A DNA stretch of 64,000 nt from Anaerococcus sp. (GTDB taxonomy: Bacteria; Bacillota; Clostridia; Tissierellales; Peptoniphilaceae), in NCBI GenBank assembly GCA_030532385.1, contig JAUNLG010000006.1, positions 36,252-100,251 of the forward strand, given 5' to 3'. Position numbers and translations under genes: made by a program. Numbering within the stretch: the first letter of the stretch is position 1; each line of letters opens with the position of its first letter. The notes below the pieces were generated by a model, which saw only the letters and a program-made list of their open reading frames with translations, was not told where the DNA came from and searched no databases. Positions 1-64,000 of the stretch are shown piece by piece.

Positions 1-33
1 AAGTCTAATTCCTTAATCTCTTTAACTAGTATA

Positions 34-56
34 GGCCCGGTAGTTACTACCGAGCC
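34..56 (-). terminator. hairpin downstream of the ABC permease gene
   Basis: Arms at 34-43 and 47-56 form a 10-bp GC-rich stem (one G-T pair) with a 3-nt loop, 26 nt after the stop codon of the permease gene. The T-run on the minus strand is poor, so it may be a weak terminator for that gene or end a plus-strand gene lying outside the window. Confidence 0.5.
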
Positions 57-81
57 TTCTATTAAACTTACAAAAGTTTCA

Positions 82-3000
82 TTATTCTCCTGAAGACATG
101 GCCTCTGCCATATCAATATTTTTTAACCTCCTATGGAAGAAAACTAGTATTATAAGGGATATAACTAGGGTAATAGCTGCAGAAATTATGAATGATTTTG
201 GATAAACCCTATAAGAAATCATAACTCCATCTGGTGCAACAACACTTATTATATATCTAAACATCGTATAACCTAATAAATATCCTAAGGATATTCCTAT
301 TAGGGTTAGGATGAAAATCTCCCTATATATATAGGCTGTAACTTCCCTTGGGAAAAATCCTAAGACCTTGACAGTTGCAAGCTCTCTTCTTCTTTCTCCT
401 ACATTTATACTTGTTATATTATATAAAACTACCATGGCAAGGATTGCAGACATAGTTGTGATTGCAGTGATTACAAGGTTTAAGTTTGCCATTAAGACAT
501 CCATGGATTCATAGACTCCAGTATTGTCAACCAAGGCAGCACTAGCCTTAATATCTTGCATCTTTTCTATTATTTTATCAGGATCTCCCTTAACTAGGTT
601 GGCATTTAATATAAGCTTATCTTCTAAAAGATCTTCCAAATATGGTCTTGATATATATAAATAATCACCTACATAGTTTTCGCTTATACCTCCTATTTTT
701 ATAGAAATTTCCTTATCCTCAATATCAAAGGAAATTTCATCTCCATTTTTTATTCCTAGTCTTCTAGCAATATCTTCTGTGATTATCGCTTTATTAGTAA
801 AAAGATCCAAATCTTCTCCCCTAGGTTCTCTTAGGCTAATATAATCTTTGATGAGCTTATCATCAGATGGTGAAATTATAGTAATATCTTTTTCTTCTCC
901 ATCTTTTATTAAACTTGCAGACTTATTGTAGATACTAATATTTTCAAATTCATCAATAGCTTCATCATAAGAAGTTATTTCTTCATCGCTGGCTTTTGTA
1001 TTTTTGATTGCTGTAACTTCATAATCAAAAATCTCACCTTGTTGGAGGGTAACTGTATCTTTTACTCCATCAATCATTGTAAAGCCAAAAAATATTAAAG
1101 CTGTACATCCGCCTACACCAAATATTGTCATAAACATCCTTGACTTATACCTAAATAAGTTCCTGAAAGTAATCTTTGCCATAAAGGAAAGTCTATTCCA
1201 TATAGGACTAATTCTTTCAAGCAATATCTTAGATCCAATTTTGGGAGCCTTACCTCTTAGTAAGTTGGCAGGAACTTCTCTTACAGTTTCTTTAGAAGAT
1301 AATTTGACTGTAAGGGCAATCAATACTTGAGATATAAGTATTGATATAAGAATTACAAAGATAGGATTTCCTACTTGCATATCTCCTACTATAAATCCTG
1401 ATGAATAAGCATCGAATATTACCCTAAGAAGGATAAATCTTCCTAGAATAGCTCCCAATATCGAGCCTATCAAACTTGGTACTAGCCCATAGATATAAAA
1501 CCTATTAGCTATATCCTTATTAGAATAACCCAGGGATTTTAAGGTTCCATTTATAGTTCTTTGCTCATCAATATATCTTTTCATAGTAGTTAGGGTAACA
1601 AGCATAGCTACCAGATAGAAAAATGATGGGAAGACCTTGGCTAACTTATCCATATTTAAGGAGTTTTGATAATAAGTATTAATTCCTTCATTATCAAATA
1701 TCGATTCAACTGTATAATCAGGATCTACTAATCTTAATAGGGCATCCTTGGATTCTTCTATCTCCTTGCGGCCAGATTCAATTTCTCCCCTAGCATCGTC
1801 TTCTTTCTTTTCAAAGTCTTTAAGGTTTTCTTCATATTCTCTTTGTCCATCTATAAGCTTATTATAACCAGCAGCTAATTCATTTTCTCCCCTAGCCTTT
1901 GACGCTCTCAATTCTTCAAGGCCCATGTTATATTGGTTCCAACCATTATTGATTTTTTCTTCATTTAAATCAAGGTCAGCCTTTGCTTTATTAAGCTGGT
2001 CTCTTCCTACAGACTCCTGGTTAGCTAGCTTATTTTTAGCTTCTTCTAAAGCTAAACTAGCTTGATTTAATTTTTCTTCATTGGCCCTTAAGAGTCCTAA
2101 CTTTTGGTCAAGTTCATTTTTCTGTTTACTATAGGTTTTATCTAATATTTTTTTATTAGCTTCATATTCTTTATAGCTTTCCTCATAGACCTTCCTAGCC
2201 TCCGCCAACTCTTTTTCCATCTTAGCTATATTTTCTTTGCTTATGTCAAGGTTTGGGTCTAGGTTAGGTAAGTTATCAGAAGGATTTGAATTTAAATCAT
2301 CTTTACCAGGATTAGCTTCCATATCCTCATAATCACCAACTGGATCATAAGGGATAACTGGCTTTACTTTTCCATTATCTTCTCCTATAAGGCCTTCTTT
2401 TTGATCATTTTTGCCATTTTCTTGGTCTATTGATGGCTTTTGGCTTGGCTTATCCTCTTTTTCTTCATCCTTTGGATTTAAAGCTTCCTTAAGTTGGTCT
2501 AATTGGTCTTGTTTTTGGTCCAATTCTTCTTTAGCAATCATAAGGCTTGCCTTAGCCTCATCTAATTTGCCGGAAGATAGCTTGTAGGTCTCATTAAGTT
2601 TTTTATAGCCCTCATCTATTTGCTTTTTACCTTTATCTAGGTCAATTAATCCAGCATTTAAGTCTTTTTGCTTTTGGTCTAATTGATTTTTACCATCACT
2701 TATCTTTTTTTCAAAATCAGCGAGGTTATTTTGGTAGGTTTTTTTCCCTTCTTCTAACTGATTTTGGCCATTAACTAAGTCCACCCTAGTACTTTCAAGC
2801 TTAGCTTTTCCATCTTCTATCTGCCTGTAAAAATCTTTTTTATTTACTTCATATTTGGCAAACCCATCTTCAAGCTTAGCTTTAGCCTCTCTTAATTTAT
2901 CTTTTCCATCATCCAGGGCTCTTTCGGCATCTAGTAATTCATTTTCTGCATCTTCTATCTTCTCATTTGCATCTTCCCTTATAGAGGTTAAAACTTCCTC

Positions 3001-3732
3001 AGGCCTATTTTTTATGGTATCTTCTAAGTTCTCCTTTTTCTCTAAGACTCTTTTCTTATATTCATCAGATGTCATAGGTAACTGATTAAGATCCTTATAG
3101 ACAATATTAGCTTCTCCATACTTATCAGTACTGAAATTCTCAGCCAAAACATAGGCATGGCCTGCTAATTCACTTTTACCCATAAGAGACATTTCCTTCA
3201 TATCTTCTTGTATATGATCAGAACTTTTAAAAAATCCTACGACCTTATAGGTCATATTAGCCATCGGATCATCTTCCTTTTGATCTTCGTTTAGGTAGGT
3301 GAAAATTATTTCATCGCCTATTTGATAAGATTCCTTAAGTCTATCATCTAATAGGAGGTCTTTAGGATTTTTAAGCATATCGCCTTGACTTATAATTGAT
3401 TTTTCAATATCTGGATTGTATTCCTTTACTCTAATAATAGAATCTTCTGTTTGTAAGTCGCTTGTCTTAACAAAATTTATTTCTTCTATATTTGAATCTT
3501 TTTCAAGTAATACCTTATCCTCATAATCTAATCCATAGGTAGACCTTACTATAAGATCTGGATGGTCATATTCCTTAAGGGCCTTATCTAAGGTCCTTCT
3601 CATAGATGATCCTGATAAAAGCAGGGCTACTATTACTATGGTTGCCAGGGCAACCATCACTAGGATAGAAATTACCTTACCCTTAGTAGTTTTCATATCC
3701 TTAAAGATATTTTTTATATATGTTTTGTTCAT
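82..3732 (-). CDS. FtsX/MacB-like ABC exporter permease with long extracellular coiled-coil insert
   Basis: Membrane subunit of a type VII (MacB/FtsX-like) ABC system, paired with the ATPase encoded immediately upstream. About 1216 residues. One membrane helix near residue 30 is followed by a roughly 650-residue outside region, then helices near 705-720, 750-775, 795-815, 870-890, 1090-1110, 1140-1165 and 1186-1204 (numbering from the upstream TTG). This matches two FtsX permease domains. The outside region holds two Lys/Glu/Asp-rich coiled coils (about 225-423 and 501-672) joined by a Pro/Asp/Asn-rich linker (424-500). I start it at the ATG at 3732 rather than a TTG at 3744; it overlaps or abuts the ATPase stop, so the two are translationally coupled. 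The substrate cannot be read from sequence; such coils may act in envelope or peptide/lipid export. Confidence 0.88.
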   Translation of the reverse strand: MNKTYIKNIFKDMKTTKGKVISILVMVALATIVIVALLLSGSSMRRTLDKALKEYDHPDLIVRSTYGLDYEDKVLLEKDSNIEEINFVKTSDLQTEDSIIRVKEYNPDIEKSIISQGDMLKNPKDLLLDDRLKESYQIGDEIIFTYLNEDQKEDDPMANMTYKVVGFFKSSDHIQEDMKEMSLMGKSELAGHAYVLAENFSTDKYGEANIVYKDLNQLPMTSDEYKKRVLEKKENLEDTIKNRPEEVLTSIREDANEKIEDAENELLDAERALDDGKDKLREAKAKLEDGFAKYEVNKKDFYRQIEDGKAKLESTRVDLVNGQNQLEEGKKTYQNNLADFEKKISDGKNQLDQKQKDLNAGLIDLDKGKKQIDEGYKKLNETYKLSSGKLDEAKASLMIAKEELDQKQDQLDQLKEALNPKDEEKEDKPSQKPSIDQENGKNDQKEGLIGEDNGKVKPVIPYDPVGDYEDMEANPGKDDLNSNPSDNLPNLDPNLDISKENIAKMEKELAEARKVYEESYKEYEANKKILDKTYSKQKNELDQKLGLLRANEEKLNQASLALEEAKNKLANQESVGRDQLNKAKADLDLNEEKINNGWNQYNMGLEELRASKARGENELAAGYNKLIDGQREYEENLKDFEKKEDDARGEIESGRKEIEESKDALLRLVDPDYTVESIFDNEGINTYYQNSLNMDKLAKVFPSFFYLVAMLVTLTTMKRYIDEQRTINGTLKSLGYSNKDIANRFYIYGLVPSLIGSILGAILGRFILLRVIFDAYSSGFIVGDMQVGNPIFVILISILISQVLIALTVKLSSKETVREVPANLLRGKAPKIGSKILLERISPIWNRLSFMAKITFRNLFRYKSRMFMTIFGVGGCTALIFFGFTMIDGVKDTVTLQQGEIFDYEVTAIKNTKASDEEITSYDEAIDEFENISIYNKSASLIKDGEEKDITIISPSDDKLIKDYISLREPRGEDLDLFTNKAIITEDIARRLGIKNGDEISFDIEDKEISIKIGGISENYVGDYLYISRPYLEDLLEDKLILNANLVKGDPDKIIEKMQDIKASAALVDNTGVYESMDVLMANLNLVITAITTMSAILAMVVLYNITSINVGERRRELATVKVLGFFPREVTAYIYREIFILTLIGISLGYLLGYTMFRYIISVVAPDGVMISYRVYPKSFIISAAITLVISLIILVFFHRRLKNIDMAEAMSSGE

Positions 3733-3733
3733 A

Positions 3734-4435
3734 CTACCACTCAATCTCTTCTATTGGCATTGGATTTGGGTTTTCATAATCTTCTACGATCTTTCCATCC
3801 CTAAGTTCTATAACATGGTCAGCCATAGGTTTTATTGCAGAGTTGTGTGTTATTATTACAACTGTTGCTCCCATTTTTTTACTTGCATCTTGCAAGAGTC
3901 TGAGGATATTTTTACCTGTTTCATAGTCTAGGGCTCCTGTCGGTTCGTCACAAAGTAATAATTTGGGATTTTTGGATAGGGCTCTTGCAATTGCTACCCT
4001 TTGTTGCTCTCCTCCTGAAAGTTGAGATGGGAAATTGCCCAGTCTTTTACTTAGACCAACTTCTTTTAATATATTTTTAGGATCAAGAGGGTCATTTGAT
4101 ATTTCTGAGGCCATTTCAACATTTTCTAGGGCAGTAAGGTTTGGGATTAAGTTATAGTGTTGGAAGACAAAGCCAACATCATTTCTCCTATATTCTGTAA
4201 GCTCCTTATCATTTAGTTCTGTTAGATTTTTACCATCTATAAGAATTTTCCCAGAGCTTGCTTGATCCATCCCTCCTAGCATATTTAAGAGGGTTGTCTT
4301 ACCTGCACCAGATGCTCCAACTATAATCAGCAGTTTTCCCTTTTCAAGTGCAAAATTTATATTATCATTTGCTGTAATCTTGCTCTCACCTGACTTAAAT
4401 TCCTTGGTCAAGTCTACTAACTGTATATATGCCAT
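3734..4435 (-). CDS. ABC transporter ATP-binding protein, LolD/MacB type
   Basis: ATPase partner of the coiled-coil permease just downstream. 233 residues, normal for the family. Walker A is GASGAGKTT, the signature is LSGGEQQR, Walker B ends in [12 protein letters not shown], and the H-loop reads ITHN. The QQR signature and TGALD after Walker B are typical of the LolD/MacB/FtsE subfamily that pairs with FtsX-fold permeases. It starts 12 nt after thyX in the same orientation, so it may be co-transcribed with the rnr-smpB-thyX run. Confidence 0.93.
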
Positions 4436-4447
4436 GACTTCTCCAAT

Positions 4448-5230
4448 CTATTTGTTTAAATTTAAAAACCTTTCTCTAACTTCATTAATCTTTCCACAAG
4501 TCATCTTTCCTTCTGGACAAGGCCCGCTTATACATGATGGCCCTGCCTTTAAGAAAAGATTTGGATAAATTTCTTTTACAAGTCCTACCATCTTATCTGA
4601 TAATTCTCTTATCTCCCATTGGGCTCTTAGGCAGCTTCTTAAATTAAAAAAGTGAAGGAGGGTCCTAGCATTCATAGTAAAGACTATTTTGGTCTCACAG
4701 GCATTTGGGAATACATAGCGGCTATCTTCTATGGCTTTTTTCGTTGCCATATTTTTAGCTTTTTTCTCCTCATAACCTTCTTTAATAAATGTCTCAAAAT
4801 GATTTTTATATAAAATTTCTACTAATTCTTCATAGGCTTTTTGGTCAGCCTCCATAGTTTTTATAAAAATTTCCTTAGCTTTAGGGTGTTTTGAGATCTC
4901 TGGTGGAACTATGTATTCAAATTGGTCAAGTTTTACATACCTTTGTGACTGTTGGGAGTATGAGGCAAGCCTATGTCTAACTAGCTGGTGGCTTAAGACT
5001 CTTGATACTCCTTCAGCTGCAAAGGTAAAGGATATATGCTCAATTGGTGATAAGTGTCCAAGACTTGCTAGCATATTTACATAACTTGCTATAGATTCTT
5101 TATCTTGCTTTTTTAAGATTTCATCTACCCCAACTTGTGAATAGCATAGCTTTCCGGCTTGGGCTATAGTCTCCTCGCCATTTTTTGTGTAATTTAGAAG
5201 TTTTACTTTTAATTTGCGTTCTCTTAGCAT
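4448..5230 (-). CDS. thyX: FAD-dependent thymidylate synthase ThyX
   Basis: Makes dTMP from dUMP using methylene-tetrahydrofolate, FAD and NADPH. The defining ThyX motif RHR-x7-S is present in the stretch beginning [11 protein letters not shown]. 260 residues, slightly longer than many ThyX proteins (about 220-250) because of a C-terminal tail with four cysteines (C..GPC..GKMTCGK region) that could bind a metal or cluster. The ATG follows the smpB stop by 5 nt, with the SD inside the smpB stop region. No thyA is in the window; ThyX is usual in anaerobes lacking ThyA. Confidence 0.95.
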
Positions 5231-5235
5231 TTTAC

Positions 5236-5682
5236 CTACCTATAATTCTTAATAGCTCTATCTATCTTTCTTTTATCATCTCTTTTTTTAATCGATTCTC
5301 TCTTATCATAAAGTTTTTTACCCTTAGCTAGGGCTAACTCTAATTTTATAAGACCGTCTCTTTCATAAATCTTAAGGGGGATGATGGTATATCCTGCCTG
5401 GGTCTTAGCTTTGGATAGTTTCTCAATTTCTTTTTTATGAAGCAAAAGCTTCCTAGTCCTAGTTGGGTCAATATCCTTATCATAGGCTTGGTCATAATTG
5501 CTAACATGCATGGAATAGATAAACATTTCTCCATTTCTTTCGCCTATGAATGCTTCTTTAATCGACACCCTAGCATTTTTTATAGACTTTACCTCGCTGC
5601 CTAAAAGCGAAAGACCTGCCTCATATTTTTCTTCTATAAAGTACTCATGATAGGCCTTTTTATTATTGGCTAATAGTTTCAT
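5236..5682 (-). CDS. smpB: SsrA-binding protein SmpB
   Basis: Binds tmRNA and brings it to stalled ribosomes for trans-translation. The typical SmpB core is visible: [18 protein letters not shown] near the start, the GSEVKSI segment, and a basic C-terminal tail [17 protein letters not shown]-like. I take the second ATG of an ATG-ATG pair (5682), 6 nt after a GGAGG; an upstream in-frame start at 5700 lies inside rnr and lacks support. This gives 148 residues, the family norm. The start overlaps the end of rnr by 20 nt, and secG-rnr-smpB order is conserved in Firmicutes. Confidence 0.96.
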
Positions 5683-7786
5683 CATCAACCTCCAAATCAA
5701 AATCGATATTTCTTTGATTTATATCTACATCTTTTACTCTAACCTTAACCCTATCTCCTATTTTATAGTAGGCCTTATTGTCTCTATCAAAGGCCATCAG
5801 TTTTTCTTCCAAGAAATCATAGGTGTGGTTAGAAAATTTATACATAAATAAGCCTTCTACAGTATTATCTAATTCTATAAACATACCAAATTCAGTTATT
5901 GAAGAGATATTTCCATAAAAATCATCCCCAATGAATCTTTTCATATACTTACATTTATATAAGTCTTCGATATCCCTTTCAGTATCTTCACTTCTTCTTT
6001 CAGTCATAGATAGGTGGTCTGCACTTTTTCCAAGACTTTTTGCAAGACTTGTTTGATTCATTGCCATCAACTTATTTCGTATATATTTTTTTAAGAGTCT
6101 GTGTACAATTAGATCAGGATACCTTCTAATAGGAGAGGTGAAATGAGTATAATACTCAGTTGACAAGCCAAAGTGAAGATTTCTTTCGTTAGAGTATTTT
6201 GCTTTTTGCATAGTTCTTAGCATAAGTAGATTTATTATAGACTCCTCATCCTTACCTTCTACTTTCTCTAATATTTGCTGGAAGTCCTTTGGATGAAGCC
6301 TACTTCCCCTTAGAGTATAGCCCATTGCAGCTAGTTGTGCTTTGAAACTTTCAATCTTATCTTCACTTGGTTTTTCATGGATCCTATAGATAAAAGGAAA
6401 GTCCATATAGGCAAAAAGGCTTGCTACTGTCTCATTTGCAACTAACATAAATTCTTCTATTAGTTTATTGCCACTACCCCTAACTAATTTTGAAATATTT
6501 AATACCCTACCATCTTCTGATACATCAATTTGGCTTTCAGAGAAGTTAAAGTCTATTGACCCTCTTTTATGCCTTTTTTTAGCTAAAATTTTTCTTAATT
6601 CATCAAAATTATCAAGAGCTTGTTTTATTTTCTCATCTTCAAAAATAGACTCGTCCCTATCATCCAAATAAGCATTTACATCTTCATAAGTCAACCTGTA
6701 ATTTGAATTAATTACAGCCTCATAAAAATCATTTTCCTTAACTTCACCATCTTGGTCTATCTTCATCTTAAGACTTAGGCTAAGCCTATCTTCCTTAGGA
6801 TTTAGTGAGCATATCCCATTCGATAGGGCCTTAGGCAACATTGGAATGACTATATTATATAAATAGGTAGAGTTACCTCTTTCGTAGGCATCATCATCAA
6901 TGGGGGTAGACCTTTTAACATAATGGCTTACATCAGCAATATGGACATAAAGAATATAGTAATTATCTTCTTTAATAATAGATATTGCATCATCAAAGTC
7001 TTTAGAGTCCCTACCATCAATTGTAACTGTAAATAAATCCCTTAGGTCCTTTCTACCCTCATAATCTAAGGCAGATAAGTCTTGGTCTATATATAAAGCC
7101 TCTCTTTTAGTTTTTTTAGAAAACTCAACAGCTAAACCATGAGACCTAATTGATGAGAGAACATCAATATTCTTGTCATTTTTCCCACCAATTATTTCTA
7201 CTATTCTTCCCTCAGGCTTACCATTTTTAGGGTAGTTAATAATTTCTACCACTACCTTATCCTTGTTTTTAGCCTTTTTAGTATACTTTTGCTCTACATA
7301 TATATCTTCGCCAAAGTTTGTATTATCTGGTATAACAAAGCCAAATCCCTTATTTTTTTGGAAAGTTCCTACTATTTCTTCATTGGCTCTTTCTAGTATT
7401 TCAAGGACTTCTCCCTCAGCATTTCTTCCCTTTTCCTTCTTTCTTTTTATGCCAATCCTTACCCTATCATTATTATGGGCTGACTTTAGGTCATCTTTCT
7501 TTATGAAGACATCCTCAAAGTCTTCTTCATCAGATATGAAAAATCCATATCCCCCTTGGGCAAGTGAGATCTTTCCAAAAAGTTTTCTTTCTTCTTCATC
7601 AATTGGCATAATACGTTTTTTATTAGAAATTCTAATCTTTCCTTCTTTATCTAAAGTTTTAAGCAAGTCGTGGACAGATTTTTTTGTATACTTATCAACC
7701 TTAAGATAGGATTCTAATTCCTTTATGGTCATGGGTTGGTAGTCTTTGTCATTGACTAAGCTTAAAATAAGGTCTTTTAAATTCAT
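5663..7786 (-). CDS. rnr: ribonuclease R
   Basis: 3'-5' exoribonuclease that degrades structured RNA and, with SmpB/tmRNA, faulty mRNAs. 707 residues with an N-terminal winged-helix region (about 1-60), cold-shock domains (about 65-210), the RNB catalytic domain (about 240-560, with the metal-binding aspartates in DGRDSKDFDDAI) and a C-terminal S1 domain (about 620-700). An AAGGAG Shine-Dalgarno precedes the ATG. The start lies about 30 nt after a terminator-like hairpin that ends secG, so expression probably depends on readthrough. It overlaps smpB. Confidence 0.96.
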   Translation of the reverse strand: MNLKDLILSLVNDKDYQPMTIKELESYLKVDKYTKKSVHDLLKTLDKEGKIRISNKKRIMPIDEEERKLFGKISLAQGGYGFFISDEEDFEDVFIKKDDLKSAHNNDRVRIGIKRKKEKGRNAEGEVLEILERANEEIVGTFQKNKGFGFVIPDNTNFGEDIYVEQKYTKKAKNKDKVVVEIINYPKNGKPEGRIVEIIGGKNDKNIDVLSSIRSHGLAVEFSKKTKREALYIDQDLSALDYEGRKDLRDLFTVTIDGRDSKDFDDAISIIKEDNYYILYVHIADVSHYVKRSTPIDDDAYERGNSTYLYNIVIPMLPKALSNGICSLNPKEDRLSLSLKMKIDQDGEVKENDFYEAVINSNYRLTYEDVNAYLDDRDESIFEDEKIKQALDNFDELRKILAKKRHKRGSIDFNFSESQIDVSEDGRVLNISKLVRGSGNKLIEEFMLVANETVASLFAYMDFPFIYRIHEKPSEDKIESFKAQLAAMGYTLRGSRLHPKDFQQILEKVEGKDEESIINLLMLRTMQKAKYSNERNLHFGLSTEYYTHFTSPIRRYPDLIVHRLLKKYIRNKLMAMNQTSLAKSLGKSADHLSMTERRSEDTERDIEDLYKCKYMKRFIGDDFYGNISSITEFGMFIELDNTVEGLFMYKFSNHTYDFLEEKLMAFDRDNKAYYKIGDRVKVRVKDVDINQRNIDFDLEVDDETISQ

Positions 7787-7804
7787 TGTCTTCTCCTTGT
7801 GTCT

Positions 7805-7837
7805 ATATTAAAAAAGAGGCTAAGCTATTATAAGCCT
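7805..7837 (-). terminator. terminator-like hairpin after secG
   Basis: Five-bp stem (7833-7837 with 7817-7821, AGGCT/AGCCT) with an 11-nt loop followed on the minus strand by C and six T. It ends secG and sits just ahead of rnr with no visible promoter between, so it is likely a partial terminator. Confidence 0.5.
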
Positions 7838-7845
7838 ACCCCTTT

Positions 7846-8073
7846 CTACTTAATTGCTATCATGATTATACTAGCTAAAAATAAAAGTACTCCACCTGCT
7901 ATAGCAACCTTATCTAAAAGTTCATTTTTAGATCTGTGAGCGCTTTTACCAAATACGTTTGTTTGAGTACCTGATAGAGCCCCTAGTCCTTCAGTTTTTG
8001 GATCTTGCATGGTTACTGCAACTATTATTACTATGGATGCAATAACTAGTATAATGCTTAAAAAACTTACCAT
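7846..8073 (-). CDS. secG: preprotein translocase subunit SecG
   Basis: Small non-essential partner of SecY and SecE in the secretion channel. 75 residues: one membrane helix at about 3-21, the conserved loop with MQDPKTEGLGALSGT and NVFGKS, and a second helix at about 53-74. Length and loop motif are standard for SecG. The ATG has a GGAGGTG Shine-Dalgarno. Own promoter at 8099-8127; rnr and smpB follow downstream. Confidence 0.95.
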   Translation of the reverse strand: MVSFLSIILVIASIVIIVAVTMQDPKTEGLGALSGTQTNVFGKSAHRSKNELLDKVAIAGGVLLFLASIIMIAIK

Positions 8074-8098
8074 ATAGACACCTCCGATTCATCTATAA

Positions 8099-8127
8099 AT
8101 AATACCATATTTAAGGGTAATTTTCAA
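8099..8127 (-). promoter_or_regulatory. secG promoter
   Basis: Minus-strand TTGAAA (8122-8127), 17-bp spacer, TATTAT (8099-8104) preceded by TGG, an extended -10. The start of secG is about 25 nt below the -10. Confidence 0.7.
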
Positions 8128-8143
8128 GGGAAATTATTCTAAT

Positions 8144-8183
8144 AAAAAAGGAGTCTGAGCTTAAAGCTACAAACTCCCTTTTT
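8144..8183 (-). terminator. eno terminator
   Basis: Stem from AAAAAGGAGT at 8145-8154 against ACTCCC plus a T-run at 8173-8183, with an inner AGCT/AGCT pairing. The minus strand reads into six T. It ends the pgk-tpiA-eno run. Confidence 0.8.
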
Positions 8184-8193
8184 AAATTACTTA

Positions 8194-9486
<1,293 letters not shown>

Positions 9487-9496
9487 TTAAATCTCC

Positions 9497-10249
9497 TTAT
9501 TTATTAAAATTTACTAAACTTTCAAAGTCACTTGCTTTTAAGCTTGCTCCACCTACTAGGGCACCATCAATATTTTCCTTACCCATCAATTCTACAACAT
9601 TGTTAGGCTTTACTGATCCGCCATATTGGATTCTTACTTTTTCGCTTAGGTCTGTACCGTATTTATCTTCGATTATACTTCTGATAAATCCGCACATTTT
9701 ATCAGCATCATCACTTGATGCAGTCTTGCCAGTTCCTATAGCCCAGATTGGTTCATAAGCTATGATTACTTTTTCTATATCTTCACTGGAAACATCTTTA
9801 AGGTCAGCTTCAATTTGGCTTTTTACCTTATCTTCTTGTTTGTCTGCTTCTCTTTCTTCAAGGCTTTCCCCACAACAAAGAATTGGTGTTAGTCCATGGT
9901 CTAGGGCTGAGATAACTTTTTTGTTGATCAATTCGTCATCTTCTTTAAAGTACTCACGTCTTTCAGAATGACCTAGGATTACATATTTAGCTCCTATGTC
10001 AGTTAGCATGGTTGGAGAAATTTCTCCTGTAAATGCCCCACTTTCTTCAAAATACATATTTTGAGCCCCAAAGTTAACACCTGTATCCTCTAATTTTTCC
10101 TTGGCAACAAGTAAGTCAATAGCTGGAGTACATACTCCTGCTTCAACTTCACTATCAAGGTCTAAATTCTTGATCTCTTCTAGTAATTGGCTAGCTTCAG
10201 AAACTGTCTTATTCATCTTCCAGTTTCCAACTATAACTGGTTTACGCAT
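9497..10249 (-). CDS. tpiA: triosephosphate isomerase
   Basis: Interconverts dihydroxyacetone phosphate and glyceraldehyde 3-phosphate. 250 residues. The catalytic set is clear: Lys in GNWKMNK, His in VILGHSERR, Glu in AYEPIWAIGTGKTA, and the phosphate loop YGGSVKPNN. It follows pgk by 10 nt in the pgk-tpiA-eno operon. Confidence 0.98.
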   Translation of the reverse strand: MRKPVIVGNWKMNKTVSEASQLLEEIKNLDLDSEVEAGVCTPAIDLLVAKEKLEDTGVNFGAQNMYFEESGAFTGEISPTMLTDIGAKYVILGHSERREYFKEDDELINKKVISALDHGLTPILCCGESLEEREADKQEDKVKSQIEADLKDVSSEDIEKVIIAYEPIWAIGTGKTASSDDADKMCGFIRSIIEDKYGTDLSEKVRIQYGGSVKPNNVVELMGKENIDGALVGGASLKASDFESLVNFNK

Positions 10250-10259
10250 ACTTACTCCT

Positions 10260-11456
10260 TTACTTCTCTTCGATTGCCTTGATTCCTGGTAGGTCTTTTC
10301 CTTCTAAAAATTCTAGACTTGCTCCACCACCTGTTGAAACATGAGTGATCTTATCTTTAAGTCCTGCTTTTTCTATTGCTAGGGCAGAATCTCCTCCGCC
10401 TACTATGGTAACCGCATCACTTTCTGCTAAGGCCTTGGCAACTTTATTGGTTCCATTTGAGAATTCTTTTATTTCAAACACTCCCATTGGTCCATTCCAA
10501 ACAACAGTCTTAGCTTCTTTAATTTTTGAAGCAAAAACTTCTGCAGTTTTTTCTCCAATATCCAAAGCTTCCATATCTTCTGGTATATGATCAATATCTA
10601 CCATCTTAGTTTCAACACCAGATTTAATCTCGCTTGCAATTACAACATCTAGAGGAAGAATAATTTCAACATTGTTTTCTTTTGCTTTTTCTAATAATTC
10701 TAAGGATAGGCCCATCTTATCTCCTTCTAAAAGAGACTTACCTATCTCTTTGCCTTGAGCTTTAAGGAAAGTATAGGCCATACCTCCACCGATTAAGATA
10801 GTATCAACCTTACCAATTAAGTTCTCAATTACACCAATCTTATCTGAAACCTTGGCCCCACCAAGAATTGAAACAAATGGGTGGTATGGTTCTTCTAGAG
10901 CCTTACCCATTATAGAAATTTCTTTTTCTATTAAAAAGCCAACTGCTGAAGGAAGATTGTTTGCCAAACCAACATTTGATGCATGGGCTCTGTGGCTTGT
11001 ACCAAAGGCATCATTTACATATAAGTCAGCAAGATTTGCTAGTTTCTTTGCAAATTCAGGATCATTTTTAGTCTCACCTGCTACAAATCTTGTATTTTCT
11101 AATAAGGCAAGTTCTCCCTCTTTTAATTGGTCTACACCTTCAACAACCTTGTTGTCTACAACTTCATCACTTGCTAAAAAGTGAAATTTATCTTTGTAGA
11201 TTTCTTCTAGGTAAGCTGCAACAGGCTTAAGAGAAAATTCTGGATTTGCCTCACCTTTTGGTCTACCTAAGTGGCTTATAAGAATGACTTTACCCGCATT
11301 TTCTAGTAGGTAGTCTATTGTAGGAAGTGCCGCTTTTATTCTAGAATCATCAGCAATTTCTTCTCTATTTTCTTTTGATAAAGGAACGTTGAAATCAACT
11401 CTTACTATTACTTTTTTTCCTTTAACATCTAAATCTTTTACAGTTTTTTTATTCAT
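10260..11456 (-). CDS. pgk: phosphoglycerate kinase
   Basis: Transfers phosphate from 1,3-bisphosphoglycerate to ADP. Substrate motif VDFNVPL near the N-terminus, the basic-patch region [20 protein letters not shown] and the nucleotide loop [14 protein letters not shown] use the ATG at 11456, 4-5 nt after GGGGAG; an ATG four codons upstream (11468) overlaps that Shine-Dalgarno. 398 residues, family length. It starts 30 nt after the gap terminator hairpin with no room for a promoter. Confidence 0.97.
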
Positions 11457-11478
11457 AATACTCCCCATTATTCTAGAT

Positions 11479-11503
11479 AAAAAAAGGCGAGACTTACCTC
11501 GCC
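11479..11503 (-). terminator. terminator between gap and pgk
   Basis: GGCGAG (11486-11491) pairs with CTCGCC (11498-11503), a 6-bp GC-rich stem with a 6-nt loop; on the minus strand it runs into seven T. It probably sets a higher level of gap than of pgk-tpiA-eno. Confidence 0.85.
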
Positions 11504-11514
11504 CTTCTTAACTC

Positions 11515-12522
11515 TTAAAGATTTGCTAGATAATCAAGTGTTCTAACTAAGTTAGATACATATCCCATTTCGTTATCATACCAAGCAACTGTTTTAACAA
11601 CTTGAGTTCCATCTTCACCATCTACAACTTTTGTTAGTTGAGAATCGAAAACTGAACCTGCTGGGTATCCGATTATATCACTTGATACTATATCTTCTTC
11701 TGTGTAAGCAAATGCATCTGATTCATATTTTTTCATTGCTGCATTAACATCTTCTACAGTAACTTTCTTCTCTAATACTGAGTAAAGTTCTGTGATTGAT
11801 CCTGTAATTGTTGGTACTCTTAATGCAGAACCATCAATTTTTCCATTAACTTCTGGAAGTACTAGACCAACAGCCTTAGCAGCTCCAGTTGATGCTGGAA
11901 TTATATTTTGTGCAGCTGCACGTCCACCTCTAAGGTCTTTCTTAGAAGCTGGTGTATCTTGAATAGCTTGTGTAGCTGTATATGCGTGGATTGTAGACAT
12001 TTGACCAGATACAAAACCAAACTCTTTCATCAATACATTAACCATTGGTGATAGGCAGTTTGTTGTACAGCTTGCTGCAGATACAACTGTTTCTGATCCA
12101 TCAAGAGTATCGTGGTTTACGCCATAAACTATAGTCTTCATCTCGCCCTTACCTGGTGCAGAAATTAGAACTTTCTTAGCTCCAGCTTTTATATGAGCTT
12201 CAGCTTTTTCCTTTTCTGTAAAGAAACCTGTACATTCAAGTACTACATCTACATCAAGGTCTCCCCAAGGAAGGTCTTCTGGATTTCTTTCAGCAAATAC
12301 TTTGATTTCTTTGCCATCAATCTTAAATCCATCATCTGTTAATTCAGCATCACCCTTAAATCTACCTTGAGCTGTATCATATTTGAAAGCATATAAAAGA
12401 CCCTTTTTATCAATTAGGTCATTTATTGCTACTACTTCGATATCATCTGTCACTTCTGCGATTCTTCTAAGTGTTAGACGTCCTATTCTACCGAATCCAT
12501 TAATTGCTACTTTTGTTGCCAT
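11515..12522 (-). CDS. gap: glyceraldehyde-3-phosphate dehydrogenase, type I
   Basis: Oxidises glyceraldehyde 3-phosphate to 1,3-bisphosphoglycerate with NAD. 335 residues. NAD-binding [13 protein letters not shown] at the N-terminus, the catalytic Cys in [12 protein letters not shown] (about residue 151), and the C-terminal [17 protein letters not shown] strong GGAGG Shine-Dalgarno and a consensus promoter (12558-12586) fit high expression. A terminator separates it from pgk. Confidence 0.98.
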
Positions 12523-12557
12523 TATTTCCTCCTAATTTAATTCTTACTACAGTAATT

Positions 12558-12586
12558 ACTTTACTAAATTGTTATTATATTGTCAA
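12558..12586 (-). promoter_or_regulatory. gap promoter
   Basis: Minus-strand TTGACA (12581-12586), exact 17-bp spacer, TAAAGT (12558-12563). Start expected near 12551, about 30 nt above the gap ATG. Confidence 0.75.
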
Positions 12587-12625
12587 CTGATTTTCATCAT
12601 CCTCTTTTTAAATAGTACCCAAAAG

Positions 12626-12642
12626 TAACCATATATAACCAT
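12626..12642 (-). promoter_or_regulatory. direct repeat upstream of the gap promoter
   Basis: Two copies of ATGGTTA (minus strand; 12626-12632 and 12636-12642) with a 10-bp period, about 40 bp upstream of the -35. One helical turn apart, as for two bound regulator units on one face. Could also be chance in AT-rich DNA. Confidence 0.3.
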
Positions 12643-12678
12643 CTTATTAGCATATAAATATATAATTACTTTAGCTAA

Positions 12679-12707
12679 AAGGCCTAGGATCTACCAAGCT
12701 AGGCCTT
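12679..12707 (-). terminator. trxB terminator containing the stop codon
   Basis: Perfect 9-bp stem AAGGCCTAG (12679-12687) / CTAGGCCTT (12699-12707). The trxB stop codon (12691-12693) lies in the loop, so the last codons of trxB form one arm. Confidence 0.75.
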
Positions 12708-13617
12708 CTAAATATCTATTTGCAAGAACTGCTGCTATCGCTCCATCCGAAGCTGCTGTTACTATTTGGCGGACCTTTTTGTCACGAACATCTCCTACTG
12801 CAAAAACACCTTCAAGGTTTGTCTTCATATCTTCATCTGTAACTATATAGCCATGTTTTAATTCTACTTGACCTTCAAACAAATCAGTTTGTGGGATATA
12901 TCCTATAAAGATAAATACACCTATAGGTGACCCATCTTTTGACTTTAATTCCTTGATCTCTCTGGTCTTGGTATTTTCTACAAGTAAAGACTTAGCTTCT
13001 TTATCACCCTTTATTTCTTTAACTATAGCATTTAGTTCAAATTTTATTTTAGGATCATTCTTTACTTTATCAACTACCACTGCAGAAGCTCTAAACTCTT
13101 CTCTCCTATGGATAATAGTAACACTTTTTGCAAACCTACTTAAGTAGGAAGCTTCTTCCAAGGCAGAATCTCCTCCACCAACTACATATATATCTAGACC
13201 AGTAAAGAAAGGTCCATCACAGGTAGCACAAAAAGATACTCCTTTAGAAGAAAATTCTTCTTCTCCAGGGATCTCTAGTTTCCTATGACTTGCTCCAGAA
13301 GATATAATTACAACCTTTGCTTCATATTCAGCCTTATCTGTCTTAACCTTTTTGACATCACCTTTTAATGAAACTTCTACTACATCTTCATATTTAATTT
13401 CAGCAAACTCTTTACTTTGCTCAAGCATCCTATTAGAAAGACCCATACCGCTAGCATCTTCTATAGATCCAGGATAGTTTTCTACAAAAGCTGTTCCTGA
13501 AACTTGCCCTCCTGCTAGGGACTTTTCTATAATAAGTGTCTTAAGCTTACTTCTACCAGCATATAAGCCTGCGGTAAGACCTGCAGGCCCTCCACCAACT
13601 ATTATTATATCGTACAT
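12691..13617 (-). CDS. trxB: thioredoxin reductase
   Basis: FAD and NADPH-dependent reduction of thioredoxin. 308 residues. FAD-binding GGGPAGLTAGLYAGR at the N-terminus, redox-active CATC near residue 133, NADPH-binding GGGDSALEEA and a C-terminal FAD motif GVFAVGDVRDK. It is last in the nth-HAD-trmL-trxB run (10 nt after trmL). The gene ends inside its own terminator hairpin. Confidence 0.95.
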   Translation of the reverse strand: MYDIIIVGGGPAGLTAGLYAGRSKLKTLIIEKSLAGGQVSGTAFVENYPGSIEDASGMGLSNRMLEQSKEFAEIKYEDVVEVSLKGDVKKVKTDKAEYEAKVVIISSGASHRKLEIPGEEEFSSKGVSFCATCDGPFFTGLDIYVVGGGDSALEEASYLSRFAKSVTIIHRREEFRASAVVVDKVKNDPKIKFELNAIVKEIKGDKEAKSLLVENTKTREIKELKSKDGSPIGVFIFIGYIPQTDLFEGQVELKHGYIVTDEDMKTNLEGVFAVGDVRDKKVRQIVTAASDGAIAAVLANRYLEGLAW

Positions 13618-13627
13618 ATTTCTCCTT

Positions 13628-14086
13628 TTAAAACTTAAATCCTTCTTGCCTTAATGCCTCATATAATACTATATTAACAGAATTGGCAAGATTTAAAGAT
13701 CTATCTATTTTCTTAGTCATAGGGATTGTTAGAATCTTATCCCTATATTTTTCTAACAAAGTCTTATCTATACCTTCTTTTTCCCTACCAAAGATTAGAA
13801 AATCTCCATCTTGATACTTGCCATCAGTATATTTCTTATCACTTCCAGTTTCTATTAGAAAAAATCTTTTATCTTTTATATATTCCAAAAATTCATCCAG
13901 GCTATCATGGATTACTAGATCCACATATTGCCAATAATCAATGCCTGCTTTCTTTAAAAACCTATCTGACAGGTCAAACTTAAAGGGTCTGACCAAGTGG
14001 AGCCTTGATTCTGTTAGGACACATGTCCTTCCAATATTTCCAACATTACCAGGATGCTCTGGTCCTAGAAGAACTATATTAAACAC
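13628..14086 (-). CDS. trmL: tRNA (cytidine(34)-2'-O)-methyltransferase TrmL
   Basis: SPOUT-class RNA ribose methylase acting on the wobble position of tRNA-Leu (family knowledge). 152 residues, the compact TrmL size. SPOUT motifs: EHPGNVGNIGRTC at the N-terminus, the FGREKEGIDKTLL knot segment and the C-terminal IPMTKKIDRSLNLANSVNIVLYEALRQ. The ATG overlaps the end of the HAD gene by 13 nt. Confidence 0.9.
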   Translation of the reverse strand: MFNIVLLGPEHPGNVGNIGRTCVLTESRLHLVRPFKFDLSDRFLKKAGIDYWQYVDLVIHDSLDEFLEYIKDKRFFLIETGSDKKYTDGKYQDGDFLIFGREKEGIDKTLLEKYRDKILTIPMTKKIDRSLNLANSVNIVLYEALRQEGFKF

Positions 14087-14919
14087 CTATTATGCTCCTT
14101 TATAATTTCTACTGCTTGGCTAATGGCCTTACCATCATTATCTTCTAATATATGGTCACTAATATTTTTAACTTTATCATTGGCATTACTCATAGCAAAA
14201 GATAGGCTAGCTTTTTCCAGCATTTCTAAGTCATTATCTGAATCACCAATTGCTGCAAAGCTATTCTTACTTATACCCATTTTTTCACATAAACCATAAA
14301 TGGCCGATAGCTTGCTAGTCCCCTTGCTTGTAATTTCAATAGCATCTTCATAGGAAGATGTTATATAGACTTGATCATTTAGCCTATCTTTAATTATAGT
14401 GACCAAGCTATCCCTTGATATCTTTGATTTATCTATACCATTTATCAAAAACTTATAGCAAGACTCTCCCTTAGTTTTTAATTTTAATAAAGGATCATTT
14501 GATATGTCTAAATTTGCTTGGTAATTTAATCCATAGTCTATATCCTTTCTTAAGTGGTCAAGGCTTTCTAAGTCAAGTTCATTTGAATAGTAGGTATCAA
14601 GACTATAGAAATGAAATTTAAGCTTATTTTTAATTGAAATATCAATAAGTTTCTCTAGTATAGTAAAGTCTAGGGGATTTTCTATAAATAACTTATCATA
14701 ATCCATGCCCATCAAAGCCCCGTTATTTGCAATTAGGACAGGGTCTTTAGAAATCTTTTGAGCCTGGTAGAGGACTGATGAAAAGACCCTTCCGCTAGCT
14801 AAGATAACTCTCACTCCACTTGCTTCTAGATCCCTAAGGGCCTTAATATTTTCTTTCCTTAAAATAGACCTTGAATCTAACAAAGTTCCATCAAGGTCTA
14901 GGGCAAATAATTTAATCAT
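14074..14919 (-). CDS. HAD-superfamily Cof-type phosphatase
   Basis: Cof/YbjI-like HAD IIB hydrolase, usually acting on sugar phosphates or nucleotides; substrate unknown. Motif I DLDGTLLDS holds the nucleophilic Asp; motif II includes ILASGR; motif III/IV GDSDNDLEML binds Mg. The ATG at 14919 follows AGAGGAAAG and gives 281 residues; an in-frame start at 14940 lies inside nth. It overlaps the nth stop by 8 nt and trmL by 13 nt, so the genes are coupled. Confidence 0.88.
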   Translation of the reverse strand: MIKLFALDLDGTLLDSRSILRKENIKALRDLEASGVRVILASGRVFSSVLYQAQKISKDPVLIANNGALMGMDYDKLFIENPLDFTILEKLIDISIKNKLKFHFYSLDTYYSNELDLESLDHLRKDIDYGLNYQANLDISNDPLLKLKTKGESCYKFLINGIDKSKISRDSLVTIIKDRLNDQVYITSSYEDAIEITSKGTSKLSAIYGLCEKMGISKNSFAAIGDSDNDLEMLEKASLSFAMSNANDKVKNISDHILEDNDGKAISQAVEIIKEHNRCLI

Positions 14920-15553
14920 GGTCTTTCCTCTTATATTCACATACTTGATTTAGGGGACATTGGTCACAAAGAGGGTTCCTTGCCTTACAAATAGCCCTTC
15001 CATGGCTAATCAATTGGTGGTGGGTCTTCCTCCACTTATCCTTTGGTATGTTTCTTTCAAGGTCTTTTTCTGTATTTAAGACATTATTTGCTTTAGCAAG
15101 TCCAATCCTATTTGCCAACCTAAAAACATGAGTATCTACTGCAATTGATGGGATATTAAAGGCATTTGATATTACAACATTGGCAGTCTTTCTGCCAACT
15201 CCTGGTAGCTTCATCAGCTCGCTTCTAGATTGTGGTAGCTGACCTTTATAATCTTCTAACAAAATTTTGCTTGTTGCCTTGATGTTTTTTGCCTTATTCT
15301 TATATATACCTACAGTTTTTATATAGTTTTCTATTGTTTTTATATCAGCATTAGCAAAATCACTGGGTGTATTTAAATCCTTAAACATTACTTCAGTCAC
15401 CTTATTTACCCTTACATCTGTTGATTGGGCTGAAAGTATGGTTGCTACTAATAGCTCAAAGGGAGTGGTAAAGTTTAACATTGAGTAATCTACATCAGGA
15501 TATGTCTGGTCTAAAATTTCTAACACTTTATTTATTTCATTTTGATTTAAAAT
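14912..15553 (-). CDS. nth: endonuclease III, probable ATT start
   Basis: Bifunctional DNA glycosylase/AP lyase of base-excision repair. Helix-hairpin-helix LPGVGRKTANVV includes the catalytic Lys; the catalytic Asp is in AVDTHVFRLANR; the C-terminal C-x6-C-x2-C-x5-C binds a 4Fe-4S cluster. A GTG at 15526 gives 204 residues but has no Shine-Dalgarno. An in-frame ATT at 15551-15553, 5 nt after a GAGGTG, adds nine residues resembling the usual N-terminal helix, giving 213. I use the ATT start, with moderate confidence; the gene itself is certain. Confidence 0.93.
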   Translation of the reverse strand: MLNQNEINKVLEILDQTYPDVDYSMLNFTTPFELLVATILSAQSTDVRVNKVTEVMFKDLNTPSDFANADIKTIENYIKTVGIYKNKAKNIKATSKILLEDYKGQLPQSRSELMKLPGVGRKTANVVISNAFNIPSIAVDTHVFRLANRIGLAKANNVLNTEKDLERNIPKDKWRKTHHQLISHGRAICKARNPLCDQCPLNQVCEYKRKDHD

Positions 15554-15596
15554 ACTATCACCTCTTTTTATACTATACCCTCTCCTTAAATTTTGT

Positions 15597-15625
15597 TTGC
15601 TTAAGAAAGTCCCATGTTATATAAT
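15597..15625 (+). promoter_or_regulatory. rodA promoter
   Basis: TTGCTT (15597-15602), 17-bp spacer, TATAAT (15620-15625). The predicted transcript begins near 15632, downstream of an in-frame ATG at 15614, so the ATG at 15650 must be the start. Confidence 0.75.
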
Positions 15626-15649
15626 AGGTTAAGAATTGGAGTTGATTTA

Positions 15650-16819
15650 ATGTTTAATTTAAAGAAAAAAGATATAAAAGAATTAGACTTTATTCTTTTA
15701 TTTACTACAATTATCCTTTCAATCTTTGGTCTAGTTGTCCTATATTCTGCTCACGGGGGAAATTTCGCTCCTATTGCCAGCCAGTTTATAGCAACTTTCC
15801 TAGGATTTGTAGTTATTGTCATACTTGCTACTATCGATTTAGATGTGATTAAAAGATCTTATTGGATAATTTATTCTATTATGATCGGCCTACTTGTACT
15901 TACAATTTTTCTAGGTAGGGGGCTTGATGAGTGGGGAGCCAGGTCTTGGCTTTATATTGGATCCTTCTCATTTCAACCATCAGAGATTGCAAAGGTTGGG
16001 ATTATTTTCTCCCTTGCAGCCTTTTTAGATAAGCATAGGTTTGATATAAATGATAAATTTACAGTTTTAAAGGTGGTTTTGATGGTGGGAGTTCCTATTG
16101 GCTTAATCTTACTCCAACCAGATTTTGGTACATCTATGGTCTATATTTTCTTTGTAGCGGCTATGATTTTCGTAGGTGGACTTTCTTGGAAGTGGATTGG
16201 GATATTTATAGGCCTTGGTTTAATTGTTGGATTTTTCCTACTAACAAACCTTTCAGGCTATAGGCTAGATAGGATCCAAAACTTTCTTGACCCATCCCGT
16301 GATACTTCAGGCTCTAACTGGCAGCAACAACAAGGACTTATCGCTATAGGTTCTGGAATGCTTTTAGGCAGAGGGTACCTAAATGGAAGCCAATCTCAAT
16401 ATGGCTATATCCCAGAAAAAGAAACTGACTTTATTTTCTCAGTTCTTGCTGAAGAGCTAGGTTTTGTAGGATCGATCATTGTAATAATTCTTTTTGCAAT
16501 ATTAATCCTAAGACTTGTAATTATAGCCAAAGATTCAAATAATACCTTTATAAGCCTGATGGTTACAGGAATTGCAGCCTTATTATTCATTCACATTTTT
16601 GAAAATGTAGCGATGACCATAGGTCTTATGCCTGTAACCGGAATTCCACTTCCTTTTTTTTCCTATGGTGGAACCTTCCAGCTTATAACTTTAAGTAATA
16701 TAGGACTTGCTATTTCAGCATCTATGCAAAAAAAGCAATTTGACGATGGAATCCTTGATGATAGGTCAACAGAATTTTTAGATGCCTCAAAGGTTAGGAT
16801 ATCTAAAAGAAAAATTTAG
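15650..16819 (+). CDS. rodA: SEDS peptidoglycan polymerase, RodA-like
   Basis: Multi-spanning glycan polymerase of the SEDS family (RodA/FtsW/SpoVE), acting with a class B PBP. About ten membrane helices. Family segments present: GARSWLYIGSFSFQPSEIAKVG, LLQPDFGTSMVYIF, DRIQNFLDP, the KETDFIFSVLAEELGF loop and the C-terminal GIPLPFFSYGGT. LLQPDFGT and the absence of a long N-terminus favour RodA over FtsW. Start chosen at 15650 (389 residues) because the promoter -10 lies after the 15614 ATG. It is the only plus-strand gene in the first 36 kb. Confidence 0.88.
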   Translation: MFNLKKKDIKELDFILLFTTIILSIFGLVVLYSAHGGNFAPIASQFIATFLGFVVIVILATIDLDVIKRSYWIIYSIMIGLLVLTIFLGRGLDEWGARSWLYIGSFSFQPSEIAKVGIIFSLAAFLDKHRFDINDKFTVLKVVLMVGVPIGLILLQPDFGTSMVYIFFVAAMIFVGGLSWKWIGIFIGLGLIVGFFLLTNLSGYRLDRIQNFLDPSRDTSGSNWQQQQGLIAIGSGMLLGRGYLNGSQSQYGYIPEKETDFIFSVLAEELGFVGSIIVIILFAILILRLVIIAKDSNNTFISLMVTGIAALLFIHIFENVAMTIGLMPVTGIPLPFFSYGGTFQLITLSNIGLAISASMQKKQFDDGILDDRSTEFLDASKVRISKRKI

Positions 16820-16823
16820 TATA

Positions 16824-16866
16824 AAAAAGGATGAGTTAAGATTAAAAATCTTCGCTCATCTTTTTA
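16824..16866. terminator. bidirectional terminator between rodA and comFC
   Basis: GATGAG (16830-16835) pairs with CTCATC (16855-16860), with an inner AAGATT/AATCTT stem, flanked by A-run and T-run. It serves the convergent rodA and comFC genes. Confidence 0.85.
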
Positions 16867-17487
16867 TATGCTTCTTTCCGAAGCTAGGGCTATAGAAATT
16901 ACTTCCTTGGCGCCTGCTTCTTTAAGAACTTTTATTATTTCTTTAACAGTATTACCCGTGGTTATCAAATCATCTATCAGGAGAATTCGACTAGCCTTAA
17001 GGTCCTTATTTATCCTAAAAGCACCCCTTAGATTTTTGCTCCTAGAGAACCTATCTAGTAGGTGTTGGGACTTGGTATTTTTAACCTTTTTAAAGTCTTT
17101 TAAAACTTCAATACCCAACTCTTTTCCAAGCTCTTCTACAATTATTCCTATATGGTCAAAACCTCTTTTATTATAAGTTTTAATTGAAGAGGGAGATCCT
17201 AGTATATAATCAAAATCTACTAGATTCTTATCCCTAATAAAATCTATAAACATTTTAGCAAATACTTCATAAAGGCTGGTATTTCTTTGAAATTTATATG
17301 ACCCTATTAGAGTTTTCATAAAATCATTGTAGAAATATATACTGTAACATGGGTTATCACCGACCATAAATTCGTTGGCAACATAGTCAAATTTATCCAA
17401 ACATTGGTCACAAAGCTTATATTTTATGGCCTTATTTTTTTTGCAACCATAACATAGGTCCTTATCTAAAAACAAAAAATCAATCAT
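16864..17487 (-). CDS. comFC: ComFC-like double zinc ribbon phosphoribosyltransferase-fold protein
   Basis: Related to ComFC/GntX, which helps take up or process single-stranded DNA in competent bacteria. 207 residues. N-terminal zinc ribbon with CYGC and CDQC pairs; C-terminal PRTase fold with the PRPP loop ILLIDDLITTGNTVKEI. The ATG at 17487 follows GGAAGG by 6 nt and overlaps recD2 by 8 nt. No comFA is adjacent, so its role in competence here is inference. Confidence 0.85.
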   Translation of the reverse strand: MIDFLFLDKDLCYGCKKNKAIKYKLCDQCLDKFDYVANEFMVGDNPCYSIYFYNDFMKTLIGSYKFQRNTSLYEVFAKMFIDFIRDKNLVDFDYILGSPSSIKTYNKRGFDHIGIIVEELGKELGIEVLKDFKKVKNTKSQHLLDRFSRSKNLRGAFRINKDLKASRILLIDDLITTGNTVKEIIKVLKEAGAKEVISIALASERSI

Positions 17488-19639
17488 CAACTACCTTCCC
17501 CATCTCTCTTATCCAATAGTCAAGGTTAGTGTATCTCTTATTTGACCTATCATTATCAACCATTTGCTTTAAAATATTCTTATTGCCTAAAAGAATTACA
17601 ATCTTCTTAGCCCTAGTAATGCCAGTATACAAGAGATTTCTATTAAGTAGCATGGGTGCTACTTGCATCATAGGAATTATTACGCAAGGAAACTCAGACC
17701 CCTGAGATTTATGGATAGTTATAGCATAAGATAGGTCTAGATCTTTAATATCTTCTTTTTTATAGGTTATTTTTCTGCCATCATCAAATAAGACATCAAG
17801 ACTTTCTTCATCCTTATCAATTGATTCTATAATACCAATATCTCCATTATAAACCCCCTCTTCTTCCCTATCCATAGAATACTTAGGTTTTAGGTCATAA
17901 TTGTTTCTTACCTGCATGATTTTATCTTTTATCCTAAAAACTCTTCCATTTATTTTAACCTGTGGACTTTTATCATTTAGGGCCTTTTGAATTTGATCGT
18001 TTATATTATTGGATCCCCAAGCTGTTTTTTTGCTAGGGGTTAGAATTTGAATATCTTTTATAGGATCAAATTTATAATAAGTACTAAGTCTATTTTTCAC
18101 AAGGTCTACAAGGTCATAAATAAAGTTACTGGTAGATGTCTCTATAAAAAAGAAGTCTTTTGCGTCTTGGTTTAAATAAGGATAGGATCCCTCATTTATC
18201 CTATGGGCATTTACAACAATATTTGACTTACCGGCTTGCCTAAAGATTTTTTTAAGCCTTACCTTACTTATATCTGTAGCTAAGATATCTTTTAGGACAT
18301 TACCCGGACCAACTGATGGAAGCTGGTCACTATCACCTACAAAAATCAAAGCAGTTTTCTCAGATATAGCTGCCATTATATTTTTCATAAGGTAGGTATC
18401 TACCATACTCATCTCATCGATTATTAGATAATCTCTATCTATGGGATTTTCTTCATTATATTCTGCCAATACTTCATCAGGTTTTATTCCTAAAAGTCTA
18501 TGAATAGTGTAGGCTTTTTGGCCTGTAGATTCCATAATTCTCTTTGCCGCTCTACCTGTAGGTGCTGCAAGGTAGAAGGATAGTCCATTTTCTTCAAGGA
18601 TATTACAAATTGCATTGATTATTGTAGTCTTTCCAGTTCCAGGCCCTCCAGTTATGGTAAAGACCATATTTTCAAAAGCTTTTTTTATAGCTTCTTTCTG
18701 CTCATCAGAGAAAATGGATAGGTCATATTCTAAGTCTATATCAAATATATAAGGATCATTGTTCTTTCTTGCAAGGGTTAAGGCTATAGATTTTTCTGCC
18801 TTATATAGACCTGCCAAGTAGATAAAGTTTTTATCTTTTATATTTACAGAAATAAGTTTACCCGCCAATATATCTTTTTCGATTAAGTCTTCTACCTTGG
18901 CTAGGTCTACTTTTAGCAAAGCCATGGCTTTTTTTATTAAAAGCTCATATTCCAAACAAGTATGACCATTTAGGTCAGCTTCACTAGATAAGATATATGC
19001 TAGTCCTGCAGAAATTCTAAAGTCTGATTGAAGGTCCATCTGCATATTGTAGGCTATGTTATCAGCCATTACAAATCCTATCCCTCTTATATCCCTAACT
19101 AGGCTATAAGGATTGTTTTTGACTACTTCTATTGTAGATTCCTTGTACTTATTGTAGATTTTCATAGCTAGGTTATAGGAAATATTGAGCCCTTGGAGAA
19201 ACTCTAGACTTTTTCTAGCATCCCTTGTTTCTTCGACAGACAATTTTATATCTTTTAGTTTCTGCTTGCCAATTCCTTCTATAGTCAAAAGCTTGTCTGG
19301 GTTTTGATAAACTACATCTATAGAATCTTCTTTAAATTCTTCATAGATTCTTTCAGCTGTTTTTCGCCCAATTCCCTTTATATTAGAAGATGAAAGAAAG
19401 TTTATTATATTATCCTTACCCTTTGGCTTTGAAAGTTTCATTGACTCTATTATAAACTCTTCCCCATATTTATCATCATAGATTAGCTTGCCCGTAAGAG
19501 TTAACCTATCGCCTATATTAAAAAAAGGCACAGTGCCAAGACAGGTAATATCAGTATCCTCACTTTCAAGAACAAATATACTATATCCGCTCTCATCGTT
19601 TCTATATATTACCTTAGTTACTGTACCTTCTATATTCAT
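17480..19639 (-). CDS. recD2: RecD2-type DNA helicase
   Basis: 5'-3' SF1B helicase of the RecD2 (YrrC) type that works without RecBC. 719 residues. N-terminal OB-like and helix-hairpin-helix region (about 1-200; GIGRKTAERIYEEF and IEGIGKQKLKDI), Walker A GGPGTGKTTIINA, DEMSMVD Walker B, GDSDQLPSVGPGNVLKD, and the C-terminal AITIHKSQGSEFP and YTGITRAKK motifs. It follows murA by 8 nt. Confidence 0.94.
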   Translation of the reverse strand: MNIEGTVTKVIYRNDESGYSIFVLESEDTDITCLGTVPFFNIGDRLTLTGKLIYDDKYGEEFIIESMKLSKPKGKDNIINFLSSSNIKGIGRKTAERIYEEFKEDSIDVVYQNPDKLLTIEGIGKQKLKDIKLSVEETRDARKSLEFLQGLNISYNLAMKIYNKYKESTIEVVKNNPYSLVRDIRGIGFVMADNIAYNMQMDLQSDFRISAGLAYILSSEADLNGHTCLEYELLIKKAMALLKVDLAKVEDLIEKDILAGKLISVNIKDKNFIYLAGLYKAEKSIALTLARKNNDPYIFDIDLEYDLSIFSDEQKEAIKKAFENMVFTITGGPGTGKTTIINAICNILEENGLSFYLAAPTGRAAKRIMESTGQKAYTIHRLLGIKPDEVLAEYNEENPIDRDYLIIDEMSMVDTYLMKNIMAAISEKTALIFVGDSDQLPSVGPGNVLKDILATDISKVRLKKIFRQAGKSNIVVNAHRINEGSYPYLNQDAKDFFFIETSTSNFIYDLVDLVKNRLSTYYKFDPIKDIQILTPSKKTAWGSNNINDQIQKALNDKSPQVKINGRVFRIKDKIMQVRNNYDLKPKYSMDREEEGVYNGDIGIIESIDKDEESLDVLFDDGRKITYKKEDIKDLDLSYAITIHKSQGSEFPCVIIPMMQVAPMLLNRNLLYTGITRAKKIVILLGNKNILKQMVDNDRSNKRYTNLDYWIREMGKVVDD

Positions 19640-19647
19640 TATGCTTC

Positions 19648-20925
19648 CTAAACTTCTACACTTATTTTTTTTATCTTAGCTCCTAGTTTGCTTAATTTTT
19701 CGACTAGGTTACTATATCCTCTTTCTATATGATAGATATCAGAAATTTTTGTCTCACCTTCAGCTACTAGGCCTGCCATAACTAAAGCAGCCCCAGCTCT
19801 TAAGTCTGTTGCCCTAACATCTGCCCCATGAAGCTTATTAACTCCTGCAATTGTAGCCCTATTGCCACTTGTAGCAATTACAGCTCCCATTTTTGAAAGT
19901 TCAGCTACATGCATAAACCTATTTTCAAAAACTGTCTCTTGGATCCTACTTTCACCATCAGATACAGTAAGTAGGGCCATAAATTGTGCTTGAACATCAG
20001 TTGGAAAACCTGGATATGGAAGAGTTTGGATATTTGTTGACTTTAACTTCTTATCAGCCTTGATAAAAATAATGTCCTCTTCTTCATTTTCCATAACTTC
20101 TGCACCTATCTCTATAAGTTTTGCAATCACAGGTCTTATGTGAGAACCAATTACATTAGTAATTTTTACCTCACCACCTGTCATTGCAGCTGCTAGCATG
20201 TAGGTTGCAGCTTCTATCCTATCAGGAATTATGGTATGCCTTGTTCCTGTTAGTTTTTCAACACCTTCTATAGTTATTGTAGAAGTACCTGCTCCTTTGA
20301 TCTTTGCACCCATCTTTGATAAAAATGAAGCAAGGTCAACTATTTCTGGCTCTTTGGCAGCATTTTCTATGACAGTTTCGCCCTTAGCTAAGCTTGCAGC
20401 CATCATTATATTTTGAGTTGCTCCAACAGATGGAAAGTCTAAGTATATTTCATTACCAACTAGGCCATCTTTGGCTTCTATAGCTATCTCATCATAATCT
20501 ATTTTACTTTCTGCACCTAGGGCATTAAATCCTTTAAGGTGAAGGTCAATAGGTCTTGCTCCTATATTACAGCCTCCTGGTGCCTTGGTATAGGCTTTGG
20601 AAAATCTTGATAACAAAGGACCCATAACAACAAAGGATGCTCTCATCTTATCCATTAGTTCATAAGGGGTCTCACAAGTTGTAATTCCACTTGAGTCTAT
20701 TCTAAGGGTATTTTTTGATAAATATTCTATCTTAGAACCTAAGTGTTTCAAAACTTCAACCATTATCTCTACATCTTTAAGCTCAGGGACCCCATCTAGG
20801 ATAATCTCTTCTGTACCTAGTACGCAGGCTGCAAGAATTGGAAGGGCTGAGTTTTTTGCCCCATCAATCTTAACTTCTCCTTTTAGCGGACCATTTGAAT
20901 TCATTACTAGTATATCTTTTTGCAT
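19648..20925 (-). CDS. murA: UDP-N-acetylglucosamine 1-carboxyvinyltransferase MurA
   Basis: First committed step of peptidoglycan synthesis: transfers enolpyruvate from PEP to UDP-GlcNAc. The catalytic Cys is in PGGCNIGARPIDLH; a Cys here predicts fosfomycin sensitivity at target level. KNSALPILAA near the start and RAGAALVMAGLVAEG near the end are typical. I use the ATG at 20925 (425 residues) 7 nt after AAGGA; the longer frame to 20973 overlaps upp. Confidence 0.96.
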   Translation of the reverse strand: MQKDILVMNSNGPLKGEVKIDGAKNSALPILAACVLGTEEIILDGVPELKDVEIMVEVLKHLGSKIEYLSKNTLRIDSSGITTCETPYELMDKMRASFVVMGPLLSRFSKAYTKAPGGCNIGARPIDLHLKGFNALGAESKIDYDEIAIEAKDGLVGNEIYLDFPSVGATQNIMMAASLAKGETVIENAAKEPEIVDLASFLSKMGAKIKGAGTSTITIEGVEKLTGTRHTIIPDRIEAATYMLAAAMTGGEVKITNVIGSHIRPVIAKLIEIGAEVMENEEEDIIFIKADKKLKSTNIQTLPYPGFPTDVQAQFMALLTVSDGESRIQETVFENRFMHVAELSKMGAVIATSGNRATIAGVNKLHGADVRATDLRAGAALVMAGLVAEGETKISDIYHIERGYSNLVEKLSKLGAKIKKISVEV

Positions 20926-20935
20926 AAGTCTATCC

Positions 20936-21565
20936 TTATTTTGTTCCAAACAACCTATCTCCAGCATCACCAAGGCCTGGTACTATATATCCATTCTCAT
21001 TTAGGTGATCATCTAGTTGGGCACAGTATATATCTACATCAGGATGTTTTTCTTGAATGGCTTTAATTCCTTCAGGTGCTGCTATTATGCAAAGAAGCTT
21101 AATATATTTGCATCCTCTTTCTTTTAGCCTACCTACTGCATCATTTACAGATCCTCCAGTAGCAACCATTGGATCTACAACAAGGATCTCCCTTTTATCG
21201 ACATCACTTGGTAGTTTGCAATAATATTCTACAGGAACTAGGGTTTGTTCATTCCTATACATACCAATATGGCCAATTTTTGCAGCAGGAATTACTTCAA
21301 GAACTCCATCTACCATACCAAGTCCTGCCCTAAGGATTGGAACAACACTTAGTTTTTTGCCAGCAAGCCTATATCCTGTTGTTTTTTCGATAGGAGTTTC
21401 GACTTCGAATTCTTCTAAAGTAAGATCTTTGGTTGCTTCATAGGCAAGAATCATCCCTATTTCAGTTACAATCGATCTAAATTCATTGGCTCCTGTATTT
21501 TTATCTCTCAATATTGTTATTTTATGTTTAATTACTGGATGGTCTAAAACATTTACTTTTCCCAT
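20936..21565 (-). CDS. upp: uracil phosphoribosyltransferase
   Basis: Salvages uracil to UMP with PRPP. 209 residues. PRPP-binding loop [18 protein letters not shown], the RAGLGMVDG segment and the C-terminal uracil-binding [16 protein letters not shown]. It sits 9 nt after the sua5 gene in a long operon. No attenuator is visible in front of it. Confidence 0.97.
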
Positions 21566-21574
21566 ATAATTCTC

Positions 21575-22609
21575 CTATAAATATTCTACATTGCCAGAGG
21601 CAGATTTTTTCATTCTATTCATTATACTCTTACCCAAGTTTTTCTCACTCACACCCTCAGCTAGGATTATATCAACCTTCATCCTATCCATCTTCCTTAA
21701 GGCAGAAAAAAGCATGTGGCTCATCTGCCTTAAATCATCTCTTTGGCCAAGGGAGATTGCATAAGCCTTAGATACTTCATTTATCCTATCATCAAAGGTT
21801 AAAATCCCAACCTTAAGCCCCTTTTCTTCATAGGCTTTTGCCTGTTGGTAAATTGTATCAAAAGCCTTATTTCCTACAAATATTTTCATCTTAGCCTTTG
21901 GAGCATAGTGCTTATATTTTTGTCCAGGTGACTTGGGAATTTTGTTATCATCGATTAATGCGTCATCAAGCTTTAAATTTGCTAGGATCTCTTTTATGTA
22001 TTCATAAGTATAAAATCCTGGTCTAAGAATTGTAGGAATTTCAGAAGATAAGTCTATAACAGTAGATTCGATGCCAATCTGACTTTCTCCCCCATCTAAA
22101 ATCATTGGAATCTTTCCATTAAGATCATAGTATACATCACTTGCCTTAGTTGGGGATGGTCTGCCAGATATATTGGCTGAAGGGGCAGCTATTGGAAGAT
22201 TTGCCTCTTCTATAAGCCTTCTTGCAATCTCATCTTTAGGAAATCTTATAGCAACAGTATCTCCTCCTGCTGTAACCACATCAGGAATGAGCTTAGATTT
22301 TTTGAAAATAATTGTCAAAGGTCCAGGCCAAAGATCAAAAAGTTTTTTGGCATCTTCATTGACACCACTAACTAAATTATATAACATTCCTATATTTGAA
22401 ATATGTAAAATTAGTGGATTATCTGCTGGCCTATTTTTTGTTTTAAAAATATTCTCACAGGCTTTAGGATTTAATCCATTTGCTCCAAGTCCATAAACAG
22501 TCTCTGTAGGAAAGGCCACAAGTTTACCTTCTTTTAGTAAACTTGCAGCTTCTTTTATGGTTTCTTGGTCAATATTATCTCTTTGAATTTTTTTAATAAT
22601 AGTTTCCAT
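21575..22609 (-). CDS. L-threonylcarbamoyladenylate synthase, Sua5 type
   Basis: Makes threonylcarbamoyl-AMP for the universal t6A37 tRNA modification. About 344 residues: YrdC domain (about 10-200; KEGKLVAFPTETVYGLGANG, KNRPADNPLILHI, PSANISGRPSPT) plus a C-terminal Sua5 domain (about 240-344; SPGQKYKHYAPKAKM linker). The ATG at 22609 is taken over a longer frame that overlaps the CDF gene; its Shine-Dalgarno is weak. Confidence 0.94.
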   Translation of the reverse strand: METIIKKIQRDNIDQETIKEAASLLKEGKLVAFPTETVYGLGANGLNPKACENIFKTKNRPADNPLILHISNIGMLYNLVSGVNEDAKKLFDLWPGPLTIIFKKSKLIPDVVTAGGDTVAIRFPKDEIARRLIEEANLPIAAPSANISGRPSPTKASDVYYDLNGKIPMILDGGESQIGIESTVIDLSSEIPTILRPGFYTYEYIKEILANLKLDDALIDDNKIPKSPGQKYKHYAPKAKMKIFVGNKAFDTIYQQAKAYEEKGLKVGILTFDDRINEVSKAYAISLGQRDDLRQMSHMLFSALRKMDRMKVDIILAEGVSEKNLGKSIMNRMKKSASGNVEYL

Positions 22610-22623
22610 ATCAATTCTTTCTA

Positions 22624-23553
22624 CTAATCTACAAGACAATAAGTTGGGTCCATGTGGATAGATAATTCGACCTTAGTTTTTTCGAATACTTTTTCTTCCA
22701 CATCATCTATTGCCTTATGAACTTCTTCTACTGTAAGATTGGCTGGAACTTCAACATGACATGATCCTGCCATCTTTCCCTTTCCATATTCGTGGATTTG
22801 TAGGTCGTGGTAGCCTCTTATAAACCTACCTTCCATAATAATCTTTCCTATCTCATCTTCTATAAGCGGGTCCACCCTCTTACCTATTAGGATTTTTGAT
22901 GTTTCTATAAACATATCTACTCCAGGCTTAAATACAAAGAGTGCTAGAATAAGACCAATCATAGCATCTATATTAAAGCTAAGGTATTTTTGTAAAAAAA
23001 ATCCACCAATAATTGACAAGGTAGCAAGAATATCATTTCTTGCATCTAGCATAACTCCTTTGTTTAGGTCACTTGAAAATTTCTTATATAAGCTTTTATT
23101 TAAGAAAAATATATAAACCTTAAAGAGGATACTAAATGCAAGTATGGCTAAAGATAAAGTTGATAGGTCAACTCCCGATTTTTCTCCAAAAGCCCCGATT
23201 GATTTTATAAATAAGCTAAAGCCCACATACATTATTATTATTGAGACTAATAAACTTATAAGGTACTCACTCCTACCATGGCCAAAAGGATGGTTCCTAT
23301 CCGCTGGTTTTTTCGAGATATTAGACCCAAATAAAGCCATTAGAGAGGCAAGAGAATCTGAAAGGTTGTTGAAAGCATCATTTATTATAGCCTGGGACCC
23401 TACAAATAAGCCTAAGCTAATCTTTATAATAAATAAGATAATATTTATCCCAACTCCAACTATTGAGGAAAGGGATATATATGAGAGTCTAAGGTCAGAC
23501 TCACTTCTTTGCTCCCCATTTTTAATAAATCTTTTAGCTAAGAGATTAAACAA
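22624..23553 (-). CDS. cation diffusion facilitator transporter
   Basis: CDF-family exporter of divalent metals such as Zn, Fe or Mn. 309 residues: six membrane helices (about 28-210), HPFGHGR loop and a cytoplasmic C-terminal domain. Metal-site residues are seen as NDAFNNLSDSLAS and ARNDILAT. Substrate cannot be fixed. It starts with TTG immediately after the prfA stop, 8 nt after GAGG. Confidence 0.92.
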   Translation of the reverse strand: MFNLLAKRFIKNGEQRSESDLRLSYISLSSIVGVGINIILFIIKISLGLFVGSQAIINDAFNNLSDSLASLMALFGSNISKKPADRNHPFGHGRSEYLISLLVSIIIMYVGFSLFIKSIGAFGEKSGVDLSTLSLAILAFSILFKVYIFFLNKSLYKKFSSDLNKGVMLDARNDILATLSIIGGFFLQKYLSFNIDAMIGLILALFVFKPGVDMFIETSKILIGKRVDPLIEDEIGKIIMEGRFIRGYHDLQIHEYGKGKMAGSCHVEVPANLTVEEVHKAIDDVEEKVFEKTKVELSIHMDPTYCLVD

Positions 23554-24630
23554 TTATTCTTCCTCGCCTACTTTTTCTAACTTTCTAGCCTGATCTTCTG
23601 TAATCAAGGATTCAATCATTTCACCTATATTTCCATTTAAAAAGTCATCCAATTGATAAATTGTCTTATTTATCCTATGGTCTGTGATTCTTCCTTGTGG
23701 GAAGTTATAGGTTCTAATTCTCTCACTCCTATCACCTGTACCAACTTGACTTTTTCTATTGTCAGCTATCTCTTTATTCCTCTTTTCTTCTTCTAGCTCA
23801 TAAATCCTTGCTAGAAGAATTTTCATAGCCTTTTCCTTATTCTTAATCTGACTTTTTTCATCTTGCATAGATACAACAATTCCTGTTGGTATATGGGTAA
23901 GCCTTACTGCTGAGTCTGTTGTATTTACAGATTGACCACCATTTCCTGAAGACCTAAATACATCAGTTCTTATATCATTTGGATCAACATGAACATCAAG
24001 CTCATCTACCTCAGGTAATACTGCTACTGTTGCTGTAGAGGTATGGATCCTACCGCCTGATTCAGTTTCAGGAACCCTTTGAACCCTATGGACTCCAGAT
24101 TCATACTTAAACCTAGAATAAGCTCCCTCGCCTCTTACCATAAAGGTGGCTTCCTTAATTCCTCCAACTCCCTGGCTACTTACCTCTATATCTTCAGTTT
24201 TATAGCCTTCCTTATCTGCATACATGTGATACATCCTGTATAGGTCTCCTGCAAATAATCCAGCCTCATCACCACCAGCACCAGGTCTGATTTCTACTAT
24301 AACATCTCTAGAATCATTAGGATCTTTAGGTATAAGAAGAACTTTCATCTGTTCATTATATACTTCAAGATTATCACTTTTCTCCTTTATTTCTTCTTTA
24401 AGCATATCAACCATTTCAGGATCGCTAGTCTCATCTAAAAGCTCTTTATTCTCTTCAATAATTGCTTCAGCATCCTTGATTTGGTCATATTTTTCAACTA
24501 TTGGTTTTAATGAATTATATTCCCTAGTTATCTTTGTTAACTTAGAAATATCTGATAGAACTTCTGGATCAATCATCTTTTTTTCAAGATCTAAATAATT
24601 CTCTTTTATATGTTCAATATTTTCAAACAT
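23554..24630 (-). CDS. prfA: peptide chain release factor 1
   Basis: Reads UAA and UAG stop codons. 358 residues. GGQ motif in [18 protein letters not shown] and the RF1-type tripeptide region [14 protein letters not shown]. It lies 3 nt after prmC, whose product methylates this GGQ glutamine. Confidence 0.97.
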
Positions 24631-24633
24631 CTC

Positions 24634-25428
24634 TTATCCTTTCTCAGCGACTATAAATCTGTCAAAATCATTATAATCCTTTATACATACTATATTTTTA
24701 AAATCAGATTCGTTCAAAAATTTTTCTATCCTATCTTTTTGGTCATATCCGATTTCAAAAATTAACATGGCCCCGTCATTTAAATAAATATTAGCCTCTT
24801 TAATTATCCTCTTATAATAATAAAGACCGTCTTCTTTGGCTAAAAGTGCTGATTTTGGTTCATAATATAAGACTTTATCAAGCTTCTTATAGTCATCTTC
24901 ATTAATATAGGGTGGGTTTGAAACTATTATATCAAATTTTCCAGAAATATTTTCAAATAAATCAGATTTTACAAAACTAACATTTTCTATGCCAAGTCTT
25001 TTCCTATTTATTTCAGCAAGATCTAGAGCTTCTTTTTTTACATCACTAGCAAGAATTTTTGTCTCCTTAATATTACTTGCTAGGGCTAGGGCAATAGCTC
25101 CACTTCCTGTTCCTATATCAAGGATACTTTTCTTTTTAAAATCTGATTTGATAATATAATCTACTATAATCTCAGTCTCAAATCTTGGAATCAAGGCCCT
25201 TTTGTCTACCTTTAAGTTAAGTCCAAAAAACTCCCAATAGCCAATAGCATATTGGAGGGGCTTTCCCTTAGCCCTATCCTTAAGAATCTGATCGAGTTTA
25301 TTGGCTAATTTATCTGTCAAAACCCTATCTTTATTTAATAAAATATAAGACTTACTAGTATCAAGTAGGTAGGTTAGAGCTATTAGGGAATCCTCATAAT
25401 TTTTTTCTAGATAATCTTTTATTTTCAT
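24634..25428 (-). CDS. prmC: peptide chain release factor N5-glutamine methyltransferase
   Basis: SAM-dependent methylation of the GGQ glutamine in release factors. 264 residues. SAM-binding ILDIGTGSGAIALALA and the substrate-binding NPPYI. Adjacent to prfA. The start is 27 nt after the rpmE terminator arms and has only a weak Shine-Dalgarno. Confidence 0.95.
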   Translation of the reverse strand: MKIKDYLEKNYEDSLIALTYLLDTSKSYILLNKDRVLTDKLANKLDQILKDRAKGKPLQYAIGYWEFFGLNLKVDKRALIPRFETEIIVDYIIKSDFKKKSILDIGTGSGAIALALASNIKETKILASDVKKEALDLAEINRKRLGIENVSFVKSDLFENISGKFDIIVSNPPYINEDDYKKLDKVLYYEPKSALLAKEDGLYYYKRIIKEANIYLNDGAMLIFEIGYDQKDRIEKFLNESDFKNIVCIKDYNDFDRFIVAEKG

Positions 25429-25446
25429 CTATATACTACTTCTTTT

Positions 25447-25482
25447 TTACACAAAAATAAGGTAAGTTTCCTTACCTTATTT
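25447..25482 (-). terminator. rpmE terminator
   Basis: Perfect 12-bp stem (25455-25466 with 25471-25482) with a 4-nt loop, followed by T5 on the minus strand. It lies just before prmC. Confidence 0.9.
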
Positions 25483-25488
25483 GCTCTA

Positions 25489-25692
25489 TTATTTTCTACC
25501 GTATTTTCTGTTAAACTTCTCAACATTACCACCACGTTCAGCATTTCTTTGTTTACCTGAATAGAATGGGTGACAATTACTGCAGATTTCTACCTTGATT
25601 TCTTCTTCTGTAGATCCAACAGTGAATTCATTTCCACAAGTAACACAGGTAACTTTAGCTTGGTGATAGTCTGGATGTAATTCTTTTTTCAT
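25489..25692 (-). CDS. rpmE: 50S ribosomal protein L31, zinc type
   Basis: Ribosomal protein at the subunit interface. 67 residues. Two CxxC pairs (CVTC and CSNC) show the zinc-binding C+ form; HPFYSGKQR is conserved. It has its own promoter overlapping the rho 3' end and its own terminator. Confidence 0.97.
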   Translation of the reverse strand: MKKELHPDYHQAKVTCVTCGNEFTVGSTEEEIKVEICSNCHPFYSGKQRNAERGGNVEKFNRKYGRK

Positions 25693-25731
25693 CTAAACAC
25701 CTCTTGTTTCTTTTTTCAATAAGCAATATAA

Positions 25732-25759
25732 ATTATACCTGCAAGATTTTCTATTGCAA
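25732..25759 (-). promoter_or_regulatory. rpmE promoter
   Basis: Minus-strand TTGCAA (25754-25759), 16-bp spacer, TATAAT (25732-25737), just after the rho stop. Confidence 0.65.
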
Positions 25760-25762
25760 GTT

Positions 25763-27070
25763 CTAATAAGAATTATTAATCAAGTCTATAAATTGCTTGT
25801 TCGTTTCGGTCCTTTTCATCCAATCTATAAGCTCTACTATAGATTCTGTATTGCTCATATTACTCTTCCTAAGCTTAAAGGCTGCTTCAAGTTCCTTTGG
25901 CTTTAAAAGTAGGTCTTCTCTTCTGGTTGAGGATTTTTCAATATTTATAGCAGGGAAGATCCTTCTATCGGCAAGCCTTCTATCAAGATGAACTTCCATA
26001 TTACCAGTTCCCTTAAATTCTTCAAAGATCATATCATCCATCCTTGAACCAGTATCTACTAAGGCTGTAGCAAGGATAGTAAGGGATCCACCAGATTCAA
26101 TGTTCCTTGCAGCCCCAAAAAATTGTTTTGGGCCCACTAGGGCTAGAGGATCTAGACCTCCAGAAAGAGTCCTTCCTGACTGAGGAGTCATTATATTATA
26201 GGCCCTTGCAAGTCTAGTTATAGAATCAAGAAGGATTATAACATCCTTATTCTCTTCTACATATCTTTTTGCTCTTTCAAGTACCATTTCTGCCATATCA
26301 ATATGGTTTTGTGGTGGCTTATCAAAGGTTGAAGCTGCAACTTCTGTCCTCATAAGCTCGTTATTGGGGTCTCTATATTCATTGACATACCTTATAAAGT
26401 CAGTTACCTCTTCAGGTCTTTCATCAATTAATAAGACTATGATTTTAATATCATCATAATTTTTTTCAATTGCTCTTTCTATATCTTTTATTAGGGTAGT
26501 TTTTCCTGCTTTAGGTTGAGATACTATAAGGCCTCTTTGACCACGGCCTATAGGTGATAGAAAATCAATAATTCTTTCTGAAAAGTGTTCTTTCCCATTT
26601 TCTAGGGTAATTCTTTCATTTGGATAAATTGGTGTTAGATCTTCAAATAAGGGTCTATTAAAGGCATCGCCTGGCTTTATGCCATTTACATCACTGACAA
26701 ATATTAGGGGAGCAAATTTATCTCTAGCATGTTTTTCTCTTGCTATCCCTCTTATATAATCTCCAGTTTTAAGTCTGAACATCTTAATTTGCTTAGGTGG
26801 TACATAGATATCATCATCGCCACTTTCATACATTTCAGTTCTAAGAAAACCAAAGCCATCTGGTAGGATTTCAAGGATTCCCTCGCAATCAAACTTTTCT
26901 CCTAGATCATTTTCTGCCTGCTCTTTTTTCTCTTTATCTTCTTTTTCACTAGCTTCAACAATTAGCTTTATTAGTTCATCTTTCCTATACTTTGTAACCG
27001 CCTGAATTCCTAAGTCTCTTGCCAGTTCTCTTAGGTCAGGAAGCTTCTTTTCTTTTAAATTATTTTCCAT
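25763..27070 (-). CDS. rho: transcription termination factor Rho
   Basis: Hexameric RNA helicase that ends transcription. 435 residues: N-terminal helical domain [13 protein letters not shown]-fold RNA-binding domain (about 55-125) and the ATPase core with Walker [27 protein letters not shown] and the Q/R-loops. Unusual: no Shine-Dalgarno is visible before the ATG, and the ATG follows the fba terminator hairpin by only 18 nt. Confidence 0.96.
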
Positions 27071-27081
27071 ATTTTTTTAAA

Positions 27082-27104
27082 TTAAAAGGGGTCAGCCCGA
27101 CCCC
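27082..27104 (-). terminator. terminator between fba and rho
   Basis: GGGGTC (27088-27093) pairs with GACCCC (27099-27104); minus strand then reads TTTTAATTT. The rho start codon is 18 nt further on. Confidence 0.8.
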
Positions 27105-27117
27105 CATCTTAATAGTC

Positions 27118-27981
27118 TTATTTTGCACTATTCTCTGAACCGAACATGTCGATTTTTTCTTCAACCTTACTTACAATTGCACTTGTTCCATCAGCAAGTA
27201 ACTTTCTTGGGTCAAAGCCCTTACCCTTTTGGTCTTTGCCTTCTTCAATATATTTTCTAGTAGCTTCGGCAAAGGCTAATTGACATTCAGTATTTACATT
27301 GATTTTTGATACACCAAGGCTTATAGCTTTTTTAATTTGATCATCAGGAATACCTGTACCACCATGAAGAACAATTGGCATATTTACAGCTTCTGATATT
27401 TCATTTAATCTTTCAAAGTTTAATCCTTGCCAATCAGCTGGGTAAACTCCGTGAATATTACCAATACCTGCTGCTAGAAAATCAATGCCGCATGCTGCAA
27501 GCTCTTTACACTCATTTACATCTGCAAGCTCTCCTGCTGAAGTAACGCCATCTTCCTCTCCACCGATTCCGCCTACTTCACCTTCAACAGAAATATTTTT
27601 TGAATGAGCAAGCTCAACTATTTCTCTGGTTTTTTCTAGGTTTTCTTCTAATGGGAATGAAGATCCATCAAACATTACAGATGTAAAGCCAGCAGCTATA
27701 GCAGACTTAGCTCCCTCATATGAACCATGGTCTAGGTGAATTGCTACAGGAACTGTAATTTCCATTGCATCATGCATGTTTTTAACAAGATTTGCAACTA
27801 CTTCAAAACCACCCATATACTTAATAGCACCTTCTGATGCAGCTATGATTACAGCTGTATTCTTCTCTTCAGCTGCTTTTAGGATTGCCTTAGTCCATTC
27901 TAGGTTGTTGGTATTAAAATGACCAATAGCATACCCATTTTCATAAGCCTTATCTAACATTTCTTTTGCATTAACTAACAT
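27118..27981 (-). CDS. fba: class II fructose-bisphosphate aldolase
   Basis: Zinc-dependent cleavage of fructose 1,6-bisphosphate. 287 residues. Metal-site HLDHGS, the VEGEVGGIGGEEDGV loop, HGGTGIPDDQIKKAI and KINVNTE. AAGGAG precedes the ATG. A terminator follows at once. Confidence 0.94.
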   Translation of the reverse strand: MLVNAKEMLDKAYENGYAIGHFNTNNLEWTKAILKAAEEKNTAVIIAASEGAIKYMGGFEVVANLVKNMHDAMEITVPVAIHLDHGSYEGAKSAIAAGFTSVMFDGSSFPLEENLEKTREIVELAHSKNISVEGEVGGIGGEEDGVTSAGELADVNECKELAACGIDFLAAGIGNIHGVYPADWQGLNFERLNEISEAVNMPIVLHGGTGIPDDQIKKAISLGVSKINVNTECQLAFAEATRKYIEEGKDQKGKGFDPRKLLADGTSAIVSKVEEKIDMFGSENSAK

Positions 27982-28032
27982 ATAATCTCCTTATAGTTCA
28001 TATTTTTTTCTAGTTTCTATATTAATAATACC

Positions 28033-29760
28033 CTAATTATAATCAAATGATAGGTCTTTTTTTATCGATTCTACGATTTTATCAAGGGCTTCTTTACTGT
28101 CCATTTTTTGATTTTCCATATCTTTTCTAGTGGAATATTCTACAATACAATCACTTGCATCCTTACCTACAGTAATCCTATATGGGATACCTATTAGGTC
28201 CCTATCATTAAACTTAACTCCTGCCCTTTCCTTCCTATCATCTAATAAGACATCAACCCTTTGATCCTTAAATTCCTTATAAAGTTTCTCACCAAGTTGG
28301 AGTTGATCTTCTTTTTTAGGATTTACAACTGTTATTATAACTTCAAAAGGAGCAACAGATGTTGGCCAAATTATTCCTTTTTCATCATAGTTTTGTTCAA
28401 CTACAGCTGAAATTGATCTTGTAATTCCTATCCCATAAGAACCCATTATAAATGGCTTAGCACTTCCATTTTCATCTAGGAAATTAGCATCTAGGGCTTT
28501 AGAATACTTATCCCCTAGTTGGAAGATATTTCCAACTTCAATTCCTCTTTTAGCTTTAAGGATTCCTGACCCATCATAGGCCATATCACCCTCTTTTGCC
28601 ATAAGTAAGTCTTCTACTATTTCTCCTTTAAAATCTCTACCATAATTAGCATTTTTATAATGGTAGTCTGTCTTATTTGCACCTACAAGAAGATTTTTGA
28701 TCTTTGTCAAAGACTTATCAACAAGAACTCTCACATCCTTATCTTTTAGTCCAATTGGTCCTGTAAATCCAGGCTCAGCCCCGGTAATTTCTCTAATTTT
28801 ATCAGGATCTAGCATTTCTATCTCATGCTCTCCAACCTTTAGGTAGGATATTAGTTTAGCCATATTTAAGTCCCTATCTCCTGGTATAAAGACTAAAAGC
28901 GGCTCACCTTTGACTGAAAGGTCTATGGCCTTGGCTGAATTTCTAGAATCAACTTGTAAAAATTCACTTACTTCTTCAATTGTTTTCTTGCCAACAGTTT
29001 CTACAAGTTCAAGGTCCTTTTCTTCTTCCTCCACAAATTCCATCCTAAATCTTGCTTTCTCATCAGTTGCAGCGTAATCAGACTCATCTGTGTATAAAAT
29101 TACTCCTTCTCCTGTTTCAGCTAGGGCAATAAATTCATGGCTCTTTCTACCACCCATAGACCCTGTATCGCCTTCAACTATTTTTATATCAAGACCTAGC
29201 CTAGCAAAAACTTCTACATAGGCATCCCACATATTTTGATAAGATTTTTCAAGTCCTTCGTAATCAGTATCAAAGGAATAGGCATCCTTCATCAAAAAAT
29301 CCCTAGAACGGTTAATTCCAAACCTAGGCCTTTTCTCATCCCTGAACTTATCTACTATTTGATATAAATTTAGGGGAAGTTGCTTATATGAATTTAGCTC
29401 ATTTTTAATTAAATCAGTTAAGGCTTCTTCTGCAGTAGGGCCTAGGGAATATTCCCTATCGTGTCTATCTTTTAGCTTAAACATTTCAGGACCAAAGGTA
29501 TCCCACCTAGAAGATTCTTCCCATAATTCTTTAGGTTGAAGGATAGATGTAGAAACTTCTATGGCTCCGTACTTATCCATAGATTCTCTTACTATCGCCT
29601 CTATTTTATTTACAACTTTTTTGCCTAAGGGTAGGTATGAATAAATACCACTTGCTTGCTTTCTAATAAAAGCCCCCCTAACTAAGAGTTTGTGACTTTC
29701 TATCTCACTATCTACTGGGTCTTCCCTTAATGTTGGCATATAATATTTTGATAATCTCAT
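28033..29760 (-). CDS. proS: prolyl-tRNA synthetase, bacterial type
   Basis: Charges tRNA-Pro. 575 residues: class II core (motif 2 about 135-155), YbaK-like editing insert (about 225-390) and C-terminal anticodon-binding domain (about 470-575). It overlaps the tex stop by 4 nt. No T-box leader is possible in this context. Confidence 0.96.
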   Translation of the reverse strand: MRLSKYYMPTLREDPVDSEIESHKLLVRGAFIRKQASGIYSYLPLGKKVVNKIEAIVRESMDKYGAIEVSTSILQPKELWEESSRWDTFGPEMFKLKDRHDREYSLGPTAEEALTDLIKNELNSYKQLPLNLYQIVDKFRDEKRPRFGINRSRDFLMKDAYSFDTDYEGLEKSYQNMWDAYVEVFARLGLDIKIVEGDTGSMGGRKSHEFIALAETGEGVILYTDESDYAATDEKARFRMEFVEEEEKDLELVETVGKKTIEEVSEFLQVDSRNSAKAIDLSVKGEPLLVFIPGDRDLNMAKLISYLKVGEHEIEMLDPDKIREITGAEPGFTGPIGLKDKDVRVLVDKSLTKIKNLLVGANKTDYHYKNANYGRDFKGEIVEDLLMAKEGDMAYDGSGILKAKRGIEVGNIFQLGDKYSKALDANFLDENGSAKPFIMGSYGIGITRSISAVVEQNYDEKGIIWPTSVAPFEVIITVVNPKKEDQLQLGEKLYKEFKDQRVDVLLDDRKERAGVKFNDRDLIGIPYRITVGKDASDCIVEYSTRKDMENQKMDSKEALDKIVESIKKDLSFDYN

Positions 29761-31856
29761 ATTTCTCCTAAATCTTTCATAGATAGGCCTATTCTTTGCC
29801 TTTGCCTATCAATCTCTATAACTTTTACATCTACAACTTCTGAATTGGTTAAAACTTCACTAGGATTTTGGATGAATCTATCAGAAATTTCTGATACATG
29901 GACAAGTCCATCAATTCCCACCCCTATATCTACAAAGGCCCCAAAATTTGTTATATTTCTAACCTTTCCTTTTAATACCATACCCTCTTTTAGGTCATCA
30001 ATCCCCATGATTTCTTTTTTTGTCAAAACTTCAGGGTTAGAATCTCTTGGGTCCCTACCTGGTTTCTTTAGCTCCCCAACTATATCCTTTAAGGTTTCAT
30101 ATCCTACAGAAAGCTCATTAGCTAAGTCTTTTAAGTTTATGTTATCTAAATCTTTGTCCATAAGTTTTTTTGCAATCTTATAGCTTTCAGGATGGACTGC
30201 TGTATTATCAAGAATCTCTGGAGAATCTGGAAATCTTATAAATCCTGCTGCTAGTTTATAGGTCTTATCACCTAGACCTTTGACTTTTTTTAGGTCTTTT
30301 CTATATATAAGTTTGCCTTCCTTAAAGTCATCTTCGACTCTTTTAGCAAGATTTTGGTTTAGACCTGATACATAGCCTAAAAGTTTGTAGGAAGCATTAT
30401 TAATCGTAACACCTACCTCATTTACAGCATCTTCTACAACCTTGGATAATTCCTGGTCTAGTTTTTTGCCATCTAGGTCATGTTGGTATTGGCCTATGCC
30501 TATATGCTTTGGCTCTATTTTTACTAATTCTGCCATGGGGTCTTGTAGGCGACGGGCCATTGATATTGCACCTCTTATAGTTACATCTAAGTTAGGAAAT
30601 TCCTCTTCACCCAAACTAGATGCTGAATATACTGAAGCTCCTGCTTCATTTACTATAGCATAGAAAACTCCTTTGACTTCTTTTAGTAATTTATTTACTA
30701 CAATCTCAGTTTCCCTCGATGCTGTCGCATTACCCAAGGCTATAAGGCTTACCTGGTATTTTTCTATAAAGTCCTTTAATTTATCTATGGCTTCCCTTTC
30801 CCTATAGTGGGGTGCTACAGGATAGATCACTGCAGAATCTAAGAATTTTCCAAATTGATCAACTACTGCAACCTTACATCCTGTCCTAAATCCTGGATCA
30901 AGTCCAATTACTGCCTGACCCTTTATTGGTTTTTGAAGTAAGTAGGGTTTTAGGTTTTTACCGAACACTCTTATTGACTCATCTTCTGCAGCTTCTGTTA
31001 GGTAATTTCTCATTTCACTTGTTAGGGAAGGGAGCATTAGTCGCTTGTAACCATCATCTACAGCAAATTTAACTACTTCTTTTTGATAGGCATTATAGGA
31101 CTTATCTTTGGTATAAAGATCATAAATTAGTTTTTTATTATAATTATCAGTAAAGCTTACTTTAACAGCCAAGGCCTTATCCTTCTCTGCCCTATTAATA
31201 GCAAGGATTTGAAAGGACTTCATGTCTTTAAGTTTTTTTTCAAATTCATAGTAATTTTGATAAAGCTTTTGCCTATCTTCTTTTTCGCTTACGCTAATCC
31301 TAGCCCTCAAAAACCCATCTCTTCTAATTATATTTCTAGCTTCAATGTTATTTGCAATATCTTCTGCCAGAATGTCTATAGACCTATCTAAGGCTTCTTT
31401 GGGACTATCAAGTCCTTCTTTTATATATTCTTGTGCATATTCCAAGGCCTCTTTTTCATTACTAACCTTAGTTAGCAAGTCATTAAGGAGCTTATCTAAT
31501 CCAAAATCCCTTGCTATATCTGCCCTTGTCTTTCTCTTTGACTTAAATGGAGCATAGATGTCTTCTAAGATTGTAAGTGAATTTGTTGCAAGAATTTCAT
31601 TTTTTAGCTCATCTGTAAGTTTTCCCTTAGAATCTATTGCACTTATTATCTCTTCTTGCCTTTTTTCTATATTTCTTAACTTATTTAAATTTTTCTCTAT
31701 TTCTCTTATTTTGACATCTGAAAGATTGCCTGTAACCTCTTTTCTATACCTTGCTATGAAGGCTACGGTAGATCCTTCATCCAAAAGATTAATAACATTT
31801 TCAACATTTTTTTCACTAACTTCAACTTGTTTTGCTAAAATTTCTTTAATATTCAT
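29757..31856 (-). CDS. tex: Tex-family RNA-binding protein
   Basis: Conserved RNA-binding factor (Tex/YhgF) linked to transcription and RNA turnover. 699 residues: helical N-terminus, YqgF RNase H-like domain (GLDPGFRTGCKVAVVD), helix-hairpin-helix region (about 480-560) and a C-terminal S1 domain (about 625-695; GMVLKGKVRNITNFGAFVDIGV). The start lies 30 nt after a hairpin that ends the upstream gene. Confidence 0.94.
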   Translation of the reverse strand: MNIKEILAKQVEVSEKNVENVINLLDEGSTVAFIARYRKEVTGNLSDVKIREIEKNLNKLRNIEKRQEEIISAIDSKGKLTDELKNEILATNSLTILEDIYAPFKSKRKTRADIARDFGLDKLLNDLLTKVSNEKEALEYAQEYIKEGLDSPKEALDRSIDILAEDIANNIEARNIIRRDGFLRARISVSEKEDRQKLYQNYYEFEKKLKDMKSFQILAINRAEKDKALAVKVSFTDNYNKKLIYDLYTKDKSYNAYQKEVVKFAVDDGYKRLMLPSLTSEMRNYLTEAAEDESIRVFGKNLKPYLLQKPIKGQAVIGLDPGFRTGCKVAVVDQFGKFLDSAVIYPVAPHYREREAIDKLKDFIEKYQVSLIALGNATASRETEIVVNKLLKEVKGVFYAIVNEAGASVYSASSLGEEEFPNLDVTIRGAISMARRLQDPMAELVKIEPKHIGIGQYQHDLDGKKLDQELSKVVEDAVNEVGVTINNASYKLLGYVSGLNQNLAKRVEDDFKEGKLIYRKDLKKVKGLGDKTYKLAAGFIRFPDSPEILDNTAVHPESYKIAKKLMDKDLDNINLKDLANELSVGYETLKDIVGELKKPGRDPRDSNPEVLTKKEIMGIDDLKEGMVLKGKVRNITNFGAFVDIGVGIDGLVHVSEISDRFIQNPSEVLTNSEVVDVKVIEIDRQRQRIGLSMKDLGEI

Positions 31857-31885
31857 CGATTAACCTAACTATTTTTTCACTAAGT

Positions 31886-31910
31886 AAAGGATAGGTCCTT
31901 CCTATCCTTT
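31886..31910 (-). terminator. hairpin between the 387-aa gene and tex
   Basis: Perfect 10-bp stem AAAGGATAGG (31886-31895) / CCTATCCTTT (31901-31910), 5-nt loop. The T-run after it is short, so termination may be partial. Confidence 0.6.
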
Positions 31911-31927
31911 GCATACTTTAATAAACT

Positions 31928-33091
31928 TTAATTACCTGTTATAAAATTGATCTTATATTTTGGAAAATTCATGGATATAACCCTACCACCTATGTTTTGA
32001 TAGGCTTCTTCGTCTAAGTCAAAAATGTTTGATGGGTCATATAAGACTATCTTAGAATTTTCCTTTTCAAGCGGACTTACAATTAATTCAAATTTATAAG
32101 AATCTTGATCTTTTGCATACTCTATCAAAATATCAATAAATCTTCCATAATCATACTCGTTTACATGCCTAAACTCTAAATCCACCTTATATTCTTTCTC
32201 CTCAACCATATTAAATTGAGCATTAGTTGAGGTGTAAGATTTAACCCTTCCACTTGCTATATCTGTAATTCTAAGGCTTATCTTTGTTTTTAGACCCTCA
32301 TCCTTACTTGTTACTAGGTCAATTATATCTACCTTTGAAAGTTCTTTTTCTAATCTTTCTATCTCTTGATTTCTCTTATAGACCTTGGTCTTTCCCATTT
32401 GAAGGTCTGATACTGGTATGCTAGAAGTCTTATCTTCGCTTAGACCCTTATAGATTTTTATATCATCATCTAGGCTCTTTCTAATCCTTCTTTGCCTATT
32501 TTTATCTTGATCTTTTTTCTCCGTTTCCTTTAGATAATCATCTATATCATCAAATTTCATCTTGTCTTTAATAAGCCTTAGGTCTTTTTTATTAATATAT
32601 TTATATGTAGACATTAGGCTCCTAAAGACCATGTATAGGAATGATAGGGATGTTAACAGTCTTTTTATTTCTGAAGGAAGCAGGTTATTTGCATCAATTA
32701 CATTGATAATTACCATGATTATAAAAGGAAATGAACCTGTATAGGCAAAAAATCCCTTGGACTTTCCTTCTCTTTCTTTAATCCTATCTTTAGATGAGAT
32801 TTTAATTAAAATTCTAAAAACTTTTATTATAAATATGAGCGCTCCTAAGATATATAGGCCATTTATAAAAGTCTTGACTATGGGGAATCCTTGATAAATA
32901 TCAAGGGGAAGACTTCTTATAAAATAATCTATACCAAAGCTTAAGGCTAGGATAAATAAGCCACTTTTTCTAAAAGTCCTTGATATTATAAAAAATAATA
33001 AAAGGAAAAGAATAAAAAGTAAGGGGACCATTAAGGCAGGGTCATTAGATATTAAATTGCCTACTCGATTTAATATATTGTAATAATTCAT
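31928..33091 (-). CDS. unknown membrane protein with long cytoplasmic tail
   Basis: I do not recognise this family. 387 residues: about five hydrophobic helices in the first 165 residues (near 20-40, 43-60, 72-95, 113-135 and 140-160), then a charged linker rich in Lys/Asp and a C-terminal alpha/beta-looking region (about 240-387) without Cys pairs or known motifs. It has its own extended -10 promoter (TGGTATAAT on the minus strand, 33110-33118) and a GGAG Shine-Dalgarno. It lies between ppk and tex, each separated by a hairpin. Confidence 0.8.
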   Translation of the reverse strand: MNYYNILNRVGNLISNDPALMVPLLFILFLLLFFIISRTFRKSGLFILALSFGIDYFIRSLPLDIYQGFPIVKTFINGLYILGALIFIIKVFRILIKISSKDRIKEREGKSKGFFAYTGSFPFIIMVIINVIDANNLLPSEIKRLLTSLSFLYMVFRSLMSTYKYINKKDLRLIKDKMKFDDIDDYLKETEKKDQDKNRQRRIRKSLDDDIKIYKGLSEDKTSSIPVSDLQMGKTKVYKRNQEIERLEKELSKVDIIDLVTSKDEGLKTKISLRITDIASGRVKSYTSTNAQFNMVEEKEYKVDLEFRHVNEYDYGRFIDILIEYAKDQDSYKFELIVSPLEKENSKIVLYDPSNIFDLDEEAYQNIGGRVISMNFPKYKINFITGN

Positions 33092-33109
33092 AATAACTCC
33101 ATATGTGTA

Positions 33110-33118
33110 ATTATACCA
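33110..33118 (-). promoter_or_regulatory. extended -10 promoter of the 387-aa gene
   Basis: TGGTATAAT on the minus strand about 20 nt above the ATG. The -35 is weak. Confidence 0.55.
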
Positions 33119-33157
33119 AATAAGACAAAAAGAGTACAGCCAAGAAATTTTAGTCCA

Positions 33158-33202
33158 CCAAAAAACTACCTGGTCTCAGGATTTCTCAAGATCCCAGGTA
33201 GT
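33158..33202 (-). terminator. ppk terminator
   Basis: Nine-bp stem ACTACCTGG (33165-33173) / CCAGGTAGT (33194-33202) followed by T5 on the minus strand. Confidence 0.85.
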
Positions 33203-33213
33203 GATAATATTTT

Positions 33214-35415
33214 CTATTTTCTTCTAAATAATAAGAGAATTTTTTCTAGGAAAGAAACTTCACCATCTTCTTTCTTCTTTTTAGGTCTTTTGGTTTCTAA
33301 ATCAGTCTTTATATTTTTGCTAATTGCATGACTTCTTTTTTCTTCCTCTTTAGCCTTAGCCCTTTTAATGGCATTGTCAATTAGAATCTCCTGGCTATTA
33401 GAATTGGTCTTATTTTCAACTTTAGAATAACTTCCATCTGAATTTAATTTTCTGATTTTAACATCATCGGCAAACATTATGTCCAAAAATTTCATGATCC
33501 TAAGTTTTATATCCTTATCATAGATTGGTAGGGCAACTTCCATTCTATTTCTAATATTTCTTGTCATAAAGTCAGCAGATGAAATATATAGCTTAGATTC
33601 GCTTCCTCTACCAAACTGATAGACCCTGTGGTGTTCTAGAAATCTTCCAACTACCTGGTAGATATTAATATTTTCTGTCTTATCCTTTACTTGTGGAAGG
33701 ATACAAGTTATACCTCTTACCATCATATCAATCTTTACGCCAGCAGAAGAAGCTAGGGATAGTTTATCTATAATTTTCCTGTCAGAAATAGAATTCATTT
33801 TTAATCTGATATACCCATCCTTATGGGTCTTCTGTCTTTCAATCTGCTCATCTAATAGCTTGTTTAATCCATCTTGCATAGATTTTGGACTTACTAAAAG
33901 ATGGTTATAATCCCCTTCTAGGTTTCCAATCATGATGTTATCGAAAAGCTCTTTGGCATCAACTCCAATCTCTTCATTGGCTGTCATTAGTGAAAAGTCT
34001 GTATATAATTTTGCTGTCTTTTCATTATAGTTTCCTGTAGCCACTTGGCTTATGTAACTAATTTTTTCATCTTTAACTCTTGTTATTAACAAGACCTTAG
34101 AATGACACTTATAATTATCAAAGCCATAAACTATCTTGCAACCGGCATCTTCAAGTCTTGACGACCAAACTATATTATTATCTTCATCAAACCTTGCCCT
34201 AAGTTCCATTAAAACAAAGACTTCTTTGCCATTTTCAGCAGCCTTTATTAAAGCTTGAGCTACCTTTGAATCCTTGGCTATCCTATATAAGGTTATCTTT
34301 ATTGAAACTACAGACTCATCAACACTAGCCTCATTTAAAAGGTCAATTAATGGGTCCATTGATTCATAGGGATAGGATAAGAGTAAGTCTTTTTCCTCTA
34401 TTTGCTCAATCATCTTTTTGTGATCATCAATCATGAAGGATTTTTGAGGTTCAAATTTTTCATCCAAAAACTTATCTTTCATATCAGTAGGAAGCTCGTC
34501 AATAAGGTCAAAGACAAAGCCTGCCCTTTGAGGTGATTTTGTTACAAAGATATTTTCTTCTCTTAAAGATAATTTTTCTACCAAAACTTCCTTTAATTCA
34601 TCATCTAAGGATCCATCAACTTCAAGTTTTACTGGCTGGAGTCTTTTTCTTTTTTTAAGCATCTTACTCATATAGGACCTAAAGTCCTTTTCTACCTCAA
34701 AGTCTTCATCATTATATTTGATATCAGTATTTCTTGTAAGGGTCATCACATATTTAGCCTCGCATTCATACTGGTCAAATACCTTCTCTCCAAACTCCTT
34801 TATTACATCTTCTAAAAGAACTATTGCCCTATCAGAAATTTTTATATATCTTGAAATTTTTTCTGGTACAAATATTAATCCTAGGATAAATTTATTTTTT
34901 TTAGGATTTTTCTTATTTTCTTTTTTTAATTTAAAGATTACGCTTAAAGATAAGTTTGGTAAACGAGGAAAGGGTCTTACAGTATCTACAACCTGAAAGC
35001 TAAGTAAAGGTTCAATCTTTGAATCGAAATAATAATTTAGGTAGGATCTCTCCTTTAGGTCAAGGTCTGATACTTTTTTTATAAAAAATCCTTCTTTTTT
35101 GAAATCTTCAACCAATTCATTAAAGACCCTATCCTTTTTTTCAAATAGGGGTCCACATTTTTCCATAATAACTTCAAGCTGCTGGTTTGGGCTCATGCCA
35201 CTTTTATTATCGACTGCCTTCTTTTTAAGCTGACTTAGGTCAGTAAGAGACCCAACCCTAACCATAAAAAACTCTTCTAAATTTGAATCAAATATAGAAA
35301 AGAATTTTAATCTTTCAAGAAGTTTTACATTTTTATCATCTGCCTCATCTAAAACTCTTTCATTAAATTTCAACCAAGATAACTCTCTATTTTGAGTGAA
35401 AGATGTATCCATCAT
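33214..35415 (-). CDS. ppk: polyphosphate kinase
   Basis: Polymerises the terminal phosphate of ATP into polyphosphate at the membrane. 733 residues. N-terminal region ELSWLKFNERVLDEA, the phosphate-accepting His in NYKCHSKVLLI, second His in FLEHHRVYQFG and SKLYISSADFMTRN. C-terminal 50 residues are a Lys/Glu-rich tail beyond the usual end. AAAGGAAG precedes the ATG. It follows ppx by 10 nt, so synthesis and breakdown of polyphosphate are co-transcribed. Confidence 0.96.
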   Translation of the reverse strand: MMDTSFTQNRELSWLKFNERVLDEADDKNVKLLERLKFFSIFDSNLEEFFMVRVGSLTDLSQLKKKAVDNKSGMSPNQQLEVIMEKCGPLFEKKDRVFNELVEDFKKEGFFIKKVSDLDLKERSYLNYYFDSKIEPLLSFQVVDTVRPFPRLPNLSLSVIFKLKKENKKNPKKNKFILGLIFVPEKISRYIKISDRAIVLLEDVIKEFGEKVFDQYECEAKYVMTLTRNTDIKYNDEDFEVEKDFRSYMSKMLKKRKRLQPVKLEVDGSLDDELKEVLVEKLSLREENIFVTKSPQRAGFVFDLIDELPTDMKDKFLDEKFEPQKSFMIDDHKKMIEQIEEKDLLLSYPYESMDPLIDLLNEASVDESVVSIKITLYRIAKDSKVAQALIKAAENGKEVFVLMELRARFDEDNNIVWSSRLEDAGCKIVYGFDNYKCHSKVLLITRVKDEKISYISQVATGNYNEKTAKLYTDFSLMTANEEIGVDAKELFDNIMIGNLEGDYNHLLVSPKSMQDGLNKLLDEQIERQKTHKDGYIRLKMNSISDRKIIDKLSLASSAGVKIDMMVRGITCILPQVKDKTENINIYQVVGRFLEHHRVYQFGRGSESKLYISSADFMTRNIRNRMEVALPIYDKDIKLRIMKFLDIMFADDVKIRKLNSDGSYSKVENKTNSNSQEILIDNAIKRAKAKEEEKRSHAISKNIKTDLETKRPKKKKEDGEVSFLEKILLLFRRK

Positions 35416-35425
35416 TCTTCCTTTC

Positions 35426-36331
35426 CTACTTTACTTCTAAAGCCTTATTGTAAATATATCCTTCTCTTACACCAGTTTGACTTACATTTATTAGTTCACA
35501 TGAGAAATATTTTGCAATCCTATGTAATATTATCATTCCAGGTATAAGGGTATGGACCCTATCGCCTTTGATTGATAAAATTAAATCCAAAGTTTGCCTA
35601 TCTTCCATATCTATAATATCTTTAATCAAGTCATTTAACTTAGATGTTTCCATTGTAAAATTGGAGCTTTTTAAATCATATTGGTCATTATATAGCTTAA
35701 GTGTAGCCCTTGCTGACCCACCAACTGCACCAAGGATATGGTGGTCTTCCTTATACATCTTATTATCAGCCAACTCTTTTTTAACTTCTTCATCTATATC
35801 TTTTTTCTCATCTTTTGTTAAAAAAAGTTTTTTAACAAAGTCATTGAAAGCGCTAAGAGATCCTATATCTAGAGAAGTTGACCTTAATACCTTAGCTTGG
35901 TCAATTATAACAACCTCAGAGGAACCACCACCTATATCAGTCAAAACTCCAGAACTTACATCAATTGATGATGAGGCTCCAATAAAGGCAAGTTTAGCTT
36001 CTTCTTCACCTGATAATATCTCTATATCAAAGCCTAACTCCTCTTTAACCCTTGCTAGAATTTCATTCCTATTAGATGATTTTCTAATAGTTGCAGTTGC
36101 AAAAGGAAAAACTTTATCAATCTCATCAAAATTATCGATCACTGCCTTAAAGGTCCTAAGGACTTCAACCAATTTTTCAATTCCCTTATCACTAAGCTTT
36201 CCATCCTTAAAATATGACCTTAAAGAAGCCTGCTCTTTTTCATTAAATAAATTTATAACCCTATCTTCTATAACTTTAAACACTGACAATCTTATAGTGT
36301 TAGAACCAATATCAATAACTGAATAAATCAT
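35426..36331 (-). CDS. ppx: Ppx/GppA exopolyphosphatase
   Basis: Removes phosphate from polyphosphate or pppGpp. I take the ATG at 36331, 7 nt after AAAGGAG, giving 301 residues; the longer frame to 36376 is unsupported. ASKHA-fold phosphate loops DIGSNTIRLSVF and LTDIGGGSSEV are clear. At about 300 residues it is the short, two-domain form without the C-terminal HD part. A cre-like site lies about 80 nt upstream. Confidence 0.92.
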   Translation of the reverse strand: MIYSVIDIGSNTIRLSVFKVIEDRVINLFNEKEQASLRSYFKDGKLSDKGIEKLVEVLRTFKAVIDNFDEIDKVFPFATATIRKSSNRNEILARVKEELGFDIEILSGEEEAKLAFIGASSSIDVSSGVLTDIGGGSSEVVIIDQAKVLRSTSLDIGSLSAFNDFVKKLFLTKDEKKDIDEEVKKELADNKMYKEDHHILGAVGGSARATLKLYNDQYDLKSSNFTMETSKLNDLIKDIIDMEDRQTLDLILSIKGDRVHTLIPGMIILHRIAKYFSCELINVSQTGVREGYIYNKALEVK

Positions 36332-36409
36332 ATAATAACTCCTTTGTTCATTATAAATTATAAATGTAAAATCCATGTAATGTTAAATAAATAACTTTAT
36401 TCAACATCT

Positions 36410-36423
36410 TCAAAACGTTTGCA
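36410..36423. promoter_or_regulatory. cre-like (CcpA/LacI-family) operator upstream of ppx-ppk
   Basis: TCAAAACGTTTGCA matches the CcpA cre consensus TGWNANCGNTNWCA at all but two fixed positions. It lies upstream of ppx, and the same CG-centred core (AAACGTTT) occurs in the rbs promoter. Either carbon-source control or another LacI-type regulator could act here. Confidence 0.4.
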
Positions 36424-36504
36424 AAAATAAGTTTTCTATACTTTTTCTATATAATTATATCATAAGAAGGAATCCTAAATTGAAAAACTCTAGTAAAAAT
36501 ATGG

Positions 36505-36510
36505 TATAAT
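36505..36510 (+). promoter_or_regulatory. tRNA-Thr promoter (-10)
   Basis: TATAAT preceded by TGG (extended -10), 11 nt above the tRNA. A TTGAAA at 36480-36485 is 19 nt upstream, a long spacer. Confidence 0.6.
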
Positions 36511-36521
36511 AATCTTATCTT

Positions 36522-36596
36522 GCTAGAATAGCTCAATGGTAGAGCACCGGTATCGTAAACCGTAGGTTGCAGGTTCAAGTCCTGTTTCTAGCTCCA
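36522..36596 (+). tRNA. tRNA-Thr (anticodon CGT)
   Basis: Acceptor stem GCTAGAA/TTCTAGC, D-stem GCTC/GAGC, anticodon loop ATCGTAA giving anticodon CGT (reads ACG), T-arm GCAGG-TTCAAGT-CCTGT, and encoded CCA at 36594-36596. The first anticodon-stem pair (27-43) is a C-U mismatch, the other four pair. Confidence 0.93.
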
Positions 36597-36747
36597 TTTT
36601 TATGCCGATAAATTTTTTTATTAAATTTTTATCTTTTTAATTAGTTGCAATAAAGCCATCTATAACTTATAATTTAATTAGATGGTTCAATTTACTTATA
36701 TTTTTCTATACTCTATGTATTGATAAATTATTATTGCGAAAAGGTCG

Positions 36748-38352
36748 GTGATTATTTTGAATGAACCCTTACTATTAGTAGGCATCGTTATCTTTATTTG
36801 TATTCTCCTAAATAAATTTTTAGAAAAATTGCCAGTGCCATCTCTATTGATTTTTATAGGTCTGGGCATGGTATTTGGTGAAAATGGGCTATTTAGGATA
36901 AATTTTGATAACTATGAGGCAGTAAATATCGTATGCTCAATTTGCCTAATTTTTATAATGTTTTTTGGTGGCTTTGAGACTAATATTAAAGTTGCCAAAC
37001 CTGTTTTAGGCCAGGCTATAACCATGTCAACCCTTGGGGTAATTGCAACAGCAGGTGGAGTGGCCCTTATATCCCGTATATTCTTATCCCTTCCTTGGTT
37101 AGAGAGTTTTCTTATAGGATCTGTCATCTCATCTACTGATGCCGCTTCAGTTTTTAATATTTTAAGATCTAAAAACTTAGCCCTAAAGTACCACACAGAC
37201 TCTCTTTTAGAAGTTGAATCAGGGTCCAATGACCCTATGAGCTTTATGCTTACTAGTGTAGCAATAGGACTTTTGGCGGGTAGATCGATTAATATCCCCC
37301 TACTATTAATCCAACAAATTGTTATCGGTGTTAGTGTAGGGCTTGCTATTGGGTATTTGTCTGTAAAGCTTTTACATATGGACTTACTTCCAACTCAACA
37401 AAGCCACACAATCTTTCTTTTAGCCATTATGGTTTTAGCCTATGCTATTCCAAGCCACTTTAATGGTAATGGTTATCTTGCTGTATACCTTTGTGGTATC
37501 TGGATTGGTAATGCGCCTTTGACTCAAAAGAAATATTTGATACACTTTTTTGATGTATTGACCAATGTCGCTCAGTTTCAAATATTTTTCCTATTAGGTC
37601 TACTTGTCACACCTGTCGATCTTCCAGGTGTTTTCTTGCCAGCCCTAATACTTATGTTTGCCCTAAGCCTTATAGTCAGACCCCTAGTAAGCGGGCTTTT
37701 GCTCCTTCCATTTAGACCTGACTTTCGTCAAGTAGCTATGGTTTCTTGGTCTGGCCTTAGGGGAGCTGCCTCAATCGTATTTGCTATTGGAGCTATGTTA
37801 AGTAATGTAAATTTAACCTATAACTTATACAATCTTATTTTTTGTATGGTAATAATGTCTATATCTGTCCAAGGTAGCTCACTTTCTTATTTTGCTAAAA
37901 AGCTTGATATGATAGATACATCAGCTGACCTAAGGCATACCCTAAATGATTACCAAGAAGATAGTGATATAAGCTTTATCAAAGTCCAACTTTGTGAAGA
38001 CCACTCATGGGCAAATAAGAGTCTCCAACAGCTCAACTTGCCCTCAGAGCTTTTGGTCGCAATGATTATAAGAAATGAAGACATACTAGTCCCTACAGGA
38101 CAAACTGTCCTAATGCCTTGTGACCTTTTAGTAATAGCTGCAAGGGAATTTGATGATCAAGAAAACTTCATCTTAAGTGAGATTGTTGTTGATAAGCAAA
38201 AACTATATGCTAACAAGAAACTTTCACAAATCTCCCAGCTTAATGAAAGGAGGATAATCCTCATAAAACGAGGGGTTGATACAATAATTCCTTCAGGCCA
38301 AACATTAATAAAACCAGGTGATGTCTTAATCTTATCAAAATCTCAAATATAA
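36748..38352 (+). CDS. K+/H+ antiporter, CPA1 type with C-terminal TrkA-C domains
   Basis: Monovalent cation/proton antiporter (NhaP2/CvrA-like) at the membrane. 534 residues: about twelve membrane helices (3-385) with SSTDAASVF and VESGSNDPMSFML, the ion-site region, then cytoplasmic TrkA-C (RCK-C) domains (about 400-534), which gate transport by nucleotide or ion binding. Starts with GTG 2-3 nt after an AAGGTC; another in-frame TTG lies at 36757. Monocistronic, ending at a strong terminator. Confidence 0.9.
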   Translation: MIILNEPLLLVGIVIFICILLNKFLEKLPVPSLLIFIGLGMVFGENGLFRINFDNYEAVNIVCSICLIFIMFFGGFETNIKVAKPVLGQAITMSTLGVIATAGGVALISRIFLSLPWLESFLIGSVISSTDAASVFNILRSKNLALKYHTDSLLEVESGSNDPMSFMLTSVAIGLLAGRSINIPLLLIQQIVIGVSVGLAIGYLSVKLLHMDLLPTQQSHTIFLLAIMVLAYAIPSHFNGNGYLAVYLCGIWIGNAPLTQKKYLIHFFDVLTNVAQFQIFFLLGLLVTPVDLPGVFLPALILMFALSLIVRPLVSGLLLLPFRPDFRQVAMVSWSGLRGAASIVFAIGAMLSNVNLTYNLYNLIFCMVIMSISVQGSSLSYFAKKLDMIDTSADLRHTLNDYQEDSDISFIKVQLCEDHSWANKSLQQLNLPSELLVAMIIRNEDILVPTGQTVLMPCDLLVIAAREFDDQENFILSEIVVDKQKLYANKKLSQISQLNERRIILIKRGVDTIIPSGQTLIKPGDVLILSKSQI

Positions 38353-38396
38353 AAAATACCAGTGGCTAGCTTTAAAGAGTCACTGGTATTTTTATA
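38353..38396. terminator. bidirectional terminator
   Basis: AAAATACCAGTG (38353-38364) pairs with CACTGGTATTTT (38381-38392), followed by T-run; between convergent genes. Confidence 0.9.
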
Positions 38397-38404
38397 TAAA
38401 ATTT

Positions 38405-38677
38405 CTAATTATCAACTATCTCTGCCTTAAAAACCATAATAACATCAGCATCAGAGCAACAAAATTCCGCCTGACCCTGGTCTTGACCTGGCAAGGACCC
38501 TCCATACCTTAATATATCTATATAAGGAAAGCCGCAATGAAGAGCCATAGGACAGATATCGCCCCTATCTGTATCATAGTCAAAAACATCTCCAACCCTA
38601 TGTCCCCTATGACATCTACATTCTCCCTTACGATCAGTGATAGTTAATCTAATTTTTGGTCTCTTTCCTCTTTTCAT
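38405..38677 (-). CDS. small Cys/His-rich protein, TIGR04076 type
   Basis: 90 residues matching the pattern of the uncharacterised TIGR04076 family: GHRVGDVF near residue 25, GDICPMALH and a late CCSDAD. Cysteines at about 20, 22, 42, 48, 73, 74 plus several His could bind a metal. Function unknown. Monocistronic, with an AGGAGTG Shine-Dalgarno. The family name is from memory of its motif. Confidence 0.8.
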   Translation of the reverse strand: MKRGKRPKIRLTITDRKGECRCHRGHRVGDVFDYDTDRGDICPMALHCGFPYIDILRYGGSLPGQDQGQAEFCCSDADVIMVFKAEIVDN

Positions 38678-38801
38678 TTAATCACTCCTTATTATTAATC
38701 ATATCATATAACTTAAATTTTAAAAATAATAAGCTATTTTTCTAACTTAATGGTAAGTATTGTTTTTAAAGTAAACTTACTGGTTTTAATAAAATATAGA
38801 T

Positions 38802-38837
38802 AAAAAATACCAGAGTTTATTATAAACTCTGGTATTT
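38802..38837 (-). terminator. rbs operon terminator
   Basis: Perfect 15-bp stem (38805-38819 with 38823-38837), 3-nt loop, T-run on the minus strand, 49 nt after rbsB. Confidence 0.92.
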
Positions 38838-38885
38838 AGTCTAAATCAAAGGATAAGTAGGTTAAGGGAGTTTTAATTTTTGACT

Positions 38886-39821
38886 TTATTGGGTAACTAA
38901 TTCCAATGGAGATGATATTTGCTCTTCTACTTCTTCTCCATTTAGGTATTTTATTGCAGTTTCCATTGCAATTTTTCCCATTTCCTCTGGCTTTTGAGCA
39001 ACTGTAGCTGCTAATTTTCCTTCTTTTACTGACTCTATAGCTTCATCAGTTCCATCAAAGCCTACTACTAAAATATCTTTGTTAGTTAAAGCTTCTATAG
39101 CTCCTAGAGCCATTTCATCATTTTGTGAAAATACTGCCATAATATCTGGATTAGCTTGGATTATATTTTCCATTACACTCATAGCCTCTGCCCTATCAAA
39201 GTTTGCAGTTTGGCTTGCTACTAGGTCTATTTTTCCTTCTGTAGCTTGCTTAAATCCTTCTCCTCTTTCTCTTGTTGAGCTTGCTCCAGGGATTCCTTCA
39301 AGTTGAGCTACTATTGGATTTTCTCCTAATTTTTCTAGAATATATTCTCCAGCCATCTTTCCACCTTCGGTATTATCGCTTGCTATCAAGGATACAATCT
39401 CTCCTGAATCTGACCCTCTATCTACTGCTATTACTGGTATATCAGCTGAGTTAGCACTTTCTATTGATGGTGATATAGCTTGTGAATCTACTGGGTTTAC
39501 TATTAGTAAGTCCACTTTTTGTTGGATTAAGTCATCTATTTGGTTACTTTGCTTTGAGGAGTCATTTTGGGCATCTGATATTACCAATTCAATTTCTTCA
39601 TTCTTTGCAGCTTCTTCTATTCCATTTTGGATATCTATAAAGAATGGGTTGTTTAAAGTTGAAATGGAAACTCCTATTGTAAGATCAGCGTTTTCTACTG
39701 CTTGGTTTGTATTTTCATCTGTAGAGCCTGAATTATCTGGATCTTCTCCTTCTACTGAGCAAGATGCCAAAATAAGACCTGCTAAAAATACGGTTGATAA
39801 AATTTTTGTTAATTTTTTCAT
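38886..39821 (-). CDS. rbsB: ribose ABC transporter substrate-binding lipoprotein
   Basis: Binds ribose outside the cell and feeds RbsAC. 311 residues. Lipoprotein signal: KK start, hydrophobic core and lipobox LILASC with the Cys at 21, then an acidic Ser/Asn linker and a periplasmic-binding fold (about 48-305; IGVSISTLNNPFF, IVNPVDSQA, VIAVDRG). AGGAGG lies before the ATG. Last gene of the rbs operon. Confidence 0.95.
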   Translation of the reverse strand: MKKLTKILSTVFLAGLILASCSVEGEDPDNSGSTDENTNQAVENADLTIGVSISTLNNPFFIDIQNGIEEAAKNEEIELVISDAQNDSSKQSNQIDDLIQQKVDLLIVNPVDSQAISPSIESANSADIPVIAVDRGSDSGEIVSLIASDNTEGGKMAGEYILEKLGENPIVAQLEGIPGASSTRERGEGFKQATEGKIDLVASQTANFDRAEAMSVMENIIQANPDIMAVFSQNDEMALGAIEALTNKDILVVGFDGTDEAIESVKEGKLAATVAQKPEEMGKIAMETAIKYLNGEEVEEQISSPLELVTQ

Positions 39822-39830
39822 TTTTTCCTC

Positions 39831-40775
39831 CTATTTATTTCTCTTCCTGTCTATTAAGACTGCTAATAAAATTACTACTCCCTTAACTATTTGTTGGTAA
39901 AAACTTGAAACTCCTAATAAGTTCAATCCGTTATTGAGAACTCCAAGTATTAATACACCTATTAAAGTTCCTGACAGGCTTCCCTTTCCTCCTGTCATAC
40001 TTGTTCCACCTAATACAACAGCTGCTATTGCATCCATTTCATAGGCAACACCTGCTTGAGGACCTGCAGAATTTAGCCTGGATGTTAGAATTAATCCGGC
40101 AATTGCTGCCATAAGTCCTGATATTGTATAGATTGCCATCTTTACCTTTTCTGTTTTAATTCCTGCAATAAAGCTGGCTTTTTCATTGCCTCCTATGGCA
40201 TAGATCTTTCTTCCAAAAGCGGTTTTTCTAAGTACTATATACAATATTATAAAAACAATAAAGAATAGTATTACTTGAAAAGGTATTTTAAATATTAACC
40301 CCCTACCAAGAAACTTAAATAGAAAATTATCCCTATCTCCTGGTATTGGTCTTCCATCAGTATAAACAAGGGTAAGTCCCCTATAGATTGTCATTGTTGC
40401 TAAAGTTACAATAAAAGGGGCCAGTTTTCCCTTAGTTATTAATAGGCCATTTATAAAACCAAGTCCTGCACCTAATAGAAGGGCTATTACTAAAGCTAAA
40501 ATCACTGGTAGTCCCATCTGAGTAAATAGACCTACAAATATTACAGAACTTAGGGCCATTATTGATCCTACAGAAAGGTCTATACCTCCAGTTAAGATAA
40601 CAAAAGTCATACCAAAGGCTATAAAGCCATTTACTGTAAGTTGTCTAAGTAGGTTTAATAGGTTATTGGGTGCTATAAAACTTCTATTTAATATGGTTAC
40701 AAAAGCCATAAGAATTACCAAGGCTAGGATGGTTCCTAGGTTGGAATCTTTCATTTTTTTATTTATACTATTCAT
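39831..40775 (-). CDS. rbsC: ribose ABC transporter permease
   Basis: Membrane channel of the ribose importer. 314 residues from the ATG at 40775, which follows GGAGG and overlaps the rbsA stop by 8 nt. Eight to ten hydrophobic helices; family segments TGGIDLSVGSIMALS, KGKLAPFIVTLATMTIYRG and VLGGTSMTGGKGSLSGTLIG are clear. Confidence 0.95.
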   Translation of the reverse strand: MNSINKKMKDSNLGTILALVILMAFVTILNRSFIAPNNLLNLLRQLTVNGFIAFGMTFVILTGGIDLSVGSIMALSSVIFVGLFTQMGLPVILALVIALLLGAGLGFINGLLITKGKLAPFIVTLATMTIYRGLTLVYTDGRPIPGDRDNFLFKFLGRGLIFKIPFQVILFFIVFIILYIVLRKTAFGRKIYAIGGNEKASFIAGIKTEKVKMAIYTISGLMAAIAGLILTSRLNSAGPQAGVAYEMDAIAAVVLGGTSMTGGKGSLSGTLIGVLILGVLNNGLNLLGVSSFYQQIVKGVVILLAVLIDRKRNK

Positions 40776-42255
40776 TCTTTCCTCCAGTTGCAAGGTTCAT
40801 AACAGATTGGCTACTAGCATTGGCCCTATCAAGTTCTCCTTGGATCCTTCCTTCATAGACTACATATATCCTATCAGCCAGGCTAAGTAATTCTGAAAGG
40901 TCACTTGATATCATAATTACAGAAACACCCTTTTTGGTCATCTCATCTATAAGAAGATAGATCTCCCTTTTCGCTCCAACATCTACTCCCTTGGTTGGTT
41001 CATCTAAGATTAAAACTTCAGGATCATCACCAAACCACTTGGCCATTACGACCTTTTGTTGGTTTCCTCCTGATAAATCTCCCGCCTTATCTTCTATGGA
41101 GGTTGCCTTAATGGTTAGTTTTTCTAGTAGGGTATTGGCAAAGGTCTTCTCTTTTTTTTCATCCATAAAGCCACTTTTCGAAAGTTTTCCAAGGTTTAGG
41201 ATTGAAATATTTTCCCTTATACTCTCATCAAGGATCAGGCCTTCTTCTTGCCTATTTTCTGTTATAAAGGCTAGCTTATGGTTTTTAGCATCAAGGGGAT
41301 TATTGATTGTAATCTTTTTACCATCTAAAAATATTTCGCCCTCATCCTTTGGGTCAATACCAAAGATAGAATTCATTATCTCGCTTCTTCCAGCCCCCAT
41401 AAGGCCTGAAAAACCAAGAATCTCTCCTTTTTTACTATAAAAACTTATATCTTCAAAATAGCCTTTTCTAGTCAGGTTTCTAACTTCAAATTTCTTCTCA
41501 GATATATTTCTAGTCATCGTAGGATAAAAATCACCTATTTCCCTACCTACCATTAGCTTTACTACTTCTTTTTCGTTTGTATCTTCTGTATCAAGCTCTT
41601 TTACTGAGATTCCATCTCTCATCACTGTCAATCTATCCGTTAGGGCAAATATCTCTTCCATCCTGTGTGATATATAGATCATAGAAACTTTTTGGTCTCT
41701 AAGTTTTTTGATAAGATTAAATAACTTATCAATCTCCTTGTTTGTCAAAGCACTAGTAGGTTCATCTAAGATTAATACATTTAGGTCCTTTAAGTTAGCC
41801 TTAGCAATTTCCATCATCTGCCTCATACCAACTGAAAGATTGGAGACTTTTTCTAAAGGATCTATGTCTATATCAAGTCTTTTGAAAACTTCCTGGCTTT
41901 TTTTATACATCTTATCCTTATCTAAAAATGGCCCCTTCTTTATTTCCCTATTCATAAATAAGTTTTCCATTACAGTAAGGTCAGGCCAGTCAACTAGCTC
42001 TTGGTGGATAAATTCTATGCCGTATTTTTCCCTCGCTTCTTTAGAATCCTTATATTGGACATTTTTTCCATCTATATATATTTCTCCCTTATCTTTTTCT
42101 AAAATACCAGATAAGATGTTCATGAGGGTTGATTTTCCAGCTCCATTTTCCCCTACAAGGGCGTGGATTTCTCCTTCTTTTATATTAAAGTTTACTCCTT
42201 TAAGAACCTCATTTTTGCCAAATGCCTTATAGATATTTTTCATTTGTATATCCAT
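40768..42255 (-). CDS. rbsA: ribose ABC transporter ATPase (two domains)
   Basis: Twin ABC ATPase energising ribose import. About 495 residues. First domain: Walker A GENGAGKSTLMN, signature LSVGMRQMMEIA. Second domain: degenerate Walker A GLMGAGRSEI and signature LSGGNQQKVVMAKW, as is normal for RbsA. ATG at 42255 preceded by GAGGTGG. No overlap with rbsD. Confidence 0.96.
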   Translation of the reverse strand: MDIQMKNIYKAFGKNEVLKGVNFNIKEGEIHALVGENGAGKSTLMNILSGILEKDKGEIYIDGKNVQYKDSKEAREKYGIEFIHQELVDWPDLTVMENLFMNREIKKGPFLDKDKMYKKSQEVFKRLDIDIDPLEKVSNLSVGMRQMMEIAKANLKDLNVLILDEPTSALTNKEIDKLFNLIKKLRDQKVSMIYISHRMEEIFALTDRLTVMRDGISVKELDTEDTNEKEVVKLMVGREIGDFYPTMTRNISEKKFEVRNLTRKGYFEDISFYSKKGEILGFSGLMGAGRSEIMNSIFGIDPKDEGEIFLDGKKITINNPLDAKNHKLAFITENRQEEGLILDESIRENISILNLGKLSKSGFMDEKKEKTFANTLLEKLTIKATSIEDKAGDLSGGNQQKVVMAKWFGDDPEVLILDEPTKGVDVGAKREIYLLIDEMTKKGVSVIMISSDLSELLSLADRIYVVYEGRIQGELDRANASSQSVMNLATGGKNE

Positions 42256-42263
42256 AGTCCACC

Positions 42264-42656
42264 TCAAAAAATATTCTTAGATTGTAAAATAATATTAGAA
42301 TAGGCTGTATTTTCCCCAGTTCTAATCACATATTTTACATCTTTCAATCTCTTCTTAAATTCTTCATGACTGATATATTCTCCCTTTGTATCTTTAAGGA
42401 GATTTTTTATATTCTCTTCTTGCTTAGGGTTTTCTTTTTTTATTTCTTCTGCCAGTATATATTTTTCAACTGAAAAATCTTTTAAAAGCTCATCTAAGAC
42501 CTCTATAAAACTTGGAGATCCCATCTTTAGACTTATATCTATTTTTTTATCCTCTTCAATTGGAAGGCCTAGGTCTCCTATGGCTATTAAGTCTGTATGG
42601 CCTAATTCTACTAGGGCTTTAGAAATCGTTGAATTGACTATTCCATTTAACTTCAT
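42264..42656 (-). CDS. rbsD: D-ribose pyranase
   Basis: Interconverts ribose pyranose and furanose forms so that ribokinase can act. 130 residues with ALVELGHTDLIAIGDLGLPI near the start (catalytic His) and the C-terminal RTGENTAYSNIIL. It overlaps rbsK by 4 nt (ATGA). Confidence 0.95.
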   Translation of the reverse strand: MKLNGIVNSTISKALVELGHTDLIAIGDLGLPIEEDKKIDISLKMGSPSFIEVLDELLKDFSVEKYILAEEIKKENPKQEENIKNLLKDTKGEYISHEEFKKRLKDVKYVIRTGENTAYSNIILQSKNIF

Positions 42657-43537
42657 ATCTTCTCCTTAAAGTCCAATACCTCTTCCAAGCTAGGAATGGC
42701 ATTTGCTGCTCCTTTTTTCATAACGCATAGGCTTGATGCTAAGGCTGCTAGTTTCAGAGATTTTTTTATATCCTTATCTTTTATATAACTAGTAATAAAA
42801 AATCCTGTGAAAGTATCACCAGCACCAGTTGTATCAACAACATCTACTAGGTAGGCATCTTGCTTGATTAGCCTGTCCTTATCAAAATACATGGACCCAT
42901 CTTTTCCACTAGTTAGGACAAACTTAGATTTTGGATATTTTTCCCTTAAACTTTTAACAATAAGTTCTTTATTGCCGCAAAGACTTATTCCCTCTGACTT
43001 ATTTAAAATAAACATATAAACCTTTGATAGGTCCGCATCAAGAAGATCTTTTGTTATAGGTGATGGATTTAAGAATATCTTCATCCCCTTTTCGTAAGCC
43101 TTATCAATTATATAGCTTATATTATTTATCTCATTTTGAATTACTAGGTAATCTTCACCAGTAAATTCATCTAAGACTTGGTCAATATATTCCTTGGTCA
43201 CTAAGTGGTTGGCTCCTGGGTATAGGACAATAGAATTTTCTCCACTATCTTCTAATTGAATAATGGCATTGCCTGTTCTTTCTCCTACTTTTTTTATAAA
43301 ACGTGTATCTACACCATTTTCTTCAAGGATTTCTTTTAGTTTATAACCATCATCCCCAATTAGACCAGCATGGTATAGAAAGTCGCAGTTTTTAGATAAG
43401 GCTATGGACTGGTTAAGGCCCTTACCTCCCATTTTAACTTCCAAAGAATTAGAACTAATGGTTTCTCCAGGTCTTACAATATTTTTTACCCTATAGAAGA
43501 AATCTAAGTTCATAGATCCAAAATTTAATATTTTCAT
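42653..43537 (-). CDS. rbsK: ribokinase
   Basis: Phosphorylates ribose to ribose 5-phosphate. 294 residues, PfkB family: GGKGLNQSIALSK near residue 33, and DTTGAGDTFTGFF with the catalytic Asp near 240. It overlaps rbsR by 4 nt. Confidence 0.94.
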   Translation of the reverse strand: MKILNFGSMNLDFFYRVKNIVRPGETISSNSLEVKMGGKGLNQSIALSKNCDFLYHAGLIGDDGYKLKEILEENGVDTRFIKKVGERTGNAIIQLEDSGENSIVLYPGANHLVTKEYIDQVLDEFTGEDYLVIQNEINNISYIIDKAYEKGMKIFLNPSPITKDLLDADLSKVYMFILNKSEGISLCGNKELIVKSLREKYPKSKFVLTSGKDGSMYFDKDRLIKQDAYLVDVVDTTGAGDTFTGFFITSYIKDKDIKKSLKLAALASSLCVMKKGAANAIPSLEEVLDFKEKI

Positions 43538-44520
43538 ATCCTCTCCTTTACGCTATCTCTTTTCACAAGTACTGGCTTGATTAAAATTTTTTTCTTATCT
43601 ATAGTTTCTTTACTTAAAATTTTCTTAGATAAATCAATAACTTCTCTTGCAATCTCTTGGTGGTCTTGGTTAATAGTAGTAAGTCTTGGGCTTAATAAAT
43701 CACTTATAAATACATCATCATAGCCTACTACAGATAGGTCATTAGGAACATTTATATTATTTTCCTTACAGTATTTTATCAAACCAAAAGCCATCATATC
43801 GTTAAGGCAAAATACAGCATCTACTTTTCTTTGCAAAAGTTTTTTTGCATTTTCATAACCACTTTCAAAGGTGTAATTTCCATAAAAAATATTATTCTTA
43901 TCAAAATCTATATTCCTTATCTTAAAGTTTTTTAAAAATCCTTTGATCCTTTGGTTTGAGTTCATGGAGTCTTTCTCTCCAGCAATTAGACCAATATTTT
44001 TATAAGTATTATCCAAAAGATACTCAGAAACTATATATCCTCCCCTTTCATTATCACACGTTACAGTCATGCCCTCATCGTTTATCTCATCAAGGAAAAT
44101 AATCTTGTGCCTATCCCTAGTTTTAGAAGAAAAATTCTTAGCTCTCCTGTCGACAATTAAGGATAACTCTATAAAATTCTTCTCAACAAGGTCGAGAAAT
44201 ACTCTCTCATCAAAATTGCCAACACTTGAATTATATATATAAAGCCAATAACCTTCTTTTTCAAATAATACCGATAATTCTTTTGCCATAACTCCAAAAA
44301 ATGGGTTAGAAATGTCTGGAATAACTAAAAGAATGGCATTAGATCTTTTCATAACAAGACTTCTTGCTATGGGATTTGGAGAATAATTTAGTTTATTTGC
44401 AGCTTTAATAACTTTCTCTCGCGTTTTCTCACTTATTTTATTATCCCTATTGTTAAGTACCATAGATACTGTAGTGATCGATACATTCGCAAGTTTTGCT
44501 ACATCTTTTATATTTGCCAT
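43534..44520 (-). CDS. rbsR: LacI-family ribose operon repressor
   Basis: Likely ribose-responsive repressor of its own operon. 328 residues: LacI HTH NIKDVAKLANVSITTVSMVLN, hinge NYSPNPIARSL, then a periplasmic-binding-like sensor domain. First gene of rbsRKDACB, preceded by a consensus promoter bracketed by two AAAACGT palindromes. Confidence 0.9.
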   Translation of the reverse strand: MANIKDVAKLANVSITTVSMVLNNRDNKISEKTREKVIKAANKLNYSPNPIARSLVMKRSNAILLVIPDISNPFFGVMAKELSVLFEKEGYWLYIYNSSVGNFDERVFLDLVEKNFIELSLIVDRRAKNFSSKTRDRHKIIFLDEINDEGMTVTCDNERGGYIVSEYLLDNTYKNIGLIAGEKDSMNSNQRIKGFLKNFKIRNIDFDKNNIFYGNYTFESGYENAKKLLQRKVDAVFCLNDMMAFGLIKYCKENNINVPNDLSVVGYDDVFISDLLSPRLTTINQDHQEIAREVIDLSKKILSKETIDKKKILIKPVLVKRDSVKERI

Positions 44521-44532
44521 AATAACACCTAT

Positions 44533-44588
44533 TAAAACGTTTTAGTTATCTTTATATTCAATATAATACGTTTTCCCTGATTTGTCAA
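44533..44588 (-). promoter_or_regulatory. rbs promoter with two RbsR-like operators
   Basis: Minus-strand TTGACA (44583-44588), 17-bp spacer, TATATT (44560-44565). A perfect palindrome TAAAACGTTTTA lies at 44533-44544, about 10-20 nt below the start, and a related half-matching GAAAACGTAT lies in the spacer (about 44566-44575). Both have the CG-centred LacI-family form, so autorepression is expected. Confidence 0.75.
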
Positions 44589-44791
44589 ATTTTTTTATTA
44601 AAAAAACCTAATTAATAAATTTTGCAATCTCAAGTACCCTTATATAAATTAATCTTCTATCCTACTAGTTATAAAATTAAATGATATTCTAAACTAATAT
44701 AGGTCATATGAAAACTTAAGCCCAAAGGATTTCATGAAAATAAAAGCTTATTTGGTCATAAAATAACAAATACTTAAGATTATTCTGATTC

Positions 44792-44807
44792 TGTGAACTA
44801 GGTCACA
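44792..44807 (+). promoter_or_regulatory. CRP/FNR-family binding site upstream of the metal operon
   Basis: TGTGAACTAGGTCACA, an exact TGTGA-N6-TCACA palindrome, centred at 44799.5. Candidate -10 boxes TATGAT (44823-44828) and TAAACT (44828-44833) follow; the second gives the spacing used by class II activators. The window encodes one regulator of this family, at 51598. Confidence 0.7.
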
Positions 44808-44838
44808 GACTTATATATTATATATGATAAACTTTAGA

Positions 44839-45090
44839 TAGAAAGCGAGTAGTTGATCTAAGCTCCTACCCTTTCTACCATGACTTTCTTGAAATTGTTA
44901 ATTTTTTAAGATCCTAAGTCATGGCTTTGCTAAATGTTTTAAAATATTTAAGAACTTTAGCAAAACCCTAGTAAACTAAACCATTAATAAATTTTTATAG
45001 TTTAAAGATTTAGGGAATAGTTTACTTGCATATTAGGAAAGTGGTTCTCAAAGCTTAATCCTAGCTTACCAGGCATTTAGGTTAAAGCTT
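44839..45090 (+). ncRNA. structured 5' leader of the metal operon (candidate cis-RNA)
   Basis: About 280 nt separate the predicted transcript start from the first ORF, and they fold into successive hairpins: 44839-44845/44871-44877 (7 bp); 44878-44886/44916-44924 (9 bp); 44926-44934/44956-44964 (9 bp, extended inside with one mismatch); 44970-44978/45018-45026 (9 bp); 45051-45056/45085-45090 (6 bp). Bases 44972-44978 can pair instead with 44998-45004, so two exclusive folds exist. No known riboswitch consensus was recognised. A nine-codon ORF (44880-44909) sits in the second hairpin. Confidence 0.5.
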
Positions 45091-45122
45091 AAAATTTATT
45101 TAAATAAAATATCGGAGGAAAA

Positions 45123-45350
45123 ATGAAAAAAGCAAATATTAAATTAGAAGATTTAGCATGCCCATCATGTGCAATTAAGATAGAAAGTGCTGTAAAAGGT
45201 GTAGATGGTGTAGAAGATGATAGTGTAAAAGTTTTATTTAATGCTAGCAAGGTAAAAGTAAACTTTGATGAAGATAAAACTGATATTAAAGAAATAGAAG
45301 ATTCTATCCAAAAGATAGGCTATCAAGTAAAAAAATCAACCCTTAGATAA
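45123..45350 (+). CDS. heavy-metal-associated domain chaperone
   Basis: Single HMA (ferredoxin-like) domain of 75 residues with the metal-binding CPSC (Cys13, Cys16) after a LEDLA strand; the usual G-M-T before the first Cys is replaced by D-L-A. It probably hands metal to, or regulates, the P-type ATPase two genes on, which lacks an N-terminal HMA domain. Strong GGAGG Shine-Dalgarno. First gene of a three-gene operon. Confidence 0.88.
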   Translation: MKKANIKLEDLACPSCAIKIESAVKGVDGVEDDSVKVLFNASKVKVNFDEDKTDIKEIEDSIQKIGYQVKKSTLR

Positions 45351-45365
45351 ATAAAGGAGGAAAAG

Positions 45366-45653
45366 ATGGAAAAAATATATAAATTTAGAGATGAAAACTT
45401 TGACCTATTAGACCAATTTATGCCAATTGTAAAAAGAGTTCACGGGCAAAACCACCCAGAATTCTTTGAAGTAGCAGATATATACGATGATATTAAGGCA
45501 AAAATAGATAAAAAAGATTTAAACTTAGATAAAGAATTTAAACAACTTAAAGAAACTACAGATGATTACAAAATTCCCCAGGATGTATGTGAAACCTATG
45601 AGAAAATATATAAGGATTTGGAGAGTTTAAACAAGCTCTACCAAGAAAAATAG
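45366..45653 (+). CDS. hemerythrin-like fragment protein of unknown function
   Basis: 95 residues. It resembles part of the Ric/ScdA protein encoded at 52360: VHGQNHPE here (His26, His30, Glu32) against VHFENHGE there, and KIPQDVCETY here against KLPEDGCNTY there. It lacks the remaining hemerythrin ligands (the DH and H-x3-EN elements), so a normal di-iron site is unlikely. AAGGAGG precedes the ATG. It lies between the HMA protein and the P-type ATPase, so a metal-linked role is inferred. Confidence 0.75.
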   Translation: MEKIYKFRDENFDLLDQFMPIVKRVHGQNHPEFFEVADIYDDIKAKIDKKDLNLDKEFKQLKETTDDYKIPQDVCETYEKIYKDLESLNKLYQEK

Positions 45654-45660
45654 GGACCTT

Positions 45661-47511
45661 ATGCAAGCATTTGTATTCAAAAATAAAAATTATATAACCC
45701 TAATAAGTGGTATCTTAGTAGGACTAGGTCTAATAAACCACCTAGTCCTAGGTATACCAATGCTTACAGATCTTGCCTTTATTATAGGATCAATAATAGG
45801 TTTTATACCCATAGGCATCCAGGCGATAGGTGCTCTTAAGGTAAAAGTAATTAGTATTGATGTCCTAGTAAGTCTGGCTATAATTGGTGCCTTTATCATA
45901 AAAAATTATGAGGAATCAGCAATTGTCAGCTTCCTTTTCTTATTTGGTGGCTACCTTGAACAAAGGACCCTATCAAAAACACGTTCTGCCATTAGAGAAC
46001 TTTCAAAAATTGCCCCTGATATAGCCTATAAGCAAATGGATAATGGGGAGTTTGAAACAGTCGACATAGACGAAGTGGATATAGGAGATATTCTTCTTGT
46101 AAAAACCGGTGGCAAAATTCCAGTAGATGGAGAAGTTATCAAAGGCAAGGGTTATGTAAATGAGGCAAGTATAACCGGCGAGGCAAACTTTATAGAAAAA
46201 AACCAGGGGATTAAGGTTTTTGCTGGCACAATTCTTGAAAATGGTAGCCTTACAATAAGAGCTCAAAAGGTAGGAGAAGATACGACCTTTGGTAGGATTA
46301 TTGAGTTAGTAGAAGAAGCCCAGGACTCAAAATCTGAAGCAGAAAGATTCATAGACAACTTTTCTAAATACTACACTCCCCTAACCCTATTAATAGCCCT
46401 CACAGTCTATATTTTTACTAGAAATATTGAACTTGCGGTAACCATCCTAGTCCTAGGCTGCCCAGGTGCCCTAGTAATAGGAGTTCCTGTTTCAAATGTA
46501 GCAGGTATTGGAAATGGTGCCAAAAATGGTGTCCTCTTAAAGGGTAGCGAAATAATCAAAAGCTTTGCAAAAACTGATACCTTCATTTTTGATAAAACTG
46601 GGACCCTTACTGTAGGAAAACCACAGGTTCTAGATGCAAAATTCTATGAAGGTGAAGCCTATACAAAAGATCTTATAGTAAGTATCGAAAAAGAATCTGA
46701 CCACCCCCTAGCAAAAGCTATAGTAGAAAAATATGACCATGATAGGAAAATATACCCTATAACAAGTACCAATGTCATAAAGGGCGGGGGCATAAAAGCC
46801 CTGGTAGATGATAAAGAGGTCTTAGTTGGTAATTTAAAACTACTAGAAGAAAATAATATAAGCTTATCTGATGAAGTAAAAAATTTGGCGAAAGAATATG
46901 AAAAATCTGGTAATTCCATAATTGCAATTAGTATCTCAGGTAAGTTTTCTGCAATCTTTGCCATTAGAGACCAAGTCAGAGACCAAGCTAGAGAGAAATT
47001 AGAAGAATTAAAAAGACTTGGCGCAACAAATCTTATCATGCTATCTGGTGATAACCAAGGATCTGTAGATAATATAAAAGATGAGTTAGGGCTAACCAAG
47101 GCTTATGGCAACCTCCTTCCTGAAGATAAGGTAAACTTTGTCAAGAAAATGAAAGATCAAGGACACCTTGTAGCCTTTGTAGGAGATGGAGTAAATGATA
47201 GTCCATCATTGGCAAGCTCTGATGTAGCCATAGCCATGGGGTCTGGTACAGATGTAGCTATAGAAGTATCTGACCTAGTCTTAATGAAATCAGACCTAAG
47301 TAAACTTCCCCATGCCTATGCCCTGGCTAAGGCAACCTACAAAAATATGCTAGAAAATATAATAATAGCAGTAGGAACAGTAATATTCTTGCTAGCTTCA
47401 CTTATATTTTCAAATTGGATGAATATGTCAATAGGAATGTTTGTTCACGAAGCAAGCATATTAGCTGTAATACTAAATGGGATGAGACTTATTAAGTTTA
47501 AATTGAAATAA
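45661..47511 (+). CDS. P1B-type metal-transporting ATPase with CPG motif
   Basis: Metal export pump. 616 residues: membrane pairs near 10-50, 62-100 and 240-275, actuator TGE at 172-174, transmembrane metal motif CPG at 267-269, phosphorylation site DKTGTLT (Asp311), HP motif SDHPLAKA, hinge GDGVND, and a final helix pair. There is no N-terminal HMA domain. Zinc/cadmium and copper pumps normally have CPC; CPG is not one of the common variants, so the metal cannot be assigned. No arsR/csoR-type regulator adjoins it. Confidence 0.9.
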   Translation: MQAFVFKNKNYITLISGILVGLGLINHLVLGIPMLTDLAFIIGSIIGFIPIGIQAIGALKVKVISIDVLVSLAIIGAFIIKNYEESAIVSFLFLFGGYLEQRTLSKTRSAIRELSKIAPDIAYKQMDNGEFETVDIDEVDIGDILLVKTGGKIPVDGEVIKGKGYVNEASITGEANFIEKNQGIKVFAGTILENGSLTIRAQKVGEDTTFGRIIELVEEAQDSKSEAERFIDNFSKYYTPLTLLIALTVYIFTRNIELAVTILVLGCPGALVIGVPVSNVAGIGNGAKNGVLLKGSEIIKSFAKTDTFIFDKTGTLTVGKPQVLDAKFYEGEAYTKDLIVSIEKESDHPLAKAIVEKYDHDRKIYPITSTNVIKGGGIKALVDDKEVLVGNLKLLEENNISLSDEVKNLAKEYEKSGNSIIAISISGKFSAIFAIRDQVRDQAREKLEELKRLGATNLIMLSGDNQGSVDNIKDELGLTKAYGNLLPEDKVNFVKKMKDQGHLVAFVGDGVNDSPSLASSDVAIAMGSGTDVAIEVSDLVLMKSDLSKLPHAYALAKATYKNMLENIIIAVGTVIFLLASLIFSNWMNMSIGMFVHEASILAVILNGMRLIKFKLK

Positions 47512-47519
47512 AAAGAAAA

Positions 47520-47625
47520 CCTGGTAGGTAGATACTTAACCACTAGTTTTTATAGTAGAATTCATACATTCTTAGCTTAATCTACTATAATACTCTATAG
47601 TTCTTATCTATTTACCAGGATTTTT
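47520..47625. terminator. large nested hairpin between convergent genes
   Basis: Outer stem 47520-47534 with 47605-47619 (15 bp, two G-T pairs on one strand) encloses an inner 10-bp stem, 47550-47559 with 47581-47590. T-runs follow on both strands. It probably ends both the ATPase operon and the hydrolase gene, but is bigger than needed. Confidence 0.7.
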
Positions 47626-47640
47626 ACTTAACAAGCTAAA

Positions 47641-48585
47641 TCATTCATACTTTTTGATGAAATCTTCGACAATTTCTTTAAATTTATCTTGATTTTCAAT
47701 AGGAAACCTTGTGTGTCCATATTTTTCTTCTATGTGCAAATCTTTTCTATTTGTCTCCAAGTTTTTATATATATCCTCGCTCATTTCTACTGGAGTAACT
47801 TGGTCAGCCTTTGAACTTATAATTAAAACAGCTGGTTTAAATTCAGTATCCCTTATGTAATTTAGGGTATTCATATCATCTAAGGTAAAACCTAATTTAA
47901 CTTTATAATATATATCTGCTGCAAATTTCATATAAGCCTTAGGTAGGCCTTCTTTTTCTTCAACTTCATCAAGGATTTTCTCTGCAAACACATAGCCATT
48001 AGATAAGGGTGATTCAAGGATTAGATAATCATAATCCTGGTAGGTTGATGAGGCAATCAGGCTTGTAGCTGCCCCTGCTGACTCCCCAAATAATAGGAGT
48101 TTGCCGGAAGGGTCTTTTTCTTTTTTAGCAAAATTTAGCACATCTACAAGGTCCTTAGATTCTAATACTCCAAAACTTGTATAATCAGCCATATTATCTC
48201 CAGAATTTCTTTGATCATAAATAAGTGTATTAAAGCCTAGATCTAGAAAAACTTCTGCCTGGCTAGTCAAAGACTCCTTGCTAGTTCCAATCCCATGGAC
48301 TAAAACCGCTATGTCAGTATTCTTATCATCCTTTACAAAGATTGCAGGGATGTCATGATCAAATTGACTAGACCCTATACTTATTTGCTCAACCTTATGC
48401 AAGGATTCAAATTCTTCGTATTCATCCATATAATAGGTTAAAAGATTATCCCTTGTCTCTTCCCTAGTCGAAGGATTCGTGAAACTTTCAAACACTTCCT
48501 TTCCTATAAAATATGTAAGGCCAAGAAAAGCTATTACCAAAAAAACCAATATCCCAAGTAATACAAATTTCAAAATTTTCTTCAT
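47641..48585 (-). CDS. membrane-anchored alpha/beta hydrolase
   Basis: 314 residues from the ATG at 48585 (GGAG 5 nt upstream). One N-terminal membrane helix (about 4-25), then an alpha/beta-hydrolase domain outside the membrane: oxyanion region VLVHGIGTSKES, nucleophile elbow GESAGA, acid in SSKADQVTP and His in YGHTRFP. The fold and anchoring suggest a cell-envelope or secreted-substrate esterase or peptidase; substrate unknown. Confidence 0.85.
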   Translation of the reverse strand: MKKILKFVLLGILVFLVIAFLGLTYFIGKEVFESFTNPSTREETRDNLLTYYMDEYEEFESLHKVEQISIGSSQFDHDIPAIFVKDDKNTDIAVLVHGIGTSKESLTSQAEVFLDLGFNTLIYDQRNSGDNMADYTSFGVLESKDLVDVLNFAKKEKDPSGKLLLFGESAGAATSLIASSTYQDYDYLILESPLSNGYVFAEKILDEVEEKEGLPKAYMKFAADIYYKVKLGFTLDDMNTLNYIRDTEFKPAVLIISSKADQVTPVEMSEDIYKNLETNRKDLHIEEKYGHTRFPIENQDKFKEIVEDFIKKYE

Positions 48586-48863
48586 AATCTCTCCCAAATA
48601 TTTTCTTATTTTTAAATCCCCTTCTGAGCTTGTAAAGAAAAGTTAACCTAAGATAAGTATAACAAGTTATGACTTATAAGTAAATCATATTTACTCTTTT
48701 ATCTATTAAATCACCCTAAGATAAATCTATACCATAAAAATAAGTAGATTAAATTTCAATCATTATGGGCATATATTTTAGGAAATTCATTTATAATCCT
48801 TGCAGAAATTACCGCAAAGATTTATACACCTAGTAAAGATTGTTAAATATAATTTATCATTTA

Positions 48864-48900
48864 TTGACAAACGATATTTATTGACATATAATGTCAATAA
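48864..48900 (+). promoter_or_regulatory. katA promoter with overlapping perfect palindrome
   Basis: TTGACA (48864-48869), 17-bp spacer, TATAAT (48887-48892), a full consensus promoter. A perfect palindrome with 10-bp arms TTATTGACAT and ATGTCAATAA around ATA (48878-48900) covers the -10, and TTTATTGACA is also repeated directly at 48860-48869. A repressor, most simply the PerR encoded downstream, would block the -10. Confidence 0.75.
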
Positions 48901-48927
48901 CAAAAACAAAATCTTAAGGAGGCGAAT

Positions 48928-50652
48928 ATGAACGATAAAAAAGATTCAATGGAAAATATGGACCCAGTGATGAAAAACGGTCTTGGGGACCATCTTCCAA
49001 GCAGAAATAACCATAAGGGCGAAAATCCAAAATTATCTAGGGCATCTGGTGCTCCTATTGAAAATAACCAAGATACTATGACAGCAGGTGTTAGAGGACC
49101 AGCTGTTTTTGAAGACACTTGGCTTTTTGAAAAGCATGCGCACTTTAATAGAGAAGTGATCCCAGAAAGAAGGATGCACGCTAAGGGATCTGGTGCCTTT
49201 GGTGAATTTACAGTAACCAATGATATAACAAAATATACTAAGGCAAAGATCTTTTCAGAAGTTGGCAAGAAAACAAAGATGCTTGCAAGATTTTCGACAG
49301 TTGCAGGAGAAAGAGGTGCAGCTGATGCAGAAAGAGATATCCGTGGTTTTGCCCTAAAGTTTTATACTGAAGAAGGCAACTGGGACTTGGTTGGAAATAA
49401 TACACCAGTATTTTTCTTTAGAGACCCTATGAAATTTATAGACTTAAACCACGCTGTAAAAAGAGACCCTAGGACCAATATGAGAAGTCCTAACACTAAC
49501 TGGGATTTCTGGTCTTCCCTACCAGAATCTCTCCTTCAAGTAACCATTACTATGAGTGATAGAGGAATCCCTTCATCCTTTAGGTACATGCACGGATTTG
49601 GATCCCACACTTACTCAATGATAAATGAAAATAATGAAAGAGTTTGGGTAAAATTCCACTTTAGGTCCCAACAAGGCATCCAAAACTTTACTGACCAAGA
49701 AGCAAGTAAGGTTATAGGAATGGACAGGGAATCCCACCAAAGAGACCTATATGAGGCTATAGAAAAAGGAATGTTCCCTAAGTGGAAGATGTATATCCAA
49801 GTAATGAGTGAGCAAGAAGCTAGGAAGATGGAAAATAACCCATTCGACCTAACAAAAATGTGGCTAAAGAAGGACTTCCCATTCATAGAAGTTGGTGAAT
49901 TTGAATTAAACCAAAACCCTGCAAACTACTTCCAAGATATAGAACAAGCTGCCTTTAACCCAGGACAAAATGTTCCAGGAATTGGTTTCTCACCTGATAA
50001 GATGCTACAAACAAGAATTGTAACCTATGGAGATGCCCAAAGATATAGACTTGGTGTAAACCACCACCAAATTCCTGTAAATAGTCCTTTAGGCATGGAT
50101 CCAAAATCCTACCATCCATGGCATAGGGATGGGGCTATGAGAGTAGATGGCAACAGAGGATCTGAAAACCACTATGAACCAAACTCTTATGGTAACTGGC
50201 AAGAAGACCCTAGAGGTTATGAGCCAAAACAAGATGGTGGAGATGTCTATAGGTATGACTTTAGAAAAGATGATAGTGACTATTACACCCAACCAGGTAT
50301 GCTTTACAGGGCCATGACAGATGATCAAAAACAAGTTCTAGTAGAAAATACTGCTAGGAACATGGGAGATTCAACCCTACAAATCAAGCATAGGTATATA
50401 GCCAACACCTATAAGGCTGATAGTGATTATGGCAAAAGACTTGCTAAGGCACTTAATATCAATATCGACGAAGTAGACCTAGAAACTGCAAATATGAGAG
50501 ATTCTAGAGAAGGTAACTATAAGGCAAACAACCTCCACCCTGAGCTAGATATCCCAAGTGAAAATATGGCTATGAAGGATTGGGAAGAAATAAAGACAGA
50601 CTATGATCCAAAATCTTTCATTGACCCAATGGATGACCCTTACGTTTTATAG
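48928..50652 (+). CDS. katA: catalase (heme monofunctional)
   Basis: Splits hydrogen peroxide. 574 residues. Distal heme residues in [20 protein letters not shown] (catalytic His) and the Asn in VGNNTPVFF; proximal heme Tyr in [15 protein letters not shown]. About 70-90 residues longer than most small-subunit catalases, with an acidic C-terminal tail and no flavodoxin-like domain. AAGGAGG lies before the ATG. The operon katA-ybaN-perR behind a consensus promoter is notable in an anaerobe. Confidence 0.96.
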
Positions 50653-51060
50653 GTGATGAAGAAATTTTTATTAAAAATCCTTGGAGGTCTTGCAGTAATA
50701 CTAGGATCAATAGGTATTTTCTTACCTGTCATACCTACAACTCCCTTCCTCCTACTGGCAGCCTATGCCTTCCTAAATAGTTCAGATACCCTATATAATT
50801 GGCTGATGAACCATAAGGTTCTAGGCCTTTATATAAGGTCCTATGTGGAATATAAGGGAGTAAGTAAAAGTCATAAGATATTCGCAATAACAACCTTATG
50901 GTTGACCATGGTTTTGTCTATATTTTTGATCGATAAAACTTTTGTGAAAATAATCCTTGTACTAATAGGTATCCTTGTCACAATCCACCTATTAAAACTT
51001 AGAACTTTGACAAAAGAAGAGATGAGAAACTTAGATGAAATGAAAAAAGCCTACTCCTAG
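50653..51060 (+). CDS. YbaN-family (DUF454) inner-membrane protein
   Basis: 135 residues, DUF454/YbaN: LGGLAVILGSIGIFLPVIPTTPFLLLAAYAF spans the first helix pair, later a helix pair near 75-110. Function unknown. It begins with GTG directly after the katA stop (ATG one codon on), so it is coupled to katA. Confidence 0.85.
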   Translation: MMKKFLLKILGGLAVILGSIGIFLPVIPTTPFLLLAAYAFLNSSDTLYNWLMNHKVLGLYIRSYVEYKGVSKSHKIFAITTLWLTMVLSIFLIDKTFVKIILVLIGILVTIHLLKLRTLTKEEMRNLDEMKKAYS

Positions 51061-51084
51061 GCTAGTAGAAAGAGCTAATATTAG

Positions 51085-51468
51085 ATGCAAAGACATACAA
51101 TCCAAAGACAAATAATTTCACAAGTTATCGATAAGTTAGAAGGTCATAAAAGTGCCAACGAAATTTATCAGATAGTAATAAAAGACTACCCTTCTATAAG
51201 TAAGTCTACGGTTATAAGAAGTCTAGACTTATTCTGTGATATGGGAAAATTGGTCAAAAGAGAAGTAGCAAATGGTCCCTATGTCTATGATACAATCACA
51301 AGTGACCACTACCATATAAAATGTGTAAGTTGTGGGCAAATATTTGATGCAGATATGGACTTTATACCAGACCTTGATAAATATATTAAGGATAAGAAGG
51401 GTTTTGCTATAATGGGACATGATATAAATTTTAAGGGTCTTTGCCCAAAATGTAGGAATAAGAAATAG
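51085..51468 (+). CDS. perR: PerR-type peroxide sensor (Fur family)
   Basis: 127 residues. All five PerR regulatory-metal ligands are in place: His21, Asp69, His75, His77 and Asp88, and two structural zinc CxxC pairs (80/83 and 120/123). By family knowledge, His oxidation by peroxide releases it from DNA. Third gene of katA-ybaN-perR, so it probably controls katA through the palindrome over the -10. Shine-Dalgarno is weak. Confidence 0.9.
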   Translation: MQRHTIQRQIISQVIDKLEGHKSANEIYQIVIKDYPSISKSTVIRSLDLFCDMGKLVKREVANGPYVYDTITSDHYHIKCVSCGQIFDADMDFIPDLDKYIKDKKGFAIMGHDINFKGLCPKCRNKK

Positions 51469-51478
51469 TTTTATAAAA

Positions 51479-51512
51479 AGGTTCTGGTTTATTTAAACCA
51501 GGCCTTATTTTT
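51479..51512 (+). terminator. perR terminator
   Basis: CTGGTTTA (51484-51491) pairs with TAAACCAG (51494-51501), extended by AAGG/CCTT, then T6. Confidence 0.88.
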
Positions 51513-51597
51513 TACCTTTATACATATATACATTAGGTAAATATAATAATTAGCGTACAGTTATAGTAATATAAGCAAATTTAGAAAGGAGGATAGT

Positions 51598-52284
51598 ATG
51601 GAAGAATGCCAGCATTGCAAATCTCACAACCATTGCCTATCAAAGGTAAATTTGTTTAAGGAATTAGGGGTTGATGAGAGTAAAAGTATCTATCTTACAG
51701 CCTACCATAAGGATATTGAAAAAAACGATAGGGTTTTCTCCTTTAATGACCCAATTGATAAGCTTCTCATTTTAAGGTATGGGAAAATAAAGTCCCTTAT
51801 TTATGATGGAGAAGGTAGAGAAAACATTATCAAAATATACCTGCCTGGAGATATTATTGGAGAAAATTCTATTTTCTTAGACCAAGCCTACCAGGCTGAT
51901 GGGATAGCTATCGAAAAAACAGGAATCTGTGAAGTAGATAAGACAACTCTTAGACAAATCCTGGTAAAAGATATAGATTTTTCAATAAAAATGATTAAAA
52001 ACCTTAGTCAAAAGCTATATGAAAGTGAAAAGCTCTTAGAAATTGTTTCAATCAAGGATTCCTATAAGAGACTAGCAGCCTTCTTAGCCTATAGGTCTTC
52101 TCTTACTCAAAATAACCATGTTGAACTAAACCAAGAAAATATCGGATTTTCTATAAACCTTTCTAGAGAGACTGTATCAAGAAGGCTTACAAAACTTGAG
52201 CAAGAAGGCTACATTGAGCAATCTGCCTACAAAAAAATTAAGATAAAAGACCTTAGAGGCTTAATTAATTTGTCAAATACTTAA
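51598..52284 (+). CDS. FNR-like iron-sulfur regulator with CRP-like recognition helix
   Basis: 228 residues. Cys4, Cys7, Cys13 (C-x2-C-x5-C) and Cys111 align with the four cluster cysteines of FNR (20, 23, 29, 122), Cys111 in GICEVDKTTL like FNR's VCEIPFETL. This predicts a 4Fe-4S sensor of O2 or NO. Cyclic-nucleotide-fold about 30-130, dimer helix 125-150, HTH about 175-205. The recognition helix reads LSRETVSRRL: Arg190, Glu191, Arg195 match CRP (Arg180, Glu181, Arg185), while Ser194 is FNR-like. It lies between perR and ric-fprA with AGGAGG before the ATG. Confidence 0.9.
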   Translation: MEECQHCKSHNHCLSKVNLFKELGVDESKSIYLTAYHKDIEKNDRVFSFNDPIDKLLILRYGKIKSLIYDGEGRENIIKIYLPGDIIGENSIFLDQAYQADGIAIEKTGICEVDKTTLRQILVKDIDFSIKMIKNLSQKLYESEKLLEIVSIKDSYKRLAAFLAYRSSLTQNNHVELNQENIGFSINLSRETVSRRLTKLEQEGYIEQSAYKKIKIKDLRGLINLSNT

Positions 52285-52287
52285 AAG

Positions 52288-52303
52288 TGTGACCTATGAC
52301 ACA
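52288..52303 (+). promoter_or_regulatory. CRP/FNR-family site upstream of ric-fprA
   Basis: TGTGACCTATGACACA, a TGTGA-N6-(T)CACA type palindrome with one mismatch, centred at 52295.5. The -10 TATACT lies at 52325-52330, so the site centre is 41.5 bp above the expected start: the class II activator position. Confidence 0.75.
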
Positions 52304-52324
52304 GAAAATTTTTCCTACCTGTCC

Positions 52325-52330
52325 TATACT
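52325..52330 (+). promoter_or_regulatory. ric-fprA promoter -10
   Basis: TATACT, with no good -35 at 17 bp, as expected for an activator-dependent promoter. Start near 52337. Confidence 0.6.
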
Positions 52331-52359
52331 ATAAGTAGATAAACCACAGGAGGAATAAA

Positions 52360-53064
52360 ATGATAAGTATAGATACAAAAATAGAAGAGATTGTAAAATT
52401 AGACAATAAAATGATGGAATTTTTCAATCAAGAAAAAATAGATTTTTGTTGTCAAGGATATAAGACAATTAAGAATGTAGCTGATGAAAAAAATCAAAAT
52501 CCAAGTGACCTCCTTAATAAAATTGGAGATGCTATTGACCTAGCAAACACAAAAGATCAGTCATCCCCTATTGACCTTGAGGAATTTAAAAAGTTATCAA
52601 TGGATGAGATGATAGAATCTATTATAAAAGACCACCATCAAAGAGAAAGAGATTATCTTTTTGAAATAGATCCTATTCTAAATAAGATATTATCAGTTCA
52701 TTTTGAAAATCATGGAGAAGAACTATTAAAGCTTCATTCCCTATTTGCAGACCTTAAAAAAGAATTAGAAGAACACTTTGTAAAAGAAGAGCAAGTAACT
52801 TTTCCTTTGATGAAAGCCAATCAAAATCCAAGCAAGGCGATCATCAAAAAGGTAGAAGATTTGGAAACTGACCATGAAAAAGCTGGTGAAATTATCAAAG
52901 AAATGATAGAAATGACCGATTGGTTTAAGCTTCCAGAAGATGGATGTAACACATACAAATTGACCTTTGAACTTTTAGAAAAACTGGTTAAAGATGTATT
53001 TGTTCATATATTCAAAGAAAATTCGATACTATTTGAAATTTATAAAGAAAAAGGAGAAAATTAA
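52360..53064 (+). CDS. ric: iron-sulfur cluster repair di-iron protein Ric/ScdA
   Basis: Repairs Fe-S clusters damaged by NO or oxidants. 234 residues: N-terminal ScdA domain (about 1-58) with the tandem Cys in FCCQG, then a hemerythrin-like bundle with ligands in DHH (91-93), VHFENHGE (114-120), EEHFVKEE (about 137-144), DHEKAG (about 171) and VHIFKEN (about 215-221). GGAGG before the ATG. The next gene starts at its stop codon (TAATG). Confidence 0.93.
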   Translation: MISIDTKIEEIVKLDNKMMEFFNQEKIDFCCQGYKTIKNVADEKNQNPSDLLNKIGDAIDLANTKDQSSPIDLEEFKKLSMDEMIESIIKDHHQRERDYLFEIDPILNKILSVHFENHGEELLKLHSLFADLKKELEEHFVKEEQVTFPLMKANQNPSKAIIKKVEDLETDHEKAGEIIKEMIEMTDWFKLPEDGCNTYKLTFELLEKLVKDVFVHIFKENSILFEIYKEKGEN

Positions 53065-54269
53065 TGAAAAAGCAAGTTCTAAACAATGTATACTGGGTTG
53101 GTAAAATGGATTGGGAATTGGAAGAATTCCACGGGTCTGAATTTTCTGTCCACCACGGATCTAGCCAAAATGCTTATCTTGTCAAAGAAGAAAAAACTGT
53201 ACTAATAGATACAGTTTGGACCCCACATAAGGAAGAATTTGTCAAAAATCTAAAAAGCGAAATTGACCTTAAGGAAATTGATTATATAGTACTAAACCAC
53301 GGAGAGCCTGACCATAGTGGATCTTTGCCTGAGATAATGGAAGAGATTCCTGATACTCCAATCTATTGTACAAATAATGGTAAAAAATCTCTAATTGGCC
53401 AATACCACCATCCAGAATGGGACTATAGGACAGTAAAAACTGGAGATAGTATAGACATTGGTAATGGTAAATCTCTAGTCTTTGTAGAAATGACCATGCT
53501 CCACTGGCCAGATTCTATGGCAACCTATATGACAGGTGATAATATCCTATTTTCTAATGATGCCTTTGGCCAACACTATGCCCTAAATGAATTATTCAAT
53601 GATCAAGCAGACCAAACCATCCTTTGGAATGAGGCTATGAAATACTATGCCAACATCCTTACCCCATTTTCTGCCTTTGCAAGCAAAAAAATAAAGGAAA
53701 TTGTGGGCATGAACCTTCCTATAGATATAATTGCTCCAAGCCATGGTAGTATTTGGAGAGAAAACACCCTAGAAATTGTAAATAAATATGCTCAATGGGC
53801 TGATTCCTATAAGGAAGACCAAGTTACAATAATCTATGACTCTATGTGGGGCGCAACTCAAAAGATTGCTCACAAGATAGCAGAAGATATTAGAGAGCTT
53901 AGCCCATCAACTAGAACCAAGGTCTTATCTGTAGTAGATGCTGATAGAAATGATATAATGACAGAAGTATTTAAGTCAAAGGCTATTGCCCTAGGATCAC
54001 CAACAGTTGGTAGGTCTGCCATTACTACAGTATCTGGATGGCTCCACTTCCTACAAGAGCTAAAGTTTAAAGACAAAGTAGCAGGAGTATTTGGATCATA
54101 TGGATGGTCAGGTGAAGGAAACAAGGTCCTAAGAGAAGAACTTACTAAGGCTGGCTTTGAAGTAATCGATGACGAATTGAAGGCTATGTGGATGCCAGAT
54201 GATGAATTCCTAGCAAATACCAAGGAATTTTCCAAAGCCCTACTAGATGCATCAAGTCTAGATAAATAA
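53064..54269 (+). CDS. flavodiiron protein (FprA type, O2/NO reductase)
   Basis: Reduces O2 to water or NO to N2O. 401 residues: metallo-beta-lactamase domain with di-iron ligands HGEPDH, MLHWPDSM, NDAFGQH and APSHGSIW, then a flavodoxin domain from about 255 with FMN loop DSMWGATQKIAHKIAE. No rubredoxin domain is fused, so it needs a separate electron donor. Overlaps ric by one base (TAATG). Confidence 0.95.
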   Translation: MKKQVLNNVYWVGKMDWELEEFHGSEFSVHHGSSQNAYLVKEEKTVLIDTVWTPHKEEFVKNLKSEIDLKEIDYIVLNHGEPDHSGSLPEIMEEIPDTPIYCTNNGKKSLIGQYHHPEWDYRTVKTGDSIDIGNGKSLVFVEMTMLHWPDSMATYMTGDNILFSNDAFGQHYALNELFNDQADQTILWNEAMKYYANILTPFSAFASKKIKEIVGMNLPIDIIAPSHGSIWRENTLEIVNKYAQWADSYKEDQVTIIYDSMWGATQKIAHKIAEDIRELSPSTRTKVLSVVDADRNDIMTEVFKSKAIALGSPTVGRSAITTVSGWLHFLQELKFKDKVAGVFGSYGWSGEGNKVLREELTKAGFEVIDDELKAMWMPDDEFLANTKEFSKALLDASSLDK

Positions 54270-54317
54270 TTATAAAACCTAAGCTAATACTAAAATCTCC
54301 AAAAGCATAATTAAACC

Positions 54318-54354
54318 AAAAAAGTGATAGGCTCTTAGGTCCTATCACTTTTTT
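54318..54354. terminator. bidirectional terminator
   Basis: Fourteen-bp perfect stem (54318-54331 with 54341-54354), A-run and T-run on both sides, between convergent genes. Confidence 0.93.
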
Positions 54355-54384
54355 AATCTAATCTTTTGTAAACTTGAACATAAG

Positions 54385-54924
54385 CTATTTTTGCCTAATC
54401 AGAGATTTTACCTCCCTAGTCAAAAGGTAGGAGAAAATAATTTCTACAATTACCATAGTTCCACTTAGTATGAAGGTATTAAATACATTCTCTAAAACTA
54501 GGGCTAGGATTGGAATGGCAAAGGCAAAAACCTTATAGGATTTTGATTTATAAAGCCATGAATAAGGCAAAAGATGGCCGCCAAAAACCATGGCATAAAC
54601 CATAATCATCTTATACGGTGCTGCCTTATAAACCCAACCAACTATCAATAGATAAATAAGTTGATTAATAGTAAATAGAAATCCTAAGTCCCCTAGACCG
54701 TTAGTTTTGGCAAAAATATCCACATGTATCATCCTACCCAAAAGCCAAGATATAGGAAGTAGGATGGCTGAAGAAGAAAATACCAGTATATTTTTAAAAT
54801 CGATATTTATGGTAAGACTTGAAATTATAGTAATCATTAACCAAATAACAACAGAGGCTAAAATAAATGGAAGACCTTTTTTCTGCTTCCTACTAATATC
54901 AGACCTAAGCTCATCTAAAATCAC
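54385..54924 (-). CDS. small membrane protein, possibly DUF7010
   Basis: 179 residues, five to six hydrophobic helices (near 20-40, 45-65, 78-96, 105-122, 132-150, 153-172). The start ILDELRSDISRKQKKGLPFILA and FGGHLLPYSWLYKSK resemble the DUF7010 family as I remember it. No function known. First of three unrelated small membrane-protein genes here. Confidence 0.7.
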   Translation of the reverse strand: MILDELRSDISRKQKKGLPFILASVVIWLMITIISSLTINIDFKNILVFSSSAILLPISWLLGRMIHVDIFAKTNGLGDLGFLFTINQLIYLLIVGWVYKAAPYKMIMVYAMVFGGHLLPYSWLYKSKSYKVFAFAIPILALVLENVFNTFILSGTMVIVEIIFSYLLTREVKSLIRQK

Positions 54925-54995
54925 CTTTATCCTCCAGCTTTAAAATAACAAACTTAATTTTGAAACAAACTTTTGCACATAATATAAATAAATTA

Positions 54996-55442
54996 TCAAA
55001 AAGGTCCCAGCCCCTTGGCTAAGGTTTCTATATATTCCTTTGCCTCCAACTTATACTCTTGATAATATTCACTGGAATGAGCCTTGATTTTTACTTGGAT
55101 TTTATCATGGTTTTCTATTATCCTTATCCCATCTATCCTATCAAAAGGAATGGATATAATAAATATCGATGTATCCATTCGACAATTAAAATTATCACTT
55201 GTAATTCCAGCTGAGGATAAATAAGAAAAAAAGGAAAGACTAGCATTCAGTGCAGTCACATACCCCAACATTTCCCCATCAAATGACCAATTAAAAATTA
55301 GACCTAGGGCAAGCAAGAAAGAAGTAGCTAGGATAGAAATTCTCTCAACCCTAGCATTGTACATATTCTGCTTTCTTTTATTAAGATTATAAAAGATAAT
55401 TGATAGAAAAATAAGATTAACTATAATAATCATAAAACTCAC
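54996..55442 (-). CDS. unknown membrane protein
   Basis: Not recognised. 148 residues: one N-terminal helix (about 3-20), a second hydrophobic stretch (about 33-52), a third (about 57-76), then a soluble domain of strand-like sequence (about 85-148; FIISIPFDRIDGIRIIENHDK), which looks like a small PH-type or bPH domain. That fold is a guess. Confidence 0.65.
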   Translation of the reverse strand: MSFMIIIVNLIFLSIIFYNLNKRKQNMYNARVERISILATSFLLALGLIFNWSFDGEMLGYVTALNASLSFFSYLSSAGITSDNFNCRMDTSIFIISIPFDRIDGIRIIENHDKIQVKIKAHSSEYYQEYKLEAKEYIETLAKGLGPF

Positions 55443-55497
55443 CTAGCTAATATCTGTCAAACTCACATTTAAATTCATTATCTTACCTTCTTAAAAT

Positions 55498-55872
55498 TTA
55501 TTTATACTTATTACCCAAAAAATACGCAAAAATAAGGTATATAATCGACCATAAGACTATCCCTATCAAGATAAAGAAAGCAAACACTCTAAGATAATCG
55601 ATAGTATCTTTAAGTTTAAACCATCCGCTTATTAATAAGATAGGATAAACTGTAACTAACATAAATAAAAAATGTATGATAGATTGTTTTTTTAATGACC
55701 ATCTTTCAACATCATAAATAACTGAGGTACCCACGAGTAAACTTACTATAAGACCTGAAAGAAATGTACTTTTTACTAGGTCTATATGCATTTTTTGAAG
55801 AATCATTATTACTGATATTATTGAAAATATAATAAAGGGTATGCTTGCTCTAATTAGGCCTTTTTTTATCAT
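55498..55872 (-). CDS. DUF3021-like membrane protein
   Basis: 124 residues, four hydrophobic helices. The segment IYDVERWSLKKQSIIHFLFM matches the conserved core of DUF3021 proteins, which are often encoded beside LytTR regulators; none is here. AGGAGC precedes the ATG. Confidence 0.72.
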   Translation of the reverse strand: MIKKGLIRASIPFIIFSIISVIMILQKMHIDLVKSTFLSGLIVSLLVGTSVIYDVERWSLKKQSIIHFLFMLVTVYPILLISGWFKLKDTIDYLRVFAFFILIGIVLWSIIYLIFAYFLGNKYK

Positions 55873-55999
55873 TATTAGCTCCTCCTTATATTAAAACTTA
55901 TACCCAATCCTTTTACAAAAAACCTTAATAGATTTATATACTACTCTTTTAATGCAGGCAAATACAAGACTCTTTTATTTAAGTAACCTGATAGCTTAT

Positions 56000-56554
56000 C
56001 TATTTTTCTTCACTTTCCTTAATAGCTCTTTGATAAATTTCTTTTTCTTCTTCATCAGATAATGATCTTTCTAATAAAAATGATGTAAGTCCAATTACAA
56101 AGAGATTTAGGGTAAATCTAAGAATAGCGAATTTAGCCCCAAGCTGAGTGAGTTCAAATAATATCATCGGAATTTTTGTAGCTGACCATGCACCTATAAA
56201 TATAAAAACATTTATAAGGCTCACACCCTTTCTTAAAAATACTGCTCCTACTGGAAAAGAAGCATACAAGGGTCCTGAAGTAAAAGACCCTAGGATAAAG
56301 GCTAGGATGGGACCCTTTATGCCAGCATCCTTACCCATATACCTCATAATCGTTTCTTTTGGCACCCATACATCCATAAGTCCTAGCAAAATAAAAATTG
56401 GAGGGATAACTGATAGCATTTCCATAAAATTATTAGCAGAAATCCTTGCTATCTCTTTGCCGCTTTCTGGTTTAATAATTAAAACAAAAAGATTTATTAG
56501 GACTAAGATAAGAAAGAACCTATATCTTTTAATCAATTTCTTAATTTTATTCAT
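56000..56554 (-). CDS. permease half B (YraQ/DUF318-like)
   Basis: 184 residues from the ATG that overlaps the upstream stop (TGATG). Four to five helices, with GKDAGIKGPILAFILGSFTSGPLYASFPVGAVFL, the family core. It pairs with the next entry; each half carries the same GKD-(A/S)G-xKG core, so together they form a full-length permease. Acidic C-terminus. Substrate unknown. Confidence 0.78.
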   Translation of the reverse strand: MNKIKKLIKRYRFFLILVLINLFVLIIKPESGKEIARISANNFMEMLSVIPPIFILLGLMDVWVPKETIMRYMGKDAGIKGPILAFILGSFTSGPLYASFPVGAVFLRKGVSLINVFIFIGAWSATKIPMILFELTQLGAKFAILRFTLNLFVIGLTSFLLERSLSDEEEKEIYQRAIKESEEK

Positions 56555-57030
56555 CACATTAACCATCCTATCAATACTGATGTAACAATAGCGCATAATA
56601 AAAATAAAACATTCCTTTTAACCGCCATTTTCTTGCCAAAATATTTTATTTCCATTGGTAAAGTTGCAATTCCCACCATCATCAAGGTAGAAATAAAAAT
56701 TGCAATTTGTCCATAACCTGCTCCTGCCCTTAATAAAGAAGCAGCAAGCGGAAATGCTACAAAGCCTGGAATGAGAGTTATAGATCCTATTAATCCGGCT
56801 ATTAGCATACCTTTAGGACCTGAATCTTTTCCTAAAATCCTAGAAATAGTTTGGGCATCCAGGAATGTTAGGGCAAAGCCAATCAGAAGTATAACCACCC
56901 CTATAGGTGGCAGAATATTCTCAAAAGACTTTAAAGATTTCTTTAGGGCTAGCTTAGTCCTATCCTTATCTTTAAAAAAAGAAAGAATAAGAGAAATAAG
57001 AGCAATTACATATAAGATCTTTGTAAACAC
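56554..57030 (-). CDS. permease half A (YraQ/DUF318-like)
   Basis: 158 residues, GTG start after AAAGGAGG (9 nt). Four helices and the core GKDSGPKGMLIAGLIGSITLIPGFVAFPLAASLL, paralogous to that of the next gene. Transcribed first in the two-gene operon, with an extended -10 (TGCTATAAT) upstream and a palindrome in the leader. Such permeases have been linked to metalloid export (ArsP); here that is only a possibility. Confidence 0.78.
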   Translation of the reverse strand: MFTKILYVIALISLILSFFKDKDRTKLALKKSLKSFENILPPIGVVILLIGFALTFLDAQTISRILGKDSGPKGMLIAGLIGSITLIPGFVAFPLAASLLRAGAGYGQIAIFISTLMMVGIATLPMEIKYFGKKMAVKRNVLFLLCAIVTSVLIGWLM

Positions 57031-57056
57031 CTAATTGTTCCTCCTTTAGATAAATA

Positions 57057-57071
57057 TAGGAAAATTTCCTA
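57057..57071. promoter_or_regulatory. palindrome in the permease operon leader
   Basis: TAGGAAAATTTCCTA, perfect 7-bp arms around one base, between the probable transcript start and the Shine-Dalgarno of the permease operon. Fits a repressor operator. Confidence 0.4.
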
Positions 57072-57194
57072 ATTATACTTATATTATAGCATAAGTGAAG
57101 TGTAAAATAGCTAATTTATAAGTAATTCTACCTTTGTTTAAATCCAACAATTCTTATCCAATTATTTTATCTATATTTTATTTCTTAGTCAGAC

Positions 57195-57440
57195 TCATAA
57201 TTTTTCTTTAACAAAATAATTAATTGCCAGCAAAATTATAACAAGTCCTAGGAGAATGAATAATAAATTATAAATTTCTTTTACATATATTCTCTTTACC
57301 CTGATATAGAAAACACAAGTCCTAAAAAATAATAAAAAATGAAACCAATCTTTTTTTCTTCAAAGCTCCTTCTTTTAAAGTACTTATAATCTAGCATAGT
57401 ATTAGCATCGACTAGGATAGATGACTTAAAAAAACTTTAG
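57195..57440 (-). pseudogene. remnant of a membrane-protein gene
   Basis: Two minus-strand frames read as one protein interrupted by a frameshift near 57305: KYFKRRSFEEKKIGFIFYYF with FLGLVFSISG, then VKRIYVKEIYNLLFILLGLV with IILLAINYFVKEKL and a stop at 57195-57197. Two hydrophobic helices are visible. No upstream start or Shine-Dalgarno was found. Confidence 0.45.
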
Positions 57441-57503
57441 TTTGATCAATTTATAAGAGAAAATCACCTGATTTTTTCCATAAAAAAATTTATAAGAAAA
57501 ACT

Positions 57504-57910
57504 CTACTTCTTTCTATCTTCTGCTCTTTTAGAACTTAATAGGCTTTTTTTTAAAAAAAATGGTCTTGCAGTGATAAAAGCGAAAGTTCTAATATCGCCT
57601 GCATCAACTTCTTCTAATTTATTGCAAATAGCACTTCCAATACCTTTTTTCTGATAATCAAAGTGTGATAATAGACGGGGTCAAGGTATCCTTTCTTGTC
57701 AATATCTCCAAAACCAACAATTTTTTCATTATAAACTGCAACAAAAGTAGAATGTTCCTTAAAGGACCTATCCCGCTTTCCTAAATCTACTTCACCACTT
57801 GCCCATACACATAACTAGTCTTTTGTATAATCTTTTGCATTAACCTTGTGAACTGTATTAAAGATAGGTCTGCCAGTTGCTTACAATCGGATCCTTATAC
57901 TTTCTAACAC
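57504..57910 (-). pseudogene. decayed GNAT N-acetyltransferase
   Basis: Pieces of a GNAT protein in different frames: DCKQLADL, then FNTVHKVNAKDYTKD, an in-frame TAG, WASGEVDLGKRDRSFKEHST and FVAVYNEKIVGFGDIDKKGY, a frameshift, then FDYQKKGIGSAICNKLEEVD with the acetyl-CoA loop QKKGIGS. At least two frameshifts and one stop; the C-terminus is also altered (stop at 57504-57506). Confidence 0.8.
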
Positions 57911-58355
57911 CTATTTTTTGCCTATAGTCATTTATTTAAAATCCCATATCAATAATCTTTCAATAAACTAAGAAAATTGCTCTTATAATTGAAAATTCAT
58001 AAGAAAAACTTCTCATTATACTTCCATCTTATAAAATAAAGCGAAATATAAATCAAAACGATTTAAAGACTTTTTCTTTTATATACTCGAATTATCTCTT
58101 ATAGCTTAGGATTCAGAATTATTACGAATAATTTCTTACCATACTCCTTGTCAAAACTAATGTATTCTCATAATCTTCTACAAATACTTGTATTTGCAAT
58201 AAGGTAGACTAGAGCAATGTGCTAGAAATACATTATCTAAATATCATCTTTTTTCTCCGATTTTCCTACATATTTTTAAATTTTAAAAGGTAATCTTCAG
58301 TTTCAAAAAAGTTCAGGCTTTAAAAATTTACTTTGGAGAACTTATATCTAAAGCT
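57911..58355. other. stretch without a supported gene
   Basis: AT-rich. On the minus strand a short open piece (IQVFVEDYENTLVLTRSMVR, about 58120-58190) may be another gene remnant, but it has no start, no Shine-Dalgarno and no family match. Otherwise nothing seen. Confidence 0.4.
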
Positions 58356-58389
58356 CCCTTATTAATATTAAATTTAATATTAATAAGGG
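58356..58389. repeat. 34-bp perfect palindrome
   Basis: Arms CCCTTATTAATATTAAA (58356-58372) and TTTAATATTAATAAGGG (58373-58389) with no spacer, 20 nt after the stop of the gene at 58409. It may act as terminator, though the T-run is missing on both strands. Confidence 0.7.
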
Positions 58390-58408
58390 ATAAGGGATTA
58401 TCTTTAGT

Positions 58409-59113
58409 TCATTCTGTTAGAATTAAAGTTAATTTCTTATCTTCTAATACTTGAATATATAAATTTTTATACTTTTCTCTAGCTTTCGTTATTGATAAGT
58501 ATAGAATATAAAATATCATAAAGTATAAAGCCACAAGAAAGAATAAAATAGATAGATCAACTAAATTTTGAACAATTTTATTTTCGCTTGAATTTGATAA
58601 GTAAGATGTAAAATATCCTAAAATGATACCCAAAAATCCACCTAGTATTGTAGTTATGGTGGTATACAATTTACTAGTTTTTATTTGATTAAATATTCTA
58701 GTCTTTCTACTGCCAACATCTTTACTATTTTTTATAATAGTATCTAATTTTTGCTCACTTACAACAATACCTTCTTCTGAAAAAATTTGATCAATAACTT
58801 CATTGGCTATTGTTTTCTCCTCACTACTGAAATCTAAATAGTAATCTAAAAGAGACAATAATATGAATATGGGAATAGAAGCTATATAAATATATTTATG
58901 AACAGTAGATCCCTTAAAAAATAAAGAACCTATAAAAGTTGAAATTAGAACCAAGATAAAATCCGAAACTAAATCTGATTTACAATATGACCTGAGCCAT
59001 GACTTTAGATCGTTAGATGATTTATCATTGTTTGATTTATATTTTTTGTCATATTCTATTTTAAATTTATTAAATAAATACTGTGAATTTAGATTAATAT
59101 ATTGATCTTTCAT
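58409..59113 (-). CDS. unknown four-helix membrane protein
   Basis: Not recognised. 234 residues: charged N-terminus, helices near 48-68, 72-92, 150-170 and 185-210, a soluble loop (about 93-145) with EEGIVVSEQKLDTI and a short basic C-tail. It resembles in layout small membrane effectors or antiphage accessory proteins (S-2TM/SLATT style), but no motif proves this. The Shine-Dalgarno is AAGGAAGG-like. It lies alone between decayed genes and a broken toxin-antitoxin pair. Confidence 0.6.
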   Translation of the reverse strand: MKDQYINLNSQYLFNKFKIEYDKKYKSNNDKSSNDLKSWLRSYCKSDLVSDFILVLISTFIGSLFFKGSTVHKYIYIASIPIFILLSLLDYYLDFSSEEKTIANEVIDQIFSEEGIVVSEQKLDTIIKNSKDVGSRKTRIFNQIKTSKLYTTITTILGGFLGIILGYFTSYLSNSSENKIVQNLVDLSILFFLVALYFMIFYILYLSITKAREKYKNLYIQVLEDKKLTLILTE

Positions 59114-59482
59114 ATATTTTATTTTACCTTCCTTTATTCTAATGATTTTCTTTATTATCTCGATAAGTTATAAATAAATTGTTATCTATAAATTATTAGT
59201 ATTTAAACACCACTAATCATCTTAAACACATTCTACTTTCCCTACTTCCTGGAGGAGTCTTTGTAATCATATAATTTTTTATTTTTGATTACCTTTAAAT
59301 ATTTTTTTACAATTAGTCTCTTTTATATTCTACATGTGTTATTGTATATAAAAAACATACACCTTTAAAATACTAATTTTTTTAGGTCTAGCTTAGAAAG
59401 ATAAATTATTGAACTAAAATGTTCAACACTTTTGAATTATCCTTCTACTATTCTTAGGATAGTCCACACGCTCACACTCGTC

Positions 59483-59539
59483 TTGACTTTTTTCATGGAA
59501 GTAATTATAATTAAGTTAGAAAGTATGAATTTCTAACTT
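59483..59539 (+). promoter_or_regulatory. toxin-antitoxin promoter and inverted repeat
   Basis: TTGACT (59483-59488), 17-bp spacer, TATAAT (59506-59511). Directly below is an inverted repeat with 10-bp arms AAGTTAGAAA (59513-59522) and TTTCTAACTT (59530-59539), then AGGAGG. The repeat covers the transcript start and is the likely antitoxin operator. Confidence 0.75.
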
Positions 59540-59552
59540 AGGAGGTTTTAAT

Positions 59553-59891
59553 ATGTTAGTCGAATTAAAAGCTAAGTCACAAGTAACAATTCCCAAAGAC
59601 ATCGTAAATTCTATGGAATTAAATCAAGGCGACCAATTTGAAGTAAGAGAAGAAAATGGAAAAATTATACTTGTTCCTCTTGCAATCTATCCAGAACATG
59701 TTATAAAAAATTTAAAAGCTCAAGTAAAAGAAAGTAAAGAATCTATAAAAAATGGAGAAAGTCCAGTTTTTAATTCTATCGACTCCCTTTTTGAAGAATT
59801 AGATAAGTGGTGTCGTATAAAATTACTTACTCGAAAGCCTTCAAAAAACACTACAAGAAGCAAACTAAAAAGAATCTTGAATTCTTTATAG
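59553..59891 (+). CDS. AbrB/MazE-like antitoxin with mutated stop
   Basis: Swapped-hairpin AbrB domain at about 2-45 (LVELKAKSQVTIPKDIVNSM, LNQGDQFEVREENGKII), then a helical toxin-binding part. The natural end was probably after ELDK (residue 85): codon 86 is TGG where TGA is expected, and 27 further residues (86-112) are read from the toxin's DNA in another frame. The extension is basic and unlike the family. The fold and DNA-binding part are intact. Confidence 0.85.
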   Translation: MLVELKAKSQVTIPKDIVNSMELNQGDQFEVREENGKIILVPLAIYPEHVIKNLKAQVKESKESIKNGESPVFNSIDSLFEELDKWCRIKLLTRKPSKNTTRSKLKRILNSL

Positions 59892-60055
59892 AAAACCCTA
59901 CTCATCCATCCTTAGGTACAAAGAAGATCTAAGGTGCAGATGGCATATGGGAATCTTCTATTAACCTGGATATTCGTATCATTTGGTTCTATGAGGATAA
60001 TGAATTGATTTTTCTCTTTGATATTGGTAACTACGATATTTTATACAAGTTTTAA
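59810..60055 (+). pseudogene. RelE/ParE-type toxin interrupted by a stop codon
   Basis: Frame from GTG at 59810 gives SYKITYSKAFKKHYKKQTKK and LEFFIENPTHPSLGTKKI, an in-frame TAA at 59930-59932, then GADGIWESSINLDIRIIWFY up to YDILYKF and a stop at 60053-60055. Read through, it is an 81-residue RelE/ParE-fold toxin; the break removes the core strands. Overlaps the antitoxin frame. Confidence 0.82.
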
Positions 60056-60100
60056 TTATAATATTATAATGTATTTGCAAATTGAAAATTAATATTTTGC

Positions 60101-60131
60101 GGGTGATGCTTTTATCCATCACCCTATTTTT
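60101..60131 (+). terminator. toxin-antitoxin terminator
   Basis: GGGTGATG (60101-60108) pairs with CATCACCC (60117-60124), 8-nt loop, then TATTTTTATT. Confidence 0.85.
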
Positions 60132-60174
60132 ATTATGAACTAAAGTGTGGACTATAATAAATAATTTCTCTAAA

Positions 60175-61254
60175 TTACTTATTAAATTCCTCTAGAAAAT
60201 TTAATACAAGTTCATTTATTTCTAAAAGTGCTTCCTGAGGTTTTTTCTTATTAAGTCCTCCATCAATTCTATTGGTTAAAAATGGAGAAGTTAGAGAAAA
60301 ATCTGTAAGTCCCACATGACCAACCCCTTCTATGTGCTTATTTATAAATTTCAAATTGTTGGTTTTTATCATTTTATCATTCAAACCATAAGTTGTTATT
60401 GTATCCAATTTACCCCAAAGTGCATCAGAGTAAATATGAAGAATAGCTAGTGGATACTCTTCTTCTCTAAATACATATTGACCATTCTTAATTGCTACAA
60501 TATCCTTAGCAAAGGGTGATTCTAAGACAACTAGACCTTTAATATCCCTTGACCTTTCTCTTCCAACTGCCAATACTGAAGATCCTCCTAAAGAATGACC
60601 TGATAGTACAATCCTTTGAATATCTATTTTCTCCTCATAAATATTATCATTATTGCCATCCATAACCTTATCCAAAACTAAATTAATATCTTCTATCCTA
60701 GGGTCAAGCCATCGATTTAATTCTTCTAAAGTTGTTTCTAAATTTTTAGATCCCTCTGAATTTGCAAGCTCTTTTAAAAAATCTTTGTCTACAAATACAG
60801 TTTTACCCGAGGATAAAGTCGTAAAAAAGGAATGATAGGGATGGTCTAAAGTCATTACAATATAACCATGAGAAGCCAATTCATAATATAGGGTTTCATT
60901 AGACCTACCCACACCAAAAGAACCGTGGGAAAAAAGAAATAGCGGATGAGCATTTTCTTCTAAGTTTTCAGGATAATATACATGAACAGGAATCTCTCTA
61001 ATTAGCTTATTTGTAGCCATTTTAGGATATTTTGTTTCATGGTCATAATAAACCATGTCTTCTTTTACTTTATATTCACCACTTGGCTTAGGCCCATCTA
61101 GGCATGGAAAAATAACTTTAAATCCAAGAAATAAAACCAATAAGATTTCAAGAATTATAAAAATCACTTTAATCCAGGTCTTAAAAATTTTTATTTTACT
61201 TGTAAATATAACTAAGAAAACCGAAAGCAATAAAGCAAGAATCCAAATTAACAT
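60175..61254 (-). CDS. membrane-anchored alpha/beta hydrolase, PAF-acetylhydrolase-like
   Basis: 359 residues. Two N-terminal membrane helices (about 2-19 and 28-48), then an alpha/beta-hydrolase domain: FLFSHGSFGVGRSN oxyanion loop, nucleophile in LSGHSLGGSSVLA, later acid and a His in GVGHVGLTDFS. The layout and GHSLGG elbow resemble platelet-activating-factor acetylhydrolase and related esterases. Shine-Dalgarno AGGAG. Substrate unknown; monocistronic. Confidence 0.85.
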   Translation of the reverse strand: MLIWILALLLSVFLVIFTSKIKIFKTWIKVIFIILEILLVLFLGFKVIFPCLDGPKPSGEYKVKEDMVYYDHETKYPKMATNKLIREIPVHVYYPENLEENAHPLFLFSHGSFGVGRSNETLYYELASHGYIVMTLDHPYHSFFTTLSSGKTVFVDKDFLKELANSEGSKNLETTLEELNRWLDPRIEDINLVLDKVMDGNNDNIYEEKIDIQRIVLSGHSLGGSSVLAVGRERSRDIKGLVVLESPFAKDIVAIKNGQYVFREEEYPLAILHIYSDALWGKLDTITTYGLNDKMIKTNNLKFINKHIEGVGHVGLTDFSLTSPFLTNRIDGGLNKKKPQEALLEINELVLNFLEEFNK

Positions 61255-61534
61255 GAGCTTTCTCCTATTATCTAAATAACAACCCTCGCATTGACCTAAA
61301 AATTAACTTACAAATTAGTAAGTGAAGATCTATAGTTTTATTATTTCTACCCATTTTTTATCCTTTAAGAGAAATTCTTATATACGGTGTGAAGATAGTT
61401 AGATATTTTCATGTGGTTTCATCGAATGTATTCTTAGAATATATTTGATAATAGCTTTTAAAATATTAAATTCACTAACCACTTCCATAATATTTTATCT
61501 ATCAAGGCCTATATCTATTAAATTTACTTTTTTC
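61255..61534. other. intergenic stretch
   Basis: 280 bp between the hydrolase and MerR genes. No ORF with a Shine-Dalgarno, strong hairpin or repeat was seen. Confidence 0.5.
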
Positions 61535-62383
61535 TTACTTATTAAGTTCTAAGTATTTATCATTTACTATAAGTAACTTTTGGTAATAGTCATCATAACT
61601 TTTGCTAAATTTTCTTATAAGTGGAATAGCTGTTTCATAATATTTGTTATCTACCATATATTTTTGTAATTTTTCTTGAATAATCTTCATTGGGCTATTT
61701 TGATATTCATTACTATTCTTATATTCTTGGTATTTATCAACCATATCCTCATTTTCTTTCAACCACTGGTCATAATTGTCCACAGCTTCAATTTTTGACT
61801 CATTTAATTCTTCTAAATCTTTCATATCATAAGCTCCACTAAGCTCTTCGATATAAGCTTGTTCTTTTTTACTCAATCTGAATGGAGGTAGGCTATCTAA
61901 GTAGGCTAGAAACTTTTTGTATGAAGCTTTCCCCTCTTTATCCAATCTTTCATTTAAAAATGGTTGGTAGGATGAAAACATTAGCTGGCCAAAATATCCT
62001 GGAAAGGCATTTGATAACTTTTCACAGATACTTTCTTCTGCTTCGATTATAGCGATTTTATCACCTATTACTTTTGGATTTTCTTTCTTAAGTATTAGTT
62101 CAATAAGATCTTTTCTTTTCTTCTCGATTTCTAATTTATGGTCTTTTCTTCTAAGTATAGAAGCTAGAAATTTACAGTCAGATGATAAAGATTCTTTTAT
62201 TTCAGCTATACTTAGCCCAAGCTTTCTAAATAATGATATCTGATTTAGAATATCCAAATCTTCATTGCTATAATTTCTATAGCCATTTTCCAATCTTAAA
62301 GGTTTAATTAACCCCTTTTCTTCGTAATACTCGATTGCTTTTCTTGTCAAACCTGTTTTCTCTTGAATTTCATTTCTTAGCAT
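61535..62383 (-). CDS. MerR-family transcription regulator
   Basis: 282 residues. N-terminal winged HTH (EIQEKTGLTRKAIEYYEEKG, NGYRNYSNEDLDILNQI) with a long coiled coil after it, then a helical C-terminal domain (about 120-282) without the metal-site cysteines of MerR/CueR; so it should sense a drug, organic compound or protein rather than a metal. No partner gene lies next to it. Its own promoter has the 19-bp spacer typical of MerR targets. Confidence 0.88.
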   Translation of the reverse strand: MLRNEIQEKTGLTRKAIEYYEEKGLIKPLRLENGYRNYSNEDLDILNQISLFRKLGLSIAEIKESLSSDCKFLASILRRKDHKLEIEKKRKDLIELILKKENPKVIGDKIAIIEAEESICEKLSNAFPGYFGQLMFSSYQPFLNERLDKEGKASYKKFLAYLDSLPPFRLSKKEQAYIEELSGAYDMKDLEELNESKIEAVDNYDQWLKENEDMVDKYQEYKNSNEYQNSPMKIIQEKLQKYMVDNKYYETAIPLIRKFSKSYDDYYQKLLIVNDKYLELNK

Positions 62384-62405
62384 TTAATATTACCTCCTTG
62401 ATTAA

Positions 62406-62436
62406 AGGATACCCTAGTCCCTTATGGACAGGTCAA
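62406..62436 (-). promoter_or_regulatory. MerR-type promoter/operator
   Basis: Minus-strand TTGACC (62431-62436), 19-bp spacer, TATCCT (62406-62411). The spacer holds an imperfect dyad, CCTGTCC/GGGACTAGG. The long spacer with a dyad is the hallmark of MerR regulation, so autoactivation is expected. Confidence 0.8.
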
Positions 62437-62602
62437 GACTTCTTAAATATTTTTTCTTCCAGATGAAATATAGGGGATAACTTCCCATAAATCTGGTATT
62501 TTAAAAAATATAAGTACTAGTGCTTCTTATCCCAATTTTTAGGTTAATTCTATTCCATCTTATAGTCCAATGTTTCGAAATTACCTAAACTAGTCATTAG
62601 AA

Positions 62603-62636
62603 AAAAAGAGCCTATACATATTAATAAGCTCTTTTT
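62603..62636 (-). terminator. terminator after the DJ-1-like gene
   Basis: AAAAAGAGC (62603-62611) pairs with GCTCTTTTT (62628-62636), T-run on both strands; 134 nt after the gene at 62770. Confidence 0.7.
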
Positions 62637-62769
62637 AAACAGATAATTTTTAAAGAATAAGTTTCTCGAATTTACTTTAAGGCCCCTCTAATATCACTTA
62701 TATTAAAAATTTAATAATTATTGTTATTTAGAATACTTATTAAACTTTGAGCTGTTTCTATAATATTAG

Positions 62770-63339
62770 TCATAATCCAAAACTTTTTGAAGATATTTCA
62801 ATGCCTAACATTTTTGCAAATTGTATTCCAAATTTAACAAAGTTATAAGATACAGATGTAATGATATTTTCTGAAATTATATAACCTTCTTCAATATGGT
62901 TTTCTATGCATTCATCCCAGTCTTTCATTTTTGTTAAATCAGATGCCAAAAACCCTTCTTCTAGAAGTTCTTCCTTGTTTACTCCCGCCATAAAAGACTT
63001 ATCATTAAGGATTCCTGCCTTTAGTAGAAGAATTGGACCTATTGATATGGCACCTATTAATTTATTTCTAAATAATTTTATAAATTCTATAATTTCTGGA
63101 TCTTTGACTGTAGCTTCTATATCTACTGCACCTGGCAATAATAAGCTATCATATTCATCAATATCTATTTCTGATATTATTTTATCTGGTAAAATTTTAA
63201 AACCTTCTTCACTTGCTATAACTTCTTTAGTCTTTGCGAAAACAACAATTTCTTTGTTATTAAGTGCCAAAATCTCAAGAGCAACACTAATTTCAAAATT
63301 ACAAAATGACTCGTATATTAACACAGCTGTTTTCTTCAT
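62770..63339 (-). CDS. DJ-1/PfpI-like protein with Ser in place of the nucleophile Cys
   Basis: 189 residues from the ATG at 63339 (GGGAGGA upstream; the longer frame to 63378 is unlikely). DJ-1/PfpI fold: VLIYESFCNFE near the start with a Glu (about 16), LLLPGAVDIEAT, and the elbow GAISIGPILLLKAGIL. The elbow normally reads (A/G)IC; here residue 99 is Ser. So protease, deglycase or hydratase activity depending on Cys is doubtful. Function unknown. Confidence 0.85.
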   Translation of the reverse strand: MKKTAVLIYESFCNFEISVALEILALNNKEIVVFAKTKEVIASEEGFKILPDKIISEIDIDEYDSLLLPGAVDIEATVKDPEIIEFIKLFRNKLIGAISIGPILLLKAGILNDKSFMAGVNKEELLEEGFLASDLTKMKDWDECIENHIEEGYIISENIITSVSYNFVKFGIQFAKMLGIEISSKSFGL

Positions 63340-63400
63340 CTTATTTTCCTCCCACAATTGTCTATCGAAAAAAAACACATATTACTTGTAATCAGGAGAC

Positions 63401-63426
63401 CCTAGTAAGTTAAACCTACTTCTAGG
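63401..63426 (-). repeat. inverted repeat upstream of the DJ-1-like gene
   Basis: CCTAGTAAGT (63401-63410) against ACTTCTAGG (63418-63426): imperfect palindrome with one bulged base, about 65-85 nt above the ATG. Possible operator or leader hairpin. Confidence 0.4.
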
Positions 63427-63685
63427 ACTTCCACTAATAGTAATTCTGGTATTTTATTATATCTTTCCACCCCTAAGAGGTGTTTAAAGATACATATTTT
63501 TTCTATATTCCACAGGGCTTGAATATTCCAAGTTCTCTCATTTTAATTATAGTATATCATAGATTTTCTATATAAGATTTATTTCTTCATTTGAATAAAA
63601 TTTAATTCAATAGAAATTTCCATAGGAAGTTAGCTAGACTATTTCTTTTTTGATATAGCACTTACTTTGGTAGATGCTAAAAAAG
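63427..63685. other. intergenic stretch
   Basis: Between the ABC-F gene end and the DJ-1 leader. No ORF or clear hairpin seen. Confidence 0.4.
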
Positions 63686-64000
63686 TTATTTTTTTCTTTT
63701 TGCAATGAGATTTTTGTATTCTTCTTCTAATTTTTCTCTTTCTTCTTTAGATATTTCCATAGCAAGTCTAGAACCTATGGAAGATATTCTAAAGTCAAGT
63801 AAAAACCTATCTCTATCATTGCTATTTTTTGTCTTATTATTTCTATTTTTATATTGTGATAAATTGCCTTTATAACTTTTGATTTTTTTATCTTCTATCA
63901 TCAAAAGTGTGTTTGCAATGTTGTTTATTAACTCTTCATCATGACTTACAAATATAAATGGTCTATCATAAGATTCCAATAGATTTTCTAAACTTTCTAT
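63686..64000 (-). CDS. ABC-F ATPase, C-terminal part (runs off the window)
   Basis: Open from the window edge to a stop at 63686; 104 residues visible. FIFVSHDEELINNIANTLLMIEDKKI is the H-loop and end of the second ABC domain of an ABC-F protein; then a charged tail with LLDFRISSIGSRLA and KEEREKLEEEYKNL, as in ribosome-protection ABC-F proteins (Vga/Lsa/Tva-like). No membrane segment. The resistance spectrum, if any, cannot be told. Confidence 0.8.
   Translation of the reverse strand: MESLENLLESYDRPFIFVSHDEELINNIANTLLMIEDKKIKSYKGNLSQYKNRNNKTKNSNDRDRFLLDFRISSIGSRLAMEISKEEREKLEEEYKNLIAKRKK

Follow-up and report, generated by a model that had tools for sequence, protein, structure and literature searches.

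A four-cysteine clostridial Crp/Fnr protein with a mixed recognition helix is a probable activator of iron-sulfur repair, NO/O2 removal and metal export genes in Anaerococcus

Within a 64,000-nucleotide stretch of an Anaerococcus sp. genome (hereafter the window), a gene for a 228-residue Crp/Fnr regulator (51598..52284, + strand) is preceded by genes for a catalase, a DUF454 protein and a Fur family protein, and is followed by genes for RIC, the di-iron protein of iron-sulfur cluster repair, and for an FprA-type flavodiiron protein. Anaerococcus is a strictly anaerobic genus; the assembly that holds the window comprises 1.39 Mb and is 82% complete. The locus raises the question of which sites on DNA this regulator reads, which genes it controls from them, and which signal it senses. 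A preliminary description of this DNA had suggested an FNR-type iron-sulfur sensor of O2 and NO whose CRP-type recognition helix binds TGTGA half-sites upstream of two operons in the window.

The regulator is a member of the Crp/Fnr superfamily, containing a cNMP-binding-like domain (PF00027, 58.8 bits; cut-off 27.5) and a Crp-type helix-turn-helix (PF13545, 50.5 bits; cut-off 27). It is not an orthologue of FNR by score or in a quick tree: its top NCBIfam model was Fnr (NF008365), matched at 67.8 bits, far below the cut-off of 228, and the tree placed it within a clostridial clade, outside which E. coli FNR formed a long branch. Of the tree proposed in the preliminary description, the separation from E. 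coli FNR was obtained, in a quick analysis that covered clostridial relatives together with FNR, CRP and the second Crp/Fnr protein of this genome (L002), the last three lying on long branches. The top PDB match was 8qto, an FNR-type regulator of A. fischeri. L002 (G000:C10:67414-68049) is a 215-residue protein without the FNR cysteines, and its helix, TTRPSVSR, is of the Pro-181 type seen in HcpR2; by eye, its neighbors are a 103-residue ORF resembling an ArsR-type repressor and a 347-residue membrane protein.

The regulator contains only four cysteines (residues 4, 7, 13 and 111), none of them after residue 111, and these align with C20, C23, C29 and C122 of E. coli FNR. Both FNR features, a C-X2-C-X5-C motif near the N-terminus and a distal equivalent of C122, are therefore present, and the earlier reading of the cysteine spacing holds. 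Residues 1-30, which include three of the four cysteines, are poorly predicted in the structural model (pLDDT block means of 51-60). To survey relatives, species genomes were scanned with a helix-led pattern, RETVSRK, which yielded 69 named loci, by title mostly from Clostridia or Tissierellia (plus one Erysipelotrichaceae, two Spirochaetes and one Neomarinimicrobiota); 64 rows, window included, were kept. Neither the cysteines nor the operators entered into the selection of this set. Cys111 occurs in 62 of the 64 rows, and at least three N-terminal cysteines plus Cys111 in 56, with the N-terminal spacing being X2-X5 in 11, X2-X4 in 16, X2-X2 in 6 and other in the rest; two rows (L132 and L136) have the helix without these cysteines. 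Among ten other Crp/Fnr loci, four with RETVSRK carry the cysteines and five lack them (four with RETMSRK or RETISRK, and L002 with TTRPSVSR), while L026 is intermediate. Judged by these counts in the 64 rows and the ten other loci, FNR-type cysteines together with a CRP-type helix are common among clostridia.

From the conserved cysteines we infer a [4Fe-4S] cluster as the sensor. The same residues could instead form a thiol/disulfide or Zn switch without a cluster, as has been proposed for Flp, FNR-like proteins found in lactic acid bacteria. In the accessible portions of the literature on which this and later comparisons draw (besides PMC9268430: PMC1274295, PMC12915319, PMC5398030, PMC2883068, PMC5039431, PMC3520743, PMC12531629, PMC12345214 and PMC9052748), Gram-positive FNR-like proteins often have two cysteines and their cluster is debated, and a cluster might not be needed for the activity of L. 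casei Flp. Only two N-terminal cysteines are found in 6 of the 64 rows. Nevertheless, with the full set of at least four cysteines, aligned with those of FNR, in the regulator and in the 56 rows counted above, and with an Fe-S repair gene among the linked genes, we regard such a switch as unlikely here.

DNA recognition by the two reference proteins differs: CRP contacts TGTGA via Arg180, Glu181 and Arg185, and FNR contacts TTGAT via Glu209, Ser212 and Arg213. In alignment, the helix of the regulator (SRETVSR within LSRETVSRRL) lies against LTVETISRLL of FNR (V208, E209, S212, R213) and CSRETVGRIL of CRP (R180, E181, G184, R185), so that R190, E191 and R195 make up the CRP set and S194 is FNR-like, confirming the mixed helix described earlier. 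Residues R190, E191, T192, V193, S194 and R195 are invariant in an alignment of 19 rows (A1); helix conservation in the 64 rows, by comparison, is a product of selection, because the search pattern fixed RETVSRK. The G85-E87 region of FNR is AR3, which contacts sigma, and in the loop that occupies this region, G73-x-E75, G73 is kept in 64 of 64 rows and E75 in 63.

The regulator gene travels with its downstream neighbors. Of 130 genomes in the family search, 65 have a match to the regulator at E 1e-10 or better, and identity to it reaches 53% or more at 12 places, one of them the window. In 20 family loci hand-picked among the best matches (19 plus the window), RIC adjoins the regulator on its downstream side in 17, and the order regulator-RIC-FprA is found in 14; of the proteins of the window that were compared, the two found again next to the regulator in relatives were RIC and FprA. 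Of the 69 named loci, 35 have a RIC homologue no more than 700 nt downstream of the regulator. In the window, RIC (ScdA_N plus hemerythrin; 52360..53064, + strand) matches TIGR03652 at 188.1 bits, below the cut-off of 204.7, and FprA, of the NO/O2 reductase family (53064..54269, + strand), matches NF008887 at 595.6 bits, below the cut-off of 635. One relative, L047 (G032), has a second, broken regulator copy with its own operator and a short piece of RIC, and a full-length FprA gene upstream of the whole regulator copy. In other relatives (L086, L096, L110, L107, L122 and L123), DUF438-hemerythrin(-PAS) and DUF1858 proteins recur beside the regulator clade, which suggests that they have a part in NO/Fe-S defense.

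A candidate operator, TGTGACCTATGACACA (52288..52303, + strand; one mismatch), begins 3 nt past the regulator stop codon, and a predicted -10 element, TATACT (52325..52330, + strand), lies 21 nt beyond it; by eye, no -35-like hexamer was seen near TATACT. The center of the site, between 52295 and 52296, corresponds to a predicted -41.5. Class II activation by CRP and FNR involves a site centered at -41.5, and the predicted -10 would thus put this operator at the class II position. Most close relatives have TGTGA-N6-(A/T)CAC(A/G)GA a few bases past the stop codon of the regulator, followed at a constant distance by a -10-like hexamer. A strict pattern, TGTG-N8-CAC(A/G)-N21-TANNNT, was found after the regulator in 14 of the 20 family regions, with two more having it at one mismatch and four lacking it, compared with 0 or 1 of 4000 mononucleotide shuffles for each of the 20.

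In the 64 rows, the strict pattern occurs in 15 (shuffles: mean 0.005, at most 1), and a looser pattern, worded after inspection of the sequences, in 45 (200 shuffle runs: mean 0.59, maximum 3). Although the looser pattern permits spacings of 20-22, a spacing of 21 was seen in all but one of these 45 rows (44). L121, which is 78.9% identical to L116 and was left out of the 64 rows, shares the downstream site of L116; its inclusion would give 46 of 65. The remaining 19 rows have no such site at that place; among them, L084 and L085 carry TGTGC..GCACA. Where the regulator is more distant, sites 20-21 nt from a -10 precede genes for RIC (L088), DUF438-hemerythrin proteins (L086 and L096) and DUF1858 proteins (L107, L122 and L123).

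The operator of the wider family is not simply TGTGA. Set against TTGAT-N4-ATCAA, the sequence recognized by E. coli FNR, linked sites are TGTGA-like in the regulator's own clade and often TTTGA or GTTGA in distant relatives. Of the 45 rows with a site, 23 have TTTGA, GTTGA or a similar sequence as the upstream half; in the promoter-side half TCAC predominates (C in 37 of 45, A in 8). The preliminary claim of TGTGA half-sites is supported for the window, where such operators lie upstream of both operons at a promoter spacing that is kept in relatives, and is too narrow for the family. The second base of the upstream half-site was compared with residue 189 (S or T with G, A or R with T), and 39 of 45 rows agree. 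On the tree this pairing comprises only three independent contrasts, with which a sign test cannot reach significance, and for that reason we treat it as no more than a lead.

The second operator, TGTGAACTAGGTCACA (44792..44807, + strand; no mismatches), is located 20 nt before a predicted -10 element, TAAACT (44828-44833, + strand), which would center it at -40.5. The genes downstream, all on the + strand, encode a 75-residue HMA metal-binding domain protein, the first of the operon (45123..45350), a 95-residue protein (45366..45653) with no Pfam match and a partial RIC profile match (TIGR03652, 44.1 bits, positions 165-199 of 216), and a P1B-type heavy-metal P-type ATPase identified by profile matches (45661..47511). 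In a set of ten operons, the window and nine related ones that were fetched, a site of the looser kind lies upstream of the ATPase in eight (all except L180 and L182; shuffles: mean 2.06, at most 6), and a site with a -10 at 20 or 21 nt in five (mean 0.61, at most 3). The second-operon pattern therefore has a sizeable chance rate. A regulator homologue is in the same stretch as the ATPase operon in four of the nine related loci, and a fifth (G098) was located by genome search; in T. saccharolyticum (L129), genes for an HMA protein and ORFs matching the ATPase come after the regulator gene.

Other features of this operon were recorded. Between the predicted promoter and the HMA gene is a leader (44808-45122) of some 290 nt with hairpin-like repeats by eye, and in G083 a regulator gene occupies its place before HMA. 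No regulator-gene remnant was found in the leader (best tblastn E 0.46), and an Rfam search over 44500-45400 gave one match, under the gathering score (E 0.53). P1B ATPases have a transport motif with the consensus CPC/SPC; at the expected place the window ATPase (45661-47511) reads GCPGALVIGVPVS, so that one metal-binding cysteine would be glycine. The ATPase travels with the HMA protein and with the 95-residue protein that bears the RIC-like stretch.

Both TGTGA-type sites named in the preliminary description are present in the sequence, at 44792 and 52288. The motif alone is not enriched: TGTGA-N6-TCACA was found in 17 places in the window at up to two mismatches (shuffles: mean 20.8) and in 12 places in the genome at up to one mismatch (reversed control: 19), and we do not use these counts as support for that reason. 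Of the 12, the two window sites are the clear intergenic ones; nine of the other ten lie inside ORFs of at least 178 residues, and the last (L034) is beside a T-box-leader-like sequence, in or near an 85-residue ORF. As judged from the sequences, what sets the two window sites apart from chance matches is their position and their conservation in relatives. In this genome the strict composite was found a single time, at the RIC promoter (reversed control, 0). Across the family it is found in at least one place in 71 of 130 genomes, many of them without the regulator, and the reversed control matches in many as well, so single matches elsewhere prove nothing. In three genomes (G009:C1:113065, G018:C2:1352508 and G055:C6:307472), TGTGATTNAAATCAC(A/G) sites lie some 3 kb away from other Crp/Fnr genes, for which alignment to the query starts at residue 19-41; this is perhaps a different regulon.

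The sites might belong to another protein, since this genome encodes a Rex-type domain as well as the second Crp/Fnr protein, and since S. aureus Rex, in the published excerpts, binds TTGTGAA-N4-TTCACAA, a sequence that contains TGTGA-N6-TCACA. Compared with the Rex core, the site at 44792 has one different base, with two further differences at the outer positions. Rex, however, is a repressor, whereas the site lies at a fixed activator distance after the regulator gene in the 45 of 64 rows, and the RIC site has, as its promoter-side half, ACACAGAA, which does not fit Rex; on these two grounds Rex was set aside as the owner. As for the second Crp/Fnr protein, helices of its Pro-181 type were linked by Rodionov, in the accessible text, to GTAAC-N4-GTTAC. 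We consider ownership by either protein very improbable.

Taken together, these data lead us, with reasonable though not full confidence, to a model in which the regulator is a class II activator acting on TGTGA-N6-(A/T)CAC(A/G)-type operators. Bound at -41.5 it would turn on RIC-FprA, and from -40.5 it would turn on the HMA/P1B-ATPase operon; activation from these positions is well supported by the predicted spacing, and recognition of TGTGA-type sites by the regulator is supported by linkage. The four cysteines would most likely hold a [4Fe-4S] cluster, NO or O2 would change the state of the cluster and so gate DNA binding or activation, and the output would probably be Fe-S repair, NO/O2 removal and metal export. 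Binding by the regulator, activation, the cluster and the signal are the parts of this model that we infer.

The polarity of this putative sensor can be read in two ways. Residue D154 of FNR keeps apo-FNR monomeric, and an aspartate at the aligned position is found in none of the 64 rows. This would suit a separate clostridial FNR-like clade of inverted logic, in which the intact [4Fe-4S] cluster is the off state, damage by NO, O2 or metal leads to class II activation of RIC, FprA and metal export, and the mixed helix (CRP Arg, FNR Ser) reads FNR-like or CRP-like upstream halves with a promoter-side half that is mostly TCAC. An activator that worked as FNR does would shut repair off once its cluster was hit, and, in the accessible portions of the reports, ric genes of studied organisms are induced by nitrosative or oxidative stress (PMC9268430) and cluster-free Fnr of B. 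cereus binds DNA. Conversely, the four-cysteine architecture is that of FNR, and the same literature describes B. subtilis Fnr as needing its cluster and H. influenzae FNR, active at low oxygen, as a positive regulator of ytfE. Because H. influenzae FNR acts in this way on ytfE, FNR-like polarity, in which the intact cluster is active and the genes are on in anoxic cells, seems the likelier of the two by analogy, and inverted logic, though a serious possibility, is rather doubtful. The locus makes both the sensing of Fe-S damage by strict anaerobes and a reversed polarity of an FNR-type protein testable, and it places RIC with a flavodiiron gene, a likely regulator and a conserved activator-type site across many anaerobes.

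Comparison with known systems delimits what is new here. Like E. coli and A. fischeri FNR, the regulator has four cysteines in matching places and equivalents of Glu209, Ser212 and Arg213; unlike E. coli FNR, to which it is 26% identical, it has Arg for Val208 and linked sites of the TGTGA type. With E. coli CRP it shares equivalents of Arg180, Glu181 and Arg185 and TGTGA half-sites, but it has Ser194 for Gly184 and is 25% identical. B. subtilis Fnr uses TGTGA sites as well. According to the portions of the literature available, the Fnr proteins of B. subtilis and B. cereus are [4Fe-4S] members of the Crp/Fnr family, the ligands being C-terminal cysteines, joined in B. subtilis by an aspartate, and not N-terminal cysteines; the regulator, with no cysteine after residue 111, lacks those C-terminal ligands. 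In the same sources, DNA binding by B. cereus Fnr is described for the protein with and without its cluster, and T. tengcongensis Crp2, for which a CRP-like site was predicted at hcp, is termed an orthologue of B. subtilis FNR. An Fe-S Crp/Fnr protein with CRP-type sites is therefore not new in itself: the iron-sulfur sensor of the preliminary description, to which the cysteines conserved in relatives lend weight, has precedents in Crp2 and Bacillus Fnr.

The NO-defense regulators offer further parallels in the accessible text. HcpR1 of Desulfovibrio and HcpR2 resemble the regulator in having NO-defense regulons and, for Desulfovibrio, the motif wTGTGAnnnnnnTCACAw; the cysteine motif of FNR is absent from HcpR1, HcpR2 and DNR (Rodionov 2005), which agrees with the earlier remark that HcpR proteins are not all four-cysteine FNR look-alikes. 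Assignment of the regulator to HcpR1 or DNR is excluded under this published rule by its cysteines, and assignment to HcpR2 by Glu191, where HcpR2 proteins have Pro (or Ser or Gln) at CRP position 181. DnrD of P. stutzeri, a DNR-type member of the FNR family, is a positive regulator of ric (PMC9268430). H. influenzae FNR likewise positively regulates a RIC gene, ytfE, from a predicted FNR site, but it is a classical FNR, and in the text available no flavodiiron linkage or TGTGA sites are reported for its ytfE regulon. No published account of the RIC-linked regulator clade was found in searches of an open-access collection, which lacks most subscription papers. Because DnrD and H. influenzae FNR already control ric positively, the new part is the clade, the mixed helix with its operator and the linked regulon. 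In the sources at hand, the closest parallels are Bacillus-type Fnr, with its ligands at the other end of the protein, and the link between H. influenzae FNR and ytfE.
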